Below are positions 1 through 64,000 of a stretch of DNA of 64,000 nucleotides, one piece after another. Under the pieces are notes generated by a model. It saw only the letters and a program-made list of their open reading frames with translations, was not told the DNA's origin and did not search any database. Every line of letters begins with the position of its first letter. Within the stretch, counting starts at the first letter, position 1. The stretch is taken from positions 1 to 64,000 of the forward strand of contig NZ_FRBE01000019.1 of NCBI RefSeq assembly GCF_900142535.1. Direction: 5' to 3'. The position numbers and the translations under genes are program-made. Origin of the DNA: Fibrobacter sp. UWEL. Its GTDB lineage: Bacteria; Fibrobacterota; Fibrobacteria; Fibrobacterales; Fibrobacteraceae.

Positions 1-2
1 TC

Positions 3-242
3 ACCGTAAACACCGAACGCGATAAGAAAATCCTGGAGGATCAAGTGGCCTGTACAATCAGTATTGACGAACAGATCGGACGCCTGTTCCTTTCTCATGT
101 TGAAGGAGAGAATAAAGGCCTGCTCAAAGCCGCCGAGGCATTTCTTCGCGAAGGGGATTCTGTAGAACGTGTGGCTCGCGTTCTCAAGCTCCCCACAGAA
201 AAGGTCCAGGAACTGGCGGATAAGATTAAAAACGCCAAGTAA
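3..242 (+). CDS. 3' end of an unidentified gene (5' truncated by window edge)
   Basis: The reading frame is open from base 3 to the TAA at 240-242, so this is the C-terminal 79 residues of a longer protein. An internal GTG at 45 is unlikely to be the true start, because coding sequence continues upstream and no Shine-Dalgarno sequence precedes it. The tail is highly charged and predicted helical. Its last 45 residues (KAAEAFLREGDSVERVARVL onward) resemble the C-terminal ends of Rpn/PD-(D/E)XK-type transposase-like nucleases, which often finish with a small helix-turn-helix-like segment. That resemblance is only suggestive; no catalytic domain lies within the window, so the function is left open. 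Confidence 0.6.
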   Translation, partial: TVNTERDKKILEDQVACTISIDEQIGRLFLSHVEGENKGLLKAAEAFLREGDSVERVARVLKLPTEKVQELADKIKNAK

Positions 243-295
243 AATCATCATAAATTTGTAAGAGGTATGGAATCACGTCTAAATCAATAAGACAT

Positions 296-628
296 TTGAT
301 TCTTTCTGCAATTTTTGCTTTCGTGGCTTGCAGTTCTAACGAAACGGATTCCTTACCAAGGATGGTAGGGAATCCCACTCTTCGTGACATTTTGGTGGTT
401 AAACAAAACTACAATGTGTTATTTTTTGATGTTTCAAAACCACAAGATGAATTTATCATGGTAAAAACCTACAACATCAAAGAACGTCTTCTTATGTCTA
501 AAGGTTGCGTTTGCGGTTGTAACAGTGGAGGTATAATCCCTTGTGATCAATGGGGTATGCCCGATAAGAAGATTGGGACTGTTGATTACCAAAAGCTTGA
601 AAGCTTATTTAATCACTCGCAAAGATAA
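296..628 (+). CDS. small putative lipoprotein with abnormal start
   Basis: The product is about 110-117 residues with an N-terminal hydrophobic stretch ending in FAFVACSS, a plausible though imperfect lipobox (Phe at -3). This points to lipid modification and export. The mature part has a Cys-Gly cluster (CVCGCNSGG) near residue 70 and no recognised domain. The start is odd. The only standard initiator in frame is TTG at 296, which would shorten the signal peptide and has no Shine-Dalgarno site. AAGAGG at 260-265 is correctly spaced for an ACG codon at 275, which would give a normal MSKSIRHLIL-type signal peptide. The ancestral start was probably an ATG at 275, so the gene may be translated poorly from ACG or TTG, or be decaying. 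Confidence 0.5.
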   Translation: MILSAIFAFVACSSNETDSLPRMVGNPTLRDILVVKQNYNVLFFDVSKPQDEFIMVKTYNIKERLLMSKGCVCGCNSGGIIPCDQWGMPDKKIGTVDYQKLESLFNHSQR

Positions 629-755
629 ACTACTTTAAAACAAAATGACATGGTTGTTGGTGGATTCCCTTGTCAACCCTTGTTCAGTGCGGAATTGCTG
701 TGGTTCAATTCGAGATTCGATTGATGCTGCGAAATTAAAACGAATGAAAAAATAA
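629..755 (+). pseudogene. fragment of a DNA (cytosine-5) methyltransferase
   Basis: Codons 647-685 read DMVVGGFPCQPLF, the catalytic motif IV of C5-cytosine DNA methyltransferases (consensus around the nucleophile PCQ). This frame runs into a TGA at 722-724. It follows directly, in the same frame, the stop codon of the preceding lipoprotein gene. Another frame at 711-755 encodes a basic tail (DSIDAAKLKRMKK) ending in TAA, which could be the old C-terminus. No S-adenosylmethionine-binding motif I or target-recognition domain is present, so the piece cannot encode an enzyme. It looks like the scar of a deleted methyltransferase gene. Confidence 0.55.
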
Positions 756-770
756 GTACAAACGAATAAA

Positions 771-799
771 ACCGCCCGGTGTTTGCCGGACGGTTTTTA
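771..799 (+). terminator. rho-independent terminator
   Basis: The stem ACCGcCCGG/CCGGaCGGT (one mismatch, loop TGTTTG) is followed by a run of five T. It lies at the end of the methyltransferase remnant and before the convergent cysS gene. Confidence 0.7.
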
Positions 800-812
800 A
801 TGCTTTGGACTG

Positions 813-840
813 CTAGATCCCCGATCAGGTCGGGGATGAC
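813..840 (-). repeat. interspersed palindrome, GTCATCCCCGG family
   Basis: Read on the minus strand this is GTCATCCCCG-acctgat-CGGGGATCTAG. It is nearly identical to 22529-22556 and related to 24836-24863. It sits just downstream of the cysS stop codon. Confidence 0.75.
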
Positions 841-850
841 GTAGGGAATG

Positions 851-2311
851 TTATTCCTTGATGCTCCAGGTGGTGCCTTCCTTGGAGTCCTTGATCACCA
901 CGTTCATGGCGGCCAGTTCGTCGCGGATGCGGTCACTTTCTGCCCAGTTCTTGTTGGCGCGAGCTTCCTTACGGGCGGCCAGCAGTTCTTCCACCTTGGC
1001 AACGTCAACGCCTGCGGCGCCTTCTTCTGCCTTCTTCTTGTAGTCTTCGCGGGGCTGATCCAGCTTGAGGCCGAAGATCTTGTCGAAGTCCATCACGAGA
1101 GCAGCCTTTTCGCCGTCATCGATGTCTGACTTGAGCATGGTATTCAGGATGCCGAGGGCGCGGGGCATATTCAGGTCGTCGCCAATAGCGGTCTTGAATT
1201 CTTCCTGGAAAGCCTTTGCAGCTTCGCTCTTGATTTCAGTTGCCTTGCCGATCAGGGGGTCGGTCTTCTTGTGAAGGCTCTTGAAGGCTTCCTTGGCGCC
1301 GGTGAGGGCGTCCCAGGTGAAGTTCAGGTAGTTGCGGTAGTGGCTGCCCAGTGCGAAGTAGCGGTAGTCCAGCGGATTGTAGCCGCGGTCCATGAGCAAG
1401 GTAACGGTCAAAAATTCGCCGCTGGACTTACTCATCTTGCCGAAGGTCTGCTGAGTGGTTCCGTCTTCCAGCTTTTCTTCGCTGGCGGTACGGAGGAATT
1501 CACCGTGCATCCAGAAACGGGAGAACTGAACGCCGTTGGCGCATTCGCTCTGCGCGATTTCGTTGGTGTGGTGCACGCGGATATGGTCAGAACCGCCGCA
1601 GTGAATGTCCAGAGTGGGGCCATTGTACTTCATGGCCATGGCGGAGCATTCGATATGCCAGCCCGGGAAGCCTACGCCCCAGGGGGAATCCCATTCCATG
1701 GCGCGCTTCTTGTCGGTGGGGCTGAACTTCCAGAGAGCGAAGTCGGTAGCGGCATGCTTTTCGCCCATGTCGATACGGCTGCCCTTGCGGAGGTTTTCAA
1801 CGTCCAGGCGGGCGAAGTCTGCGTAGCGGGGGAACTTGAGGCTATCGAAGTAGATGCCGTCGCTGGTGCGGTAGGTAAAGCCCTTTTCTTCCAGCTTCTG
1901 GACCAGTTCGATCTGTTCCTTGATGTGCTGGGTGGCAGGAGTCCAGCGGGTGGGTTCCTGAATGTTCAGACGGTGCCAGTCAGCCATGAAAGCGTCGGTG
2001 TAGAACTTTGCGATGTCCCAAACGGACTTGCCTTCGCGGGCGGCGCCCTTTTCCATCTTGTCGTCACCGGAGTCTGCGTCGCTGGTCAAGTGGCCCACGT
2101 CGGTAATGTTCACGATGTGGTTTACTGCGTAGCCGTAGTACTTCAGGGTGCGAACCAGGAAGTCTTCGAAAATGTAGGTGCGGAGGTTGCCGATGTGGGC
2201 GAAGTGGTACACCGTAGGGCCACAACAGTACATACGCACGGCGGGAACGCCTTCGGGAAGTGTAAAGATCTCTTTCTTGCGTGATGCGGTGTTGTAGAAT
2301 TGAAGTGCCAT
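851..2311 (-). CDS. cysS: cysteine--tRNA ligase
   Basis: This 486-residue class I aminoacyl-tRNA synthetase charges tRNA-Cys with cysteine in the cytoplasm. The N-terminal zinc/cysteine site MYCCGPTVY (Cys29/30) is followed by the HIGH-type signature HIGN at 39-42. Further zinc ligands are expected in GWHIECSAM and HHTNEIAQSE. The KMSKS loop is intact (FGKMSKSSG, near residue 295). The C-terminal third forms the helical DALR/anticodon region with KNWAESDRIRDEL, typical of bacterial CysS. Length is normal. The ATG is preceded by GGAGG with 5-nt spacing. It is transcribed alone, converging on the upstream lipoprotein/methyltransferase-remnant region. Confidence 0.97.
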   Translation of the reverse strand: MALQFYNTASRKKEIFTLPEGVPAVRMYCCGPTVYHFAHIGNLRTYIFEDFLVRTLKYYGYAVNHIVNITDVGHLTSDADSGDDKMEKGAAREGKSVWDIAKFYTDAFMADWHRLNIQEPTRWTPATQHIKEQIELVQKLEEKGFTYRTSDGIYFDSLKFPRYADFARLDVENLRKGSRIDMGEKHAATDFALWKFSPTDKKRAMEWDSPWGVGFPGWHIECSAMAMKYNGPTLDIHCGGSDHIRVHHTNEIAQSECANGVQFSRFWMHGEFLRTASEEKLEDGTTQQTFGKMSKSSGEFLTVTLLMDRGYNPLDYRYFALGSHYRNYLNFTWDALTGAKEAFKSLHKKTDPLIGKATEIKSEAAKAFQEEFKTAIGDDLNMPRALGILNTMLKSDIDDGEKAALVMDFDKIFGLKLDQPREDYKKKAEEGAAGVDVAKVEELLAARKEARANKNWAESDRIRDELAAMNVVIKDSKEGTTWSIKE

Positions 2312-2424
2312 TTGAGCCTCCGGTTAAATTTCGGCGCGACCTGCGCCTTTCGGGGGGCAAATTTAGAAAAAACAGGTAGTTTTGACTAACAGGAAATACT
2401 TATAGGTCCCTCTAAAAGAATGCT

Positions 2425-2456
2425 ATTGGATTGGACGGGGAACTTTTCTACATTTT
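2425..2456 (+). promoter_or_regulatory. Bacteroidota-like promoter of the riboswitch-transporter operon
   Basis: ATTG at 2425-2428 and TACATTTT at 2449-2456 are separated by 20 nt, matching the TTTG-N~19-TAnnTTTG pattern known from Bacteroidota. A start a few bases downstream would place the 5' end of the transcript right before the aptamer at 2465. Confidence 0.45.
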
Positions 2457-2464
2457 ACGTAAAC

Positions 2465-2498
2465 AGAAGTCATTGTCTAACCTTCTTTAAAAAACAAC
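2465..2498 (+). promoter_or_regulatory. preQ1-I-type riboswitch aptamer
   Basis: The segment matches the compact class I preQ1 aptamer position by position. P1 is AGAAG (2465-2469) pairing with CTTCT (2482-2486). The loop is 12 nt and ends in a C at 2481, the position that recognises preQ1 in this class. The A-rich tail TTAAAAAACAAC follows. TTG in the loop (2473-2475) can pair with CAA (2495-2497) to form the pseudoknot P2. The tail ends 4 nt before the ATG at 2503 and no separate Shine-Dalgarno sequence exists, so ligand binding would most simply control translation start. The downstream gene is a YhhQ/VUT-type transporter, the expected target. Confidence 0.8.
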
Positions 2499-2502
2499 TA
2501 TT

Positions 2503-3252
2503 ATGATTGAAAAGATTAAGTACGAGGTGAAAGACCTCGTTGTTCTCCTGAGGAACATCCCCTCTCTCGCAGTCACCTTCTTCGTCCTTTCTGTGGTGTG
2601 CATGAACTTGCTCGCCAACAAGGAGCTATTCTCCACAGAATATCTGGCCCTGGATTGCGGCTTTACCTTGAGCTGGTTCTCTTTCCTTTGCATGGACATG
2701 ATATGCAAACGGTTCGGGCCTAAGGCTGCCATGAAGGTTTCCATGGTGGCGCTGTTCATCAACTTGGTTACCTGCGGCCTCTTCGCGCTCCTTTCCCGCA
2801 CGCCCGGCATGTGGGGCGAATTCTACAGCTACATCGATTCCAATCCCGATGCGGCAAGCGTTGCCAACGCCTCGCTGAACGCAACCTTTGGCGGATCCTG
2901 GTATGTGGTGCTGGGCTCCGCCCTGGCCATGTTCACGTCCTCCGGTGTCAATTCCATTGTGAACTATTTGATTGCGAAGACAACCAAGACGACGGGTTTC
3001 AAGAATTTTGCTCTCCGCTCCTACGTTTCTACCGCGGTAGCCCAGTTTGTGGACAACTTCATTTTCGCCATGGTGGTAAGCCACGTATTCTTTGGCTGGA
3101 CTATGACCCAGGTGATTGTCTGCTCCATTACAGGTTCCATCATGGAACTGCTTTGCGAAATCGTCATTAGTCCTATTGGCTACAAGATGGTGTGCAGCTG
3201 GGAAAAGCATGACGTAGGTCGTGAATACTTGAACATGAAGGCTGGAAAATGA
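2503..3252 (+). CDS. VUT/YhhQ-family transporter, probable queuosine precursor importer
   Basis: This 249-residue integral membrane protein has about six hydrophobic segments. It resembles the VUT (YhhQ, DUF165) family, whose characterised members import queuosine precursors such as preQ0/preQ1. The membrane-embedded AQFVDNFIF near residue 185 corresponds to the family's conserved Q-x-x-D motif, and the end KMVCSWEKHD fits the family's cytoplasmic tail. A preQ1-I-type aptamer lies in its 5' leader, which independently supports a queuosine-precursor substrate. The gene overlaps the following dehydrogenase gene by 4 bp (ATGA), so the two are co-translated. The exact substrate (preQ0, preQ1, queuine or queuosine) cannot be read from sequence. 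Confidence 0.85.
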   Translation: MIEKIKYEVKDLVVLLRNIPSLAVTFFVLSVVCMNLLANKELFSTEYLALDCGFTLSWFSFLCMDMICKRFGPKAAMKVSMVALFINLVTCGLFALLSRTPGMWGEFYSYIDSNPDAASVANASLNATFGGSWYVVLGSALAMFTSSGVNSIVNYLIAKTTKTTGFKNFALRSYVSTAVAQFVDNFIFAMVVSHVFFGWTMTQVIVCSITGSIMELLCEIVISPIGYKMVCSWEKHDVGREYLNMKAGK

Positions 3253-3911
3253 ATGTCCTGATCAGTGGAACTAGCCAGGGGATTGGTCGCGCCATTGCGG
3301 AACTGTTCCTGAAGAACGGCTTTAAGGTTTTTGGCGTCGACGTTCAGGAATCCTCCATCCACCATCCTGAATATTTTCATTTCGTTGCAGACGTTTCGAA
3401 TAAGTCGTCCCTGCCCGAAATAGAACAGACCATGGACATCGTGATTAGTAACGCAGGCGTCCAGGATTCCGGTCGTGACATCGAAATCAATCTGAAGGGC
3501 TCCATCAATTTTGTGGAGAAGTATGCCTTCCAGAGTTCCATCAAGTCTGTTCTGCTGGTAGCTTCTGCTTCGGCTCATTCCGGCGCGGAATTTCCGGAAT
3601 ATTCCGCCTCTAAGGGCGGGCTTCTTTCCTACATGAAGAATGCCGCTATTCGCCTCGCGAAGTTTGGCGCTACCTGCAATAGTATTTCGCCGGGTGGCGT
3701 CACTACCGAATTGAACCGCCCTGTTATGGACGATGCAAAATTGTGGCAGCGCATTATGGATGTGACGCCTTTAAAACGCTGGGCATCTCCCGAAGATATA
3801 GCCCAGTGGGTTTACTTCCTCACGGTCGTAAACAAGAACTGCACCGGTCAGGATATTCTTATCGATAACGGCGAGAATGATTTGAATTCCACCTTCGTGT
3901 GGCCAGAATAA
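3249..3911 (+). CDS. short-chain dehydrogenase/reductase (SDR)
   Basis: This 220-residue classical SDR has the Rossmann motif GTSQGIG at 7-13, an acidic Asp31 at the end of the second strand (suggesting NAD(H) rather than NADP(H)), NAG at 68-70, Asn81, Ser106/108 and the catalytic pair Tyr118/Lys122 in YSASK. It is slightly short for the family because the substrate loop is trimmed. Its start overlaps the transporter stop by 4 bp, so it shares the preQ1-type leader. That linkage hints at a role with the imported compound, but the substrate is unknown and SDRs are too versatile to assign. A general sugar or alcohol dehydrogenase remains possible. Confidence 0.85.
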   Translation: MNVLISGTSQGIGRAIAELFLKNGFKVFGVDVQESSIHHPEYFHFVADVSNKSSLPEIEQTMDIVISNAGVQDSGRDIEINLKGSINFVEKYAFQSSIKSVLLVASASAHSGAEFPEYSASKGGLLSYMKNAAIRLAKFGATCNSISPGGVTTELNRPVMDDAKLWQRIMDVTPLKRWASPEDIAQWVYFLTVVNKNCTGQDILIDNGENDLNSTFVWPE

Positions 3912-4052
3912 GTTTCGAAAAATCGGAACGCTTTGTTTCGAAGGGCAAATGCCTCAAAAAAGAATTGAAACTCTTTCACTCGGTCGGGATTTTTCGTTCC
4001 GCAAATAAATTCAAGTTTTTTTTCAAAGCACATTTTTTGACTTTTGGACAGG

Positions 4053-4088
4053 AACCTCGGAAGGTAACTTTACTGGAAAAGCGAGGTT
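4053..4088 (+). promoter_or_regulatory. stem that can hide the Shine-Dalgarno site
   Basis: AACCTCG (4053-4059) is perfectly complementary to CGAGGTT (4082-4088). The second arm contains GAGG, the only ribosome-binding site for the ATG at 4093. Folding would block translation of the following lipoprotein. Whether it is regulated is unknown. Confidence 0.4.
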
Positions 4089-4092
4089 TATC

Positions 4093-6162
4093 ATGAATTC
4101 CAAAAAGTTTCCCCTGATTGTTGCGTCTGCCGCTATGGCTCTTGCCGCTTGCTCTGACACTGTTGATTCCAACAACGCAGTGAACGACGCTGCAGAAAAC
4201 TACACCCAGGTTTCTGTCACCACATATACTTGCACGGATGGATCCGTAGTTGATGATGCATCCCTTTGCCCCACAGTAGTGGATCCTACTACCGGTGAAG
4301 AAGTTTCTGGTGTTGCAGATTCTGTGGTGACTACTACCATTACCTGCGCTGACGGCTCCGTAGTTGAAGATGCGGCGCTCTGCCCGCAGATTGAACCTGC
4401 TTCTAGCAGTTCTCAGAAGACCTCGAAGCGTTCTAGCTCTAGCGCTGCTGTAAATCCCGGTTCCAGTGCATCGCAGAACCCTGCATCCAGCGGATCCTCT
4501 TCTACTCCTGTGGTCATTCCGTCCGACGATGATGACGATACGGATCTGGAAGATGCAAAGACTTTGACGGGTTCCGAAATCATGTTGAAGCTTGCTGGCA
4601 CTACCGCTACCGTTGAAAATAACAATGGCTGTGTTACTGTGGAAGGAAGCGTTGCAACGATTACCTGCCCTGCAGATTACTACATCACCGGTACTTCCAC
4701 CGATTTCCAGGTGGTGGTGAATACTCCGGGTATTGAAAACGAAGGCAATACAGGTCTTTATCTCTATAACGCAACTCTCAAGAGCTCTGGCGCTCCCATC
4801 CTGGTGAAGAATGCTGACAAGACCGTTCTCCATCTGGTGAAGGGTACGGTAAACTCTGTGGAAGATGGTTCCAATGCGAGTGCTCATTTGTTCGAAAAGG
4901 TCAACGGCACTCAGGATACTGCAAAGGCTGCCATCTACGCCAAGGACGATTTGAAAATCAAGGGCTCCGGCAAATTGACCGTTACCGCAAACTACAATAA
5001 CGGCATTCAGAGCAGCAATGATCTCAGGATCAAGAACGGTGACATCACGGTGACAGCCGCCCAGAATGGCCTGAAGGGTAAGGGTAGCCTGGTGATTTCC
5101 GGTGGTACCTTGAATATTACCGCAAAGTCCGGCGACGGTCTTGAAAGTGATGAATGTACCGAAGATGCTAACGGCAACTGCACCGGCGTTGTAGACGGTA
5201 AGGGCATTGTAGTAATCTCCGGCGGCAACATTACCGTGAACGCCGGCGATGACGGCATTCAGGCTTACAACTACGTGATGGTCAGCGACTCTACGGAGGC
5301 TGCAACTGTTAGCGTCAAGTCTACGGGCAAGGGCATCGTTTCGGACAATCTGGTTTATATGAACGGCGGTACCGTTACGGTGGACGCAACGGATGATGGC
5401 CTCCACTCTGGTTTGAACATCTGGATGAACGCCGGTAACGTGACGATCTCTACTAAGGACGATGGCATTCACGCTGACTCCACCTTGTATCTGAACGGCT
5501 CCACTGTCAATGTGAAGACTGCTTACGAAGGCATGGAAGCATTCTACATCCGCGCTCAGGCTGGCATTACTTCTACCTACGGCACCGATGACGGCTGGAA
5601 TGCAGCAGGTGGCACTGACAATAATTCCTCCAATACGGGTAACCAGGGCTGGGCCATGGGCGGTGGCGGCATGATGAGCTCCTCCAAGGGCTACATTGTG
5701 GTAAGCGGTGGCTATCACTACATTAGCGCTTCCGGTAACGACATCGACGTGCTGGATGCAAATGGAACTGCAACTCAGACTGGTGGCGTATTGATTCTTG
5801 AAATTCCCACTAGCACCAGTGGCGGCATGCAGATGGCTCCGGGCGGAAATTGGGGTGGCAGTAGCTCTGGATCTGGCTGCTCTACCAATATGGCCGGCGG
5901 CTTGATCGATACGGATAACGGCTTTACCATTACGGGCGGTGTCCTGATTGGTTTCGGCAGCCGTACTGAAGAATATCCCAGCTGTTCTGCTACTAGCTAC
6001 ACCAGCAGCAATTACTATGGCGCTTCTAACGCAGCCGCAAAGCCACAGGGTTCCGGCAGCATGGTAATCTATGGCGGTGACGTAAAGTCCGTTGCTCAGG
6101 TGGAAACCTCCGGCATGACTGAAATCAAATTCCCCAATGGCGTAAGCTACATGTACAAATAG
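4093..6162 (+). CDS. beta-helix carbohydrate-binding lipoprotein (Cthe_2159-like)
   Basis: A 689-residue exported lipoprotein. The signal peptide ends in the lipobox LAAC (Cys20). Residues 35-100 carry two copies of a short module, CTDGSVVDDASLCP and CADGSVVEDAALCP, followed by a Ser-rich linker (about 101-140) and an acidic patch. From about residue 155 the protein is a repetitive right-handed beta-helix with turns such as VISGGNITVNAGDDGIQAYN, matching the Cthe_2159 family of cell-surface carbohydrate (cellulose/pectin)-binding proteins. Glycine-rich loops follow residue 510. It probably sits on the outer membrane and binds plant polysaccharide; no glycosidase residues are evident. It is a single gene between an SDR gene and its own terminator at 6191. 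Confidence 0.8.
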   Translation: MNSKKFPLIVASAAMALAACSDTVDSNNAVNDAAENYTQVSVTTYTCTDGSVVDDASLCPTVVDPTTGEEVSGVADSVVTTTITCADGSVVEDAALCPQIEPASSSSQKTSKRSSSSAAVNPGSSASQNPASSGSSSTPVVIPSDDDDDTDLEDAKTLTGSEIMLKLAGTTATVENNNGCVTVEGSVATITCPADYYITGTSTDFQVVVNTPGIENEGNTGLYLYNATLKSSGAPILVKNADKTVLHLVKGTVNSVEDGSNASAHLFEKVNGTQDTAKAAIYAKDDLKIKGSGKLTVTANYNNGIQSSNDLRIKNGDITVTAAQNGLKGKGSLVISGGTLNITAKSGDGLESDECTEDANGNCTGVVDGKGIVVISGGNITVNAGDDGIQAYNYVMVSDSTEAATVSVKSTGKGIVSDNLVYMNGGTVTVDATDDGLHSGLNIWMNAGNVTISTKDDGIHADSTLYLNGSTVNVKTAYEGMEAFYIRAQAGITSTYGTDDGWNAAGGTDNNSSNTGNQGWAMGGGGMMSSSKGYIVVSGGYHYISASGNDIDVLDANGTATQTGGVLILEIPTSTSGGMQMAPGGNWGGSSSGSGCSTNMAGGLIDTDNGFTITGGVLIGFGSRTEEYPSCSATSYTSSNYYGASNAAAKPQGSGSMVIYGGDVKSVAQVETSGMTEIKFPNGVSYMYK

Positions 6163-6190
6163 TCCTCAAAAACTTGTATCCATCCATCCG

Positions 6191-6220
6191 AGCTCTCCCG
6201 TGAATGCGGGAGGGCTTTTG
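6191..6220 (+). terminator. rho-independent terminator
   Basis: AGCtCTCCCG and CGGGAGgGCT form a strong stem with loop TGAATG, followed by TTTTG. It ends the beta-helix lipoprotein transcript. Confidence 0.8.
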
Positions 6221-6249
6221 TTATACTTGTAATGAACAAAGAGGTCGTT

Positions 6250-7113
6250 ATGAAAAAGTTCTTCAGTGTTTTTGGATCCATCGCTATTGCCGCATGCCTT
6301 ACCGCCTGCAACGAACAGAAAACAGAACCTGCTCAAAAGATGGATGCTGCACAACCTGCATCTTCCAAGAATCTCGTGATTTACTATTCGCAGGGTGGAA
6401 CCACCAAGAAGGTGGCTGAAGAATTTGCCAAGCAGCTGAACGCGGGTTCTGTGGAGTTGAAGCTGGTGAAAGATTATCCCTCCACTTATGACAGCACCAT
6501 TGTGGCTGTCCGCGGGGAACGCGAATCCAAACAGTGGCCCGCTCTTCAGAATCCCAAGGTGGACCTTGCCGCTTACGATACCATCTACGTGGGCGCTCCC
6601 ATCATGTTTGGCTTCTATGCGCCGCCCATGTACACCTTCCTGGATTCCAATGACCTGAGTGGAAAGGTGGTGGTGCCTTTCTGCACTTACGGAAGCGGCG
6701 GCCGTCTGGCTAGTGCCAAGGAGTTAAAGGCTCTGGAACCCAATGCCAATGTGGTTCTTTCCTATGGTATTTCCAATCGCCGCGCTAATAATCCCGAAGT
6801 GAATTTGGCTGAAGAAATTGAAAAGCACATCGCTGCAGTTCGTGCCGGTACGGATGAGGAAGCTTTCGTAGGCGCTTATGGCGACTTGCGTGTTCCCTCC
6901 GAAGAAGATCTGGCTGTATTTGCGGAAGCTACGAAGGATTATGGCTACTTGAACTTAACGCCCATTAGCGTTGCATCTCAGGTGGTTGCTGGGATGAATT
7001 ACGTTTTCACCTGCAATATGAAAGCCTTCGGTGAGGAAATGCCTGCCTGGGTGAAAATCTTCAAGCCCCTGCCTGGCCGTGGCCCTGCCCAGCTCATCAG
7101 CGTGGATAAGTGA
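6250..7113 (+). CDS. flavodoxin-like lipoprotein with C-terminal cystatin-like domain
   Basis: The ATG at 6250 has AGAGG 6 nt upstream and gives a clean lipoprotein signal with lipobox LTAC (Cys20). Residues about 40-190 form a flavodoxin-like domain: strand LVIYYSQGGTTKK with the FMN phosphate loop, then YDTIYVGAPIMFG and VVVPFCTYGSGG. The last 80 residues resemble a type-1 cystatin (stefin). They contain a GAYGD N-terminal trunk, the inhibitor signature QVVAG followed by MNYVF, and a final IFKPLPGRGPAQL segment like the KVFxSLPG region of stefins. Flavodoxins are redox carriers and cystatins inhibit papain-type proteases; the joined function on the cell envelope is unknown. It is monocistronic and convergent with tetR. 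Confidence 0.8.
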   Translation: MKKFFSVFGSIAIAACLTACNEQKTEPAQKMDAAQPASSKNLVIYYSQGGTTKKVAEEFAKQLNAGSVELKLVKDYPSTYDSTIVAVRGERESKQWPALQNPKVDLAAYDTIYVGAPIMFGFYAPPMYTFLDSNDLSGKVVVPFCTYGSGGRLASAKELKALEPNANVVLSYGISNRRANNPEVNLAEEIEKHIAAVRAGTDEEAFVGAYGDLRVPSEEDLAVFAEATKDYGYLNLTPISVASQVVAGMNYVFTCNMKAFGEEMPAWVKIFKPLPGRGPAQLISVDK

Positions 7114-7139
7114 TGCAAGGGGCTCTGCCCCTTGGAACC
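7112..7139 (+). repeat. GATGCAAGGGG palindromic element
   Basis: A 28-bp element with the core CAAGGGGC-TCT-GCCCCTTG, starting inside the stop codon of the flavodoxin-cystatin gene. An identical copy in inverted orientation lies at 12980-13007. Variants follow other genes (13076-13095, 53947-53975, 63981-64000). Confidence 0.85.
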
Positions 7140-7194
7140 CCGAACAAAGAAATGCGCCATCACAAGCGAAGCTTGTTTGGCTTTTTCTTTGTTG

Positions 7195-7221
7195 TTGAGG
7201 GGTACTAAAGTACCTCCTCAA
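7195..7221. repeat. hairpin element of the TTGAGG...CCTCAA family
   Basis: TTGAGG-GGTACT-aa-AGTACC-t-CCTCAA forms a 12-bp stem with one bulge. Similarly built hairpins lie at 13040-13068 and 27694-27722, each between convergent genes. A second small stem, ACAAGC-gaa-GCTTGT, lies at about 7162-7176 in the same gap. Confidence 0.75.
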
Positions 7222-7236
7222 TTATGTAGGGTGGGA

Positions 7237-7803
7237 TTAGGAGAAAATTCCGTACATAAACTGATGGCAGATGTCGAAGGCTTCGCGGTCTGTCAGTTTA
7301 ATGAGCCCGTTTAGATGGGCCTGCACGCTGGAGTTGATGACTCCCAGGAAAGAGTAGGCGTAACGCTGGTGGCGGCCTTTCATGTTGCCGTGATCTTGAC
7401 TTGCGGCAAGGAACAGTTCCATCAGTGCGTTCAGCTGTTTTTCGTAAAGAGGCTTCACTTCGTCGTGGATGTCCCCTTCGTCAGGCGTGTTCACCATGGT
7501 GGAAAACCAGGCGTAAAATTCGGGATTTCGCTTGGCCAGATCGAAGTAGACGCGAGCGACGTTTTCCAGAGTCTTGACGATATCGTGATCGTATGTGACG
7601 GCGGCGTTGAACTGGTTCCAGAAACTTTCCAGGTTTGTGGTGAGTACGGCATTCAGGAGACCTCGCTTGTTCCCGAAGTAATGGTACAGCGTGGGCTTGC
7701 CAACGCCTGCGGCGTCCGCAACTTTCTGCACGCCGGTAGCGTCGTAACCTTCCTTACGGAAAAGGATCAGGGCCTGCTGTAACAAAACTTCTTTCGTACT
7801 CAT
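7237..7803 (-). CDS. TetR/AcrR-family repressor
   Basis: This 188-residue regulator has an N-terminal helix-turn-helix (residues about 5-50, with VQKVADAAGVGKPTLYHYFG) characteristic of TetR proteins, and a helical ligand-binding C-terminal part without a recognisable ligand signature. It follows the GH13 gene by 16 bp on the same strand. A 16-bp palindrome (7823-7838) lies just upstream of its start and matches two palindromes before the GH13 gene, so it probably represses itself and the amylase-family gene. The inducer is likely a sugar or metabolite related to the GH13 enzyme, but this is inference. Confidence 0.92.
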   Translation of the reverse strand: MSTKEVLLQQALILFRKEGYDATGVQKVADAAGVGKPTLYHYFGNKRGLLNAVLTTNLESFWNQFNAAVTYDHDIVKTLENVARVYFDLAKRNPEFYAWFSTMVNTPDEGDIHDEVKPLYEKQLNALMELFLAASQDHGNMKGRHQRYAYSFLGVINSSVQAHLNGLIKLTDREAFDICHQFMYGIFS

Positions 7804-7819
7804 GACCTACAATATACCT

Positions 7820-9205
7820 TTATATACCACTAGGTATAAGGATGCATCCCCACTTGGACGGAATTTGCAGGGTGAGAATGCGAGTGCTTGAACCCCCGCT
7901 GGGAATCAAGGTCTTGTGAGGATTCATGAGGTCCGCCCATTTCGGGGGAATACTGCCGCACCCGAAATGCTTCCGCAGGTCTATCTCGAATTGGACGGGC
8001 GCATCCTGCAGGTTGGCGACAACCAGAACGTCTCCGTCCTGATGGGTGCGCCAGAAAGCCAGCTGTCGCGAATGTACAAATTCCTGCTGGTAGCCGCCTT
8101 CCCGAAGGGCGCTGGAATCTTGCCGGACGCTTGCCAGATGGCGTATAACTGCAAGAAGATTTTCCTTGCCGGGACGGGACTTGGCCTGAGTTTCCCCGAG
8201 GGAGCCTTCGAACAGAATGTTGCCATTCTCTACGTGCATGGCGGGTCTTAAATTCCAGTCATCGCTCCCGCCTTTCGTTGCGTCCAGCCCGAATTCCTCG
8301 CCATAGTAGAGCGTGGGAACGCCTGGCAGCGTATAGAATAAAAAGTGTTGCAGGTAGTTGTCCGCCTTATTTTTCAGTACGCTGTAAATGCGGCTCACGT
8401 CATGATTCTCGTTAAATAACTGGAGCCTGGAATTCCTGCAGATTCCGCTCTTATCATCAAAGAATCGATTCAGGTTGTAAGCCAGTTCAAACATGTTTCC
8501 ATCGTTGATGGAACTCCAGAGGGATTTGTAAGTCTGGTAGTTGGTGACGGAATTCAGGCCGGCGTCTAGCCATCGCGTGGGATCGCCGAATACAACTTCT
8601 CCCATCATCCAGAAATCGGGTCGCTTCCGGTGGCAAGCGTCAGCCAGATGTTTCAGGAATCCAAGGTCCATATTCTCGGCGGCGTCCAGGCGAACTCCGT
8701 CAATGTCGAATTCGTCCATCCAGTATTCCGCACAATGGATCAGCTCCCGCTCCACCTCGGGATTCTGCAGGTTGAACGCGGGCAGTTCCTGGAAACCGGC
8801 CCAGCAGTCTACCGTAAATGTATCGCCGCAAAGGTTGGGCTTGTCAAAATTTGGGTTTCTGTACCAGGCGGCGTAGGGAGAGTTTCGCCCCTTCTCCCGC
8901 AGGTCCTTATAAGCAAAATGATGTCGGGAGGAATGATTCCATACCGCATCCAGATACACATGGAAACCCGCCTCATGGAAGTCGCGGACCATCTGTTTCA
9001 AATCCTCGTTGTTTCCCAGGCGCGGGTCGACCTGGTACATATCCGTCACGTCGTAACCGTGGGTTTCGCTCTTGAAAATGGGCCCCAGCATAATGGAATC
9101 CATTCGCAGACTTTGCATGTGGGGGATGATGCTAGTGAGTTCGCGGATGTTGCCGTTCCTTAAAGCCCCTAGAGGGAAAACGTGGTAAATATGGTTTGGC
9201 CTCAT
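7820..9205 (-). CDS. GH13 alpha-amylase-family enzyme, cytoplasmic
   Basis: This 461-residue glycoside hydrolase family 13 (beta/alpha)8-barrel enzyme has the four conserved regions: DAVWNH (86-91), GVRLDAAE with nucleophile Asp174, MGEVVFG with acid/base Glu203, and ENHD with His268-Asp269. No signal peptide is present, so it acts in the cytoplasm on imported or stored alpha-glucans, or on small substrates such as maltose or sucrose derivatives. The specificity within GH13 is not clear. It is expressed with the downstream tetR gene. The promoter region contains two operator palindromes. Its last codons run through the tetR operator (7823-7838), so the final residues ILIPSGI are dictated by the regulatory site. 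AAGGAG precedes the ATG. Confidence 0.9.
   Translation of the reverse strand: MRPNHIYHVFPLGALRNGNIRELTSIIPHMQSLRMDSIMLGPIFKSETHGYDVTDMYQVDPRLGNNEDLKQMVRDFHEAGFHVYLDAVWNHSSRHHFAYKDLREKGRNSPYAAWYRNPNFDKPNLCGDTFTVDCWAGFQELPAFNLQNPEVERELIHCAEYWMDEFDIDGVRLDAAENMDLGFLKHLADACHRKRPDFWMMGEVVFGDPTRWLDAGLNSVTNYQTYKSLWSSINDGNMFELAYNLNRFFDDKSGICRNSRLQLFNENHDVSRIYSVLKNKADNYLQHFLFYTLPGVPTLYYGEEFGLDATKGGSDDWNLRPAMHVENGNILFEGSLGETQAKSRPGKENLLAVIRHLASVRQDSSALREGGYQQEFVHSRQLAFWRTHQDGDVLVVANLQDAPVQFEIDLRKHFGCGSIPPKWADLMNPHKTLIPSGGSSTRILTLQIPSKWGCILIPSGI
7823..7838. promoter_or_regulatory. TetR operator upstream of tetR
   Basis: TATACCACTAGGTATA is a 16-bp palindrome of the same TATACC-N4-GGTATA type as the two sites before the GH13 gene. 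It overlaps the GH13 3' end and lies within 40 bp of the tetR start, suggesting autorepression. Confidence 0.65.
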
Positions 9206-9227
9206 GATTCACTCCTTGAAAAAGTGT

Positions 9228-9243
9228 TATACCGTTCGGTATA
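9228..9243. promoter_or_regulatory. TetR operator, proximal site before GH13 gene
   Basis: TATACCGTTCGGTATA is a perfect 16-bp palindrome, placed between the likely -10 region and the GH13 start. Confidence 0.75.
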
Positions 9244-9252
9244 ATAATTTAG

Positions 9253-9268
9253 TATACCGATTGGTATA
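9253..9268. promoter_or_regulatory. TetR operator, distal site before GH13 gene
   Basis: TATACCGATTGGTATA lies 25 bp from the proximal site. On the minus strand it directly follows TTGACA (9269-9274) and so would cover the core promoter. Confidence 0.75.
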
Positions 9269-9284
9269 TTGTCAAGGCGGGGTC

Positions 9285-9315
9285 GAAAAAAAGAAGCGCC
9301 GGTTAAGGCGCTTCC
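9285..9315 (-). terminator. rho-independent terminator of sstT
   Basis: GAAGCGCC/GGCGCTTC (8 bp, 6-nt loop) is followed on the minus strand by seven T. It separates sstT from the GH13 promoter. Confidence 0.88.
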
Positions 9316-9342
9316 AGAGTGATTAAGATCTAACGGTTTGTT

Positions 9343-10563
9343 TTAGATGTTGTTACCCTGTTTCTGTCGGTGACGGTATTCTGCAGTGGCTGTAAAGATG
9401 ACGTCGCTGCTGGAATTCAGGGCGGTTTCCATGGAGTCCTGTACAACGCCCAGGATAAAGCCTACGGCAACGGCCTGCATGGAAATGTCTCCGCTGATTC
9501 CAAGAATGGAGCAGGTCATGGGAATGAGGAACAGGGATCCGCCGGCAACACCAGATGCTCCACAGGCGCCGAAGGCACTCATGATGCAAAGGATGCATGC
9601 GGTGGGAAAATCAACGTGGATTCCCAAGGTGTTTGCTACAGCCAGTGTCATGACTGCGATGGTTACGGCAGCGCCGCACATGTTGATTGTACAGCCTAGG
9701 GGAATAGAAACGGAATAGAAGTCTTTTTCCAGGCCTAGACGTTCACAGAGTGCCATGTTTACGGGAACATTTGCAGCCGAACTGCGGGTGAAGAATGCCG
9801 TGATGCCGCTGTCGCGGAGGCAACGGAAAACAAGCGGATAGGGATTCTTGCGTAGGTAGATCCCGACAATGAGGGGATTTAGAATCAGGCCGACAACCAG
9901 CATGCAGCCTACCAACAGGGCAAGCAGTTTACCATAGTCCGCGAAGATGCTCATACCGTTTTCGGAAACAGAAGAAAATACCAGGCCCATAATGCCGAAG
10001 GGTGCCATCTGGATAATCCAGCGGATGACTTGGGTGATTGCGGCGGATGTATCGGTAATGACGGTGATGCAGTGGTCGGCGGGGAGTTTCTTTAAGGCGA
10101 ATCCGAATACAATGGACCAGAAGAGTATACCGATGTAGTTTGCTCCTGCAAGAGCCGCAACGGGGTTCTGTACGCAGTTCTTGACTAGATTGGTGAGTAC
10201 TTCTCCTATGCCGCTTGGGGCTGCACCTTCTGCTGCGGAAATGGAAAGTTTCATGCTGACGGGGAAAATCTCGCTGCCAAGAGCGGCGATGGCGGCGGCA
10301 CTAAGGGAACTGATGATGTAAAGGATGATAACTCGGCGGAAACGACTTCCGATGCCATCTCCGGCACCAGCGATGGAACTTGCTACCAAGGCGAAAACAA
10401 GAATTGGGGCTGCGCCCTTTAGTGCGCCGACAAAGATCGTGCCTAGAATGCCGATGGCGCTGATTTGCGGTGCCAACAATCCAAGTGTAGCGCCAAGAAT
10501 GAGACCGGCGACAATTCGGATAATGAGGCTGAGCTCAACCCATTTCTTTACAAGGCGTTTCAT
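9343..10563 (-). CDS. sstT: serine/threonine:sodium symporter
   Basis: This 406-residue member of the dicarboxylate/amino acid:cation symporter (DAACS) family has the features of SstT, which takes up serine and threonine with Na+. The signature FTRSSAANVPVNMALCERLG, near residue 262, is the substrate/ion-binding hairpin region, followed by the SIPLGCTINMCGAA loop. Eight or so membrane segments and two re-entrant hairpins are expected. It is monocistronic, ends at its own terminator and is divergent from the adenosylhomocysteinase-like gene (62 bp apart). Confidence 0.93.
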   Translation of the reverse strand: MKRLVKKWVELSLIIRIVAGLILGATLGLLAPQISAIGILGTIFVGALKGAAPILVFALVASSIAGAGDGIGSRFRRVIILYIISSLSAAAIAALGSEIFPVSMKLSISAAEGAAPSGIGEVLTNLVKNCVQNPVAALAGANYIGILFWSIVFGFALKKLPADHCITVITDTSAAITQVIRWIIQMAPFGIMGLVFSSVSENGMSIFADYGKLLALLVGCMLVVGLILNPLIVGIYLRKNPYPLVFRCLRDSGITAFFTRSSAANVPVNMALCERLGLEKDFYSVSIPLGCTINMCGAAVTIAVMTLAVANTLGIHVDFPTACILCIMSAFGACGASGVAGGSLFLIPMTCSILGISGDISMQAVAVGFILGVVQDSMETALNSSSDVIFTATAEYRHRQKQGNNI

Positions 10564-10612
10564 ATTTAGTCCTTCTATTTTTTTGTGAAATATAGTATCT
10601 GTTTAGTTTTAC

Positions 10613-10625
10613 TAATATTGCTCCC
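10613..10625 (+). promoter_or_regulatory. TAnnTTTG-like -7 element abutting a start codon
   Basis: TAATATTG at 10613-10620 ends 5 nt before the ATG at 10626 and no Shine-Dalgarno sequence is present, suggesting a leaderless or nearly leaderless mRNA. No clear -33 TTG was found at the usual distance. Confidence 0.35.
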
Positions 10626-11723
10626 ATGCTTTTTGAAGATATTATCAACGAACATTATGAGCCTCGTGAATATCCCGCGTTGGCGTATCTTGCTGATTTG
10701 TGGGTTCGCAACCGTCCCTTTGAGGGCTTGAAGGTTCTGGTAGGTACCCCGATTTATCGAAACACCCTTTTGCAGTACCGTACACTCATGGCAGGTGGTG
10801 CCGAGGTGTTCGTTGGTTATTCCTCTGTCATGCCCTATGATGCAAAGATCATTTCCTGCCTGAAGGAAAATGGGGTGGCTGTGGTGAATGCCGAAGACGT
10901 AAAGAACGGTTCCGTTGCCGATGATTTCGACTTGATTCTGGATTGTGCCGGCCAGTTCTCCTTCTGCAATCCTCGAAAGGGCTTTGTGGAATTGACCCGC
11001 AGTGGCGTGCAGTTCTTTGAAAAATCCCAGTTCCCGGTTTATGTGGCCGATAGCGGTATAGTCAAGCGAATTGAAACAACGCTTGGTACTGGCGATGGCT
11101 ATTTCAGGGCTTTGGAACAGTTGAATTATCACGACTTCGAAAATAAGAAGCTGGTGGTTTTCGGTAGCGGTAAGGTGGGCTGCGGAATTGCTCTCCAGGG
11201 TGTTCGTCGTGGAATGCAGGTGACCACCATTACGGATACAAAGAATCGCAATTCCAGTACAGACTTTTCCCATGTGCTGGAAAATAACGACGTGACTATC
11301 GTGGATTATCAGAATGAAAAGGCCGTGCTGGAATCGGTGGAAAATTCTGACTACATGGTTACTGCAACGGGCATCAAGAGCGCTCTGACTCTTTCTGTGG
11401 TTCAATTCCTCCAAGGCAATACGAAGGTGGTTTGCGCCAATATGGGCGTGGAAGATGAATACGGAACCTTGGTTTCTGCATTCCGCGTGCTGAACAGGAA
11501 GGCTCCTCTGAATTTCATTCTGGAAGAGCCCACTCACCTGAAGTACATTGATGCAAGTCTTGCACTCCATGCGGCTCTTGCAGAACGCCTGCTGGAAGAT
11601 TTGAATCGTGGTGACAAGTTCCTGGGCCCCCGTGATCCCGCGGGAGACATTGAGCAGCGCCTTTTGGTGACCACCATCCAGAATGGTGAAATTGGCCCGG
11701 AAGTCTGCGACATGCTCCGCTAG
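10626..11723 (+). CDS. adenosylhomocysteinase-like NAD-binding protein
   Basis: The 365-residue protein has an arrangement reminiscent of S-adenosylhomocysteine hydrolase: an ETTLGTGDGYFRAL segment near 150 like the GTG(Q/E)S loop, then a Rossmann fold with VVFGSGKVGCGIALQGVRRG (about 177-196), corresponding to the family's NAD site GYGxVGxG. It is shorter than true SAH hydrolases (about 430-480 residues), and the usual substrate-binding blocks are hard to find in its N-terminal half. It may therefore be a divergent member acting on another substrate. DLILDCAGQF fits the catalytic-domain strand. It is divergent from sstT with no operon partner. Confidence 0.7.
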   Translation: MLFEDIINEHYEPREYPALAYLADLWVRNRPFEGLKVLVGTPIYRNTLLQYRTLMAGGAEVFVGYSSVMPYDAKIISCLKENGVAVVNAEDVKNGSVADDFDLILDCAGQFSFCNPRKGFVELTRSGVQFFEKSQFPVYVADSGIVKRIETTLGTGDGYFRALEQLNYHDFENKKLVVFGSGKVGCGIALQGVRRGMQVTTITDTKNRNSSTDFSHVLENNDVTIVDYQNEKAVLESVENSDYMVTATGIKSALTLSVVQFLQGNTKVVCANMGVEDEYGTLVSAFRVLNRKAPLNFILEEPTHLKYIDASLALHAALAERLLEDLNRGDKFLGPRDPAGDIEQRLLVTTIQNGEIGPEVCDMLR

Positions 11724-11752
11724 GAAATCCCGAATCACGCAATAAAAAAATA

Positions 11753-11774
11753 AGGAGGTCTTTTAAGGCCTCCT
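11753..11774 (+). terminator. probable terminator hairpin
   Basis: AGGAGGTCTT/AAGGCCTCCT is an almost perfect stem with a tiny loop, preceded by an A-run. The T-rich tail on the plus strand is weak, so it may act in both directions or only as an mRNA end. Confidence 0.5.
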
Positions 11775-11828
11775 GCTTTGTTTAGGGATTTTGTGGTTAT
11801 ATTTGTGAAAAAGGTTTATCAGGTTTTT

Positions 11829-12422
11829 ATGTCTCGTATTTTTTCTTTCCGTACATTTGCAGGCGCTTTGTTGACCGCCTCCTTATTTGCAGGCGCCGCT
11901 TTTGCTGTGGATATTGTTGCTACCACGTCTTCTGGCGTAGCTGTAATTCTTCACGATAATGGTCGCTGGGAATATTATCAGAACAACAAGAACGTTCGTG
12001 ATGTTCGCCCCACCTCCATTCCGGAAGATGCCAAGTTTGAAATTTCCATCGCCTACGAAAGCGTGGATAAGCTGAAGAAAGATATCCGTATGGCTATGGA
12101 TGCGGAATTTGCAACCGAAGAAGAAATCAAGGATAGCCTGCGTTCCGTGCCCAAGGGCGGCATCGTCTATTTCCAGGTTCCCACCAACCAGATTAAACCG
12201 GGCATGCCCCGCGATTTGACTTATTACATATACGACAAGGGTAAAAATCCTGTATTTTCCAAGTCCGCCAGGGATACGGAAGCTACTCCCAGCGAAGACA
12301 AGGGCATCTCTAATTTGCTGGTAGTGCCTCTCTTTGCAAAGCCCAAGTCTGCAGTTTTAAAGGCTAAGGTCATTAGCGAAAGCACTCGCTCCACTCTCGA
12401 ATTTGACATTCCGGTGAAGTAA
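11829..12422 (+). CDS. secreted protein of unknown function
   Basis: The ATG at 11829 gives a typical signal peptide (SFRTFAGALLTASLFAGAAFA, cut before VDI); an earlier in-frame ATG at 11778 lies in the terminator tail and is unlikely. The mature start, VATTSSGVAVILHDNGRWEY, resembles the short beta-strand motif (DG-x-VxLxxDGxWxY) found at the N-terminus of several unrelated exported proteins. The remaining 150 residues are mixed alpha/beta, with a charged helix around residue 90 and no catalytic motif that I recognise. Its TAA overlaps the ATG of the exonuclease gene by one base, so the two are translationally coupled, though no functional link is apparent. Confidence 0.75.
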   Translation: MSRIFSFRTFAGALLTASLFAGAAFAVDIVATTSSGVAVILHDNGRWEYYQNNKNVRDVRPTSIPEDAKFEISIAYESVDKLKKDIRMAMDAEFATEEEIKDSLRSVPKGGIVYFQVPTNQIKPGMPRDLTYYIYDKGKNPVFSKSARDTEATPSEDKGISNLLVVPLFAKPKSAVLKAKVISESTRSTLEFDIPVK

Positions 12423-12973
12423 TGAAATTCGCCGTAGTCGATTTGGAAACCACTGGCGGTACTCCTGAAAATGGACGCATTACCGAAGTGGGTATTGTCC
12501 TGTTGGATGATTTTGAAGTTGTTGGAACCTACCAGAAATTGCTGGACCCGGGAATGCCCATCCAGCCCTTTGTGGTAAAACTCACCGGCATTACGGATGA
12601 AATGGTTTCCGGCCAGCCCCAGTTTAACGATGTGGCAGAAGAAATCGCGGAACTGATTCAGGATCGAATCTTCGTGGCGCACAATGTGCAGTTCGATTGC
12701 AAGTTCCTTTGTGCGGAAATGCGTCGGGCCTGCATCAAGCTGAATCCGCCCCGCCTCTGCACCGTCAAACTTTCCCGCAAGTTCTTCCCGGGATTCCCCA
12801 GCTACAGCTTGCACAATCTCATAGAATCTCTGGAACTTCCGGATTTCAATCATCACCGCGCATTAGCAGACGCTATGGCCGCCGCAGAAATTCTGAAGCT
12901 ATGCCTCCAGAAAGTCGGCCCCGAAAAACTCCGCAAGGAAATCCGCAACATCCCTAAGGGTAAAACGCTTTAA
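12422..12973 (+). CDS. DEDDh 3'-5' exonuclease (DnaQ/PolC epsilon-like)
   Basis: This 183-residue stand-alone exonuclease domain has all DEDDh residues: Asp7 and Glu9 in DLETT, Asp92 in AHNVQFD, and His145/Asp150 in HHRALAD. Such proteins degrade single-stranded DNA or RNA 3'-5' with two metal ions, acting as proofreading subunits or in repair. The sequence is closest in style to the exonuclease domain of PolC and of DinG/UvrC-associated proteins rather than RNase T. No polymerase or helicase domain is attached. It is coupled by TAATG to the upstream secreted-protein gene and is convergent with the GH3 gene. Confidence 0.88.
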   Translation: MKFAVVDLETTGGTPENGRITEVGIVLLDDFEVVGTYQKLLDPGMPIQPFVVKLTGITDEMVSGQPQFNDVAEEIAELIQDRIFVAHNVQFDCKFLCAEMRRACIKLNPPRLCTVKLSRKFFPGFPSYSLHNLIESLELPDFNHHRALADAMAAAEILKLCLQKVGPEKLRKEIRNIPKGKTL

Positions 12974-12979
12974 CCATCA

Positions 12980-13007
12980 GGTTCCAAGGGGCAGAGCCCC
13001 TTGCATC
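12980..13007 (-). repeat. GATGCAAGGGG palindromic element (inverted copy)
   Basis: Read on the minus strand it is identical over 28 bp to 7112-7139. It follows the exonuclease stop codon. Confidence 0.85.
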
Positions 13008-13039
13008 CAAATACTTCCTGCCTGCATATCTAGATATAT

Positions 13040-13068
13040 TTTGTGGAGACGCTTTAGCGTCCCACAAA
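13040..13068. repeat. hairpin element with GCTTTAGC core
   Basis: TTTGTGG-a-GACGCT-tt-AGCGTC-CCACAAA forms a 13-bp stem with one bulged A. It has the same plan as 27694-27722 and lies between convergent genes. Confidence 0.8.
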
Positions 13069-13075
13069 CAAAAAA

Positions 13076-13095
13076 GGGGGCCCGGCCCCCTTGCA
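13076..13095 (-). terminator. GC hairpin at the end of the GH3 gene
   Basis: On the minus strand GATGCAAGGGGGCC-GGGCCCCC is followed by TTTTTT. It begins just after the GH3 stop codon and is a variant of the GATGCAAGGGG element acting as a terminator. Confidence 0.65.
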
Positions 13096-14394
13096 TCATA
13101 TTAAACCTGCTTTATGCTTCATCTTGAGGATGCGAGCGCAGGATTCCTCCACCCGCTTGCGGTACTTCGCATTCTGCAGCGCCATCACAGATAAATAGTT
13201 GATCATATCCACACCCTTCTTGGGGAAGGTGGTCATGAACATGTCATTTCCAGAGGTAAGCGCCGTCTGTACCAGTTTCTTGAAGTCTTTAGCCGGATAA
13301 TTCTTTCCCTTCACTCGTTCCGTCCCGCTAATCCAAGCTCGCAGGGAAACGCCCCACAAGTCATCTGTCAGGATTACGGTTTCGGGAGACATCATGCGGG
13401 CGCGCTTCACGATTTGCGGTTCAAACACCGCAGGACGATTGGACACGCGGACAAATCGCACGCTACTCATCATGGTGACGGGAATATCATTGGCCAACGT
13501 CTTGAAAAAAGCAATGTTCTTGGAAATGCTTTTCTTGGGAGTGGCACTAATGGCAATCTGGTGGTCGCTATTGGTCCAGGAGTCATATCCCGGGAAATGC
13601 TTGGACACGCAAATGATTCCGCTTTCTCGCATGCCCTGCACGAAGGCTCTAACCTTAGGTGCATTTGTGGTATCAAAACCCCAGGACCTGTGGGACTCTT
13701 CCATAAAGGACTGCTTCCCGCGGCTGTCTTTGGACGGGTCCAGTACCGGAGCCAGGTTCATGTTGATACCCAGCTTGTGAAGCTCCTGCCCAATTTGTGC
13801 TGCGATATTTCGAATGGAATCTTCGCTCATCTTGCGCATGGCTTTTGCGCTAGGGGTACGTTCCCACTTAGGATCGATGTTTCCGATTCGATTCACGCGG
13901 CCGCCTTCCTGGTCTACGGCAACTACGGGAGGAATCTTCATTTCACGATTGACGGTCTCAATGTTCTTCTTGAACTTTTCCAGATCCTTCAAGTGGTTTT
14001 TCATCACCAGGTAGCCGCCAAATTCGTGCTTCAGCATAAAGTCGGCAGGGGTCATGTAGACCATCACCATCTGGGCAGCCTTCTGCTTGATGGTCATGGA
14101 ATTCCATAAGGGCATCAGCTCGCAGGGAAGGTTGTAAGGCGTTTCTGCCTCGTTGCAATCCGCAGTGGCCGCGACGTTATTTTCCGCGACGTTATTCCCC
14201 TCGACGGATTCGCTGACCGCGGATTCTTCCGTGCTGGCGGTTGACTCTGGAGAGCCTGCAGTATCAGGCTGCACCTGCATAACGGCGCTATCCAGAGCAG
14301 TAGGAATTGCAACTTCCTGCGTAGCAGAAGAATCCTGCGCAAGTCCTGCGCAGAACATTCCAAACACCAATGTAACAGTTGCTCTAAGATTCAT
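13096..14394 (-). CDS. GH3-family beta-N-acetylhexosaminidase-like protein
   Basis: The 432-residue exported protein has a signal peptide (MNLRATVTLVFGMFCAGLAQ), a Ser/Thr/Glu/Val-rich spacer to about residue 90 and a GH3 barrel. The NagZ-type motif appears as KHFPGYDSWTNSDH (near 250; consensus KHFPGHG-x-x-x-DSH), and the nucleophile region is ILTDDLWG. FDQEGG-type residues appear as VDQEGGRVNRI. NagZ enzymes remove beta-N-acetylglucosamine from muropeptides; here the His of KHFPGH is Tyr, so the specificity may differ. The export signal suggests a periplasmic role. Its ATG overlaps the topB stop codon by one base, so translation is coupled to topB. Confidence 0.82.
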   Translation of the reverse strand: MNLRATVTLVFGMFCAGLAQDSSATQEVAIPTALDSAVMQVQPDTAGSPESTASTEESAVSESVEGNNVAENNVAATADCNEAETPYNLPCELMPLWNSMTIKQKAAQMVMVYMTPADFMLKHEFGGYLVMKNHLKDLEKFKKNIETVNREMKIPPVVAVDQEGGRVNRIGNIDPKWERTPSAKAMRKMSEDSIRNIAAQIGQELHKLGINMNLAPVLDPSKDSRGKQSFMEESHRSWGFDTTNAPKVRAFVQGMRESGIICVSKHFPGYDSWTNSDHQIAISATPKKSISKNIAFFKTLANDIPVTMMSSVRFVRVSNRPAVFEPQIVKRARMMSPETVILTDDLWGVSLRAWISGTERVKGKNYPAKDFKKLVQTALTSGNDMFMTTFPKKGVDMINYLSVMALQNAKYRKRVEESCARILKMKHKAGLI

Positions 14395-16883
14395 TACGGA
14401 ACGTAATCTTCAGCGGCGCCCTTATCAGCGGATGTCTTCTTGGCTCCCCAGCGGCGAGGCTTGAATTCCCTGGGCGGGAAATCGAACTTCAGCTTGCCCT
14501 TCTTGTCGATGTACAGGAAGGCGTCAAAGGAGCGGTGAGTCTTGTTGCTGCGGAAACCCTTGATCAGGTCTGTCTTTACGTCCGTGCCAGTTAGCATCTT
14601 CTGGATTTGTTCCAGCGGGATTTCCTTACCCAAAAGAATCTTGGGAAGCTGCAAACCGCTAGGTTCCTTCTTCACGTAACTGTCGCTGACGTAACCCGTC
14701 ATGGTTTCGTACACGGCGGAATTGTCCAGCGGGGAGTTGCCTACCTGCTGTCCCAATTCGATTTCAGCGCCTTCCTTGTTGTCGTCGAAGACGAACTCGA
14801 TTTTATTCTGGTCGTTGATGATCACAACCGCGGAGAATTCAGCGCCCTTCTTGCTACGGAACCCCGTGAGAGGTCCAATCTTGCGATTGGTAAGAAGTTC
14901 TACAATTTCTTCATTGGAAAGACGCTTGCCGCCAACCATCTTGCGGATGACAATGCCGTCTTCGGTAGTGTAACGGCTGACGGTCTCGAAAACCTTCTTG
15001 CCGTTCACCGGGCTAAAGCTTGCTTCGCCGGTAGTGCTTTCTTCCTTGAATCCCTTGATGTTCTTCACCATGGTGCGGGTCATTTCCACAATGCCATTCA
15101 TGAAGTTTTCGCGGGTTTCCTTGCCCTTTTCAATTTGTTCCATCTTGTATTCCCACTCGCCGGTCAGTTCCGGGCTAGTGAGAGCTTCGATGTCCATGGC
15201 CTTCAGCACCTTGATCAGGTCGAATGCCTTGGCTGTGGCGATCATGTCCTTGCCGTCGCGGACCACGTACTTGTCCGTTACAAGCTTTTCAATAATGGCG
15301 GCGCGGGTAGCAGGGGTGCCGAGGCCACGTTCCTTCATGGCGTCGCGGAGTTCTTCATCTTCCACCAGCTTACCTGCACTTTCCATCATGGAAAGGAGGG
15401 TGCTTTCGGTGTAGTGTGCAGGAGGCTTGGTAAAGTCTTCCTTGGAGGTGACTTCGACAGCCTTTGCCTTATCGCCCTTCAGCTGCGGGATATTGGCTTC
15501 GTCGTCAGCATCCTTGCCGTATACGGCCTTAAAGCCCGGTTCCACCAGGATCTTACCTTCCGTAATGAAGGTTTCGCCTTCTACGGTGGTAATGCGGGTG
15601 GTGTTCAGGTACTTTGCAGGCGGGAAGAACACTGCGATAAAGCGCTGGCAGATCATGTTAAACACTTTCTGTTCGGCTTCGCTCAGGTCCGTGGGCATCA
15701 CGCCTGTAGGGATAATGGCAAAGTGGTCGGAAATCTTCTTGTTGTCGAAAACCTTAGGAGTCTTCACCACCCAGTTGTTATTCAGGGCGGTCTGCGCGAA
15801 GGTACTGAGACTTCCGGTAATCTTTCCTAGGGTAGTCTTCACAGGGCCAACGTAGTCTTCCGGCAGGCAGCGACTGTCAGTACGAGGATAGGTGGTTGCC
15901 TTATGGCGTTCGTACAGTGCCTGTGCGATAGAAAGGGTGGTCTTTGCGCTAAAGCCGAAACGGTTGTTGGCTTCTCGCTGGAGGGTGGTCAGGTCATAGA
16001 GCTGGCCGCATTTCTGGAAACTGGGGGCGGTAGTCTCTTCGATGGAGCCTGTCTTGCCCTTGCATTTTTTCAGAATGTCCTGAACCGTCTTTTCGTCAAA
16101 AATCTGCTTTTGCTTGCTGTCCCCGTTGGGCGTGAACCACTTACCCTGGTAGTTGTTTCCGTCATTGTCGAAGTCGGCGTCAATGGTCCAGAACTTCTTG
16201 GGTACGAACTGATGGCGTTCTTCCTCGCGGTTCACAATGATGGCCAGCGTCGGGGTCTGCACTCGACCGCAGGGTGTAATCTGGAAACCGCCCATGGAGC
16301 TGTTGTAAGCGGTCAGGCCGCGGCTACCGTTCATGCCAATGAGCCAGTCGGCTTCACTACGGCAAATGGCCGCTGCCTTCAGGTTTTCCATGTCGGCGCC
16401 GTCGCGCATATTGTCAAAAGCTTCCTGGATTGCCGCAGGAGTCATACTCTGCATCCACAGACGCTTGATGGTCTTGCCCGCAAGCTTACCCTTCAGGACG
16501 TAGTCCAGGATGTAGAAGAAAATCAGTTCACCTTCGCGGCCCGCATCGCATGCGTTCACCAGGGTCGTCACATCCTTGCGCTTGATCAACTTGCTGAGTA
16601 TGGAAAGCTGGCTCTTGGTCTGCGGGTTTGCGGAAAGGGGAAATTTTTCCGGCAGCATAGGCAGCGTGCTCATTTCCCACTTCTTATAGCGTTCGTCGAT
16701 TTCCTTGGGATCGGCAATTTCCACCAGGTGGCCGATGGCGTGGCTCACGATGGTCGTGTCGCTTTCGTAGACGCCGTTGCCCTTGGTAAAGTTCTTCTGG
16801 CCAAGGACCTTCACCAGGTCCAGGGCTACGCTAGGTTTTTCTGCAATAATCAAAGTCTTGGGTGTGGTCTTTGCAGTTGCCAT
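14394..16883 (-). CDS. topB: DNA topoisomerase III (type IA)
   Basis: An 829-residue type IA topoisomerase that relaxes or decatenates DNA through a single-strand break. The Toprim domain is N-terminal (IIAEKPSVA with Glu15; NACDAGREGELIF near 110-122). The catalytic tyrosine is in TTYPRTDSR (about residue 337), and RSEADWLIGMNGSRG fits TopB rather than TopA. The C-terminal 200 residues contain repeated GFRSKKG/GFRSNKTHRSF-like blocks (Toprim C-terminal repeat type) without zinc cysteines. It lies directly downstream of the glycosyltransferase gene (3 bp gap) and overlaps the GH3 gene, which gives a minus-strand operon of three functionally unrelated genes. Confidence 0.93.
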   Translation of the reverse strand: MATAKTTPKTLIIAEKPSVALDLVKVLGQKNFTKGNGVYESDTTIVSHAIGHLVEIADPKEIDERYKKWEMSTLPMLPEKFPLSANPQTKSQLSILSKLIKRKDVTTLVNACDAGREGELIFFYILDYVLKGKLAGKTIKRLWMQSMTPAAIQEAFDNMRDGADMENLKAAAICRSEADWLIGMNGSRGLTAYNSSMGGFQITPCGRVQTPTLAIIVNREEERHQFVPKKFWTIDADFDNDGNNYQGKWFTPNGDSKQKQIFDEKTVQDILKKCKGKTGSIEETTAPSFQKCGQLYDLTTLQREANNRFGFSAKTTLSIAQALYERHKATTYPRTDSRCLPEDYVGPVKTTLGKITGSLSTFAQTALNNNWVVKTPKVFDNKKISDHFAIIPTGVMPTDLSEAEQKVFNMICQRFIAVFFPPAKYLNTTRITTVEGETFITEGKILVEPGFKAVYGKDADDEANIPQLKGDKAKAVEVTSKEDFTKPPAHYTESTLLSMMESAGKLVEDEELRDAMKERGLGTPATRAAIIEKLVTDKYVVRDGKDMIATAKAFDLIKVLKAMDIEALTSPELTGEWEYKMEQIEKGKETRENFMNGIVEMTRTMVKNIKGFKEESTTGEASFSPVNGKKVFETVSRYTTEDGIVIRKMVGGKRLSNEEIVELLTNRKIGPLTGFRSKKGAEFSAVVIINDQNKIEFVFDDNKEGAEIELGQQVGNSPLDNSAVYETMTGYVSDSYVKKEPSGLQLPKILLGKEIPLEQIQKMLTGTDVKTDLIKGFRSNKTHRSFDAFLYIDKKGKLKFDFPPREFKPRRWGAKKTSADKGAAEDYVP

Positions 16884-16886
16884 ATC

Positions 16887-18023
16887 TTACTTCCATTTAA
16901 AGCGTCCCAGCACGCCGAAAATAACGGCAAGGACTGTAAAAGGGGCGTGTATGAATTCCACAGGAATGCACCACTTGATCAGGTGTTCCTGCCTAAATAC
17001 ACGTAACCCTCGGAGTATTAAAATCAGGTCGCCGGCACACTTGATCACGAATGTTATCGCAGTGGCCGCAAAAACAGTAAAGCTAAAGGGGGAAAGTGCC
17101 GCCGCAACACACTGCATGAGCAGGAACAGGAATACCATACTCAGCACGAATACAATTTTCGGTGTGTAATAGACGGTCTTGGAGGCCCAGCGCTTGCGCT
17201 GTTCCCAAAGTTCTTTCAATGTTTCCTTGCCGTTGGTGGTCACGAACGTGCTTTCGGAAATGCAGTAGCGCATGGCCCAGGGACGGTCCGCTGCCAGCTT
17301 CTGCATCAAGAGGTCGTCGTCTCCACTCTGAATCTTGAGGACGCCTTCGAAACCCTTCACGCTCTTGAAGAAACTCTTGCGGTAAGCCAGGTTGTTTCCG
17401 GTGCTGGTCAGGGGGAGGTGCATGGCAAGTCCTGCCGTTCCCGCCACTCTATATATAAGAGTCTCCACCGCCTGCATGCAAATCAGCACGCTGGACTTGC
17501 CTTTCACGGTAGGAATGTAGGAATGACCTGCCACCAGCTCGATACCCGGCTCGAATTCTGCCACGATGCCTGTAATCCAGGTGGGCTTCACAATGCAGTC
17601 TGCATCCGTCAGGCAGAGAATTTCGCCGTTACAGGCTTCAATCATCTGACTCAGGGCGAATTTCTTGGGGCTAGCTCCTTCCGGAATTTCCTTGATGGTC
17701 AGAACATTGAATTTTTCCGGATACTTGGCCTTGTATTCTTCCAAAATCTTGGGGGTGCTGTCCGTACTGCGGTCATCCGCTACCCAGACTTCCCAGAATC
17801 CGCGGTAATCCTGCTGCATCACGGAATCCAGAGTCTCCCGAATGCCAGCCTCTTCGTTACGGGCGGCAATCAGGATACTTACCTTAGGTGGTTGCTCTAC
17901 GTCGGAGTTGCCCTTACGTACGGTTCCCAACGCCCTGAAGAACCTAAACTCCAGGTAGGCGTAGAACAGACAGAACGCTGACAACAGCCCGATAACAACG
18001 TATGTGACCGTAGTGAATACCAT
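16887..18023 (-). CDS. membrane GT2 glycosyltransferase
   Basis: A family 2 glycosyltransferase (about 378 residues from the ATG at 18023; a TTG at 18053 would add 10 residues). An N-terminal membrane anchor (VTYVVIGLLSAFCLFYAYLE) is followed by the GT-A domain with SILIAARNEE, ADDRSTDST, the metal-binding TDADC, and the processive-type QRKRW motif. Two or three C-terminal transmembrane segments follow. This architecture (membrane-bound, D,D,D,QxxRW) is used for polysaccharide or glycolipid synthesis with a nucleotide-sugar donor on the cytoplasmic face. Sugar and acceptor cannot be assigned. It is the first gene of the minus-strand operon with topB and GH3, and divergent from the histidine kinase. 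Confidence 0.87.
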   Translation of the reverse strand: MVFTTVTYVVIGLLSAFCLFYAYLEFRFFRALGTVRKGNSDVEQPPKVSILIAARNEEAGIRETLDSVMQQDYRGFWEVWVADDRSTDSTPKILEEYKAKYPEKFNVLTIKEIPEGASPKKFALSQMIEACNGEILCLTDADCIVKPTWITGIVAEFEPGIELVAGHSYIPTVKGKSSVLICMQAVETLIYRVAGTAGLAMHLPLTSTGNNLAYRKSFFKSVKGFEGVLKIQSGDDDLLMQKLAADRPWAMRYCISESTFVTTNGKETLKELWEQRKRWASKTVYYTPKIVFVLSMVFLFLLMQCVAAALSPFSFTVFAATAITFVIKCAGDLILILRGLRVFRQEHLIKWCIPVEFIHAPFTVLAVIFGVLGRFKWK

Positions 18024-18187
18024 AATCCGCCGCAAAAATAGATATAAAACCAATTTTAATAATGCGGAGCCTCTCCTAAATTAAGGGTGTAATCGGGATT
18101 TTATCCGCAGAAATGTTTCTTTTTTATTACGTTTTGGATGGGTTTTTGCGGAAAACAAGGTACTGTTCAGGATAGAGGTTTTATCTA

Positions 18188-20662
18188 GTGTCCGTGTTTT
18201 TGATTGTATTTGTTGCTGCATCCCTGATTTTAGGGCTTATGGATGTTGTCATTTCCATAATGGCCATCCGCAAGGGCGGGTTCCTCGGTAAAAAGCTTGC
18301 CTTTACCAGCTTTGGCTGTGGTTATCTGGTATTTGTCTATCTCCTCCGCATTTGCGTTTCCCACGAAACCTTATTCTCCTGGCTTACCAGCGCCTACTAT
18401 ATAGGCATGGACGTGATGCTTCTGTTCATGACGTGCTTTGTGGCGAACCTGGTGGAACTGAAAAAATCGACGGTTTATCGTGCTGCGGCTTTTGCTCTCA
18501 TTGCCCTTGCCGCCATTGATTCCGTAGGTTTTTTAATAAATCCTTTCTTGGAAATCTGGACGGGTTTTGTTCCTAGCCCATTGTACAACAAGTTCCGTCT
18601 GGTCATTCACGCCCCGTTCTATTATCATGTGGTTTTCAGCAGCTCCCTGGTGGTGCTGTCCCTGATACTTCTCGTACGTAAGTGGTCCATCGTTTCTGAT
18701 GGTTTCAAGCGCAGGTACGGTTATGTGGCGGCGTCCATCTTTGCGGTCATCCTCCTGAATCTTGCCACCTTCATTTTCCCGGATTTTTTCGGCGGACAGA
18801 GAATGGATTACTCCGCCCTCGCCTGTAGCTTTGCGGCCATTGTATTTTACTGGTCCACCTGCATATTCACTCCCGTGAGCTTCATGTACGATCACAGTGT
18901 TCCTCTGGAAAAACGTATGAATCTCATGTTCATGATTACGGGAATTATCGGGTCCCTCCTGGGCTTGCTGATTTGTCTTGCGGCCTCCGTAGACTATGTG
19001 GGAATTCTAACGGTAGGTGGTGTTATCATTGGCATGATTGGCGCTTCCTTTGTGGCAAGACGGAATGGCCACGAAGAACTGGGCCTCTGGATTTTGGTGG
19101 CGGGTATCCTGATTGCCATGCCTACCATTTGGCTCTTTTCCGGTGGCATTCACAGTGGCGTAAATATCTGGTTTGTCTACGAGTTCTTCTATATCGCCTT
19201 TGCCCTGAAGGGCCGTAGAATGCTGATTGCCATGGGGGCTGCGTCCCTGCTGGACGGGGCTTGCTATATCTTTGGTTATTACTGCCCGCAGCATGTCTAC
19301 ACCTTTACCAATCTCCTGGACTCCTACATCAGTACTATGGGATCTGCCTTTGTGGTGGGACTTACCGTGGTGGTGACGGTCGTGTATCAAAAGAACATTT
19401 ATTACGATGAACAAAATGCTCTGGAAAAGTCTTACAGGGAACAGAAAAAGCTTCAGCGTGAGGCGGAAATCGCCAACAAGGCCAAGGGTGATTTTCTTGC
19501 CAACATGAGCCACGAAATCCGTACTCCCATCAATGCCATTCTGGGTCTGGACGAGATGATTCTTCGTGGGGCATCTGCCGAAGAAACTGCAGAATACGCC
19601 CGCAACATCAAGCAGGCCGGCAATATGCTATTGTCCCTCGTTAACGATGTGCTGGACTTCTCCAAAATTGAAAACGGCAAGATGGATATTATTCCTGCGG
19701 ACTATAAGCCCTCTTCCATGATTAACGACCTGGTCACCATGTTTAATCCCCGTGTGGTGGAAAAAGGCCTGGAATTAAAAACGGACATCATGGAAAATGT
19801 GCCTTCCGTATTGCGGGGCGATGACGTCCGTATTCGTCAGATTATCTCCAACCTTCTGTCCAATGCCATCAAGTATACCCACAAGGGCTCCGTCACCCTG
19901 ACGGTAAGGAGCGAGGTAGAAGGCCCGAAGTGCATTCTTTACGTGTCCGTCAAGGATACGGGTATTGGCGTTCGGGAAGAAGACCGCCAGCGTCTGTTTG
20001 AATCTTTCCGCCGTGTGGATGAGTCCCGCAACCGCAGTATTCAGGGCACCGGGCTTGGTCTATCCATTACCCTCAGGCTATTGGAACTGATGGGCTCCTC
20101 CCTGGAACTGGAAAGCAACTACGGGGAAGGTTCTGACTTTAGCTTCCGTCTGGTTCAGGACGTGGTGGACGCGACTCCCATAGGAAACCTCCAGAAACAG
20201 CTGGAAGGCAAGGAAAAGCAGGCGGACGTGTACCGCGAAAGTTTCGAGGCGCCCCAGGCTAGAATCCTGGTGGTGGATGACAACAAGATGAACCTCATGG
20301 TGGTGAAGGGCCTGCTGAAGCATTCCAGAATGCAGATCGACACCGTTATGAGTGGCCAGGAATGTCTGAACAAGGTGGAAACCAACCGCTACGACATCAT
20401 CTTTATGGATCACATGATGCCGGAAATGGATGGCATGGAAACCGTAAGACGCCTCCATGAAATGACCGAAAATAAGTCCGCCACCGCAAGAATTGTTGCC
20501 CTAACCGCCAATGCCGTGGTGGGAGCCAAGGAAATGTACCTGGCTGCCGGTTTTGACGACATTCTGGCAAAACCCATACGTGGGGCCCAGTTGGAAAAGA
20601 TGATTTTGCATTATCTGCCCCCCGAACTGGTCTATAAAAAGGTCCAGCAATCGTTGACCTAA
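18188..20662 (+). CDS. hybrid sensor histidine kinase/response regulator
   Basis: An 824-residue membrane sensor starting at GTG, with AGAGG upstream. Residues 1-410 contain about twelve hydrophobic segments; the first seven resemble the 7TM-HK sensor module, and a second membrane block (240-400) follows. A short coiled coil leads into HisKA (ANMSHEIRTPINAILG; phosphorylated His442), HATPase_c (N box SNAIKYT, G boxes DTGIGV and GTGLGL) and a C-terminal receiver domain (ILVVDDNKMN; phospho-acceptor Asp741 in MDHMMPEMDG). No output domain is present, so signal would pass by phosphotransfer to another protein not encoded nearby. The ligand is unknown. The yceD promoter lies in its last codons. 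Confidence 0.93.
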   Translation: MSVFLIVFVAASLILGLMDVVISIMAIRKGGFLGKKLAFTSFGCGYLVFVYLLRICVSHETLFSWLTSAYYIGMDVMLLFMTCFVANLVELKKSTVYRAAAFALIALAAIDSVGFLINPFLEIWTGFVPSPLYNKFRLVIHAPFYYHVVFSSSLVVLSLILLVRKWSIVSDGFKRRYGYVAASIFAVILLNLATFIFPDFFGGQRMDYSALACSFAAIVFYWSTCIFTPVSFMYDHSVPLEKRMNLMFMITGIIGSLLGLLICLAASVDYVGILTVGGVIIGMIGASFVARRNGHEELGLWILVAGILIAMPTIWLFSGGIHSGVNIWFVYEFFYIAFALKGRRMLIAMGAASLLDGACYIFGYYCPQHVYTFTNLLDSYISTMGSAFVVGLTVVVTVVYQKNIYYDEQNALEKSYREQKKLQREAEIANKAKGDFLANMSHEIRTPINAILGLDEMILRGASAEETAEYARNIKQAGNMLLSLVNDVLDFSKIENGKMDIIPADYKPSSMINDLVTMFNPRVVEKGLELKTDIMENVPSVLRGDDVRIRQIISNLLSNAIKYTHKGSVTLTVRSEVEGPKCILYVSVKDTGIGVREEDRQRLFESFRRVDESRNRSIQGTGLGLSITLRLLELMGSSLELESNYGEGSDFSFRLVQDVVDATPIGNLQKQLEGKEKQADVYRESFEAPQARILVVDDNKMNLMVVKGLLKHSRMQIDTVMSGQECLNKVETNRYDIIFMDHMMPEMDGMETVRRLHEMTENKSATARIVALTANAVVGAKEMYLAAGFDDILAKPIRGAQLEKMILHYLPPELVYKKVQQSLT

Positions 20663-20684
20663 AGTTCACGTTTTACTAAATTTG
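20653..20684 (+). promoter_or_regulatory. Bacteroidota-like promoter of the yceD-rpmF operon
   Basis: GTTG (20653-20656), 20 nt, TAAATTTG (20677-20684); the start codon follows 7 nt later. The same TTTACTAAATTTGCGC string occurs before the SLC13 transporter gene (43741). Confidence 0.55.
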
Positions 20685-20691
20685 CGCTACT

Positions 20692-21219
20692 TTGAGAATC
20701 GATATTGCACAAACACTTTCTGAACCCGAAGACCGCCAGGTGGTCTGGTCCCATGCCGATGCCCCTGAACTCTTCGACGAACTGCACCTAAAGGGCGATC
20801 TGGTAGCTCAGGTGCTGGTTAGCCCCGAAGGCGACAACAAGTGGCTTGTGACTGGTACGATCTCCGGCGTGCAGACGCTAACCTGCTCCCGCTCTCTGGA
20901 ACCGTTTGACCGACCCTTCTCCACTGAAATCGTGGTCGAAGTTGAACGAATTCAGATTGCAAAACAGGAACTTGACGAGGAAGACGTTGACGTCTATGCC
21001 TACAAGATCCCCCAGGGGCAGTACTTCGTAGATGTTTCCGAGTGCGTTCGTGAGCTTATTTTGCTTCAGGAACCCCAAGCACCCGTGAAAAATCCTGACG
21101 AAGATTTTATCTTTGTAACAAACAACAATCCGGCAGAGGATGAAGCTGGCGAAAAGCCGACGGATCCCCGCTGGGACAAACTCAAGGCCCTCAAAGACAA
21201 AATGTCCAAGGGCAACTAG
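20692..21219 (+). CDS. DUF177/YceD-family protein
   Basis: This 175-residue cytoplasmic protein belongs to the YceD (DUF177) family, which is almost always encoded next to rpmF, as here (17 bp apart). Members affect 23S rRNA accumulation in bacteria and plants, though the mechanism is unsettled. The family's CSRSLEPF motif (Cys followed by R-L-x-P), around residue 63, and the acidic DEEDVDVYAYKIPQGQYFVD region are visible. The start is TTG at 20692, without a Shine-Dalgarno site but 7 nt after a TAAATTTG promoter element, suggesting a leaderless transcript. An acidic, poorly ordered tail (NPAEDEAGEKP) ends the protein. Confidence 0.88.
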   Translation: MRIDIAQTLSEPEDRQVVWSHADAPELFDELHLKGDLVAQVLVSPEGDNKWLVTGTISGVQTLTCSRSLEPFDRPFSTEIVVEVERIQIAKQELDEEDVDVYAYKIPQGQYFVDVSECVRELILLQEPQAPVKNPDEDFIFVTNNNPAEDEAGEKPTDPRWDKLKALKDKMSKGN

Positions 21220-21236
21220 AATAACAGGAGTTAAAA

Positions 21237-21422
21237 ATGGCTGTACCTAAAAGAAAAACTTCCACCGCTCGTCGTGACAAGCGTCGTACCCACTGGAAGA
21301 TGGAAGTGCCCGCTATGGCTACTTGCGATCATTGCGGTTCCGTGAAGCGTCCGCATCGCGTTTGCCCGGTTTGCGGTTTCTACAATGGTGTAGAAGTTGT
21401 CGACATGAAGGCAGAAGCCTAA
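21237..21422 (+). CDS. rpmF: 50S ribosomal protein L32
   Basis: This 61-residue L32 has the typical start [20 protein letters not shown] and a zinc ribbon with four cysteines (CDHCG and CPVCG), so it is the zinc-binding form rather than the zinc-free paralogue. AACAGGAG precedes the ATG. It forms a two-gene transcript with yceD, closed by a strong terminator at 21440. Confidence 0.98.
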
Positions 21423-21439
21423 TTTTTAGACTATATTAA

Positions 21440-21474
21440 GGTAAGCTCTGGTGTACCCGGAGCTTACCTTTTTT
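21440..21474 (+). terminator. rho-independent terminator after rpmF
   Basis: GGTAAGCTC and GAGCTTACC form a 9-bp stem followed by six T. It separates rpmF from plsX, which must therefore use its own promoter or read-through. Confidence 0.92.
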
Positions 21475-21525
21475 GTTTGATAAGACCCTCGTGGTCAAAA
21501 GTTTTGTTGTATAAGGAAGTCTACC

Positions 21526-22518
21526 ATGGTTAAAGTAGCTTTGGATGCTCTGGGTGGCGATTTTGCTCCCGACGTTGTGATCGATGGCGCTATTAACGCT
21601 GCCAACAAGGATGCCGATCTGCACATCGTTTTGTGCGGACCTGAGGCCGAGGTCAAGGCTGGTCTCGCCAAGCGCGGTTATACCGGTACCGGTATTTCCG
21701 TGGTCGATGCACCGGAGCCGGTTGCCATGGATGAACATCCTGTCATGGTCCTCAAGAAGAAGCCCAACTCTGGTCTGGTCACTTGCGTTGCCCTCCAGAA
21801 GAAGGGTCTGGTAGACGCATCCGTCAGTGCTGGTAACTCCGGCGCCATGATGGCTAGCTGCCTTATGCTCTTGGGTAAGACTACAGACAAATTCGCTCGT
21901 CCGCCTATCGGTTGCGTGATTCCCACCGCCGAAAAGCCCATCGTTCTCGTGGACGCTGGTGCTAACGTTGACGAACGCGCTTCCGTTCTGGTTGACTTCG
22001 CCATCGCTGGTTCTGCATTTGCTGAAACCTACTTCGGTCGCGAAAAGCCGAAGGTTGGCTTGGTGAACATGGGCGAAGAAGAACACAAGGGCCCCGCAGT
22101 TCTCCAGGAAACCTATCAGCTCCTCAAGAACGCTCCCGTGAACTTCATCGGTAACATCGAAGGTGAAGACCTGATCATGTCCAAGGCCGACGTGGCTGTG
22201 ACCTCCGGCTTTACCGGTAACGTCATCCTCAAGATGATCGAAGGCTTCTACGAAATGCACCACAAGATGTTCGGTTCCATCGATACCGAAGCTGGTCGCA
22301 ACTTCGATAACATGTGGGACTACCGCATGACCGGTGGCGCTCTGCTCCTGGGCCTCAATGGTACTGGCATTATCGCTCACGGCCGTTCCGACGCTCTGGC
22401 TATCGAAAAGGCTGTGGAAGTTGCCGCTAAGTATGCTCGCCTCGGTGTGGCTAAGAACGTGAACGCACGTCTCGCCGAAATCAAGGACGAAGCCGCCGAA
22501 GCTCCCGCTCAGGCATAA
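21526..22518 (+). CDS. plsX: phosphate acyltransferase
   Basis: This 330-residue PlsX makes acyl-phosphate from acyl-ACP for phospholipid synthesis at the inner membrane surface. The typical start VALDALGGDFAPD, the block SAGNSGAMMASCLMLLG (about 100-116), the central VDAGANVDER and the DVAVTSGFTGNVILKMIEG segment are all present. A small Ala/Glu-rich tail ends the protein. It lies between rpmF and fabD in the widely conserved order, but fabH, which usually follows plsX, is absent. It has its own terminator. Confidence 0.96.
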   Translation: MVKVALDALGGDFAPDVVIDGAINAANKDADLHIVLCGPEAEVKAGLAKRGYTGTGISVVDAPEPVAMDEHPVMVLKKKPNSGLVTCVALQKKGLVDASVSAGNSGAMMASCLMLLGKTTDKFARPPIGCVIPTAEKPIVLVDAGANVDERASVLVDFAIAGSAFAETYFGREKPKVGLVNMGEEEHKGPAVLQETYQLLKNAPVNFIGNIEGEDLIMSKADVAVTSGFTGNVILKMIEGFYEMHHKMFGSIDTEAGRNFDNMWDYRMTGGALLLGLNGTGIIAHGRSDALAIEKAVEVAAKYARLGVAKNVNARLAEIKDEAAEAPAQA

Positions 22519-22528
22519 AAACTTTTTT

Positions 22529-22556
22529 GTCATCCCCGGCTTGACCGGGGATCTAG
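22529..22556 (+). repeat. interspersed palindrome, GTCATCCCCGG family
   Basis: GTCATCCCCGG-cttga-CCGGGGATCTAG, 10 bp after plsX. The copy at 813-840 is near-identical in reverse orientation. Confidence 0.8.
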
Positions 22557-22571
22557 CAATTCGAGTTTGCA

Positions 22572-22600
22572 AAAGACAGGACCAAAATCCTGTCTTTTTT
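22572..22600 (+). terminator. rho-independent terminator after plsX
   Basis: AAAGACAGG and CCTGTCTTT (9 bp, 8-nt loop) are followed by a T-run. Confidence 0.9.
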
Positions 22601-22708
22601 CATGTCCCTTCAAAATTCCGGACCGTGCTATCTTGTTGATTCTCAATAAGTTACGTTTGTCCTTCGGTGTAAGTCTTTCGTTATCTTTTTGTAAGTAGGT
22701 TTTTACCC

Positions 22709-22738
22709 TTTGGTCTTTTAAGTCCGCTAATATTTTTG
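22709..22738 (+). promoter_or_regulatory. Bacteroidota-like promoter of the fabD operon
   Basis: TTTG (22709-22712), 18 nt, TATTTTTG (22731-22738): a complete match to TTTG-N~19-TAnnTTTG, 50 bp before fabD. Confidence 0.55.
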
Positions 22739-22788
22739 TAAGTTTGTACCGATTAAAAACGAACAATTGTTTACACTAAGGAATAACA

Positions 22789-23709
22789 ATGTCCAAGACT
22801 ATTCTTCTCTTCCCTGGCCAGGGCGCACAGTACGTCGGTATGGGCCAGACCCTCGCTTCTACTTTTGAACCTGCTAAGAAGATCATGCAGGAAGCAGACG
22901 AAATCCTCGGCTTCTCTCTGTCCAAGCTGATGGCTGAAGGTCCGGAAGATGTCCTCAAGAGCACTGACAATACTCAGCCCGCTCTCTTCACCGTGTCCGC
23001 AATGGTCATGGAAATCCTCAAGGCAGAAGGCTTTGAATTTGATTACGTGGCAGGTCACTCCCTGGGTGAATACTCTGCTATCTACGCTGCCGGCGGATTC
23101 AGCTTCGCCGACGGTCTCCGCCTGGTTCGCACTCGTGGCGAACTGATGGCTTCCGCTGGTTCCAAGAACCCGGGTGCCATGGCCGCTATCATGGGCCAGG
23201 AAGAAAACAAAATTCTGGAACTTTGCGAAGCCGTCAAGGATGCTGGCGTCGTGGTTCCTGCAAACATCAACTGCCCGGGTCAGATCGTTGTGTCTGGCGC
23301 TCAGGAAGGCGTTGCAAAGCTGGTGGAAAACTGCGCCGCTGCTGGTATCAAGGCTATTCCTCTGGCAGTGTCCGGTGCTTTCCACTCTCCGCTGATGCAG
23401 TTCGCTCAGCCGGGTCTGGCAGAAGCTATTGCAAAGACTACCTTCAACGATGTGGCTAAGCCGGTCATCGCTAACGTGATTGCCGAACCTGTCACCTCCG
23501 GCAAGGAAATCGCAGACCTGCTGGTTCGCCAGCTGGTATCTCCGGTCCGTTGGAACGACTGCATGAACAAGGCTATTTCCCTGGGTGTTACTCAGGGCGT
23601 CGAAGTGGGTTCCGGCAAGGTCCTCATGGGCCTCATGCGCAAGATCAGCCGCGACGTGAAGGTCACTCCGGTAGAAACTATCGAAGCATTTCAGGCTCTC
23701 AAGGCCTAA
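22789..23709 (+). CDS. fabD: malonyl-CoA:ACP transacylase
   Basis: This 306-residue FabD loads malonyl groups from CoA onto acyl carrier protein for fatty-acid elongation. The oxyanion motif FPGQGAQ (8-14), the nucleophile in GHSLGE (Ser91) and the catalytic His199 (GAFHSPLM) are all in place, as is the Gln-Gly-Val-Glu-Val-Gly-like end. It is the first gene of the fabD-fabG-acpP run, 19 bp before fabG, with its own upstream promoter after the plsX terminator. Confidence 0.97.
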   Translation: MSKTILLFPGQGAQYVGMGQTLASTFEPAKKIMQEADEILGFSLSKLMAEGPEDVLKSTDNTQPALFTVSAMVMEILKAEGFEFDYVAGHSLGEYSAIYAAGGFSFADGLRLVRTRGELMASAGSKNPGAMAAIMGQEENKILELCEAVKDAGVVVPANINCPGQIVVSGAQEGVAKLVENCAAAGIKAIPLAVSGAFHSPLMQFAQPGLAEAIAKTTFNDVAKPVIANVIAEPVTSGKEIADLLVRQLVSPVRWNDCMNKAISLGVTQGVEVGSGKVLMGLMRKISRDVKVTPVETIEAFQALKA

Positions 23710-23728
23710 TTAACAGAGGGAACAAATT

Positions 23729-24469
23729 ATGGGTAAATTAACTGGTAAGAAGGCTATTGTCACTGGTGCCTCCCGTGGTATCGGTCTGGCTATTGCAACT
23801 GAACTGGCTAGCCAGGGTGCCGATGTGGCAATCCTCTCCACTTCCGTCAAGGAAGAACTGGCTGCCAAGCTCTCCGCCGAACTGGGTGTGCAGGTCAAGA
23901 GCTATGCTTGCGACGTGGGCAACTCCGAAACTGTTCAGGAAGTTTTCAAGCAGATCATTGCTGACATGGGTACCGTGGACATCCTGGTGAACAACGCCGG
24001 CATTACCCGCGACGGTCTCCTGATGCGCATGAAGGACGAAGACTTCGACGCTGTCATCCAGACCAACCTCCGCTCCGTGTTCCTCTGCACTCGCGCCGTA
24101 GCTCGCACCATGATGGGCAAGCGTACCGGCCGTATCGTGAACATTACCAGCATTAACGCAATCCGCGGTCAGGCTGGTCAGGCCAACTATGCCGGTGCTA
24201 AGGCTGGCGTTATCGGTATGACCAAGTCCAACGCTATGGAATTCGCTTCCCGCGGCATTACCGTGAACGCAGTGGCTCCTGGCTTTATCGGCACCGACAT
24301 GACCGCCAAGATGGACGACGCAACTAAGGAAAAGTACGCCGCATCTATCCCCCTGCAGCGCATTGGCAACCCGGAAGACGTGGCTAAGGCTGTAGCATTC
24401 CTGGCATCCGACGACGCATCCTACATTACCGGACAGGTATTGGGCGTTGACGGGGGCTTGAACGCTTAA
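23729..24469 (+). CDS. fabG: 3-oxoacyl-ACP reductase
   Basis: This 246-residue SDR reduces beta-ketoacyl-ACP with NADPH in fatty-acid elongation. It has TGASRGIG (12-19), NNAGITRDGLL, the catalytic NITS Ser and YAGAKAG Tyr/Lys pair, and the FabG-specific C-terminus TGQVLGVDGG. Position between fabD and acpP supports fabG over other SDRs. AACAGAGGG lies upstream of the ATG. Confidence 0.96.
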   Translation: MGKLTGKKAIVTGASRGIGLAIATELASQGADVAILSTSVKEELAAKLSAELGVQVKSYACDVGNSETVQEVFKQIIADMGTVDILVNNAGITRDGLLMRMKDEDFDAVIQTNLRSVFLCTRAVARTMMGKRTGRIVNITSINAIRGQAGQANYAGAKAGVIGMTKSNAMEFASRGITVNAVAPGFIGTDMTAKMDDATKEKYAASIPLQRIGNPEDVAKAVAFLASDDASYITGQVLGVDGGLNA

Positions 24470-24522
24470 GGATTTTTTATTAAATTTTAACACAAACACT
24501 TAATCCAAAAATGGAGTATACA

Positions 24523-24762
24523 ATGAACGAAGAAATTTTTAAGAAGGTAACCGACGTTATCGTTGCCAAGCTGGAAGTCAAGGCTGAAGATGTGAAGCCT
24601 GAATCCGAATTCAGCAACGACCTCGGCGCTGACTCTCTCGACCGCGTCGAACTGGTTATGGCTCTCGAAGACGAATTCGAAGTCGAAATCCTCGACTCCG
24701 ATGCAGAAAAGTTCCAGAAGGTTTCCGACGTTGTTGCCTTCATCGAATCCAAGAAGGCTTAA
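24523..24762 (+). CDS. acpP: acyl carrier protein
   Basis: A 79-residue acidic ACP. The phosphopantetheine attachment serine is Ser38 in [11 protein letters not shown]. The ATG at 24523 is preferred over one at 24511, because GGAG lies 7 nt before it and the product then begins MNEEIFKKV as in other ACPs. It carries the growing acyl chain for the enzymes encoded upstream and is followed by a terminator. Confidence 0.97.
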
Positions 24763-24791
24763 TTTTTAAGCTTCCCGATTTTGAGGAATTG

Positions 24792-24830
24792 AAAACGGTC
24801 CCTGGTGCTAACCGGGGCCGTTTTATTTTT
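24792..24830 (+). terminator. rho-independent terminator after acpP
   Basis: AAAACGGtCCC and GGGgCCGTTTT form a long stem followed by ATTTTT. The flanking A-run and T-run would allow action in both directions. Confidence 0.85.
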
Positions 24831-24835
24831 TAGAT

Positions 24836-24863
24836 GTCATTCCCGGCTTGACCGGGAATCTGG
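24836..24863 (+). repeat. interspersed palindrome, GTCATTCCCGG variant
   Basis: GTCATTCCCGG-cttga-CCGGGAATCTGG is a compensated variant of 22529-22556 (both arms changed together), which indicates selection or maintenance of the hairpin. Confidence 0.8.
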
Positions 24864-24878
24864 CTGTTTTTTTAAGAC

Positions 24879-24906
24879 GTCATCCTGAACGAAGTGAAGG
24901 ATCCAG
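24879..24906 (+). repeat. GTCATCCTGA...GAAGGATCC repeat
   Basis: GTCATCCTGAACGAAG-TGAAGGATCCAG contains the short arms ATCCT/AGGAT. A related, longer copy lies at 25816-25857. This repeat type is common between genes in many bacteria. Confidence 0.65.
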
Positions 24907-24976
24907 TGACGCATATTTTTTAACTTTCCTTTATAATCACAAGCGGGATGTTCCTGCTGACTCATAGGAGACAAAT

Positions 24977-25798
24977 TTGGAAAACGAAAACTTATTGCAT
25001 AAGGTTTTAAAGCTCTGGTTTCGCCAGAAGTCCGAAGGCGGGCTTGAGGCAAAGCTTGGGTACAGATTCAGAGATCCGGAACTTCTGGCTCACGCTCTGG
25101 TCCACCGTTCATTCCTTATGGGCAAGGATTTGCCCTACGAGAATAACAACGAACGTCTGGAATTCCTGGGCGACTCCGTGCTCAACATGTTGACCACCGA
25201 GTATCTGTACCGAAACTATCCCAACGACCCCGAAGGTGACCTGTCCAAGCGCAAGAGTGCCATTGTATCGGGTCATGCCTGCGCCCAGTCCAGTAAGGAA
25301 TGGGACCTGGACGAATACATCCGCATCGGCAAGGCCGAGATGAAAATGTCCGGTCGCGGTAAGGAAACCATCCTGGCGGATGCCTACGAAGCAGTTCTCG
25401 GGGCTGTGTATCTGGATGGCGGTCTGGAAGAAGTTCGTGCCATCCTGAATAAGTTCCACTTCCCCCGCATCAAGGACATTATTGTGGCAAACGATTTCGT
25501 GAACCACAAGAGCGCCCTTCTGGAATACTTGCAGGGCAAGCGCCGTACTTCTCCGGAGTATGTCCTCATTGGTGAGACCGGTCCGGAACACCAGAAGGAA
25601 TTCACCACGGAAGTCCATATCAACGATAAGACTTATGGCCGCGGTGCAGGTCCCAACAAGAAGACCGCAGAACAGGAAGCTGCCCGCGTAAGCCTGGAAA
25701 TGCTCCTGGCCGAAGACGCCGCTGCCGCTGCCGAAGAAGCAAACAAACCCGCTCCCGCAAAGGTTAAACCCGCAGCTCGCCACGCTGGACTTCCTTAA
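24977..25798 (+). CDS. rnc: ribonuclease III
   Basis: This 273-residue RNase III cleaves double-stranded RNA (rRNA precursors, structured mRNAs). The catalytic signature NERLEFLGDSVLN lies at about 54-66, the second acidic pair in ADAYEAVLGAVYLDGG, and the dsRNA-binding domain at about 180-245 (with GRGAGPNKKTAEQEAARVSL). A 30-residue Ala/Pro/Lys-rich tail is extra relative to the family norm. The start is TTG, with AGGAG 6-7 nt upstream. Position after acpP is the common bacterial order. Two palindromic repeats lie between acpP and this gene. Confidence 0.96.
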   Translation: MENENLLHKVLKLWFRQKSEGGLEAKLGYRFRDPELLAHALVHRSFLMGKDLPYENNNERLEFLGDSVLNMLTTEYLYRNYPNDPEGDLSKRKSAIVSGHACAQSSKEWDLDEYIRIGKAEMKMSGRGKETILADAYEAVLGAVYLDGGLEEVRAILNKFHFPRIKDIIVANDFVNHKSALLEYLQGKRRTSPEYVLIGETGPEHQKEFTTEVHINDKTYGRGAGPNKKTAEQEAARVSLEMLLAEDAAAAAEEANKPAPAKVKPAARHAGLP

Positions 25799-25815
25799 TT
25801 GTTTAGCCTGACTAT

Positions 25816-25857
25816 GTCATCCTGAGCGAAGAACCGAAGGTTCGTAGTCGAAGGATC
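25816..25857 (+). repeat. GTCATCCTGA...GAAGGATC repeat, long copy
   Basis: GTCATCCTGAGCGAAG, an inserted small palindrome GAACC-gaa-GGTTC, then GTCGAAGGATC. It is placed between rnc and the binding-protein gene. Confidence 0.65.
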
Positions 25858-25890
25858 TTTTGGCGAAAACGTTTTTATTTGAGACTGATT

Positions 25891-27690
25891 ATGAAGATGT
25901 ATAAGAATGTGATTGGCCTGGTTGCCGTAGCAACTCTTGCTTTTGGTCTGGCTGCTTGCAACGATTCCAAGGAATCTAAGAAAAAGGGTGCCTCCGTTTC
26001 CGAAGCGGATTGCCCGGCTCTTGCTGATGATCCCGAAGCTACCGGCGAATTTGACCCCATTGCCTCCAAGGATGCTCGCCCCTGCGGTTCCATTACCTTG
26101 TGGGGCTCCGCCATGCCTAAGTCCTTTAACATGTGGGAAGACTACAACAGTTTCTCCGCAGAACTCATGGGCATGATGTACGAACCTCTGGTTTCCCTCC
26201 ACACCACGGAAGACCGTGAAGTGGGCGTCCTGGCTGACAGCTGGACCGTGGGGGAGGATGGCAGGACCTTTACCTTCCATGTGGATGCTCGCGCCAAGTG
26301 GAGTGATGGCAAGCCCGTCACCGCCGAAGACGTCCAGTTCTACTACGATGTCATCATGGACGAAAAGAACCTCACGCCCATTTTCAAGGTGGGGCTCTCC
26401 CGCTTTGACCGTCCGGAAGTGGTCGATGCCCAGACCATCAAGATGGTGGCGAAGGAAACTCACTGGGGTAACTTCTGGGAAGCTGCCGGCATGCTGGCTT
26501 TCCCCAAGCACGTTTGGCAGGGCAAGGACTTTAACCAGATCCGTTACGAATTCCCTGTGGTCAGCGGACCCTACAAGATCAAGACATTCCGTGAAGATCG
26601 TTACGTGGAATTGGCCCGCCGTGCAGACTGGTGGGGATTCAAGAAGAACTGGAACCGCGGTAAGTACAACTTCCAGAAGATTCGTTACCGCTTCATGAAC
26701 GACCAGACCAAGGCTCTGGAAGCTTTCAAGAAGCAGGACTTTAACGCCTACGCCATTTATACCAGCAGCATCTGGATGAAGCAGACTGATTTTGATGCCG
26801 TCCAGAAGGGTTGGGCCGTCAAGCAGCGCATTTATAACAAGGAACCCATCGGGTTCCAGGGTATGGCGATTAACCTGCGCAAGCCGGAATATCAGGATGT
26901 TCGCGTCCGTAAGGCTTTGAACTACTTGCTGAATCGCGAAGCCATGAACGAAAAGTACATGTATGGTCAGTACTTCCTGCAGAACAGCTACTATCCGGAT
27001 CTGTGGCCGAATAATACCAACCCGACGGCAACCATGTACAGTTACAATCCGGACCAGGCACGCGCCCTCTTTGCTGAAGCTGGCTATAAAGTCAATGCCG
27101 AAGGCGTTCTGGAAAAGGATGGCAAACCTTTCAAGATTAACTTCATCACCAGCAGTGAAGACCTCCGTCACCTGACTCTCTTCCAGGAAGACTTGAAGAA
27201 GGTGGGCGTGGTGGCTACCATCGAAAAGATGAGCCAGAGCACTCTCCGCAAGCGTTTGGACGATGCTGACTTTGACCTCTACTGGGTGAACTGGGGCGCT
27301 GGCCGTCTCCGCGATCCGGAAGCCAGCTGGTCCTCTGAAACTGCCCTCCAGAAGGGAACCAACAACTTGAGTGGTCTCCAGGATGCTGTGGTGGATAGCC
27401 TCATTAACTTGCAGAAGACCGAATTCGATCTGGCCAAACGCAACGAAATCCTGAAGGCTCTGGATAACCGCCTTTCTGAAATCGTTCCCTACGTTCTCAT
27501 GTGGCAGTGCGATCATCATCGCATCCTGTACTGGAACCGCTACGGCATGCCCGAAAAGGTGCTGGACAATTTCAACCGCGAAGATGCCATCCCTGTTTAC
27601 TGGTGGTTGGATCCCGCCAAGTCCGCAGCCCTCGACAAGGCCATGAAGGAAGGCTCAAACCTGCCCATTCCCGCCTATGATATTAAATAA
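25891..27690 (+). CDS. peptide-type ABC transporter substrate-binding lipoprotein (SBP family 5)
   Basis: The ATG at 25891 gives a lipoprotein signal with lipobox GLAAC (Cys23). The roughly 600-residue mature protein is an extracellular solute-binding protein family 5 member (DppA/OppA fold), with MYEPLVSLHTTEDREVGVLA, WTVGEDGRTFTFHVDARAKW SDG and DVRVRKALNYLLNRE at the expected places. The WGSAMPKSFNMWED opening is similar to YejA-type binding proteins. Such proteins deliver oligopeptides or sugars to an ABC importer. No permease or ATPase genes are adjacent, so it is an orphan that must serve a transporter encoded elsewhere or have another role. The 3' end meets a bidirectional terminator. 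Confidence 0.9.
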   Translation: MKMYKNVIGLVAVATLAFGLAACNDSKESKKKGASVSEADCPALADDPEATGEFDPIASKDARPCGSITLWGSAMPKSFNMWEDYNSFSAELMGMMYEPLVSLHTTEDREVGVLADSWTVGEDGRTFTFHVDARAKWSDGKPVTAEDVQFYYDVIMDEKNLTPIFKVGLSRFDRPEVVDAQTIKMVAKETHWGNFWEAAGMLAFPKHVWQGKDFNQIRYEFPVVSGPYKIKTFREDRYVELARRADWWGFKKNWNRGKYNFQKIRYRFMNDQTKALEAFKKQDFNAYAIYTSSIWMKQTDFDAVQKGWAVKQRIYNKEPIGFQGMAINLRKPEYQDVRVRKALNYLLNREAMNEKYMYGQYFLQNSYYPDLWPNNTNPTATMYSYNPDQARALFAEAGYKVNAEGVLEKDGKPFKINFITSSEDLRHLTLFQEDLKKVGVVATIEKMSQSTLRKRLDDADFDLYWVNWGAGRLRDPEASWSSETALQKGTNNLSGLQDAVVDSLINLQKTEFDLAKRNEILKALDNRLSEIVPYVLMWQCDHHRILYWNRYGMPEKVLDNFNREDAIPVYWWLDPAKSAALDKAMKEGSNLPIPAYDIK

Positions 27691-27693
27691 TCC

Positions 27694-27722
27694 TTTGAGG
27701 AGGTGCTTTAGCACCCCTCAAA
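27694..27722. repeat. hairpin element with GCTTTAGC core
   Basis: TTTGAGG-a-GGTGCT-tt-AGCACC-CCTCAAA has the same design (7-bp outer stem, bulged A, 6-bp inner stem, TT loop) as 13040-13068. It lies 3 bp after the binding-protein stop codon. Confidence 0.8.
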
Positions 27723-27724
27723 TA

Positions 27725-27778
27725 GAAAAAGGACGAGCTAAACAAGTCAAAGACTTGTGAAGGCTCGTCCTTTTTTTT
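27725..27778. terminator. bidirectional terminator
   Basis: AAAAAGGACGAGC pairs with GCTCGTCCTTTTT around an inner stem ACAAGT/ACTTGT. The A-run and T-run let it serve both the plus-strand binding-protein gene and the minus-strand barrel gene. Confidence 0.88.
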
Positions 27779-27810
27779 CGGGGGTCTTGGGGTGCCCCCC
27801 CCCTACGTCA

Positions 27811-28647
27811 TTATAAAAATAATTCGCAGCCCATGTAAAGGCCGGTGGCTTCGCCGTCCATACGATGGATGTTGCCGTCGTTGTTGGCGCCTTCGTAATC
27901 TTCGTTACGGAAGATCAGGTGTGCCTTCACGGTAATCATGGGGTTAATGGCGTACTGGGCGCCCAGCCACAGGTTAAACTGGGTGGTGCCGTTATCGTCA
28001 TAGCCGTAGTCATGGGAGTCACGATCGTTCTCGTATTCACTTTCGGTCAGACGATACTTCATCTTGAGGCCCAGATAAGGAGCAAGACCCTTTACAGTAG
28101 GAATTTCATAGCGGGCTTCTGCACCCATATGGATGTCCAGACCGCGTTCATGGTTGTCGTGTTCAAATCCCCAGTAGAGACCTCCTTCCACGCCAAATTG
28201 AAAACCCTGCACACCGGTGGGCAGAGAGAACTGTGCACCGCCATAGAGGGAAAGTTCGTCGTTGGTGGGTCGGGTGGTGCCCACGCCGTCGTAGTCGTCG
28301 TTGCCGGTGGGGAGGTTGATGTCCAGGAATGCGGTTACCATGGGGGCCACTTCAAAACGAACCCCGAGGGTCATGTCCGTCAGGCCGTTGCCTCCGTTGG
28401 CACAGCCGCTGCAATCGGTTTCGCCCCAGAACTGGTAACCGAAATTCTGCAGGGAGATTTCCAGACCCTTGATAACGCTGAAACGTGCGCCAATCTTAAG
28501 TCCCATCTGGCTCCAGTCATCGTCGGCGTCATAATAAATGCCGCCCTTGAAGGAAGCCTTGCCTGCGTCCTGTACGGGATAGTAATCCCAGGTTGCAAAA
28601 GATGCGGTGGCAGCCATTGCTGCTGCAATTGCGATTTTCTTGAGCAT
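27811..28647 (-). CDS. outer-membrane beta-barrel protein (paralogue A)
   Basis: The start at 28647 has GGAG 8 nt upstream. A signal peptide (MLKKIAIAAAMAATASFA) is followed by TWDYYPV. The 260-residue mature protein alternates polar and hydrophobic residues with many aromatic strand ends and closes in ELFL, which is typical of outer-membrane barrels. Negatively charged Asp-rich loops (DDDWSQ, NDDYDGVG) occur. A pair of cysteines (DCSGCANGG) lies in one loop. It is paralogous to the next gene upstream (shared ATASFATWD start and a G-x-Y-x-D plan). A channel or structural role is likely; no transported compound can be named. Confidence 0.75.
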   Translation of the reverse strand: MLKKIAIAAAMAATASFATWDYYPVQDAGKASFKGGIYYDADDDWSQMGLKIGARFSVIKGLEISLQNFGYQFWGETDCSGCANGGNGLTDMTLGVRFEVAPMVTAFLDINLPTGNDDYDGVGTTRPTNDELSLYGGAQFSLPTGVQGFQFGVEGGLYWGFEHDNHERGLDIHMGAEARYEIPTVKGLAPYLGLKMKYRLTESEYENDRDSHDYGYDDNGTTQFNLWLGAQYAINPMITVKAHLIFRNEDYEGANNDGNIHRMDGEATGLYMGCELFL

Positions 28648-28682
28648 ATGAATCTCCATAAATTCCAATGCCAACAAATTAG

Positions 28683-28711
28683 AAAAAGCACCCGGCTATT
28701 GCCGAGTGCTT
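28683..28711 (-). terminator. rho-independent terminator
   Basis: On the minus strand AAGCACtCGG-caatag-CCGgGTGCTTTTT, 35 bp after the stop codon of the barrel gene at 28747. Confidence 0.85.
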
Positions 28712-28746
28712 CTTGTAAAACTTACGTTTCTTAAGTTCTGTAATTG

Positions 28747-29496
28747 TTAGAACTTGAAGGAAGCGTTGAAGTCGATGGACATCGGAGTGTCCTTACCGTA
28801 GTAGTCTTCACCTACGCCGAAACCGAAGGAAAGGTCAAGACCGATCTGTTCGGTAGCTGCGTAGCCAGCACCAACGTAGATCCAGAGGCCCAGATCGCCG
28901 GAATCATCGAATTCAATATTGCCGGCTTCAGTATCGGTAACCTTGATGTTTGCATCAAGGCCAACGTACGGGGTCAGCTGCGGCATAACTGCGAAATCCA
29001 ATTCTGCGCCAACATTTACTTCGTAAGCCGGAGTATACTTGTCGTCGCCTTCGGTTTCAAACTTGAAGCCAGCTTCAGAACCGAGGGAGATCATCTGGTT
29101 GAGACCGGTAGAGAACTGCACACCAGCGTGGATGCCGAGGCCGTCGCCGTCAATTTCTTCTTCGCCAACAGGGAGAATGAAGTCGGCGAATGCGTTCATG
29201 GTGGGCATGAACTGGTAGCGAACCATAAGCGGAAGGTTACGGAGGCCATCAGCGCCATCGTTGCCATCATAGTCGGACATAACGCGGTACGGAATCTTCA
29301 AGCCCAGTTCCAAGCCCTGAACGACAGTGTAGCGAGCGCCTGCATAGATGTCGAGGCCACTCCAGTCGCCCTGCATCATGTAGTTCACGCCAACCTTGGC
29401 CTGGCCCTTGTTTGCTTCGAGAACGGGGAACTTGTCCCAAGTTGCGAAAGATGCGGTTGCTGCGAGAGCGCCTGCAAGTGCGATTTTCTTAATCAT
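28747..29496 (-). CDS. outer-membrane beta-barrel protein (paralogue B)
   Basis: This 249-residue exported barrel-type protein (signal MIKKIALAGALAATASFA, then TWDKFPVLEANKGQ) ends in NASFKF; a terminal Phe is the classic outer-membrane insertion signal. Alternating strands and Gly/Asp-rich loops continue throughout. It is similar in start and spacing to the barrel gene at 27811-28647 and unlike the smaller one at 29549-30133. Each of the three has its own leader and probably its own transcript. A transport function is assumed, not shown. Confidence 0.78.
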   Translation of the reverse strand: MIKKIALAGALAATASFATWDKFPVLEANKGQAKVGVNYMMQGDWSGLDIYAGARYTVVQGLELGLKIPYRVMSDYDGNDGADGLRNLPLMVRYQFMPTMNAFADFILPVGEEEIDGDGLGIHAGVQFSTGLNQMISLGSEAGFKFETEGDDKYTPAYEVNVGAELDFAVMPQLTPYVGLDANIKVTDTEAGNIEFDDSGDLGLWIYVGAGYAATEQIGLDLSFGFGVGEDYYGKDTPMSIDFNASFKF

Positions 29497-29548
29497 TTTT
29501 TATGTCTCCTTAGATGTTGGGATTAAAATTCTGAGGGATTTGGTAAAA

Positions 29549-30133
29549 TTAGAACCAGTAGGTTGCGCCCAGAGCGAACTGGAGGTTCTTTGCGTTAACT
29601 TCGACGTCCTTGCCAAGAGGGTTCTCGATGTCGGCAACCATGTTGGTAAGACCCAGGTTCACGCGGAAGTCGATGTCTACGAAGGGAACGATGCCGGTAC
29701 CAACGCCGAATGCCAGGCCGAATTCAAAAGTATTGAAGTAGTCGTCGTTGAATTCAACTTCGTTGCCATCATCGTCTTCTCCAGAAACGCTCAGGTTGAG
29801 TGCGAAGGTGGGACCTGCTTCCACATAGAGGATGGGGAGGAGAGAGAGACGGACCAGAACGGGAACTTCCAATGCCCATTCGGTGAGAGTTGCGTCGTTA
29901 TCGTCGGTCATGTTACGCATATCGATCAATACTTCCGGTGCTACGGTGATGGGCAACAGGGGAAGGGAAATCTTCATGCCAAGGCCTGCACTGAAACCAA
30001 TGCCTGTTTCAGCGTTTTCAGCATCGTCACCCCAAAGGGTGCTCATATTTGCAGCGGCGTGTACGCCAAAGTTAATCTGTGCGAAAGAGAAGCTTGCAAC
30101 CATGAGGGCTGCGATAAGGATCTTCTTGAACAT
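29549..30133 (-). CDS. small outer-membrane beta-barrel protein
   Basis: This 194-residue exported protein has the signal MFKKILIAALMVASFSFA and a mature start QINFGVHAAANMSTL. It matches the PorT/OmpW-like small barrel pattern of the FCB group, with ISLPLLPITVAPEV, ILYVEAGPTFAL strands and a C-terminal ALGATYWF ending in Phe. An acidic loop (SGEDDDGNEVEFNDD) near residue 120 faces outward. The function is unknown. Confidence 0.75.
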   Translation of the reverse strand: MFKKILIAALMVASFSFAQINFGVHAAANMSTLWGDDAENAETGIGFSAGLGMKISLPLLPITVAPEVLIDMRNMTDDNDATLTEWALEVPVLVRLSLLPILYVEAGPTFALNLSVSGEDDDGNEVEFNDDYFNTFEFGLAFGVGTGIVPFVDIDFRVNLGLTNMVADIENPLGKDVEVNAKNLQFALGATYWF

Positions 30134-30313
30134 AATTTTCCTTGATGGATGGTTGATATTTAAAGTTCTGTTTACAATTTAATATTAGTTCCTGCAGGTT
30201 GCAAGGTATTTGTTACAAAAATGTGATATTATTCAAACCTGCTAACTTGTTGATATTCAATGGATTGGCGATTTGTTTGGAATTGTGCGGGTTGCAGGGG
30301 GCTTTTGGGGTTG

Positions 30314-30355
30314 TTCCATGTCACAATGGAATATCATTTGACGTTCGTCACGTGA
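30314..30355. promoter_or_regulatory. cluster of small palindromes before the first giant gene
   Basis: TTCCAT-gtcaca-ATGGAA (30314-30331), GACG-tt-CGTC (30340-30349) and TCACGTGA (30348-30355) lie just before a candidate promoter. They look like regulator-binding sites, but no regulator is identified. Confidence 0.35.
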
Positions 30356-30358
30356 TAA

Positions 30359-30387
30359 ATTGCGGAAAAAAGCATATCTTTATTTTG
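30359..30387 (+). promoter_or_regulatory. candidate promoter of the first giant gene
   Basis: ATTG (30359-30362), 18 nt, TATTTTG (30381-30387), a slightly short version of the TAnnTTTG element, 28 bp before the start codon. Confidence 0.4.
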
Positions 30388-30414
30388 TAAAAAATTGTTT
30401 CCATGAGGAATACT

Positions 30415-33400
30415 ATGAAATTAAGATTGTCTACTATTGGGGCTTCCCTGCTGCTCTTGGCCGGTGCAGCATCCGCTGTTAACGGAAGTGGATATTACAA
30501 TCTCATTTCTGTCGGTGGTGTTTATTATTTGACTCAGGATGCTAATTCCTGTAATGTAGCCTCGCAAAAGGTTTCCGTTCTAGGAGAAACCTTAACTACT
30601 TATGCTTATACCAATCCTTATCCTAACACCGGCTACGGGGTTGGGTATACGATGGGTGTTACCAATGGCAAGACTGGAGCTGAGCTGAAGTCTGGTTGGT
30701 GTACCGCTTCTGCTAAGGATACTCCGAAAAATCTTTATTCTCTGTTGAAGACGAGCTGGATTGACGCTCAGGGTGTTTGGAGTATTACGGATCTTAATCT
30801 TGGCTCCAATCTGGATTTGGCCGGTTTTGATGAGGATGGAAAGTGCGTCAATCCTCATAAGCCTCTGCCGACCGTGGTGGATAAGGGAATTAAGGGTAAC
30901 GGCTATACCATTAAGAATCTCTGCTACGAAACCGACAAAATGACCGGAGCAGTGGGATTTATCTCTGAAATCAAAAAGGGTAATTATCTCAATATTAACT
31001 TCGACGGGGTAAAAATTGCCGTTAAGGGTACTAGCAAGGACGGTAAGGATTACTACCCGGTAGGAACTTTGGCTGGTGTGATTGATTCCGCCAATGTAGG
31101 TTCCATTGCCGTTTCCAACGTCTCTATTGACGCACCCTTTGCTGGTGGTATCGTTGGTTTGGTGTCTAATGCTACCGTGGCAAATTCTCGTGCTACAGAA
31201 AATGTTTCCATTACTAACTCTCTGCCTATTACCACAGGTTACGCTGGATCCAGCACGATTGATCTTGCAACTCCTTATGGTGTGTTCTTGGGTGGTATTG
31301 CGGGTGTATCTACCCGTAGTAATGCGGTCAAAGCCGACGCTTCCTTGAAAGCTGATACCGCCTTGGTGACTGTTCAAGATCATGCGACTGGTCATCGCTC
31401 TGCCTTGGGTGGCGCTGTAGGTATGATATTCGCTAGCCTGGATACCTATACTGGCATTCACGTAATTAGCAAAGATAACGAAAAAACCAACATTTCTGGC
31501 GGTAGCGCCATGGGCGGCATCGTTGGTTATTCTTCCATCCTTTATGTGAACAATTCGCAGATTGCTGCTGATACTTGCACTCTGAAACTGGAAAACAGCT
31601 CCTTTACCGGCGAAATTGGCAATGCTTCTTCTTTGGATGATATTGCGATTGGCGGCTTGGTGGGACGCGATTCTGTGGTTTCCCAAACAAAGCTCAATAT
31701 TGCTCGTAGTGTTGCTGATATTACCCTTAAGGATTCCTTGACTACTGCTGGAAACTATCGCTATTTTGCAGGTGGTATCCTGGGCTTCAGTAGCAATTGT
31801 ACAAGTGCTGCTACTGACAAGGATTATCTGGCTATCGAAAAGTCCGTATCCAAGGGCTCTATGGAATTGGCTGGTTCTGATGTAGCTGTGTCGGGGCTTC
31901 ATGCCAAGGCCTACATGGGAGGCATTGCTGGTGCTGCATGCTTTGCTGCGGAAGCCAAGGCTCTCAAGGAAGATACTTCCTCTGTAAAGATTGTTTCCAA
32001 GATTAAGACCACTAATGATACCCTGTTTGTAGGTGGTATTGTTGGCTCCATGAATGTAGGTGACAATAAGGGAATTAATCTTTCTGTATTGTCCTTTACG
32101 GGGAGCATTGCCGTGGAGGATAGCTTAAACGAAATCTATGCAGGTGGTGTTGTTGGTCTGTATCTTGGAGCTAGTGGTGGCAAACCCATTGGTTTTAAGG
32201 ATATTTCTGTTTCCGCTAAGAATCCCGAAACTTCTAAAAGAGGTGACCTGATTACATATAGTGCCAAGGCTGAATCAGCTCCTGCTGGATCCGTGAAGAA
32301 GGGTGTTCGTCTGGGTGGTCTTTGCGGCTATTGCCGAGAAATCAACAATGCTGAAAAAATCAGCATTTATGGCAATATCAATGTTCAGGCTGAATCCAAG
32401 TTTGTTGGCGACTCCCTGTTTGTAGGTGGCCTTGTGGGTCGTTATGAAAATACTGTTGCTGAAATGGTTATCCAGAAAACCAGCACGGTGGGTGACATTG
32501 TGGTAAATGGTAGCGGAACCCTCACTAAGGTAGGCTATTTGCTGGGCTTAGGTCGTCTAGGCTCTAGCTACAAGTTCATTTCCAACTATCACTTTGGTTC
32601 CGACACTGATGTGGATGCTTTCGGTTTCCTGACCCAAAGCGATATAAGCAGTATTGGCTCTGAAATTACGGATTGGACGACTCAGGAAAGTATTTCCTAC
32701 ACCATTCGCAATGGAGAGACCAGCACCTATGGTGAAAATGCTAACAAGAATGGTACCGCTTTGGCTTCTGAAATGCAAAGCAAGAGCTTTGCAAAGTTGA
32801 TGAACGATCCCTTGAGCGGTACAAGGGAAGATCCCTATGTATGGGACTATGAAACAGGTTCCAACGATGGAATGCCGTTCCTTGTGGGTAAAAATGATAA
32901 GCCCGTTACCAATGTGACTACCTATACTGTCACATTCTACCTTGATGATGAGGAAACTACTAGCTATGCAAAGAGATTCCCGGCTGAGGGAGAAGCTGTT
33001 GATCTTCCGGAAAATCCTGTTGTTGAAGGGTATACTTTTGTAGGATGGGATAAGGCTGAATATCTGACAAACGTTACCTCTGACATGAATGTACATGCTG
33101 TATTGAACAAGCAGACATTTACGGTTACGTTCTTTGGATATAACAAGTATACAAAGGACTTCACATGGATGCTAGTCTCTCATGAGAATGTTCCCTATGG
33201 TTCCTATGAATACCCCCCCAATAAGGATGACTATGCTGAATACATCGATGTCATGGAAGGCATGGAGTTTGCTGGATGGGATACTGACGAATATGAGAGT
33301 GTTAAGAGTGACTTGGAAATTCGTCCTGCGTATAAACCGATCACTTATACCGTATCATTCATGAATCAGGACGGCTCTGAAGCATATAGTTCTATTGGTG

Positions 33401-36300
33401 TGAAGTATGGCTCTGAAATTAATTTGCCTGCTGCAGGAACTATGGCCGGAAATGATTCTATGACTTATATCTTTAAGGAATGGAAGGCCGATAATGACGA
33501 AGTGTTCGCTACCATGCCTGCAAAGGACTTGGTGTTTAATGCAGTATATGATTCTACAAGAAAGGAATACACTGTAGCCTTCCTGGATTACGATGGCTCT
33601 CCTCTTGGCGAAACTCTGGTGAAGTATGGCATGAAGGCTGAACCTATTCCCTATGTGGGTAGGGATGGCGTAAAGCTAAATTCCTGGAAGGATACTTCCG
33701 TTGTTATTACCAAGCCGACAACAATCACTGCTGATGTGAGCTTCAAGGTAAAGTATGTCGTGGCTGGGGAAGAAAAGGAAACCTGGCTGCCCAACGGTAC
33801 GAACATGAAGGATGCTGGGGAAAAATCTGCATCCCGTCCGGCTACGGAAAAGTACACTTATATCTTTACTGGCTGGGATAATGCATTTGATGTCCTGACG
33901 GATTCCATTACCTATGTGGCTCAGTTCGATTCCGTTGTGAACGAATACACTGTAACCTTCCTGGATTACGATGGCTCTCCTCTTGGCGAAACTCTGGTGA
34001 AGTATGGCGAAAAGGTTACTCCTCCTGTCTATAACGCAAAGGATGGCGTAAAGCTGAAATCCTGGAAGGATACATCTGCTGTAATCACCCAGACAACGAC
34101 CATTACTGCTGAAGTCAGCTTTAAGGTGATCTACGTTGTCGGCGAGACGGAGAAGGAAGTCTGGGTTCCCAACGGATCCGACATGACTGACGTTGGTGAA
34201 CAGACCGCATCCCGTCCGGCTACGGAAAAGTACACTTATATCTTTAAAGGCTGGAATCAGGAGTTTGATGTCCTGACAGACTCTATTACCTATGTGGCTA
34301 AGTTTGACTCCGTTGTGAACGAATATGTTGTAACCTTCAAGGATTACAATGGAGGGGACCTTGGAACTGCTTCCGTGAAGTACGGTGAAAAGGTTACTCC
34401 GCCTGAATACAAAGCTGAAGAAGGCGTTCGACTGAATTCCTGGAAGGACACTTCTGCCGTGATTACTCAGGCTACGACGATCACTGCTGACGCAAGCATC
34501 CTGGTTACCTATGTGATTTCCGATGGTGACGTCGAAACTTCCTGGCTGCCTTATGGCACCAACGTTAAGGAAGTGGTTGGAACAAAGATTGTTTCCCGTG
34601 ATGCAACTGAAAAGTTCACTTATGAGTTTACCGGCTGGGATGAAGAATTTACCACGAATCTGACGGCCCCTGTAACTTATAAGGCTCAGTTTACTGAACG
34701 TGAAATTGTGGCTTCCAGCAGTTCCTCTGAACCGGAATCCAGTTCTAGCAGTTCCGCAATCGAACAGCCGGAATCTAGCTCCAGCGAAGAAATTGTTGTT
34801 GCTGAAGATGTATCTGTGACAATGATGAAATCTCTGAAGCAGTCTGGTAACGCAGTTCTTCTGACTTACGCTGTAGACCTGAGCAATGTGGCTCGCAAGA
34901 CCGAAGTCTATGCAGTTCTGGTTGATGAAAAGGGTAAATCCAAGAAGTATCCGATTGCAGACTCCCTGGAAACTGAACGCGTTGAAAATACCTTTGTAAT
35001 CGCTCCGGCTCCTGTGGGTAAGAATTCCGTGAAGCTGGTGGTTACCAATGGTGTGAAGACTGCTTCCTCAAAGGCAGAAACGTTTGAAGTTGCTTCCGAA
35101 ATCGCAGTAGCTCCCAAGAGCTGGAACATGATTTCTCTGGCTGATGCAAAGGATCTGACAAAGCTTGCTTCTAGCACGAGCATCTACTGGTGGGATGAAG
35201 GCAATGCTATTGGCGACTACTGGCAGTATCGCGCCTTTGATGGTGGCGAATTTGAATCTGCTCGTGGCTTCTGGTATGGCTCCTCCGTGGGTAAGTCCAT
35301 TGCTCTCCGCGAAGGTGTTGCTACTTCTGAATTCGAATGGAAGCTGGATAGCCTCTACTCTGGTTGGAACATGGTTTCCAATCCTACTGGCTGGTCCGTT
35401 AGCCTCAATGGTGTGCTGAAGAATGAAGACGTGCTTCAGGTCCGTAGCTGGAATGCCGAAACTGGCGCCTATGACCTTGCAACTGAACTGAAACCCTACG
35501 AAGCCGTATGGGTCCAGGTCAAGCGTCCGACTCGTGTCACTGTGGATGCAACTCCTTACTTCGGCGCAGAAGAAAAGAACTTGACTTCTGCCCAGAAGGT
35601 TGCCGCTCTTCGTAAGGGCGCCGCTCGCAAGGCTTCCGCCAAGAACTGGAGCGTGCTTGCCGTGCTGAAGGATCGTTCTGGAAAGGCTGACTCCTGGAAC
35701 ATGATTGGCGCAGGCTCCCAGGAAGAAACTCTGGATAAGGCTCCCATGGGTATGGGCGATTACATCCGCCTGGCCATTATGGACGGAAAGAATAAGCTTT
35801 CCAAGAGCGTGAAGGCTGTTGCTGACGAATACGAATGGGATATGAAGCTTTCTGCAGCAACTGCTAGAGACGCTGAACTCTCCTTCGATGGCGTGGAAGC
35901 CCTGAATCAGGCTGGACTTGCCATGACCGTGACCATCAATGGCAAGACTCAGGAAGTGAAGGCCGGAAGCCCCGTCAAGGTTGCTCTGACCAAGAATTCT
36001 ACCGTGGCTACTGTCCGTGTGGCACCTGCCGCAACTCTTGCTTCCAACAAGCTGACCGGCTTTGCTGTGGCTCAGGTTGCCGATGGCCTCCAGATCGGCT
36101 TCGATGCTCCCGAAAGCCTGGCTGGCGCAAATGCAAGCTACGCCCTGGTTGCTGTGAACGGCAAGAAGATTGCTTCCGGCAGCTTCAAGGCAACCGCAGG
36201 CACCAATAGCCTGAACCTGAAGGTTCCCCAGTCTGGTCTCTACTTCATCCAGATGAAGATCGGCAGCCAGATGGCCTCCGCAAAGGTCATGGTTAAGTAA
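30415..36300 (+). CDS. giant secreted repeat protein with InlB-like repeats and shared C-terminal module
   Basis: About 1961 residues from the ATG at 30415 (GAGG 6 nt upstream; a further ATG at 30403 is less likely). After a signal peptide, residues 50-800 form a solenoid with at least 11 GG-I/L/V-x-G turns (GGIVGLVS, GGIAGVST, GGLVGRDS and others), as in GLUG-type repeats. Residues about 836-1050 are InlB-B/Listeria-Bacteroides repeats (YTVTFYLD...GYTFVGWD). Then come three tandem 126-residue repeats (1051-1428) and a Ser-Glu linker. A 397-residue C-terminal module (about 1565-1961) is shared with the next gene and ends GLYFIQMKIG...KVMVK, like type IX secretion sorting tails. It is likely a cell-surface adhesin or structural protein; no enzyme motif was seen. 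Confidence 0.85.
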   Translation: MKLRLSTIGASLLLLAGAASAVNGSGYYNLISVGGVYYLTQDANSCNVASQKVSVLGETLTTYAYTNPYPNTGYGVGYTMGVTNGKTGAELKSGWCTASAKDTPKNLYSLLKTSWIDAQGVWSITDLNLGSNLDLAGFDEDGKCVNPHKPLPTVVDKGIKGNGYTIKNLCYETDKMTGAVGFISEIKKGNYLNINFDGVKIAVKGTSKDGKDYYPVGTLAGVIDSANVGSIAVSNVSIDAPFAGGIVGLVSNATVANSRATENVSITNSLPITTGYAGSSTIDLATPYGVFLGGIAGVSTRSNAVKADASLKADTALVTVQDHATGHRSALGGAVGMIFASLDTYTGIHVISKDNEKTNISGGSAMGGIVGYSSILYVNNSQIAADTCTLKLENSSFTGEIGNASSLDDIAIGGLVGRDSVVSQTKLNIARSVADITLKDSLTTAGNYRYFAGGILGFSSNCTSAATDKDYLAIEKSVSKGSMELAGSDVAVSGLHAKAYMGGIAGAACFAAEAKALKEDTSSVKIVSKIKTTNDTLFVGGIVGSMNVGDNKGINLSVLSFTGSIAVEDSLNEIYAGGVVGLYLGASGGKPIGFKDISVSAKNPETSKRGDLITYSAKAESAPAGSVKKGVRLGGLCGYCREINNAEKISIYGNINVQAESKFVGDSLFVGGLVGRYENTVAEMVIQKTSTVGDIVVNGSGTLTKVGYLLGLGRLGSSYKFISNYHFGSDTDVDAFGFLTQSDISSIGSEITDWTTQESISYTIRNGETSTYGENANKNGTALASEMQSKSFAKLMNDPLSGTREDPYVWDYETGSNDGMPFLVGKNDKPVTNVTTYTVTFYLDDEETTSYAKRFPAEGEAVDLPENPVVEGYTFVGWDKAEYLTNVTSDMNVHAVLNKQTFTVTFFGYNKYTKDFTWMLVSHENVPYGSYEYPPNKDDYAEYIDVMEGMEFAGWDTDEYESVKSDLEIRPAYKPITYTVSFMNQDGSEAYSSIGVKYGSEINLPAAGTMAGNDSMTYIFKEWKADNDEVFATMPAKDLVFNAVYDSTRKEYTVAFLDYDGSPLGETLVKYGMKAEPIPYVGRDGVKLNSWKDTSVVITKPTTITADVSFKVKYVVAGEEKETWLPNGTNMKDAGEKSASRPATEKYTYIFTGWDNAFDVLTDSITYVAQFDSVVNEYTVTFLDYDGSPLGETLVKYGEKVTPPVYNAKDGVKLKSWKDTSAVITQTTTITAEVSFKVIYVVGETEKEVWVPNGSDMTDVGEQTASRPATEKYTYIFKGWNQEFDVLTDSITYVAKFDSVVNEYVVTFKDYNGGDLGTASVKYGEKVTPPEYKAEEGVRLNSWKDTSAVITQATTITADASILVTYVISDGDVETSWLPYGTNVKEVVGTKIVSRDATEKFTYEFTGWDEEFTTNLTAPVTYKAQFTEREIVASSSSSEPESSSSSSAIEQPESSSSEEIVVAEDVSVTMMKSLKQSGNAVLLTYAVDLSNVARKTEVYAVLVDEKGKSKKYPIADSLETERVENTFVIAPAPVGKNSVKLVVTNGVKTASSKAETFEVASEIAVAPKSWNMISLADAKDLTKLASSTSIYWWDEGNAIGDYWQYRAFDGGEFESARGFWYGSSVGKSIALREGVATSEFEWKLDSLYSGWNMVSNPTGWSVSLNGVLKNEDVLQVRSWNAETGAYDLATELKPYEAVWVQVKRPTRVTVDATPYFGAEEKNLTSAQKVAALRKGAARKASAKNWSVLAVLKDRSGKADSWNMIGAGSQEETLDKAPMGMGDYIRLAIMDGKNKLSKSVKAVADEYEWDMKLSAATARDAELSFDGVEALNQAGLAMTVTINGKTQEVKAGSPVKVALTKNSTVATVRVAPAATLASNKLTGFAVAQVADGLQIGFDAPESLAGANASYALVAVNGKKIASGSFKATAGTNSLNLKVPQSGLYFIQMKIGSQMASAKVMVK
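33565..34698 (+). repeat. three tandem 378-bp coding repeats
   Basis: Units start at 33565, 33943 and 34321, exactly 378 bp apart. Units 1 and 2 are identical at DNA level over a stretch of more than 45 bp (from about 33581 and 33959), which indicates recent duplication or gene conversion. Each unit encodes two InlB-like subdomains. Confidence 0.9.
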
Positions 36301-36331
36301 ACCAAAATAGTAGGGAATTGAATTTCCAAGA

Positions 36332-36357
36332 AAGCCGTCCGAAAGGGCGGCTTTTTC
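36332..36357 (+). terminator. rho-independent terminator
   Basis: AAGCCGtCC-gaaa-GGgCGGCTT followed by TTT, 32 bp after the stop codon of the first giant gene. Confidence 0.85.
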
Positions 36358-36482
36358 ATATGAAATTCACCCGCGAAAAAACACCATAGAACTCTGCCGA
36401 ATACTTTAAAATTTTCTTACAAATAGTTAAATTGCTATTAAAATCCCCACATTGGGAATAAAAGTTTACAAAGGAGACTCTT

Positions 36483-39400
36483 ATGGAAAAGATCTCGAAA
36501 TTGATGGGTTTACTGCTCCTCGGACTGGCTGGTGTAGGTCAGGCTGCTGATCCGTTTAACGTGGCGTGTGAATCTGTAGAAGAAGTGGACGGTGATTATA
36601 GTTTTGACTGCTCGGTTTACCAGTCTGCGACTGGTGAGTATGAAACCTGGAGTGATGTGATTTTCGCTATCCGTGATGAAATTAGCATGAAGGAGAGCGA
36701 TGTCAAAAGCATTAGCATTACTCTTGAGTCTGACATCACCTTCGATGCTCTCCCGTCAGACCCTGCCTCATGTACCAATTCTACTACTGATGATGCGCAA
36801 CTCTACTCCAGTGACTGGGTTAATGCTGGATATAATTTTGATGGCGCAAATCATACTATCAAGAATTTTTGTTTGATTGGGGAAAGAGGTCAGAGCGATA
36901 TTGCTTTCTTCAAGGAATTCAAAAACGGGTCTATTAAGGATGTGACCTTTGATAACGCGTATGTAATGGCGAAACTTGATGATAATCAAGACGCTACGGA
37001 AGCGACTGCTGCTGTAGTTGTTGCCAAGAGTGAGAATGTTGCTTTTGAAAACGTTACTGTAAAGAACTCTAAAGTCTATGGTATGGACGTTGGTTCTGTG
37101 GTGGCTTTTGCAAACGGTGGTTCCTTTAAAAATGTGACAGTGACTAGTACTGATGTGGCGACGCCTGACGCTGTATTCCCTGAATACACCGGTGTGACAA
37201 AAACGGTGCTTGCTATTTCTAGTTCTTCAAAATTAGGTGGTGTTGCAGCGGCAACTTCTAATGTTTACTCATTCAGTAACATTAACCTTACGGCTGTATC
37301 TGTGGGCGTGAATAATGCTACAAGTGTTTCCTATGTTTTTGAAAGCATTAATGGTCCTGAAAATGTATCTGGGGGTTTCAAAAATCGAATTGAAGGTGGC
37401 GTTGTTGGTAATGCTATTGCTTCCAGTGATCGCTTTGAATATGAGGGAGGGTCTGTTGAGGTTACTCTTGGACGTGGAAGCAGCATGGCAGGCTTGTTTG
37501 GTAGTTCGTCATTGGAGGGTTATGCGTATGTGAAGAACGTGAAATCAACGGTTTCCATAACTTCTACATGTGAAGAGTATAATAACATTGGTGGATTTAT
37601 GGGGCAATCTACCGATAAAAGCTTGATGTTTCAAAATAACAAGGGATCTCTTACAATAGATTGGAAAACAGTTTCCTCTTGTGGTGAAACGTCCCTTCAG
37701 ACAATGTATGTAGGTGGACTTGTTGGTTATGGATCCGATTTTTATAGTATGAAGTCTCAAAAGGATTCTGTTACTGTTAATTTTAGTGTTGGAACCGCAT
37801 ATAACGATGGTGCTCATGCTGTGGGAGGCCTTTTTGGCTTTTTGAAAAACAGTCTTACTATTGATGCGAAGAATGATTATGTGACCGCTAATATATCAGA
37901 CCTCTCTACTGCTACGGATTCGACTCAAATTGGCGGCTTGGTTGGTGGTGAAACTGGCTTGGTTTATTCGAAAAGTGGTTACCCTTTTGGGGTATATCGT
38001 AATGAAGTTTTAGGCACTGTTAAAGTCTCTGCGACTGTAAAGGCTGCAGTAGGTGGGCTGATTGGAAATGCTATGCATGGAAATCAGGATTTGGCTGTTT
38101 TCCATAATGTCATAAAGAGTGACATTATTGTTCCAAATGGGGCTCAGGCTGGTTTTGTTGCGGGACATATACGTGTTGTGGATGACAACCTCTCTGTAGC
38201 GGGAAACTTCCATGTTGGGACGAAGGATGTTGATGTTTCCGATGTTATTGGTCGTTACGATGATGAAAGTGATAACGAGGTTGAAGATTGGAATAAGGTC
38301 TATGCGGATGCGATAGATTATGATTTTCCCAGTATTTGTTTTAATTATCGTAACGCTATAAGCGGCCTTGATGCAACTGATGCAGATTGGGTGTTTACTA
38401 CAGGTGCATTTTTGCAGGAAAGTGGATACTTGTATAACGGAGTTCTTCCCGAAACAGCGATGAAGACTTTTGCCTTTGCCCATGCCTTGAATTCTGGTGT
38501 ATATAATAAAAGAGGTGGGGCGTCCAATGACGCAATAGTTTTGAATGACTCGTGGTGGAGTGATGGAGTAAACTATCCTCGCTATATTGATGACGAACTT
38601 ATGACTCCGTATGCACCTTATATGTTGACTGTTGATTATAGTCGAGTTGCTGACCAGATGACTGCCACTCAGAAAACTGATATGGCTGCTTATATTTCCC
38701 CGGGGACAGAAAATCAATTTAATGCATTTACTTCCAATGATAAAGTCATAGATCCGAAATTTGTTGCCTCATTTAAACAACTGGATTGGGACTACCTAAT
38801 GACGAATGAAATCTCTGAGAGCACGGAACTTGAATCGGGTGATCAGACTTACACGATGTTCGAAAACAAGAAGTTTAACGTCTCGTATGGGTATACATAC
38901 GATGGATCTGATTATTACAAGTTTGATGACGATGGCAGTGAATTGTATTTCTATACGCCGAGAGTTGATGAAACGAGTTTTAATGATGCACATCTTGTTC
39001 CGCCTATCCGAACTGTGGGTGGTGTTACCAGAGATTATAGATTAAATGGTTTTATCATTGACTGTGAAGATGAGAGTGTTTGCGAAGGTTACCCGATTGA
39101 AGGTAGCGTTGATGTAACGGTGGTTTCCTCTTTTGCCAGATTGATTTCAGGACTTGCAACGCGTGATTTTACGGGATATTCAAATACGATTCGCTTGATC
39201 TATAAAAAGGATAGTGATGGTCCTACGGTTGAGGCTTTACCGAAAGTTTATTTTGCTAATTCAGAATCTGTGATTAAAGCTTATGTGACAACATATGGTT
39301 TTACATCTGCAGGATCCCATGTTGATATTTCTGGAGGAAGATCGTCAAGTCCTACAGACATTGATTATGCTGGGATGACTTCTGAAATAGGTCTTGCTAC

Positions 39401-42400
39401 AGCATCTGGTTTTACAACTACAGGCTGGAAGGTTGATTTATTGGTTGGCTTTGAAGGTAATTATACTTATGAGGACTTCAATGGCTGTTACGATGAATCC
39501 TCTGCGAAGGATTTCTGTAAGGATAAGGTTATTGCGGCCGAAGCAGATCGTAATATCGGTTCTGTAAATGGCTTGACAGATTCCTTGATGGCAAAGGCTA
39601 GCGATAATGTGTGGAAGTGGTCTATCAGCCTTGAATCTAATGAAACCATTGATATGGCGAGTCTCATCAATGCTTTCTCCAGGGTTGTAAATAATGGATT
39701 TAGTAGTCCGCTAGTTTATATGCATATTACGCCTAAGGGGTCGGTAAACAATTATACTATAAGTTTTATCCCTAACGAAACTCACCTTCCTGAAGTAGAA
39801 AATCCTGCAGAAAATGAGATTTTCTTTGCAAATTCTTGGAAAAATAGTGGAACATATTCTCTGGAGTCAAATGAACTTCCGACGATATATTCTACACATT
39901 ACAATTTTGCTGGATGGACGGGTTATTCTCAGTCTGAAAGATCTAATAATAAGTATAGTCGGCTTACTTCTGACCTTCTTGATACGGTGGTTGTTACGAA
40001 CGGGGCGTTCAATGCCTATGGCAATTGGACTGAAAAGGAAGAAGAAACTTCTCGTTCTCTATTCTTGATTGCTCAGGCTCCTGATAGCGAACCTAAGGAA
40101 GATGAAGGAACTCCGTTGGTGTATTTAAATGGAACTGTGGAATTGTACCAGACCTATGTTGTTAATGACGAATCCAAAAAGGTAACGCATTCCTTTGGTG
40201 AAGATGCATATTATGCAGAAGGTGAATCTTATGCAAGGGAATACCGAAGCATGGATATTCCTAATATTGATGAATCCATGACATTCCATGTGACGGCTAA
40301 ACCTAATAATGGTTACCGGTTGAACTTCTTGAAGGATTCTGTTGTTTCTGCAGAGGAAGAACTTGAGCCGATGATGGCTAGGGCTCCTGCTGTTGAAGCT
40401 GCTGCTGTTGGAAACTTGGTGTTTGGTGAATCCGATACCACACTTACGATTGAAAGTGGTATGGATCAGCATTATCTGGTGGCAAACTTTGCGCCTATTC
40501 CTTACCATTTCCAGTTCACTCGTGAACTTGGATCTGAATGGTTCTATCCTAAGGATTGGCGTGATACAGCTATCTATACTATTGATGCTGTTACCTATCA
40601 GACTCCTGTACCCTTGATTTATTCTATTGCAGGGACATCGAAGGGCTGGAATACTTCTAGGACGTTGGGTGAGAATGATTCTCCGGTAATGTATAATTCT
40701 CCCATTTCCGATAATATGGAAAAAGGCCTTTATACGGAGACCGATACGCTCTATATGATTCTTGAAAAGGAAACTGCGACCAATGCAACAATTTCCCTTA
40801 ACAAGGATGCTGCAAGTGCGGTTCGTCTAGTTCAGTTTATCGGCGATAAGGATGACAAGGTTTGGAAACAAGACTCTATTTCCCATAGCTTTACGGTGGG
40901 CGAATCCAATGGCGAAATGCTGATTCCCAGCATTTATGGTGCTGTGTATGAATTTACGGCAAGGATCGCTGTTGAGAAGGGTTATGCAATAGAAACTGCT
41001 GAATATTCCTTCGATACGCTGGTGGATCAAGTAAGCCAGTCTAAGTCCTATTCTTTCAATGATGGTGATGTTGTTGCGCTGGAACCTTATGCAATGAAAA
41101 ACATTCAGTTTAAGGTAGACTTTGCTCCGATTCCCTATCTGATTGCTTTTGAAAATGCCGTTAAGGAAGGCGCTATTGATGATGGTGTTTCTCTTGAAAA
41201 ACGTGAATATACTGTAGAATCTGAAAACATTGCATATCCTAGTGGCCTTTATACCAGTGAAAGCTGCTTGATTGGATGGAAAGTCGGGTCTTCCGAAAAA
41301 GTCTTGACTTCCTTTAATGTGGAAGATTTCAGTACCGTTAAGGAAGGCGAAAATACCTTGACAGCTGTCTGGGGCGGTGTTGCAGCTTGTGATAATGAAA
41401 CTTCTGAAAAGGATACTGTGGCTGGTGAATACAACCGTCTTGTTCTTGGGGCCAAGGGCGGTCGTGTTGCAATTGTCCAGATGACAAAGAATGCTGATGG
41501 CAAGGATTCCGTGGTTCGTACTCGTGCCTTCGGTGAATCCATGAGCATGCTGTTCCCTGGTCATGTTGCTGAAAATACCTGGTATGTGGTCAACATTGTT
41601 GCCGCTGATGGTTACGAAGCTCCTGAAACAATTCTCTTCTTCAACGACGATGCACGCGGTGGCCGAAAGGGCGATACCCTTAAGCTTGCGAATGGCGATG
41701 TCCTACCCAGCGAGAAGTTGTATGCCAGTGTCTTGAAGGCTGAATTTGTCTTGATCAACAAGACTCCGATTGAATTCGCTGAAACGCCCAAGTTTAAGCT
41801 TTCCAATGATACGCTTAGCCTGGCATTCACTACCAGTGAATTTGATGCGGATCGACATGCTGTTGTTCAAAAGCTCTTTATTGCGGATGATGATACTCTC
41901 TTGACTGTGGATACCGTCAAGACGACTCCTTACGTATTCTCCTGGGATACTACAGGCCTGGCTCCTGCATCCTATAAGATTTCCGTGAAGGTTTTTGATG
42001 AAACGGAATCCGCTCCTTTTGATACTAGCTTTACTATTTACGGGGACACCTCTGTGGTGGATACCGATACGACTATCGTAGATACGATTTCCATTGCCTT
42101 TGCTCAGGATCCGGAATTCCGTATCTCTGGAAGCGCTGCCCACATGAACTTCGTTACCAGCGAATTTAATGCGGAACGCGAAGCCTTGGCAGAAGTAATC
42201 CTGGTTCGCAACGGGGATACGACGATTTCTGTAGACTCCGTAAAGAAGACTCCTTACGAATTCACCTGGGATACTGTTGGCTTGGCACCCGGCAAGTATG
42301 AACTTTCTGTAAGGGTTTATGATACCGCGGAATCTGCTTCCTATGATACGTCTTTCGTGGTGACTGGTGAAATTGCCGCAGCCTCCATGGATGGCTGGCA

Positions 42401-43559
42401 GATGCTCGCTCTTGATGTGATAGACAAGAAGTCTGTGGATTGGAATGATGAAGATGCCGTGTTCTACTGGTGGGATGAATCTTCCAGCGTAGGTGAATAC
42501 TGGCAATATCAGGCTTATGGCGAAAGGGATGAAGTGGATGCTGTGACGGGTGGCTGGTACAGCTCTCTGGAAGGCCGCTCCATTGAACTTCGTGAAGACC
42601 TGGAAGTCCCTGATTCTGCAGTATGGAAGGTTTCCAATGTCTATAGCGGATGGAACCTGGTGGCAAATCCCTATGGCTGGACCATTGCCAATCCGGATAC
42701 AACTCTGGAAAGCTGGCGCTGGAATTCTGAACTGTGTGACTACGATACCACAAGGCCTTGGTTCCTGAAGCCTTACGAAGCAATCTGGGTCCGTGTGGAT
42801 TCCGATACTTCTTTGGCTCTGGATAAGACTCCTGTGTTTGATACCACCGCTGTTAAGGCTGCTGCAAAGCGTCGCGTTCTCGCAAAGGCCAACAACAAGT
42901 TTGACTGGTCTATTCGTGCGGTCCTTCAGGATGAAATGGGTAAAACTGACTCCTGGAACGTGCTGGGTGCAGGTGAAACTGACATGATGGAGGAACCTCC
43001 TGAAGGTATGGGCAACCATGTTCGCCTCTCCATTATGGAAGGCCGCAAGCGTCTGGCCAAGTCCATGAAGCAGATTTCCGAAGATGGATATACCTGGAAT
43101 CTGGAAGTTTCCGCCACCAGTAACCGTAGGGGCTACCTGAGCTTCGAAGGTCTGGACCGTGTGGAAGTCTTCGGTTACCGCCTGTTTGTTACCGTAGATG
43201 ATCGCACCGTGGAACTTTCTGCAGGCGAAAAGCTGCCGGTGGCCCTCAAGAGCGTCTCCAAGAGCGTGAAGGTTCAGGTGGTCAAGTCCGAAGCTCAGCT
43301 GGCAAAGTCCGTTTCTGGCTTGAAGATGGTTCAGCAGGGTAACAGGGTGAATGTCTCCTTCAACGTTCCTGCAGAACTGTCCGGCAGCGGCTACATTGCA
43401 GAAGTGGCTGGCTTGAACGGCGAAAAGGTCTCCTCCAGCCGTGGCAAGGCGACCTCTGGCAGGAACGAAGTTGGACTGACCCTCCCGAAATCCGGTCTGT
43501 ATTATGTCCGAGTTCGTGTGGCAAGTCAGCAGACTGCGGGTAAATTTCTGGCAAAATAG
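36483..43559 (+). CDS. giant secreted protein, paralogue sharing the C-terminal module
   Basis: A 2358-residue exported protein (signal MEKISKLMGLLLLGLAGVGQA; AAGGAG upstream). Residues 50-620 contain solenoid turns such as GGLVGYGS, GGLFGFLK, GGLVGGET and GGLIGNAM, like the preceding protein but in a different order. Residues about 700-1750 are long, low-similarity beta-rich sequence. Two tandem Ig-like repeats follow (about 1761-1850 and 1869-1955, each with TPYxFxWDTxGLAPxxYxxSV). Residues about 1965-2358 form the shared C-terminal module (YWWDESSSVGEYWQY, SGWNLVANPYGW, LKPYEAIWVRV) ending KSGLYYVRVRVASQ, a type-IX-like sorting tail. The region 36.9-40.2 kb is visibly richer in A+T than the rest. 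Surface or adhesion role inferred. Confidence 0.85.
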   Translation: MEKISKLMGLLLLGLAGVGQAADPFNVACESVEEVDGDYSFDCSVYQSATGEYETWSDVIFAIRDEISMKESDVKSISITLESDITFDALPSDPASCTNSTTDDAQLYSSDWVNAGYNFDGANHTIKNFCLIGERGQSDIAFFKEFKNGSIKDVTFDNAYVMAKLDDNQDATEATAAVVVAKSENVAFENVTVKNSKVYGMDVGSVVAFANGGSFKNVTVTSTDVATPDAVFPEYTGVTKTVLAISSSSKLGGVAAATSNVYSFSNINLTAVSVGVNNATSVSYVFESINGPENVSGGFKNRIEGGVVGNAIASSDRFEYEGGSVEVTLGRGSSMAGLFGSSSLEGYAYVKNVKSTVSITSTCEEYNNIGGFMGQSTDKSLMFQNNKGSLTIDWKTVSSCGETSLQTMYVGGLVGYGSDFYSMKSQKDSVTVNFSVGTAYNDGAHAVGGLFGFLKNSLTIDAKNDYVTANISDLSTATDSTQIGGLVGGETGLVYSKSGYPFGVYRNEVLGTVKVSATVKAAVGGLIGNAMHGNQDLAVFHNVIKSDIIVPNGAQAGFVAGHIRVVDDNLSVAGNFHVGTKDVDVSDVIGRYDDESDNEVEDWNKVYADAIDYDFPSICFNYRNAISGLDATDADWVFTTGAFLQESGYLYNGVLPETAMKTFAFAHALNSGVYNKRGGASNDAIVLNDSWWSDGVNYPRYIDDELMTPYAPYMLTVDYSRVADQMTATQKTDMAAYISPGTENQFNAFTSNDKVIDPKFVASFKQLDWDYLMTNEISESTELESGDQTYTMFENKKFNVSYGYTYDGSDYYKFDDDGSELYFYTPRVDETSFNDAHLVPPIRTVGGVTRDYRLNGFIIDCEDESVCEGYPIEGSVDVTVVSSFARLISGLATRDFTGYSNTIRLIYKKDSDGPTVEALPKVYFANSESVIKAYVTTYGFTSAGSHVDISGGRSSSPTDIDYAGMTSEIGLATASGFTTTGWKVDLLVGFEGNYTYEDFNGCYDESSAKDFCKDKVIAAEADRNIGSVNGLTDSLMAKASDNVWKWSISLESNETIDMASLINAFSRVVNNGFSSPLVYMHITPKGSVNNYTISFIPNETHLPEVENPAENEIFFANSWKNSGTYSLESNELPTIYSTHYNFAGWTGYSQSERSNNKYSRLTSDLLDTVVVTNGAFNAYGNWTEKEEETSRSLFLIAQAPDSEPKEDEGTPLVYLNGTVELYQTYVVNDESKKVTHSFGEDAYYAEGESYAREYRSMDIPNIDESMTFHVTAKPNNGYRLNFLKDSVVSAEEELEPMMARAPAVEAAAVGNLVFGESDTTLTIESGMDQHYLVANFAPIPYHFQFTRELGSEWFYPKDWRDTAIYTIDAVTYQTPVPLIYSIAGTSKGWNTSRTLGENDSPVMYNSPISDNMEKGLYTETDTLYMILEKETATNATISLNKDAASAVRLVQFIGDKDDKVWKQDSISHSFTVGESNGEMLIPSIYGAVYEFTARIAVEKGYAIETAEYSFDTLVDQVSQSKSYSFNDGDVVALEPYAMKNIQFKVDFAPIPYLIAFENAVKEGAIDDGVSLEKREYTVESENIAYPSGLYTSESCLIGWKVGSSEKVLTSFNVEDFSTVKEGENTLTAVWGGVAACDNETSEKDTVAGEYNRLVLGAKGGRVAIVQMTKNADGKDSVVRTRAFGESMSMLFPGHVAENTWYVVNIVAADGYEAPETILFFNDDARGGRKGDTLKLANGDVLPSEKLYASVLKAEFVLINKTPIEFAETPKFKLSNDTLSLAFTTSEFDADRHAVVQKLFIADDDTLLTVDTVKTTPYVFSWDTTGLAPASYKISVKVFDETESAPFDTSFTIYGDTSVVDTDTTIVDTISIAFAQDPEFRISGSAAHMNFVTSEFNAEREALAEVILVRNGDTTISVDSVKKTPYEFTWDTVGLAPGKYELSVRVYDTAESASYDTSFVVTGEIAAASMDGWQMLALDVIDKKSVDWNDEDAVFYWWDESSSVGEYWQYQAYGERDEVDAVTGGWYSSLEGRSIELREDLEVPDSAVWKVSNVYSGWNLVANPYGWTIANPDTTLESWRWNSELCDYDTTRPWFLKPYEAIWVRVDSDTSLALDKTPVFDTTAVKAAAKRRVLAKANNKFDWSIRAVLQDEMGKTDSWNVLGAGETDMMEEPPEGMGNHVRLSIMEGRKRLAKSMKQISEDGYTWNLEVSATSNRRGYLSFEGLDRVEVFGYRLFVTVDDRTVELSAGEKLPVALKSVSKSVKVQVVKSEAQLAKSVSGLKMVQQGNRVNVSFNVPAELSGSGYIAEVAGLNGEKVSSSRGKATSGRNEVGLTLPKSGLYYVRVRVASQQTAGKFLAK

Positions 43560-43597
43560 CCGAAATTAGCTGAAAAACGCCAATTTTAAATAAAAAA

Positions 43598-43626
43598 GGC
43601 TTCCGAAAAATCGGAAGTCTTTTTTA
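43598..43626 (+). terminator. rho-independent terminator
   Basis: GGCTTCCGA-aaaa-TCGGAAGtC followed by TTTTTT, ending the second giant gene. Confidence 0.9.
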
Positions 43627-43721
43627 TTGTTACAAACATTGCCATAGTGTACCACTTATTCTAATTGGCAAGCTACGCTTGCATTTAGTGCGGCTCGGTC
43701 ATGACAATTTGCGCAAGCACC

Positions 43722-43753
43722 ATTGTCGCGACGCTCGCCTTTTACTAAATTTG
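43722..43753 (+). promoter_or_regulatory. Bacteroidota-like promoter of the SLC13 transporter
   Basis: ATTG (43722-43725), 20 nt, TAAATTTG (43746-43753). The ATG follows 8 nt later, suggesting a leaderless mRNA. The string TTTACTAAATTTGCGC is shared with the yceD promoter. Confidence 0.6.
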
Positions 43754-43761
43754 CGCGCACT

Positions 43762-45444
43762 ATGACAAAGGCTAAATTCATCAAATTCATCATCGCATCG
43801 ATTCTCGCAATCGTTGCTCTCTACTTGCCGTACGAATCCCTCGGTTTCGACGCTGCAAGCCCCATGGGCATCCTGAACCCGCTGGAAATCCGCGTCATTG
43901 GCGTATTCGTCATGGCCGCTCTCTTCTGGATTCTCCAACCGTTCCCGATTTGGTCCACCTCCATGCTGGTGATCGTTCTTATGATCATCACCATGTCTGA
44001 CTCCGCCCTCTCTCCGTTCCGTGTTGACGGTGTTACCATGATTAGCCACAAGTCTGTGATGGCTACTTTTGCTAACCCGATCATCATGCTGTTCCTGGGT
44101 GGCTTCTTCCTGGCTGCTGCCGCTACCAAGTACAAGCTGGACTTGAACTTGGCTCGCGTGCTCCTGAAGCCCTTCGGCAAGAATCCGAAGTTCGTGCTTC
44201 TCGGCCTCATGCTCATCACTGCAGTGTTCTCCATGTTCATGAGCAACACCGCTACCGCAGCTATGATGCTCGCCATCCTCGCTCCGGTGCTCAAGCTCTT
44301 CGACGAAGATGACCGCGGTAAAGCAGCTTTCGCTCTCGCTATTCCTCTTGGTGCAAACATCGGTGGTATGGGTACCCCGATCGGCACTCCTCCTAACGCT
44401 ATCGCTCTTGGTGCTTTGAACGACGCTATCGCTCGCGGCGACCTGGCTGCAAACCCGGTTTCCTTCGGTCAGTGGATGGCTTTCGGTGTTCCGTACGTTA
44501 TCATCCTCATGGTGATCGCATGGGTTCTTCTCATGAAGATTTACCCCATCAAGATGAAGCAGATGGTTCTGAACATTGAAGGTGCTGGCAAGTTCGATAC
44601 TAGCCCCAAGGCAATCATCGTTTACATCACTTTCGTTCTCTGCGTTCTCCTGTGGGTTACCGGTAAGGGTGTCCATGGCATCAACGATAACGCTATTGCT
44701 ATGATTCCTATGGCCGTGTTCGCCCTGACTGGTGTTATCACCAAGAAGGACCTGAACGAAATGAGCTGGGACGTTCTGTGGCTGGTTGCTGGTGGTTTCG
44801 CACTGGGTGTTGGCCTCAACGCTACTGGTCTTGCCGCTCACTTGATCAAGACCATCCCGTTTGCAAGCTGGTCTCCCATCGCCCTCATGGTCGGTTGCGG
44901 TATCATCTGCTTGTTCATGGCTAACTTCATGAGCCATACCTCTACTGCAACTCTTCTCGTTCCTATTCTTTGCGCAGTTGGCATTGCTTGCCAGGACAAC
45001 CTCACCGGTCTCGGTGGCGTTACTGCTCTCCTGGTTTCTGTTGCCTTCGCTTCTTCTCTCGGTATGTCCATGCCGATCTCCACTCCGCCTAACGCTCTTG
45101 CCCACGCTACCGGTTACACCGATACCAAGGGTATGGCAATTACCGGCGTTGTGATGGGTCTCCTCGGCCTGGTTCTCTCCTGGGTCATGATGATCATCCT
45201 GGCTAAGGTTCAGTTCTTCGGCGCTCCCGTTGTGAAGCCCACCGAAGCTGCTCCTGTTGCAGCTCCCGTTGCCGCTGAAGCACCTGCCGCTGCCGCTCCC
45301 GTAGCTGAAAGCGCTGCTGTAGAATCCGCTGTTGCAGATAGCACCGTTGCTCTGCCGGCTGACTCCGCTGCTACCGTTGCTGCTGAAGCCCCCAAGGCTG
45401 AAGAAGTTAAGGCTGAAGCCGCTCCCGCAGAAGCTGCAAAGTAA
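43762..45444 (+). CDS. SLC13/DASS-family sodium:anion symporter
   Basis: A 560-residue inner-membrane transporter with two inverted-repeat signature loops: MSNTATAAMM (Ser161-Asn162-Thr163) and MSHTSTATLL (from Ser391), each near a proline-rich partner (GTPIGTPPNAI and MPISTPPNAL). These bind Na+ and carboxylate in the DASS family, whose members move C4-dicarboxylates, citrate or sulfate. Succinate or another dicarboxylate is plausible in this organism but not proven. Residues 493-560 form an unusual Ala/Pro/Glu/Val-rich cytoplasmic tail absent from typical members. The ATG at 43762 is preferred to an upstream in-frame start at 43723, which would lie in the promoter. It is monocistronic. Confidence 0.9.
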   Translation: MTKAKFIKFIIASILAIVALYLPYESLGFDAASPMGILNPLEIRVIGVFVMAALFWILQPFPIWSTSMLVIVLMIITMSDSALSPFRVDGVTMISHKSVMATFANPIIMLFLGGFFLAAAATKYKLDLNLARVLLKPFGKNPKFVLLGLMLITAVFSMFMSNTATAAMMLAILAPVLKLFDEDDRGKAAFALAIPLGANIGGMGTPIGTPPNAIALGALNDAIARGDLAANPVSFGQWMAFGVPYVIILMVIAWVLLMKIYPIKMKQMVLNIEGAGKFDTSPKAIIVYITFVLCVLLWVTGKGVHGINDNAIAMIPMAVFALTGVITKKDLNEMSWDVLWLVAGGFALGVGLNATGLAAHLIKTIPFASWSPIALMVGCGIICLFMANFMSHTSTATLLVPILCAVGIACQDNLTGLGGVTALLVSVAFASSLGMSMPISTPPNALAHATGYTDTKGMAITGVVMGLLGLVLSWVMMIILAKVQFFGAPVVKPTEAAPVAAPVAAEAPAAAAPVAESAAVESAVADSTVALPADSAATVAAEAPKAEEVKAEAAPAEAAK

Positions 45445-45474
45445 GTTCTAGACCATAGGTCAACTTAAAAGTTT

Positions 45475-45508
45475 GGGACCCCGACGTATGTCGGGGCCCT
45501 TTCTTTTT
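45475..45508 (+). terminator. rho-independent terminator
   Basis: GGGaCCCCGAC-gtat-GTCGGGGcCC followed by TTTCTTTTT. Confidence 0.92.
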
Positions 45509-45590
45509 AATACGTGCTTATTTAGCCCTAATTTCGTAAAATTGAGTTAACTATTTCCTTGGAAAAGTGTATTTTTCGTAAAAAAGGAAA

Positions 45591-45607
45591 TGCGCTCCTA
45601 TGGGAGC
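45591..45607 (+). promoter_or_regulatory. 5'-leader hairpin before the six-gene operon
   Basis: GCGCTCC-tat-GGGAGCG forms a tight stem 20 bp before the first ATG, outside any terminator context (no T-run). It may stabilise or regulate the operon mRNA. Confidence 0.4.
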
Positions 45608-45626
45608 GTCGTTTTGAGGTATACAC

Positions 45627-45899
45627 ATGCGAAAATTGGTTATTGCGACTTACGTTTGTAGAGCTTTGGGCTTTATCTTGATTCTTGTAAGTCTGTTTGG
45701 TCAGGGCTTGATTGCCAACTTGTTCCCCGGAGCAACTACGATTAATCCCTTTTTCTATACCGGCATTGGTATTTATGCGGCCGGTGCAGTGACCTATTTC
45801 TTTATTAACAAGAAGGAACGTGCGGACCGCCGCCGTCGCGAAATTGAAGAGGCTCAGGAAAGAGCCTTTGGTGGCCTCCACAAGGATGGCGAAAACTAA
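45627..45899 (+). CDS. small membrane protein of unknown function
   Basis: A 90-residue protein with two predicted transmembrane helices (about 3-25 and 43-60), joined by a short loop with NLFPGATTINP, and a strongly basic and then acidic tail (KKERADRRRREIEEAQERA) that should be cytoplasmic and helical. No family was recognised. Its TAA overlaps the ATG of the ABC ATPase gene, so it is the first member of a coupled operon and could be a small subunit or regulator of that transporter. GAGGT precedes the ATG. Confidence 0.75.
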   Translation: MRKLVIATYVCRALGFILILVSLFGQGLIANLFPGATTINPFFYTGIGIYAAGAVTYFFINKKERADRRRREIEEAQERAFGGLHKDGEN

Positions 45900-46810
45900 T
45901 GATTCAGATTGAACATTTGCATAAGACGTACCGGTCTGGCTTCTTCATGAAGCCGAAGCTTGCTCTGAAGGATGTGAGCTTCAAGGTGGAACCGGGCCAG
46001 GTTTTTGGTTTTATTGGTCCTAACGGTGCTGGAAAGTCTACCACCATTAAGGTGCTGACGGGCCTTTTGCGCTATGATTCCGGCAAGGTGCTGCTGAACG
46101 GGGTGAGCCCTCGCGAAGTGAAGAGCCGTACTTTTGTGGGGTATTCTCCGGAACAACCCTACTTCTATGATTATCTGACAGGCCGCGAACTGTTGAAGTT
46201 TTACGGTAAGTTAGTGGGTCTTCAGGGTTCAGAATTGGACAAGCGAATCCAGTGGGCTCTGGAACTGCTTCACGCCAACAAGGACTGGATTGACCGCCGT
46301 CTCCGTTCCTATTCCAAGGGCATGATGCAGCGAGTGGGTATTGCCCAGTCTATTCTCGGTAAGCCCAAGCTGTTGATTCTGGATGAACCCATGAGTGGTC
46401 TTGACCCGGTGGGTCGTCGCGATGTCCGTAGTGCCATTCAGGAACTGAACCAGATGGGCGTGACCGTATTCTATTCCAGCCACCTGCTGAGTGATGTGGA
46501 AGCCATCAGCCATCGTGTGGCTATGATCGTGGATGGTCGCATTGTCCGTGAAGGTACCGTAGACGAAATTACCAACGCTTGCGGCGTGGAATACCACGTA
46601 CGTACCCGCCAGGGAATTCTCCTGCAGGATCTGCCCCAGGGCGTGACTCCCGCCGGCCACCCGCAGGAATGTATCTGCGAGGACGATGCCGCCCGCGATC
46701 GTCTGCTCAGGTATTGCCTGGACAAGAATATTTCCATCGAACGCATGGAGCACAAGCGCCCCAGTCTCGAAGACATTTTGACGGAGGAGATTGCCCGTGC
46801 AGACGCTTAA
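45899..46810 (+). CDS. ABC transporter ATP-binding protein
   Basis: This 303-residue ATPase of the ABC-2 type carries Walker A GPNGAGKST (about 39-47), the signature YSKGMMQR in place of LSGGQ, Walker B LLILDEPMSGLDP and the switch His in SSHLL. The C-terminal 80 residues are the extra domain seen in Nos/Gld-like ABC-2 ATPases. It energises the permease encoded next, with which it overlaps. The substrate is unknown. Such pairs often export lipids or polysaccharides, or assist envelope machinery, and in the FCB group relatives belong to gliding (GldA/GldF) systems. Confidence 0.93.
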   Translation: MIQIEHLHKTYRSGFFMKPKLALKDVSFKVEPGQVFGFIGPNGAGKSTTIKVLTGLLRYDSGKVLLNGVSPREVKSRTFVGYSPEQPYFYDYLTGRELLKFYGKLVGLQGSELDKRIQWALELLHANKDWIDRRLRSYSKGMMQRVGIAQSILGKPKLLILDEPMSGLDPVGRRDVRSAIQELNQMGVTVFYSSHLLSDVEAISHRVAMIVDGRIVREGTVDEITNACGVEYHVRTRQGILLQDLPQGVTPAGHPQECICEDDAARDRLLRYCLDKNISIERMEHKRPSLEDILTEEIARADA

Positions 46811-47600
46811 GCATATCAATATCATCGCCCTGAATACTTTCCGCGAATCCATTCGCGACAAGATTCTTTACAACATCGGCTTCTTTGCTGTGGCTCTTGC
46901 CTTGTTCAGCATCGTCCTTGGGGAATGGTCCGTCTTTGACCGCGCTTACGTGATCAAGTCTACCACACTTTCCATCATGAGCCTGTCTGGTCTCCTGATT
47001 TCCATTTTCGTGGGCATTAGCCTGGTGCAGAAGGAAATCCAGAGACGTACGGTTTTGACCTTGCTGTCCAAGCCTATTTCTCGAGCCACTTTCATTGTGG
47101 GTAAGTACCTTGGTCTGCTTGCTGTGGTTGCAGTTCATCTGGTACTTTTGACCTTGATCTTTTACGCGACCTTGTGGGTTACGGGGTCTGAACCTACAGT
47201 AAGTTTGCTGACTGCTGTGTATCTCATTTTCTGCGAAATGGCTGTTGTCATTGCTGTGGCCCTGCTGTTCAGTAGCTTTAGCAGCACCGTGCTGAGCGCC
47301 TTGTTTACCTTGGGCGTCTACATGGCTGGCCACTTGAGCAACCAGCTTCTGGAACAGGTCCGCTTTGCTGCACGAATGGGCGAAATGGATCAGTCTTCCA
47401 GTGCTATTTTCGAAAAGGCCGCTGTTGTCATTCATGCGGTTTTCCCGGGTCTTTACCGTTACAACGTGACCAACTATGTGGTTCACGGCGTTGCTCTGCC
47501 GGATATGTACTTGTTCTGGAATACTGTCTACGCTTTAGGCTATGTGGGCGTGTTCCTGGCAATTGCTAGCTGGTGGTTTAGCAGGAGGGATTTCCTATGA
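46797..47600 (+). CDS. ABC-2 type permease
   Basis: This roughly 268-residue integral membrane protein has six hydrophobic segments. The best start is GTG at 46797, with GGAGGA 8 nt upstream; it overlaps the end of the ATPase gene by 14 nt. The motif LVQKEIQRRTVLTLLSKPISR is the amphipathic coupling helix of NosY/GldF-like ABC-2 permeases. It forms the membrane part of an exporter with the preceding ATPase. The stop overlaps the ATG of the first PilT-like gene by 4 nt. Confidence 0.88.
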   Translation: MQTLKHINIIALNTFRESIRDKILYNIGFFAVALALFSIVLGEWSVFDRAYVIKSTTLSIMSLSGLLISIFVGISLVQKEIQRRTVLTLLSKPISRATFIVGKYLGLLAVVAVHLVLLTLIFYATLWVTGSEPTVSLLTAVYLIFCEMAVVIAVALLFSSFSSTVLSALFTLGVYMAGHLSNQLLEQVRFAARMGEMDQSSSAIFEKAAVVIHAVFPGLYRYNVTNYVVHGVALPDMYLFWNTVYALGYVGVFLAIASWWFSRRDFL

Positions 47601-49195
47601 GAAACCAATATATGGCTAAGGTCCTGGTCCACAACAAGATGGTTACCGAGGACCAGATTAACGCTCATTGGGCTCAGGCTTCTGAACAAAAGGATATTGG
47701 TCAGGTACTTGTTGAAGCGGGGCTTATTTCCGCTGGCGTTTACGCCAAGGTCCTTGCGTTTGTCAAGAATATTGAAGCCAAGGCGGCTGCCTCTGCTCCT
47801 GCAGAACCGGCTCCGGCTCCCGCGGCAACTGCCCCGACGGCAGCTCCTGCTCGCAGTTCTGTAGCGGCGACTCCGAAGGCTACACCTGCTGCTCCCAAGG
47901 AACCGGAACAGCCTGCATTCCAGATCGAGGGGAACAATCCCTATGGAGACTCCACTTCGACTTCCAGTGTGGAAGTGGAAACGGTTGCAGGTCTTGAAAC
48001 TACCAGCATGGGCACGGTCCAGGTGGACGCAAGCGCTGAAGCAAGTGATGAAGAAGATGGCAAGTTGCCTCGACGTTTCGCTCTTGCTACGGGAGAAGGT
48101 ACTCCCGTGGAAGCGCCTGAAACCATTCGCCCCATGACCAATCTTTCCCAGTTGATTGCGTTTGCCCGCAAGTTCAATGCCACGGACATTTATCTGTTTG
48201 CGGATCGCCCGGTGGTGATGCGTCAGTCCGGCGTTCTCTTTGTGGCATCCGAACAGTCTCTGGACTTGTCCCGAATTAGCGACCGTCTGAACGAAGCCGC
48301 CAAGGGATTTTCTGACGGCTATAAGGTGGTTGTCGGTAAGAATTTCAGTAAGACCATTGGTCTTCCCGGCGTAGGTCGCGCCCGCGTGACGGTGACTTGG
48401 GATGATACCACTCCCAGCATTTCCGTGCGTGTGATCCCTACGGAATCCACCTCCATCGACAATTTGTATCTGCCGCCTTTCTGCAACCGCTTTACGGAAC
48501 TGAACAGCGGTCTGGTCCTGATTGCAGGTCCTGCCGCTAGCGGTCGCTCGACCACCATGACTGCTTTTGCAGAAACCATTGCGGCAAATCGTAACGTCTA
48601 TATCCAGACCATTGAAAAGCCTATTGAAAGAATTCTCCAGAATCCCAATGGGGCCATTGCCCAGCGTGAAGTTGGACTTCATGTTCATACGGGACTGGAA
48701 GGTATTTCTCTGGCCATGCAGTCTGGCGCCGACGTGATTCTATTTGACCATGTGGAAACCTACGAGGAACTTTCTGCCCTTCTGAACGCTGCAAACTCTG
48801 GCGCTCTCGTATTTGCGGTGGCCTCGGGTAACAATGTTCACTCCCTGCTGTCTAGGCTCATGAGCTCCGTTCCCGAAAAGAACCGCGTGGCATTTGCCAA
48901 CACTCTGGCAGACCAGCTGAAGGGCATTGTGGTCCAGCACTTGGTACCTGTGGTGCAGAACCAGGGTCAGGTTCTTGCGGTTGAAGCAGTGCGTATGACT
49001 TCTCCCATGGCGAACCTGCTCCGTCGTGGCGGCATCTCCCAGATTACCGCTGCCATCAGTAGCCAGAAGGATCAGGGCATCACTCTGGATGACTCTCTGC
49101 AGAAGTGCGTGGAATCTGGTTATATCGATGGCATGGAAGCCTGGAAACGTTCTTGCGATTCGAGGCGCTTTGCCTCCTATCGACCTGCAAAGTAG
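47597..49195 (+). CDS. divergent PilT-like protein with degenerate ATPase motifs
   Basis: A 532-residue protein. The first 50 residues resemble the GspE/MshE N-terminal domain (VLVHNKMVTEDQI...IGQVLVEAGLIS). Residues 55-175 are Ala/Pro-rich then acidic and disordered. Residues about 185-510 align in layout with PilT/PilU retraction ATPases (LSQLIAFARKFNATDIYLFA; LNSGLVLIAGP). The Walker A is GPAASGRST (311-319), with Arg317 in place of the obligate Lys. The Walker B position reads ADVILFDHVET, without the GEMRD-type glutamate. It therefore probably does not hydrolyse ATP and may pair with the next, Walker-A-intact protein. It is coupled to the ABC permease gene by a 4-nt overlap. Confidence 0.75.
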   Translation: MRNQYMAKVLVHNKMVTEDQINAHWAQASEQKDIGQVLVEAGLISAGVYAKVLAFVKNIEAKAAASAPAEPAPAPAATAPTAAPARSSVAATPKATPAAPKEPEQPAFQIEGNNPYGDSTSTSSVEVETVAGLETTSMGTVQVDASAEASDEEDGKLPRRFALATGEGTPVEAPETIRPMTNLSQLIAFARKFNATDIYLFADRPVVMRQSGVLFVASEQSLDLSRISDRLNEAAKGFSDGYKVVVGKNFSKTIGLPGVGRARVTVTWDDTTPSISVRVIPTESTSIDNLYLPPFCNRFTELNSGLVLIAGPAASGRSTTMTAFAETIAANRNVYIQTIEKPIERILQNPNGAIAQREVGLHVHTGLEGISLAMQSGADVILFDHVETYEELSALLNAANSGALVFAVASGNNVHSLLSRLMSSVPEKNRVAFANTLADQLKGIVVQHLVPVVQNQGQVLAVEAVRMTSPMANLLRRGGISQITAAISSQKDQGITLDDSLQKCVESGYIDGMEAWKRSCDSRRFASYRPAK

Positions 49196-49204
49196 GGAGG
49201 ATTT

Positions 49205-50203
49205 ATGGCAACAGAAATTGAATCCTTGTTGGAATACACCCTGAACGTGGGTGCCAGTGAATTGATTGTTTCCGAAGGTGCTGCTTCCGCAGTTCGCCTT
49301 TCCGGAAAGGTGTGCGCCATTCCAGATGCTCCCGCTATTGAGCCCGGCACCTTGCGTAGTTTTGTCGGTTCCATGGATGGCGAAAGCGGTTCCGTACTTG
49401 CGGGCCCCTGGAGCGGTTCCCGTTGGCGCGTCCGCTACAATAGGACTGCACTTGGCAACGCCGCCGTATTCCGCCCCCTGCTGGAAGAATGTCCGGACTT
49501 TGGCTCCCTGGGCGCCCCTGCCACTATGGATAGCCTGCTTGGGTTGAACAGCGGTATTGTGGTTTTTGCTGGTCCTGCCTGCAGCGGTAAGACGACTACG
49601 GCTTCTGCCTATGTATCCGCACTTTGCCAGTCTGCCATTCTTCGCGTGAGCAATCTTTCTTCCGTGAATGAACTTCCCATCAAGACCGGCGAAAGCCTGC
49701 TGCTGAAGGATTCCTATGGCGGTGTAACGGACAAGTTGACTCAGACGCTTCGTAGCGGTTCTGACTTGATCTGGATGGGCGATTTTGAAGGCCTCCCGCT
49801 GATTCCGATTCTGGAAGCGGCTGAAGCTGGTGCGCTTGTGGTGCTTACGGTTACTGCCGGCAATACGGTGGGCGCCCTGGAAGCATTGCTTGCAGACGTG
49901 GCCGACGAAGAACGTGACCTTGCACGCAATATGCTTGCCTCTGTCCTGAAGGCGGTGGTGGTGCAGCGTCTTCTGCCTGGTGCCGAATCCAGCATCCCTG
50001 CCTGGGAAGTTCTTTTCGGTTCCCAGAATGTGGCCTCCCGCATTCGCGCCGGCGAACTGTTCTCTCTGCCTTCCATTATATCTGCCTCTGCATCCGAGGG
50101 AATGCTCCTGATGGATGACTGCCTGGCTTCCCTCGTACAGTCCGGCTATGTCTCCAAGGATGAGGCAGGTAAGTATGTATCCAATCCTGCGGTATTGGGA
50201 TAG
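49205..50203 (+). CDS. PilT-like ATPase, short form
   Basis: This 332-residue PilT/GspE-superfamily protein lies 9 bp after its longer relative (AGGGAGG before the ATG). It has LLEYTLNVGASELIVSEGAA as the N-terminal alpha/beta domain, an intact Walker A GPACSGKTT (123-131; Lys129), and a weak Walker B SDLIWMGDFEG where PilT has PDVILVGEMRD. HTVGALEAL-like NTVGALEAL and the C-terminal QRLLPG segment match PilT's arginine region. Sequence is far from type IV pilus PilT, and no pilin or pilus genes are in the window. It may drive, with its neighbour, another envelope machine. The next gene starts inside its 3' end. Confidence 0.72.
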   Translation: MATEIESLLEYTLNVGASELIVSEGAASAVRLSGKVCAIPDAPAIEPGTLRSFVGSMDGESGSVLAGPWSGSRWRVRYNRTALGNAAVFRPLLEECPDFGSLGAPATMDSLLGLNSGIVVFAGPACSGKTTTASAYVSALCQSAILRVSNLSSVNELPIKTGESLLLKDSYGGVTDKLTQTLRSGSDLIWMGDFEGLPLIPILEAAEAGALVVLTVTAGNTVGALEALLADVADEERDLARNMLASVLKAVVVQRLLPGAESSIPAWEVLFGSQNVASRIRAGELFSLPSIISASASEGMLLMDDCLASLVQSGYVSKDEAGKYVSNPAVLG

Positions 50204-52508
50204 TCTAACTTCCTTTGCAAAGAGGGTTGCTGCGGCAGCCCTTCTTGCTGTACCCGCTTTTGCAGAAACACCTGCGGTGACCGATTCTGCGGCGCCGGCA
50301 AACGTTCCGGTTCTGGACGCACTTGTAAAATCCGTGACGGAATCTCCCGCAGATTCTCTTGCGGATTCTGCCTCCTTAAATGAATCCGCACCTCGTTCCG
50401 CCAGTGATATAAAATCCGTCCTGTATCTTGGGGGCGGTGATCGTTCCCCTTGGTTCTATCTCGGGGTCTTGTACGCTATTGAGGAATACGGCGTCCCCGT
50501 AGATTCCATTGTAGGTACGTCCTGGGGCGCCTGGGTAGGTTCCCTCTGGAGCCGCGGTATCGCAGTAGATGAAATCCAGCGCCTCCTGTTGCATCCGTCT
50601 ATTGTTTCTTACGTGGGGAATGATCTTTCCCTCGAGAAAATGCACTCCAAGGAAGGTCAACCAATTGCCGTTTCCCCCAAGGGAATTTCCTCCTTGCGTC
50701 AGCGTTTCACCCTTCAGGTGGACTCCGCGGGTCACGTCAAGCGAAATCTGCTCCCTCTGGAAATGGACTCCGTCTATCTTCAACGTTCAATCGCTCGCCT
50801 TCGCTTTCAGGAAATGCTTTACCGCCAGCGCGGTAAGCAGGTGATTCCTTTCTCGGTACAAGGCTGTGACGGAAACGTCCTAGATAATAAGGTGGAGACG
50901 GTCATTAATAGCCTTCCCCTGTGGGATGAAGCAAATTCTGCCGGGACAATATCAGGGGAAATTTGCCCCCACTATGCAGTCCCTCTGGAAGACCGCGCCG
51001 ATGAAGTTTCCCTCATTGCGGTTGCGGAACCTCTCCGTAGTGAATACAAGGGCGATGCCCGCAAGGGAGTGCTGTTTAAGCAGGCTGCCGCTACTCTTTC
51101 GACTCAACCTGGCGTAATCATTCGCGCCCATATGGTTCAGGATACTTCCCGCAATGCCTGGATCCAGGCGGGCTTTACCGCACTGGAACGTAAGCTTCCC
51201 GAAATGGATCGACTGGCTGGCCGTAAGGTGGATTACTCTAAACGTCACAACCCGTCGGCACTTCCCTGGTTCCGCTTTACGCCCTCCTTTGACGGAGTTT
51301 CTGCGGAGGTGATGACCGCTGCACAGTCTCACTGGACGGAATCGGATACGGGGTTTGTGGCGCCCATAAATTATGCCCTCAGCGTTGCGGAAAATCCTGC
51401 CTATGACTCCTTGCGTTTCTCCATGATGCCCAATGGGGAATTGCTGGTGGGCACTGCGGTTCACCCTACCTTTGATCTTGCTGCAGGCGTTTTCGGATCC
51501 AATGCCATTGGCGCTAACGGCTATCTGGAAGCTACCGTCAACTACATTGACCAGATGGAAATTCAACTGGCCTTGAAGGGATTCTGGGGCAGTTCCTCCT
51601 ACGGATTTACCCCTCGCCTTGATATTTCCAGACTTTGGAATAAACATTGGGCGGTTCAGTTTGGCTACGACTTGATGAAGCTGCGCCCGCTGAAGTCTTT
51701 TAATAACGATATCGATTCTACCGTTAGGATAAACAGCGAGGAACGAAACGACTTTACCATGTCCCTGGTGTATCGCTTGAATCGCGAACAGACTGCATCG
51801 GTGGATTTCCTTTTCGGCAAGAGAATTTTTGAAATGGATACGTCTCTTTATGGAAGAGATCCCATCAAGACATATCCTGTTTCTCCTGCGTTCCACTATA
51901 GCTTCAAGCGGGGCGAAGACAACCGGTGGTTCTCTACGGAAGGATTCTCCCTGGAGGGCATTGCCGGCTTACAGAGTGTCAGTTTTGACTTCGGCGTGAA
52001 TGACGTGATTCCTATTTACTGGAAGTTCATTCTGGATGCTCGCTATACAGGTTCTCCCAAGCCATTCGTGACGTTTACTGCAAGTGCCTCTGCCGGATTT
52101 GAACGCTATCATGAAGATGGTTACGGCTATGTGGTTCCCGCGTCCTTTGGCTATGCCCCGCTGGATTTGGTGTACATGCTTCACGCCAATGCAACACCCT
52201 GGTCCAGCCAGTGGAACGATCCGGAACTCTCTTCTCACGGATACGCACTTCTGCGAGGAAGCGTTTCTTTCCACAACAAGAATCTAGGCCTTTGGATCTT
52301 TGGCGCTTATTTCCATGATTTGAATGAGAATCCCTACGCCACCTTGCGTCCCAACAAGTTTGTTCTGGAACCGGCCCTGCGATTCAACTATAAGTCCATC
52401 AGCATCTATGCTGGCATGAACCGTATTGTGGATCAGAACAACCTGAAGGATCTGAAGAACTTCAAGGAATACACTTATTTCATTCGCGTTGGAGAATACG
52501 AATTCTAG
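50175..52508 (+). CDS. patatin-like protein fused to outer-membrane barrel
   Basis: About 778 residues from the ATG at 50175, which overlaps the previous gene by 29 nt and gives a signal peptide (VAAAALLAVPAFA). Residues about 75-300 are patatin-like: YLGGGDRSPWFYLGVLYAIEEY corresponds to the oxyanion region and GTSWGAW (Ser116) to the nucleophile elbow. The second catalytic residue, Asp of DG[GA], aligns with SGEICPHYAVP (Ser260), so the dyad seems broken. Residues about 400-778 are a BamA/Omp85-like or general outer-membrane barrel ending in VGEYEF. The layout resembles the PlpD type Vd autotransporter or FCB patatin-barrel proteins. A lipase role is doubtful; an outer-membrane structural or assembly role is possible. 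Confidence 0.75.
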   Translation: MYPILRYWDSLTSFAKRVAAAALLAVPAFAETPAVTDSAAPANVPVLDALVKSVTESPADSLADSASLNESAPRSASDIKSVLYLGGGDRSPWFYLGVLYAIEEYGVPVDSIVGTSWGAWVGSLWSRGIAVDEIQRLLLHPSIVSYVGNDLSLEKMHSKEGQPIAVSPKGISSLRQRFTLQVDSAGHVKRNLLPLEMDSVYLQRSIARLRFQEMLYRQRGKQVIPFSVQGCDGNVLDNKVETVINSLPLWDEANSAGTISGEICPHYAVPLEDRADEVSLIAVAEPLRSEYKGDARKGVLFKQAAATLSTQPGVIIRAHMVQDTSRNAWIQAGFTALERKLPEMDRLAGRKVDYSKRHNPSALPWFRFTPSFDGVSAEVMTAAQSHWTESDTGFVAPINYALSVAENPAYDSLRFSMMPNGELLVGTAVHPTFDLAAGVFGSNAIGANGYLEATVNYIDQMEIQLALKGFWGSSSYGFTPRLDISRLWNKHWAVQFGYDLMKLRPLKSFNNDIDSTVRINSEERNDFTMSLVYRLNREQTASVDFLFGKRIFEMDTSLYGRDPIKTYPVSPAFHYSFKRGEDNRWFSTEGFSLEGIAGLQSVSFDFGVNDVIPIYWKFILDARYTGSPKPFVTFTASASAGFERYHEDGYGYVVPASFGYAPLDLVYMLHANATPWSSQWNDPELSSHGYALLRGSVSFHNKNLGLWIFGAYFHDLNENPYATLRPNKFVLEPALRFNYKSISIYAGMNRIVDQNNLKDLKNFKEYTYFIRVGEYEF

Positions 52509-52525
52509 AACACTAGCCTAGTATT

Positions 52526-53863
52526 CTAGACGACTCCAAGGGTCTTCCAGTTGCCTCGGCGCCAGCGGATGTAATTCACGATGGATCGGTAGAATTCGTC
52601 TGCCGCCATGCCAAGCCAAATGCCAGCAAGGCCCAAGTCCAATACAAAGCCAAGGAACAATGCGGTGCCTAAGCCGCAGGTCCACATCATGGTGGAACCA
52701 ACGATTGCAGGGAACTTGGAATCTCCGGATGCGCGGAGTGCTGCCGTAATCGTCATGTTTGCCGCCTTGAAAGGCTGCAGCACTACATCACACCAAAGAC
52801 AGATTTGCCCAAGCCGCTGGATTTCAGGGTCCAGTGTGTAGAAGGACATGAGTTTTGTTCCGCATAGTGCCACAATCAGTGCGACAATAAAACCGCTGCT
52901 ACATCCGGCTGCAAGACTTTGATGGAGCCTTCTGTTGGCCTTGTCATAATCGTGAGCGCCTACCAGATGGGCCACCAGGATCTGGTTTCCGCTACTGAGT
53001 CCCACACTCAGGATGACCGCAAGCATGGCGAAGTTGGCGCTAAAGATACGTGCGGTCATGGCGGTAATACCCAGGTGCACAATAATGGCGGTCAGTACCA
53101 CCTGGAAAATCTGAAAGCTTACCGGCTCGATTGCGGCGGGAACACCAATGCGGATCCAGTCCGGCAGAATCACGCGGGAACGCTTGAAGTCCGTGTTACG
53201 AATTTTATGGTGGATTTTGAACTTCAGAATGATATACAGGACGATGCTGGAAATCAGCCAGGAGAGCATGGTGGCGATGGCCACGCCCTTGACGCCCATC
53301 TTGGGAAATCCCAGATAGCCATTCAGGAAGATGATGTTCATGATGGCGTTGGAAATGATGGTAATGATGTTTCCCACCAGGTTCCAGACGGTCAGTCCGT
53401 GTGTAGCAATCAAGGACGTGAGGGTGGTCTGCAGGGACCTGAAGGCAAACCCGAAGGAGACGATGTACAGGAACTCGTAACCGTAGGTAGCCGCATCTCC
53501 TGTAAGTCCCATCCAGCTGACGATGTTATGGGACAGCGGGAGGGTGATGAACATGATGGCAATCCCCAGAAGGAGGCTTCCCAGCAGGACCATGGTCTGG
53601 GTGGTGCCAGCCTGGCGGGGACGTTCAGCTCCCATGAACTGGGAGGCAATGCTGGCACCTGCTTGTGAGAATGCAGTAATGGCCATGAAGATTGCGCCAA
53701 GAATGGGACCCAACGCACCCACACCTGCCGCTGCCGTTTCTGATGTACGGGCCAGGAACCAGCTGTCCATCATGGGCTGGCAAGTTGCAATACCGAAGGT
53801 AAGAAATAGAGGCCAGGAAAGGCTTAAAAGGGAACGATCTTTAACTTGCACATTCTTCTGCAT
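52526..53863 (-). CDS. MATE-family efflux transporter
   Basis: This 445-residue inner-membrane exporter of the multidrug and toxic compound extrusion type has about twelve transmembrane segments in two homologous halves. Segments such as FGIATCQPMMDSWFLARTSE at the start, TQTMVLLGSLLLG, and GVPAAIEPVSFQIFQVVLTA in the second half fit the family. It would use a Na+ or H+ gradient. The substrate is unknown. The ATG at 53861-53863 follows a TAATTTTA element by 4 nt with no Shine-Dalgarno site, suggesting a leaderless mRNA. It is convergent with the patatin-barrel gene (17 bp). Confidence 0.92.
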   Translation of the reverse strand: MQKNVQVKDRSLLSLSWPLFLTFGIATCQPMMDSWFLARTSETAAAGVGALGPILGAIFMAITAFSQAGASIASQFMGAERPRQAGTTQTMVLLGSLLLGIAIMFITLPLSHNIVSWMGLTGDAATYGYEFLYIVSFGFAFRSLQTTLTSLIATHGLTVWNLVGNIITIISNAIMNIIFLNGYLGFPKMGVKGVAIATMLSWLISSIVLYIILKFKIHHKIRNTDFKRSRVILPDWIRIGVPAAIEPVSFQIFQVVLTAIIVHLGITAMTARIFSANFAMLAVILSVGLSSGNQILVAHLVGAHDYDKANRRLHQSLAAGCSSGFIVALIVALCGTKLMSFYTLDPEIQRLGQICLWCDVVLQPFKAANMTITAALRASGDSKFPAIVGSTMMWTCGLGTALFLGFVLDLGLAGIWLGMAADEFYRSIVNYIRWRRGNWKTLGVV

Positions 53864-53879
53864 GCCCTAAAATTAGAAA

Positions 53880-53895
53880 TGCAGGATTTCTCCTG
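53880..53895. other. small hairpin upstream of the MATE gene
   Basis: GCAGGA-tttc-TCCTGC lies just upstream of the MATE -7 element. It may be part of the MATE control region or an mRNA end. Confidence 0.35.
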
Positions 53896-53946
53896 CTAGC
53901 TAAAAAAAGAATGCTTTTGTATACAACTGTATAACGTGTACTAAAT

Positions 53947-53975
53947 GATGCAAGGGGACTGCCGTCCCCTTGTGC
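53947..53975 (-). repeat. GATGCAAGGGG palindromic element after mltG
   Basis: CAAGGGGAC-tgcc-GTCCCCTTG at 53951-53972 with the GATG flank. It starts immediately downstream of the mltG stop codon and is likely part of its transcript end, although no T-run follows. Confidence 0.75.
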
Positions 53976-54989
53976 CTATCGTTCTCCGCGGTTCTTGGCG
54001 GCTACGTCTTTATACTTATTGTGGTCAGCCAGGGTGCTGCTGAAGAAGTGGGTCATGGATCCATCGTCCTTGGCCACAAAATACAGGGCGTCCGTAGTAG
54101 CGGGGTAAAGTGCTGCTTCAATGGCCTTACGTCCAGGATTGGAAATGGGACCGGGCATCAGGCCCTTGAACTTGCGGGTGTTGTAAGGGCTGTCGCTGTT
54201 CAACTGGCTCTTGTAGATAGGGCCTGTCAAATTCTTGAAGATGAACCTGACCGTGGGGTCGGCGCCTAGAGGCATGCCGATGCGCAGACGGTTGTGGAAC
54301 ACTCCTGCGATGAGAGGGCGTTCAGAGGGAATGCCGGTTTCTTCTTCCACCACGCTGGCAAGTGTCAGCACTTTATGCCAACTGCCTAGGGTGGACCACA
54401 TGGAGCCGTTGGACTTTTCCTTGAGCTCATCACGGAGCTTCAGGTTGGCTGCCACCATCTGCTTCAGGATGGTTTCTTCCGTAGCGTCGATGGGGAAGGG
54501 GTAGGTGTCGGGAAGGAGGTAGCCTTCCAGAGTGTTGGCTTCAAGACCCAAGGACTTGGCGAACTTGCTGTCCTGGACCAGGGCGTTCCAGCGGTTCTCG
54601 TCCAGCTTGGGGAATGCCTTCTTCAGGTAGGCGGGCATTTCCCAGGAGGCTCGACCTTCGGGGATGGTTGCCTTTCTCACGGCGTTCTTGCCGCTTTCAA
54701 TGATGGCGAAAACCTGAGGAAGAGTTTGTTCCGGGGGGATTTCGAACCAACCAGCCTTCAGAGCCGGTTTAAGCTTGCGGCTGATAAGCTTATAGGCCAG
54801 TTCGTCGTCCCAAATTCCGTTATCCTTGAGGATGTGAAAAACCTTGGTGGGGGAGCTGCCTTTGGGGACCTGAATGAGGACAATTTCCTGGTTATTGGAG
54901 GTTTTGTCCATGTTTGGCTGTACGTAAAACAGGAAAGCACCCGCTGCCAGGGCCAAAATAAGCGCTAAAACAAGTAAAATCTTCTTCAT
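53976..54989 (-). CDS. mltG: endolytic murein transglycosylase
   Basis: This 337-residue MltG (YceG family) cleaves nascent peptidoglycan at the inner membrane and is thought to end glycan strands. An N-terminal membrane anchor (ILLVLALILALAAGAFLFYV) is followed by a LysM-like region and the catalytic domain with LASVVEEETGIPSERPLIAG (catalytic Glu near 217) and VFHNRLRIGMPLGADPTV. LPDTYPFP and YNTRKFKGLMPGPISNPG are further hallmark stretches. Its promoter places the transcription start at or next to the ATG. It is monocistronic. Confidence 0.95.
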   Translation of the reverse strand: MKKILLVLALILALAAGAFLFYVQPNMDKTSNNQEIVLIQVPKGSSPTKVFHILKDNGIWDDELAYKLISRKLKPALKAGWFEIPPEQTLPQVFAIIESGKNAVRKATIPEGRASWEMPAYLKKAFPKLDENRWNALVQDSKFAKSLGLEANTLEGYLLPDTYPFPIDATEETILKQMVAANLKLRDELKEKSNGSMWSTLGSWHKVLTLASVVEEETGIPSERPLIAGVFHNRLRIGMPLGADPTVRFIFKNLTGPIYKSQLNSDSPYNTRKFKGLMPGPISNPGRKAIEAALYPATTDALYFVAKDDGSMTHFFSSTLADHNKYKDVAAKNRGER

Positions 54990-54995
54990 AGAGCA

Positions 54996-55027
54996 AAAAT
55001 TTAAAAGAAAATTTGACGAAAAGCAAA
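54996..55027 (-). promoter_or_regulatory. Bacteroidota-like promoter of mltG
   Basis: On the minus strand TTTG (55027-55024), 20 nt, TAAATTTT (55003-54996). The ATG follows 6 nt later with no Shine-Dalgarno sequence. Confidence 0.5.
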
Positions 55028-55084
55028 AATAAAAGGTATATTCCTATTGCATTTTGAAATTTTACCCTGTTTCTGAGGATTGAT

Positions 55085-55519
55085 ATGAAAAAGGTGCTCT
55101 TTATTGCTCTCGCTGTGCTGGTAAGCATGTCCTTTGCTGCAAATAAGGTTAAGTCCAAGCTCGGCGACGTTGAACTGACCAAGGAAAAAGGCGGTTCCTC
55201 TGTAGTCTGCACCGCAGGCTTTAATGATGAAATGACCATTATTAAGGAAGCTGATACCGACGTGCTCGTTAAGGGTTCTTGCGGTCAGGGTTGGGTTCCT
55301 AAGTCTAAGATTGAATACGTTGCTCAGAAGGCTGGCGATAAGTCCATGACCTTGGACGACCAGGACATCGTGGGCTGGCTGGATAACCCGTCTGCAGTGT
55401 TCGTGTTGGAAAACGATGATGTCGACTTCGATGGCGTGAACATCGATCGTGACTTCAAGGAATACCTCCAGCACACCATGGACCGCGAACAGACCGAAAT
55501 GCGTAATAATGAGAACTAA
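55085..55519 (+). CDS. small secreted protein of unknown function
   Basis: A 144-residue exported protein with the signal MKKVLFIALAVLVSMSFA, cut before ANKVKSK. The mature part has two cysteines (VVCTAG and GSCGQGW) about 26 residues apart that could form a disulfide, a compact beta-rich centre with VLVKGSCGQGWVPKSKIEYV resembling an SH3-like strand arrangement, and an acidic C-terminal helix. No family was recognised. It is divergent from mltG (95 bp) and followed by an extended hairpin. CTGAGGATTGAT precedes the ATG, with GAGG as ribosome site. Confidence 0.78.
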   Translation: MKKVLFIALAVLVSMSFAANKVKSKLGDVELTKEKGGSSVVCTAGFNDEMTIIKEADTDVLVKGSCGQGWVPKSKIEYVAQKAGDKSMTLDDQDIVGWLDNPSAVFVLENDDVDFDGVNIDRDFKEYLQHTMDREQTEMRNNEN

Positions 55520-55525
55520 TTAAGG

Positions 55526-55583
55526 GAATACAAGAAATCCCTTTAGAACGCCTCGCTAAAAAAAGCGGGGCTTTCTTGTATTC
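55526..55583 (+). terminator. nested terminator hairpin
   Basis: The inner stem GCCtCGCT/AGCGgGGC is followed by CTTTC. An outer pair GAATACAAG (55526-55534) and CTTGTATTC (55575-55583) can extend it into a cruciform. Confidence 0.75.
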
Positions 55584-55615
55584 AGGGGAAGGGGGAAGCG
55601 TCCCCCCTTCCCCTG
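55583..55615. repeat. GC-rich hairpin
   Basis: CAGGGGAAGGGGGA and TCCCCCCTTCCCCTG form a 14-bp near-perfect stem right after the terminator. It is reminiscent of the gene-end GGGG/CCCC elements elsewhere in the window. Confidence 0.65.
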
Positions 55616-55833
55616 GACCCTTTTCCCCCGACGTCTTTCTTCTTCTTGCTCTTGTTTTGGATCCTCGCTTGGTTTGAAAGCGGGGTCTTTTGTTTCTTTT
55701 GGGCTTGGAAATTGTAGCACAGTGGGCACAGTTGTGTACGATTTTCACTTTGCGGGTGGTGTTGCTCTTGTTGCTCGGATATAAATTCTTTTTTGGTGGA
55801 TGAAACGATTGGATTAAACAAGAGGAATTGTTT

Positions 55834-58245
55834 ATGAAGAAGATGTTTGGATTAGGAATGGCAATTCTTGCCCTTTCTTCTATGGCTTTCGGCCGCGTAG
55901 GTCCTGTGAGCCAGTACGGTCAGCTTCAGGCTGGTAAAAACGCAAACGGTAAGGGCCAGATTTACGGCGCCTGTAAGGGTGTTACTTCTGGTAATGAAGT
56001 CCAGGTTCAGGGGATGAGCCTTTTCTGGTCCATTTCCGAGGCTGATGGTGGTCAGTACTGGACCAAGGATATCGTAGATGGTCTCGTCCAGAAGCAGAAT
56101 ATCCAGATTATTCGTGCCCCCATGGGCGTGGACGAAGACTGGAGCGAAGGTAACTACTTCACCAAGACGAATTATCACCAGGGCCTCATGAACAATGTGG
56201 TCCAGGCCGCTATCGATAACGACATTTATGTCATCATCGACTACCATTCTCACCATGCTCACGAAGGTGTAGAAAACGCAAAGACGTTCTTCAAGACCAT
56301 GGCTGAAAAGTATGGTAAGTACGATAACGTGATTTTCGAAATTTATAATGAACCTCTTGAAGGTACCAGCTGGTCTTCCATCAAGACCTATGCGGATCAG
56401 GTGATTAGCGTTATCCGTACCTATTCCGACAACCTGATTGTGGTGGGTACTCGCGCCTGGGACCAGTATCCTAACGAAGCTCTCGACAATCCCATTAACG
56501 ACAAGAACGTTGCCTATACGTTCCACTTCTACGCTGGCGAAGACCCCTATCGCCATACAACCTCCAAGGAAGGTGCCAATGCGGTTCAGGCAATGAACGG
56601 TGGCCTTTCCGTGTTCGTTACGGAATGGGGTACTTCTGCTCCCAGCGGCAATGGTGGCTTTACCACCAGCTATAATGAAACCTGGCTTTCCTGGATGAAC
56701 CAGCATAAGCTTTCCGGTGCAAACTGGTCTGTTTCCGCTAAGGGTGAAACGGCTTCCTATTTCAACGGATCCGCCTGGAACTATTCCGAAAGCGGTCAGT
56801 GGGTAAATTCCAATGTCTTCAGCAAGCTGCCTACTTCCTACACGGCTTGCTCAGGTTCATCTGGTGAACTAATCCCTGTGATTGGAGGCTCCGCTGCTTC
56901 TAGCTCCAGTATTGAAGTTCCTGCAGGTTATACTGATTACATTGATGACTTTGAAGATGGCGATTCCCTGTCTTATACCGGTGGCGTCTGGTATGCTTAT
57001 ACCGATAAGGATGATGGCGCAAAGTCCTCCATCACCAATAAGACTACTACGGATAAGAAGGGCAACTCCACGGGTTACCAGGTTGTTGTTACCAGCGATA
57101 ATGGCAGCAAGTATATGGGCGCTCTGACTGGCATCAAGCTGGATCAGGGTGATTACGAATATGACCCCTATGTGGCTATGGGCGTAAAGCTGAACGCTGA
57201 TGACTCTGCCTACGATCTTTCCAGCTGTAAGACGATCAGCTACAAGTATAAGGGCGCTGCCCATAATTTCAAGGCTGAAGATACTGCGGTGAAGGATTAT
57301 GCATACCATTACATCAAGAAGTCTGCTTCTACATCCTGGACTCAGGTGAATGTTTCCTGGGATATGCTCCTGCAGCCCACTTGGACCGAAGACGAAGTGG
57401 TTCTTTCTCAGAAGCGCATCGCCAAGTTCACTTGGGAAGTGAAGGGCGACCAGAAGGGAACTCAGCCTTCTCCCGACTATCTCTACGTTGACGATGTTCG
57501 TTGCGATGGCCTTGCCATTAAGCCCGCTGTTGCTACACCTGCAAGTTCTAGCTCTGCAAAGTCCTCCTCTTCTGTTGCGTCTAGCAGCTCTGCAAAATCT
57601 TCCAGCTCCAAGGCCCCTGAGCCTGCCGAAGGGTCTTCCAGTTCTTCTGCGAAGTCTAGCTCCAGCGTTGCATCTTCTAGCAGTGTAATCCAGAGTTCCA
57701 GCAGCGTCGCACAGCCTGCATCTAGTTCCGCAGTTGTTGCAAGCGAAGCAAAGATTACCGGAAGCTTGACTCAGACGGTTGCAAAGGGCGGTTCCTTCGC
57801 TACGATCACCATCACTGGCGTAACCTCCTTCAGTCGCAATACCTATAACCTCCACTTCCTGAATATTCCTCAGCAGGCTTCCAATGGCACCGTAACCATT
57901 AGCGGAACCGTCCCGGATTATCTGCAGGAAGGATCTCTGGAAGAAACCTTGACTGTCAACGGTAAGACTGTGACCATCAAGTTGACCGTTGTCGCCGAAG
58001 GTACTCTTGCTGTGGGCCGCAAGACTGTTGCATCTCCCTTGAGTATGGCGGTGAATGGTCGCACCCTCCAGATTGCTGGTGCAAATCAGATGAATGTGGT
58101 GGTGTTCGATATGCAGGGCCGTCCGGTAATGAACTTGAAGAATACTCGGGGTGAAGTTTCCCTGGCAAATCTTTCTACCGGTAGCTATATCGTTTGCGTC
58201 CACGCTGGTTCAGCGAATATGATGAAGCGTATTACCTTGAAGTAA
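55834..58245 (+). CDS. GH5 endoglucanase with CBM-like and sorting domains
   Basis: About 803 residues from the ATG at 55834 (a TTG at 55828 is out of place for AGAGG). The signal peptide MKKMFGLGMAILALSSMAFG is followed by the GH5 barrel (about 21-345), with acid/base Glu173 in FEIYNEPLEG and nucleophile Glu264 in VTEWGTS. Residues about 364-560 (IDDFEDGDSLSYTG...) resemble a CBM11/CBM-like beta-sandwich. A Ser-rich linker (to about 640) leads to an Ig-like domain (KITGSLTQTVAKGG...) and a type-IX-like sorting tail (GSYIVCVHAGSA...ITLK). It is a beta-1,4-glucanase acting outside the cell on cellulose or related glucans. The next gene encodes a paralogue. Confidence 0.93.
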   Translation: MKKMFGLGMAILALSSMAFGRVGPVSQYGQLQAGKNANGKGQIYGACKGVTSGNEVQVQGMSLFWSISEADGGQYWTKDIVDGLVQKQNIQIIRAPMGVDEDWSEGNYFTKTNYHQGLMNNVVQAAIDNDIYVIIDYHSHHAHEGVENAKTFFKTMAEKYGKYDNVIFEIYNEPLEGTSWSSIKTYADQVISVIRTYSDNLIVVGTRAWDQYPNEALDNPINDKNVAYTFHFYAGEDPYRHTTSKEGANAVQAMNGGLSVFVTEWGTSAPSGNGGFTTSYNETWLSWMNQHKLSGANWSVSAKGETASYFNGSAWNYSESGQWVNSNVFSKLPTSYTACSGSSGELIPVIGGSAASSSSIEVPAGYTDYIDDFEDGDSLSYTGGVWYAYTDKDDGAKSSITNKTTTDKKGNSTGYQVVVTSDNGSKYMGALTGIKLDQGDYEYDPYVAMGVKLNADDSAYDLSSCKTISYKYKGAAHNFKAEDTAVKDYAYHYIKKSASTSWTQVNVSWDMLLQPTWTEDEVVLSQKRIAKFTWEVKGDQKGTQPSPDYLYVDDVRCDGLAIKPAVATPASSSSAKSSSSVASSSSAKSSSSKAPEPAEGSSSSSAKSSSSVASSSSVIQSSSSVAQPASSSAVVASEAKITGSLTQTVAKGGSFATITITGVTSFSRNTYNLHFLNIPQQASNGTVTISGTVPDYLQEGSLEETLTVNGKTVTIKLTVVAEGTLAVGRKTVASPLSMAVNGRTLQIAGANQMNVVVFDMQGRPVMNLKNTRGEVSLANLSTGSYIVCVHAGSANMMKRITLK

Positions 58246-58412
58246 TCGAAAACGAAACTAAAATAGCGGAAAGTGGCGTCCATCAGAAATGGTGGGCGTC
58301 CTTTTTGTTATCTACATCACAACCCTCGAATGTAAGTTTTTTGTGAGATAGGATTTTCCTGGATAAAAAGCTATCATTGACCCGATAAAATTTGCCTCTA
58401 CAGGAGACATGG

Positions 58413-61400
58413 ATGAACAAAGTTCTAGGGTTAGGTATTTTGGCAGCGGGTTTACTTGCCTCTGCTTTCGCAGCAAATCGTGTTGGTCCCGTAAGTCAGT
58501 ATGGTCAGCTTCAGGCTGGAAAGAATACTAGCGGAAAGGGCCAGATTTATGGTTCCTGTAAGGGTGTTACCACAGGTAACGAAGTCCAGGTGCAAGGGAT
58601 GAGCTTGTTCTGGAGCATAGCAGGAAATAATGAGGGCGAACAGTTCTGGAATGCAAGTACTGTGAATTCCTTGGTGGCAAAACAGAACATCCAGGTGATT
58701 CGTGCCCCTATGGGCGTCGATGAAGACTGGGGTAATGGTAAAGGCAACTACTCCTCGAAAACGTCCTATCATCAGAATATGATGAACTCGGTTGTCCAGG
58801 CTGCTATTGATAACGACATTTATGTGATTATCGATTATCATTCCCACAACGCAATCAACAGTAAGGCCACTGCAGCTACTTTCTTTGAAGACATGGCTAG
58901 CAAGTGGGGAAAGTACGATAACGTTATTTTCGAAGTGTTCAATGAACCTTTGGAAGGTGTTTCTTGGACATCCATCAAGAGCTATGCCGAGGATATGCTG
59001 AAAATCATCCGTAAGTATTCGGATAACCTGGTGGTTGTAGGTAACCGTTCCTGGGACCAGTACCCTAACGATGCTGTTTCTTCTCCTATCAATGATAAAA
59101 ACGTTGCCTATACCTTCCATTTCTATGCAGGTTCCCATTCTACCGGTAGTGAAGGATCCCATGCTGTTTCTGCGATGAATTCTGGCCTTTCTGTGTTCGT
59201 TACTGAATGGGGTACTGTGAATGCTGATGGCGGCGGTTCCGTTAGCAAATCTAGCAGTGGTTGGCTTTCCTGGATGAATCTGCATAAACTTTCCGGTGCA
59301 AACTGGTCTGTGAACACCAAGAACGAAGGCGCATCTTATTTCAGTGGTTCTGCATGGAATTATTCTGAAAGCGGCAAGTGGGTGAATACCAACATTTTTG
59401 CAAATCTGCCTACCAGTTATACTGCTTGCGATGGCTCTACGAGCCCTGCTTCCAGTAGTTCCGCAGCTAGTTCCTCCAGTGTTGTTTTGCCTGCCGGCTA
59501 TACCGATTACATTGACGACTTTGAAGATGGCGACTCCCTGGCATATACCGGTGGTGAATGGTATGCCTACAATGATAACGGTGAAGGAGCTGCCTCGACA
59601 TTTAGTAATGTGGCAACTAAGGGTGGTTATAAGGTTGTGCTCACCGCTTCTTCTACAGGTAACACCTCCAAGTATGTGGCGGGCCTTACCAATGTGAAGC
59701 TGAATCAAGGATCCTACGAATATGACCCCTATGTGGCTCTAGGTGTAAAATTGAATTCAAATGGTTCTGCCTATGATCTATCCAAGTGCAGTACCATTAG
59801 CTATAAGTATAAGGGTGCTGCCCATAACTTCAAGGCAGAAGACACTGCTGTAAAGGATTATGGTTATCATCAGACATCCGTTTCTGCTGCTGCCAGCTGG
59901 ACTACTGCAAGCATTTCTTGGAATGAACTTAATCAGGAAGCCTGGCCAGATCCTGTTGATCTTTCCAAGAGTCGCATCAGTAAGTTTACCTGGGAAATCA
60001 AGGGTGAAAATCCGTTCTTGAACTACCTCTACATTGACGATGTTCGTTGCAGTGGCTGGTCTGTTAAGATTTCCTCTAGCTCCAGTGTTGCTTCTTCTAG
60101 TTCCAAGGTCCCTGAGCCTGCTGAAGGGGCCTCTTCTAGCAGCATCCCTGTAGTTGTAAGTTCCTCTAGTGTGGCTCCTGTGGTGCTCAGTTCCTCCAGC
60201 GTTCAGCCCGTGGTCTCCAGCTCTAGTGTAACGCCGGTTGTCTCCAGTAGCTCCGTCGCTCCTGCGGTCTCCAGTAGCAGCGTTCAGCCTGTGGTATCCT
60301 CCTCTAGCGTAGTACCTGTAGTTTCTTCCTCCAGCATTATGCCTGTTGTGTCTAGTAGCAGCATCGCTCTGCCGCCGTCAAGCTCCAGCGTCCAGCCCGT
60401 GGTCTCCAGCTCTAGCGTAGTACCTGCAGTCTCTTCCTCTAGCGTTATGCCTGTTGTATCCAGCAGTTCCATTGCTCCTGCAGTTTCCAGCAGTAGTATT
60501 GCTCCCGTGGTGCTCAGTTCCTCCAGCGTTATACCGGTTGTATCTAGTAGCTCCGCCACTCCTGTAGTTTCCAGCAGCAGCGTTCAACCCGCAATTTCTA
60601 GCAGCAGTGTCCAGCCTGTAGTTTCTTCCTCTAGCATTGCACCGGTTGTCTCCAGCAGCTCCGTCGCTCCTGCAGTTTCTAGTAGTAGCGTAGTTCCGCC
60701 GCCGTCAAGCTCCAGCGTCCAGCCCGTGGTTTCCAGCTCTAGTGTAACGCCTGTTGTCTCCAGCAGCTCTATTACTCCTTCAAGTTCCAGCATTACCCCG
60801 TCTAGTAGCAGCGCCGCTCCTTACGTCATTACAGGCAATATGGAGCAGTCCGTTGTCAGAGGCGGCACTATTGAACCTGTGGTGATTACAGGCGTCAATA
60901 CATATTCCCGCAAGTCCTGGACCATCACCTTCCTGGAATTCCCGGAGAATGTAACGGATGGCAAGCAGGTGGACAACACTGTCACTATTTCCGGAACGCT
61001 CCTCAGCTGGGGTAAGGAAGGGGATTACTCCGAAAAGCTGAAGGTGAACGGCGAAGAAATTTACTTCACCCTCCATGTGCTGCCGAAGTCTTCTTCTAGC
61101 GCACAGCCTGTGGCGTCTTCTTCCAGCGTTGCTCCCGTAGAATCCTCCTCCAGCGCACAACCTGTTGTCTCCAGCAGCAGCGAAGTACCTGCCGCTTCCA
61201 GCAGTTCCGAGATGGAGGGCCCGCTGAATGTTGCCTACAGTCGCCCCGCGGTAAATCTGGGCTTCTCCGGTAACACTTTGACCGTAGCTGCCAACAACGC
61301 TTCCGTCAAGATTCAGATCTTCGATCTTATGGGCAACGCCATCGAATCTCGTATGGAACGAGTTTCTGGATCCTACGTTCAGAGCCTGGACCATCTGAAT

Positions 61401-61469
61401 AAGGGTAGCTATCTGGTTCGCGTCATGAGCGGAAGCCTTGTCAAGACCGCTCGCATCGCCATCAAGTAG
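58413..61469 (+). CDS. GH5 endoglucanase, paralogue with long Ser-rich linker
   Basis: About 1018 residues from the ATG at 58413 (AGGAG 6 nt upstream). The same module order as the preceding gene: signal peptide, GH5 barrel with acid/base Glu178 (FEVFNEPLEG) and nucleophile Glu265 (VTEWGT), the IDDFEDGD beta-sandwich (about 357-555), then a linker of roughly 255 residues made of about 28 blocks of SSSS-V/I-x-P-V-V, an Ig-like domain (ITGNMEQSVVRGG), a second short Ser linker and a sorting tail (GSYLVRVMSGS...IAIK). The catalytic domain is highly similar to the neighbour, so this is a tandem duplication with very different linkers. Extracellular cellulase. Confidence 0.93.
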   Translation: MNKVLGLGILAAGLLASAFAANRVGPVSQYGQLQAGKNTSGKGQIYGSCKGVTTGNEVQVQGMSLFWSIAGNNEGEQFWNASTVNSLVAKQNIQVIRAPMGVDEDWGNGKGNYSSKTSYHQNMMNSVVQAAIDNDIYVIIDYHSHNAINSKATAATFFEDMASKWGKYDNVIFEVFNEPLEGVSWTSIKSYAEDMLKIIRKYSDNLVVVGNRSWDQYPNDAVSSPINDKNVAYTFHFYAGSHSTGSEGSHAVSAMNSGLSVFVTEWGTVNADGGGSVSKSSSGWLSWMNLHKLSGANWSVNTKNEGASYFSGSAWNYSESGKWVNTNIFANLPTSYTACDGSTSPASSSSAASSSSVVLPAGYTDYIDDFEDGDSLAYTGGEWYAYNDNGEGAASTFSNVATKGGYKVVLTASSTGNTSKYVAGLTNVKLNQGSYEYDPYVALGVKLNSNGSAYDLSKCSTISYKYKGAAHNFKAEDTAVKDYGYHQTSVSAAASWTTASISWNELNQEAWPDPVDLSKSRISKFTWEIKGENPFLNYLYIDDVRCSGWSVKISSSSSVASSSSKVPEPAEGASSSSIPVVVSSSSVAPVVLSSSSVQPVVSSSSVTPVVSSSSVAPAVSSSSVQPVVSSSSVVPVVSSSSIMPVVSSSSIALPPSSSSVQPVVSSSSVVPAVSSSSVMPVVSSSSIAPAVSSSSIAPVVLSSSSVIPVVSSSSATPVVSSSSVQPAISSSSVQPVVSSSSIAPVVSSSSVAPAVSSSSVVPPPSSSSVQPVVSSSSVTPVVSSSSITPSSSSITPSSSSAAPYVITGNMEQSVVRGGTIEPVVITGVNTYSRKSWTITFLEFPENVTDGKQVDNTVTISGTLLSWGKEGDYSEKLKVNGEEIYFTLHVLPKSSSSAQPVASSSSVAPVESSSSAQPVVSSSSEVPAASSSSEMEGPLNVAYSRPAVNLGFSGNTLTVAANNASVKIQIFDLMGNAIESRMERVSGSYVQSLDHLNKGSYLVRVMSGSLVKTARIAIK
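60180..60833 (+). repeat. higher-order repeat in the cellulase linker
   Basis: Besides the 27-30 bp SSSS-xxPVV period, distinctive strings recur exactly 327 bp apart: GTGGTGCTCAGTTCC at 60180 and 60507, and CCGCCGTCAAGCTCC at 60372 and 60699. The linker is therefore essentially two copies of a 109-residue block. Confidence 0.85.
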
Positions 61470-61522
61470 CCGCGACGAACCTTATTGAACCTTATACAAG
61501 TTCAGAAAAATTCAAGCTTTTG

Positions 61523-61552
61523 AAAACGTCTCGCTTTGGCGGGACGTTTTTA
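61523..61552 (+). terminator. rho-independent terminator
   Basis: AAAACGTCtCGC-tttg-GCGgGACGTTTTT, ending the second cellulase transcript. Confidence 0.9.
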
Positions 61553-61590
61553 CTTGCTGGCTATTATAGTCGTTCCCTATAAATTATTTC

Positions 61591-61598
61591 TATATTTG
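61591..61598 (+). promoter_or_regulatory. TAnnTTTG -7 element of azlC
   Basis: TATATTTG lies 4 nt before the azlC ATG with no Shine-Dalgarno site, suggesting a leaderless transcript. No good -33 element was found. Confidence 0.4.
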
Positions 61599-61602
61599 GC
61601 CC

Positions 61603-62298
61603 ATGACTTTTTCAAAGGGTGTAAAAGACGGCTTGCCCATCGGGATCGGCTACTTTGCTGTTTCCTTTGCCTTTGGCATTAACGCCGGCGCCGCTCTCAA
61701 CTCCTGGTTGTTGGCCACCTTTATTTCCATGACCAACGTGACTTCTGCAGGCCAGTTCGCTGGCCTCAAGATCATGTCCAGTGCCACAGGAACCTTGATT
61801 GAACTGGCCATCGCCAGCTTCTTCATTAACCTCCGCTATTCCCTCATGGCCATTTCCCTTTCCCAGAAGGTGACCTCCAGCTTCAATACTCCCAAGCGTC
61901 TGCTTCTCGCCACTGGCATTACCGACGAAATCTACGCCGTGTCCATGGCCCAGAAGGAAAAGGTGAATCCCATTTATTTCCTTGGCCTCATGACCTTGCC
62001 CTATGTTGGCTGGAGCGGTGGTACGCTCACAGGCGCTGTCTGCGGACAGATTCTGCCGGATATGGTAGTGAACGCCCTGGGTGTTGCTCTCTATGGAATG
62101 TTTGTCGCCATCGTGGTGCCTCCCATGAAGTCCAGTCGCCCCACCTTGATTGCAGTCCTGATCGCTATTGCCTTAAGCTTTGCGTTCTTCTACGCACCCG
62201 TCCTTAAGGAAGTGAGCTCAGGCTTTGCCATTATCATTTGCGCCGTAGTGGCCTCCCTGATTTGCGCCGCCCTGTTCCCCCTGAAGGATGCGAAATGA
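61603..62298 (+). CDS. azlC: AzlC-family branched-chain amino-acid exporter, large subunit
   Basis: This 231-residue membrane protein has five or six transmembrane segments. The start KDGLPIGIGYFAVSFAFGI, the SAGQFAGLKIM segment and the FFINLRYSLMAISLSQ block are hallmarks of AzlC (YgaZ). With AzlD it exports branched-chain amino acids (leucine analogues, valine) in characterised bacteria. It overlaps azlD by 4 nt (ATGA). No regulatory gene is adjacent. Confidence 0.92.
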   Translation: MTFSKGVKDGLPIGIGYFAVSFAFGINAGAALNSWLLATFISMTNVTSAGQFAGLKIMSSATGTLIELAIASFFINLRYSLMAISLSQKVTSSFNTPKRLLLATGITDEIYAVSMAQKEKVNPIYFLGLMTLPYVGWSGGTLTGAVCGQILPDMVVNALGVALYGMFVAIVVPPMKSSRPTLIAVLIAIALSFAFFYAPVLKEVSSGFAIIICAVVASLICAALFPLKDAK

Positions 62299-62606
62299 TT
62301 GACTTTAAGACCTACATTCAGTTTCTGGCGGTAATGACCGGTGTTACGTACTTGCTCCGCGCGGTGCCCTTTATCCTCCTGAAAAAGGAACTGACTAGCC
62401 CCTTCTGGAAATCTTTCCTGGCATACATTCCCTACACGGTGCTTGCCGCCATGACGGTGCCTGCCATTTTCTACGCAACGGAATCCCGCCTTTCCGGAAT
62501 TCTTGCGCTGGTGACCGCCGTGATCGCCTCCTTACTGGGTCGTGGTCTCGTGGTTGTTGCCGTGGTGGCCTGCGTGACCGTCCTGTTGGTGGATGGACTT
62601 TTATAA
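62295..62606 (+). CDS. azlD: AzlD-family branched-chain amino-acid exporter, small subunit
   Basis: This 103-residue membrane protein has four hydrophobic segments and the family's pattern of VTYLLRAVPFILLKK followed by FLAYIPYTVLAAMTVPA, as in AzlD/YgaH. The ATG at 62295 overlaps the azlC stop, which defines the start better than upstream in-frame codons within azlC. It forms a two-component permease with AzlC. Confidence 0.92.
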   Translation: MIDFKTYIQFLAVMTGVTYLLRAVPFILLKKELTSPFWKSFLAYIPYTVLAAMTVPAIFYATESRLSGILALVTAVIASLLGRGLVVVAVVACVTVLLVDGLL

Positions 62607-62615
62607 ATTTACCAC

Positions 62616-63413
62616 ATGCAGAAAGAGCAATGGGAAAAGATCAACGAGCTCTGCGATAAGCTCTCCAAGGTAACCTACGAAAACCTGACCAAGATTATCC
62701 GCCTGAATAAGACGGGCAGTTCTTCCGCAGCTCAGAAACTGGATGATAGTTTTCAGAACGATGTGGATGCCTGGATGGGTGGCGGAACCTGTTTCAGCAT
62801 GACCTGGTACCTTTACCAGACCCTGCGGGATATGGGCTTGCGCCCTCGTCTTGTAATGGGACACAAGCGCAAGGAGCGAAACATCCACTGCGCTCTCATT
62901 CTTCCCGACGAAACTCCGGAAATAGGTGGCGCTCAGGAATACCTTTTTGATCCGGGTTACTTGATTTTTGAACCCCTTCCTATGCCTTTGCCTCCTCCCT
63001 TTGGCCCGGGCACTGCACTTTTCCCGCTGGTACCTAACTGCGTCCGTCTGGATCGACCCAACATGGAATCTATGGAACTCTGGACTGGGGGAGCCCTTCA
63101 GACATCCGGAAATCTTTCCGCCCCCATGAAGTTGCGTTTTGACTATCCGGTGGAAGGCGTGTCTGTAGAGGAATTCAAGCAGCATTGGAACGAAAGTTTC
63201 TACCGCGAGATGATGAATTACCCCGTTCTCAACCGTCTGGACCGGGAAAAAGGCATCCAGTACTACTACCAGAAGGGAAATCTGGTCGTTCGCGACTCCA
63301 GCGGGTCCAAGATGGAACGAATCGACCCGTCTAAACGGGTAGAAACCCTCAGCCGCATCTTCGGACTGGCTCCCGACCTGGTGGAAAACGCCCTGGGAAT
63401 TCTTGAAAAGTAA
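62616..63413 (+). CDS. arylamine N-acetyltransferase-like protein
   Basis: This 265-residue cytoplasmic protein has the Cys-His-Asp arrangement of the NAT/transglutaminase-like superfamily: Cys59 in GGGTCFSMTWYLYQTL, His91 in RNIHCALIL and Asp112 in YLFDPGYLIF, matching the NAT motifs RGGxCFE, H-x-x-L-x-V and DVGFG in order and spacing. The C-terminal half has a proline-rich loop (PLPMPLPPPFGPG) and no clear match. NATs transfer acetyl groups from acetyl-CoA to amines; here DPGY replaces DVGF, so substrate or chemistry may differ. The gene follows azlD by 9 bp with no Shine-Dalgarno sequence. Confidence 0.65.
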   Translation: MQKEQWEKINELCDKLSKVTYENLTKIIRLNKTGSSSAAQKLDDSFQNDVDAWMGGGTCFSMTWYLYQTLRDMGLRPRLVMGHKRKERNIHCALILPDETPEIGGAQEYLFDPGYLIFEPLPMPLPPPFGPGTALFPLVPNCVRLDRPNMESMELWTGGALQTSGNLSAPMKLRFDYPVEGVSVEEFKQHWNESFYREMMNYPVLNRLDREKGIQYYYQKGNLVVRDSSGSKMERIDPSKRVETLSRIFGLAPDLVENALGILEK

Positions 63414-63426
63414 AAGAACTTTTGTA

Positions 63427-63450
63427 ATCGCTTTTTTTAGCGAAATTTTT
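63427..63450 (+). terminator. weak terminator hairpin
   Basis: TCGCT-tttttt-AGCGA then AATTTTTAT, after the NAT-like gene. The stem is short. Confidence 0.45.
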
Positions 63451-63484
63451 ATATTTTCAGCGTTAGGAAAACAATGGAGTTATT

Positions 63485-63970
63485 ATGAAGAAAATGATCG
63501 CAGCCCTCGCAGCCGCAATTTCCCTCACTTTTATGGCCTGTGGCGCTTCCAAGCTGGAAATGCAGGAAATGTCCTCCCAGTGTGATGTGGTAGTTGAAGT
63601 TCGCCAGGTCCTCAACGATTCTATTAGCCTTTTCGTGGGCAATACCCTTTACCTCAACGCCAAGCAGATGGTCTCCGACGAAATGTACCCCCTGCTGGTC
63701 AGTACTCGCGACCCCTCTGACTTCCAGAAACCCACCGCCACCAACATCATCAACAGTGACGACGAGCTTCTGGCATACCTCCGCCGCGTAGCTCCCAGCA
63801 TGGTTCAGGTTGGCCTCATTATCGGTGAATCCGCCGCTAATGAAATCGGTTTCGAAGAAGCTCCCGCCATCCAGAAGATGACCGCTGTCTTCAAGAAGAT
63901 GGAAGGTGGCTCTCTCATCCTCTTCCACGAAAAAGGTGGCGAACTCACCGACGTGAAGAAGATCTTCTAA
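63485..63970 (+). CDS. putative lipoprotein of unknown function
   Basis: This 161-residue exported protein has the signal MKKMIAALAAAISLTFMAC, with lipobox FMAC-type (Cys19). The mature part is alpha/beta, with a possible amphipathic helix ELLAYLRRVAPSMVQV and a hydrophobic VGLIIGESAANEIGF segment. An internal cysteine occurs in SSQCDVVVEV. There is no recognised domain. GGAG at 63476 precedes the ATG by 5 nt. The gene-end GATG-AAGGGG element begins just after its stop codon. Confidence 0.75.
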   Translation: MKKMIAALAAAISLTFMACGASKLEMQEMSSQCDVVVEVRQVLNDSISLFVGNTLYLNAKQMVSDEMYPLLVSTRDPSDFQKPTATNIINSDDELLAYLRRVAPSMVQVGLIIGESAANEIGFEEAPAIQKMTAVFKKMEGGSLILFHEKGGELTDVKKIF

Positions 63971-63980
63971 TATATAATGA

Positions 63981-64000
63981 TGTAAGGGGGGGCTCTCGCC
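63981..64000 (+). repeat. partial GATGTAAGGGG element at window end
   Basis: GATGTAAGGGGGGGGCTCTC resembles the GATGCAAGGGGCTCTG half of the elements at 7112 and 12980. It is truncated by the window end. Confidence 0.6.

Follow-up and report, generated by a model that had tools for sequence, protein, structure and literature searches.

The 34 bases at 2465–2498 on the forward strand of the window, by which we mean the whole 64,000-nt stretch of Fibrobacter sp. UWEL DNA analysed here, can be assigned with high confidence as a type II preQ1 riboswitch of class I in the 5′ leader of the mRNA for a predicted queuosine-precursor transporter. On its architecture, its conservation and its genomic context, the element is very probably a genuine preQ1 riboswitch that had not been listed before, with preQ1 as its presumed ligand. 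Read directly, the segment runs AGAAG-TCATTGTCTAAC-CTTCT-TTAAAAAA-CAA-C. Its P1 stem comprises five base pairs formed between AGAAG (2465–2469) and CUUCU (2482–2486), which enclose a 12-nt loop, TCATTGTCTAAC (2470–2481, L1/P2/L2), ending in AC. The last loop base, C2481, is the expected ligand-reading cytosine; it directly precedes the 3′ strand of P1 and is invariant in relatives. Within the loop, UUG (2473–2475) is complementary to CAA (2495–2497), so that a P2 pseudoknot can form, and between P1 and the 3′ strand of P2 lies the A-rich L3, UUAAAAAA (2487–2494), in which TT is followed by six A (2489–2494) that are likewise invariant in relatives. The CAA strand stands 5 nt before the AUG, and at most 1 nt before it in relatives, and the aptamer as a whole ends 4 nt (0–1 nt in relatives) from the transporter ATG at 2503. 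The preQ1-I layout that the first-pass annotation had described, with its 5-bp P1, 12-nt loop containing the C, run of six A and TTG/CAA complementarity, is therefore present where it had been placed.

The subtype follows from published signatures. Type II aptamers carry AC immediately before the 3′ strand of P1 (PMC11625349), which is found here as A2480 and C2481, whereas in place of the type I signature (UU following the 5′ strand, UC preceding the 3′ strand; PMC11625349) the element has UC and AC respectively. Type III features, namely a short pyrimidine-rich loop and an AAGG Shine-Dalgarno sequence within P2, are absent, the loop being of 12 nt and mixed composition and the tail reading CAA. 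With the type II riboswitches of B. subtilis queC and T. tengcongensis (RF00522) the element shares the 5-bp P1, the 12-nt loop with AC, the A-rich L3 and the predicted H-type pseudoknot P2. It differs from them in occurring in Fibrobacterota, in scoring below the Rfam threshold, in controlling a COG1738 transporter, and in abutting the AUG without a Shine-Dalgarno sequence and without a terminator; the type II targets named in the preQ1 review are queT and que operons.

A strict scan for this architecture on both strands of the window returned 2465–2498 as the only site. The same scan found no match among 30 × 64 kb generated by a Markov model of the window's composition, and five among 30 × 64 kb (1.9 Mb) of sequence with the AT-rich composition of the leader, a chance expectation of about 5e-4 per 190-nt leader. 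At gathering thresholds no Rfam family matched anywhere in the 64-kb window. In a relaxed search of 4227 families against the 501 nt around the element, RF00522 matched end to end at 2460–2503 (20.4 bits, E = 0.093), so that the covariance-model search suggested in the first-pass annotation did yield the expected family, but well short of its gathering score of 39 bits. That score is a curation threshold rather than a structural feature, and none of the leaders tested from this lineage or from the transporter's kin reached it (best 26.6 bits). Overlapping matches to DdR14 and BTnc060 were set aside as chance, being far below their own thresholds with E values of about 3.

Orthologues of the transporter occur in 13 genomes of the same genus, with 76–77% protein identity to the window copy, and in F. 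intestinalis ATCC 43854 (68%), and the motif is present in every readable transporter leader from these genomes. Of its 34 bases, 30–32 are identical between the window and the relatives, compared with 74–75% of the transporter coding DNA, while the flanks outside the motif cannot be aligned. P1 is 100% paired in the five distinct transporter leaders, and the single pair that varies, the first, is compensated, being A-U in the window and G-C in the relatives; P2 can pair in all of them, and its letters are invariant and hence without covariation. Conservation of P1/P2 pairing, which had been proposed as a check, thus holds throughout the relatives, with one compensatory change. Because covariation of the type II element by itself is weak, with one varying pair in five distinct sequences, the weight of the case lies on conservation and genomic context. 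All matches of a covariance model built from the transporter leaders (R1), which fall in 14 of 101 genomes, are to transporter leaders; the window sequence was used to build this model, so that the window's own match is not independent.

Beyond the genus, no recognisable aptamer was found in the printed leaders of three distant transporter homologues (G021, G026 and G041; 28–30% identity), and the leaders of Bacteroidales transporters, the nearest outgroup, also lack the motif. Transporter orthologues from Bacillota and Coriobacteriia have preQ1-I-like leaders of type I, whereas in Olsenella and Tractidigestivibacter the transporter leaders look type II-like by eye, with UCC/GGA and CCC/GGG pseudoknots. 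The CCC/GGG form is seen in L149, L150, L151, L153, L155–L157, L177, L186 and L189, and Coriobacteriia related to these two genera have type I transporter leaders. Different lineages therefore place this transporter family under different preQ1-I subtypes. As a separate observation, a DUF805b RNA motif match in F. intestinalis (L128:1050–1084, minus strand) scored 24.1 bits against a gathering threshold of 35.6.

Our scan of the 3.5-Mb genome to which the window belongs with RF00522 gave two best matches, at 25.1 and 21.5 bits, which lie directly before queF-queC and directly before queD-queE respectively. Pfam matches support the downstream genes as QueF, a QueC homologue and QueD/PTPS, the QueE-like product being a radical SAM protein. 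Both leaders are of type I by the published signature, and the three preQ1 riboswitches of this genome very probably together cover the genes for queuosine synthesis and import. The remaining RF00522 matches in the genome (L003–L008) were dropped, as they fell in coding DNA or a tRNA region or had no queuosine gene downstream. With a covariance model built on the type I leaders (R2), strong copies appear ahead of queF, queC(DE) or queD(E) in those genomes of the genus that produce the precursors, and none in the genomes with the transporter only. P1 of these leaders shows covariation above all of 500 shuffles, the type I signature is present in most queF, queC and queD leaders of the genus, and the leaders end in CUAGGAG, whose GG is able to pair with a conserved CC of the loop, an arrangement resembling that of known type I switches which bury the first Shine-Dalgarno bases. 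Weak R2 matches elsewhere in the phylum, outside this family (E 0.005–0.05), were taken as chance, the three that were opened having no adjacent queuosine gene, and a joint alignment of Fibrobacter with Clostridia and Coriobacteriia type I leaders (A4) was misaligned and left out.

Several variants of the regulon were also seen. In the queF leaders L040, L041, L042 and L043, GC replaces UC before the 3′ strand of P1 with the rest intact, and the queF leader of G020 (L099) has lost the P1 hairpin but retains the tail with CTAGGAG, a natural loss of the switch. A second QueD-like gene, which follows a QueE-like gene and has no riboswitch, occurs in the genome of the window (L110, G000:C2:2000–3400) as well as in L111 and L113, this pair being common to some close relatives; it serves perhaps in 7-deazaguanine DNA modification. 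Two full-length TGT genes are present in the same genome (G000:C27:1773–2846 and G000:C14:64028–65101), as in most Fibrobacter genomes checked, G026 having one.

The gene downstream of the element (2503–3252, forward strand) encodes a predicted 249-aa queuosine-precursor transporter of the VUT/QPTR (COG1738, YhhQ) family. Its match to PF02592 (3e-22) is above the cut-off, whereas that to TIGR00697, the NCBIfam queuosine precursor transporter equivalog, is not (4e-10; 39.8 against 50.95 bits), and no solved structure is similar to it by sequence. It shares with E. coli YhhQ (COG1738) the PF02592 family and the predicted uptake of queuosine precursors but represents a divergent subfamily, co-operonic with a short-chain dehydrogenase (SDR). 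Its closest orthologues sit in named Fibrobacter genomes, and in the tree the window copy falls inside a Fibrobacter clade that is sister to copies from Bacteroidales. Across 61 genomes of the genus, 13 have the transporter only, 37 queF only, 10 neither, and one, that of the window, both (Fisher 2e-6, a value that ignores kinship, the transporter-only genomes being close relatives that represent few independent events). The transporter-only genomes also lack queD and keep QueA; TGT and QueH are likewise retained in those checked. Judged by this gene content, the transporter replaces queF and queD in the genus outside the window's genome, which strengthens the transporter assignment made in the first-pass annotation. 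By the published logic that reads the imported base from the set of que genes (PMC5372724), preQ1 would be the expected import in the transporter-only genomes, because preQ0 is unusable without QueF and queuine needs no QueA; preQ1, and not preQ0 as for E. coli YhhQ, is thus the probable useful substrate. None of eight genomes closely related to the window's own figures among the transporter matches listed, none has a closely matching SDR (best matches ≤38% identity), and in the six whose cysS locus is intact, the resemblance to the window ends just upstream of cysS. The window's genome therefore possesses both routes either by gain or by retention.

That the motif is an accident of an AT-rich leader, whose 5-bp hairpin, run of A and three possible pseudoknot pairs happen to coincide without function, is extremely improbable. 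The motif is short, its Rfam score is below threshold and sequence of the leader's composition does produce the architecture five times in 1.9 Mb, but chance would not be expected to leave 88–94% identity in the leaders of orthologues between unalignable flanks and coding DNA at 74–75%, to compensate a P1 pair among relatives, or to supply the same genome with sister elements on queF-queC and queD-queE. Somewhat less remote, though still very unlikely, is a leader derived from preQ1-I that now responds to a different 7-deazaguanine, either preQ0 or queuine, or is no longer under ligand control. E. coli YhhQ prefers preQ0 (PMC5372724), discrimination against preQ0 by the type II Tte riboswitch is only 17-fold (PMC10622847), and the window's genome makes preQ1 itself; the recognition positions are nevertheless all kept, preQ0 would be a dead end in the transporter-only relatives without QueF, and these relatives keep QueA, so that queuine is not their expected import.

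We therefore retain preQ1, the ligand already implied by the first-pass annotation, as the probable one and propose that, when abundant, it would dock in the loop, be read by C2481 and stabilise both the UUG/CAA pairing of P2 and the contacts by which the A-rich L3 packs against P1. The folded aptamer would most likely block the access of ribosomes to the A-rich region and the start codon and so reduce the production of both the transporter and the SDR encoded by the overlapping gene, while scarcity of preQ1 would open the leader and raise import. Blocked access is favoured because the aptamer lies only 4 nt from the AUG in a leader that has neither room for a terminator nor a Shine-Dalgarno sequence, and control would be repressive rather than activating and exerted on translation. 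Co-transcriptional pausing or altered RNA stability could take the place of blocked initiation, and this we consider unlikely but deserving of appreciable weight, given that elemental pausing has been reported for preQ1-I aptamers (PMC11625349) and that there is no Shine-Dalgarno sequence in the window leader to hide; the proximity of the aptamer to the AUG, closer still in relatives, is ideal for blocking initiation, however, and the leader cannot house a terminator. The preferred reading as a whole, a preQ1 riboswitch on a queuosine-precursor importer, meets one counterpoint in the genome of the window, which makes its own preQ1 and so does not need the transporter for salvage alone.

Upstream of the aptamer is a candidate Bacteroidota-type promoter (2426–2456, forward strand), which consists of TTGG (2426–2429), a 19-nt spacer and TACATTTT (2449–2456), ending 8 nt before P1. 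An exact TAnnTTTG lies within 45 nt upstream of the aptamer in 18 of 37 queF/queD leaders of relatives, compared with 1.1 expected from shuffles, and because of this enrichment a Bacteroidota-type promoter is likely for the queuosine regulon. The first-pass annotation had called such a promoter here, a call that holds only in part, the window copy being imperfect in that TACATTTT is not a perfect TAnnTTTG; the 64-kb window as a whole shows no enrichment of TAnnTTTG.

An additional structural variation concerns the type I leaders, which in 24 genomes out of 168 from the phylum (22 Fibrobacter and two of a second family) carry an extra ~15–45 bases directly after the 3′ strand of P1 (leaders L045, L046, L048, L051, L057, L058, L061, L062, L096, L097, L100–L103 and L242–L265). 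The insert is a hairpin with a base of UAGG/CCUA, UGGG/CCCA, CGGG/CCCG or UAGA/UCUA, shows two-sided changes at three of its five base pairs, a level reached in 3 of 500 shuffles, and is followed by an intact A-rich L3 and pseudoknot. Insert-bearing leaders precede queF in the Fibrobacter genomes examined and in G061; in G062 such a leader precedes a 46-aa open frame ended by the contig edge, which looks by eye like a queuosine-precursor transporter and matches no family model. We found no description of an inserted preQ1-I hairpin in the preQ1 review or the literature searched (the survey of McCown et al., 2014, excepted), and this covarying hairpin between P1 and L3 is possibly an undescribed preQ1-I architecture.

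The SDR gene (3249–3911, forward strand; PF13561, 2e-25) overlaps the transporter stop codon through ATGA and is presumed to be co-regulated with it. Of 74 loci (L116–L189) spanning Fibrobacterota, Bacteroidales, Bacillota and Coriobacteriia, 69 have the same SDR directly after the transporter, with 47–73% identity in the loci inspected, and three of the five loci without it are interrupted by contig ends. The protein has, by eye, a nucleotide-binding motif and YxxxK but matches no curated equivalog family, and a lead from the literature on YgfF, an SDR with a supposed connection to queuosine, turned out to have no bearing. From the linkage we would guess at a role in queuosine-precursor salvage; that transporter and SDR constitute a conserved module for salvage, controlled by preQ1-I switches in three phyla, in which the SDR performs an unrecognised salvage step, is a tentative proposal to which we give slightly less than even chances.

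Control of yhhQ/COG1738 genes by preQ1 riboswitches is known from other bacteria (PMC5372724, PMC11625349). The type III riboswitches of gammaproteobacterial yhhQ share with the window element the COG1738/YhhQ target family and a presumably translational mode of action but have a short pyrimidine-rich loop and fully bury their Shine-Dalgarno sequence, neither of which applies here. Type I, by comparison, serves queF, queC and queD in Fibrobacter, and in Bacillota and Coriobacteriia it precedes genes of the transporter family found here. The preQ1-riboswitch literature searched, the main survey of McCown et al. (2014) excepted, does not name Fibrobacterota among its phyla. Of the two extensions originally claimed for the element, that of taxonomic range consequently stands, while the connection between switch and transporter was already established (PMC5372724, PMC11625349). 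The riboswitch class and its link to COG1738 transporters are thus not new, and what is added is a Fibrobacter regulon with two subtypes.

Taken together, these leaders describe a whole preQ1 regulon in Fibrobacter that the standard Rfam threshold misses. With type I on the synthesis operons and type II on the importer, the reported difference between one-ligand and two-ligand binding could be compared within one cell. The inserted covarying hairpin and the constant SDR partner are testable new leads, more novel than the window element itself. Rumen relatives that have lost synthesis while retaining TGT, QueA, QueH and an importer under riboswitch control resemble preQ1 scavengers, and these putative scavengers live side by side with members of their genus that make preQ1.
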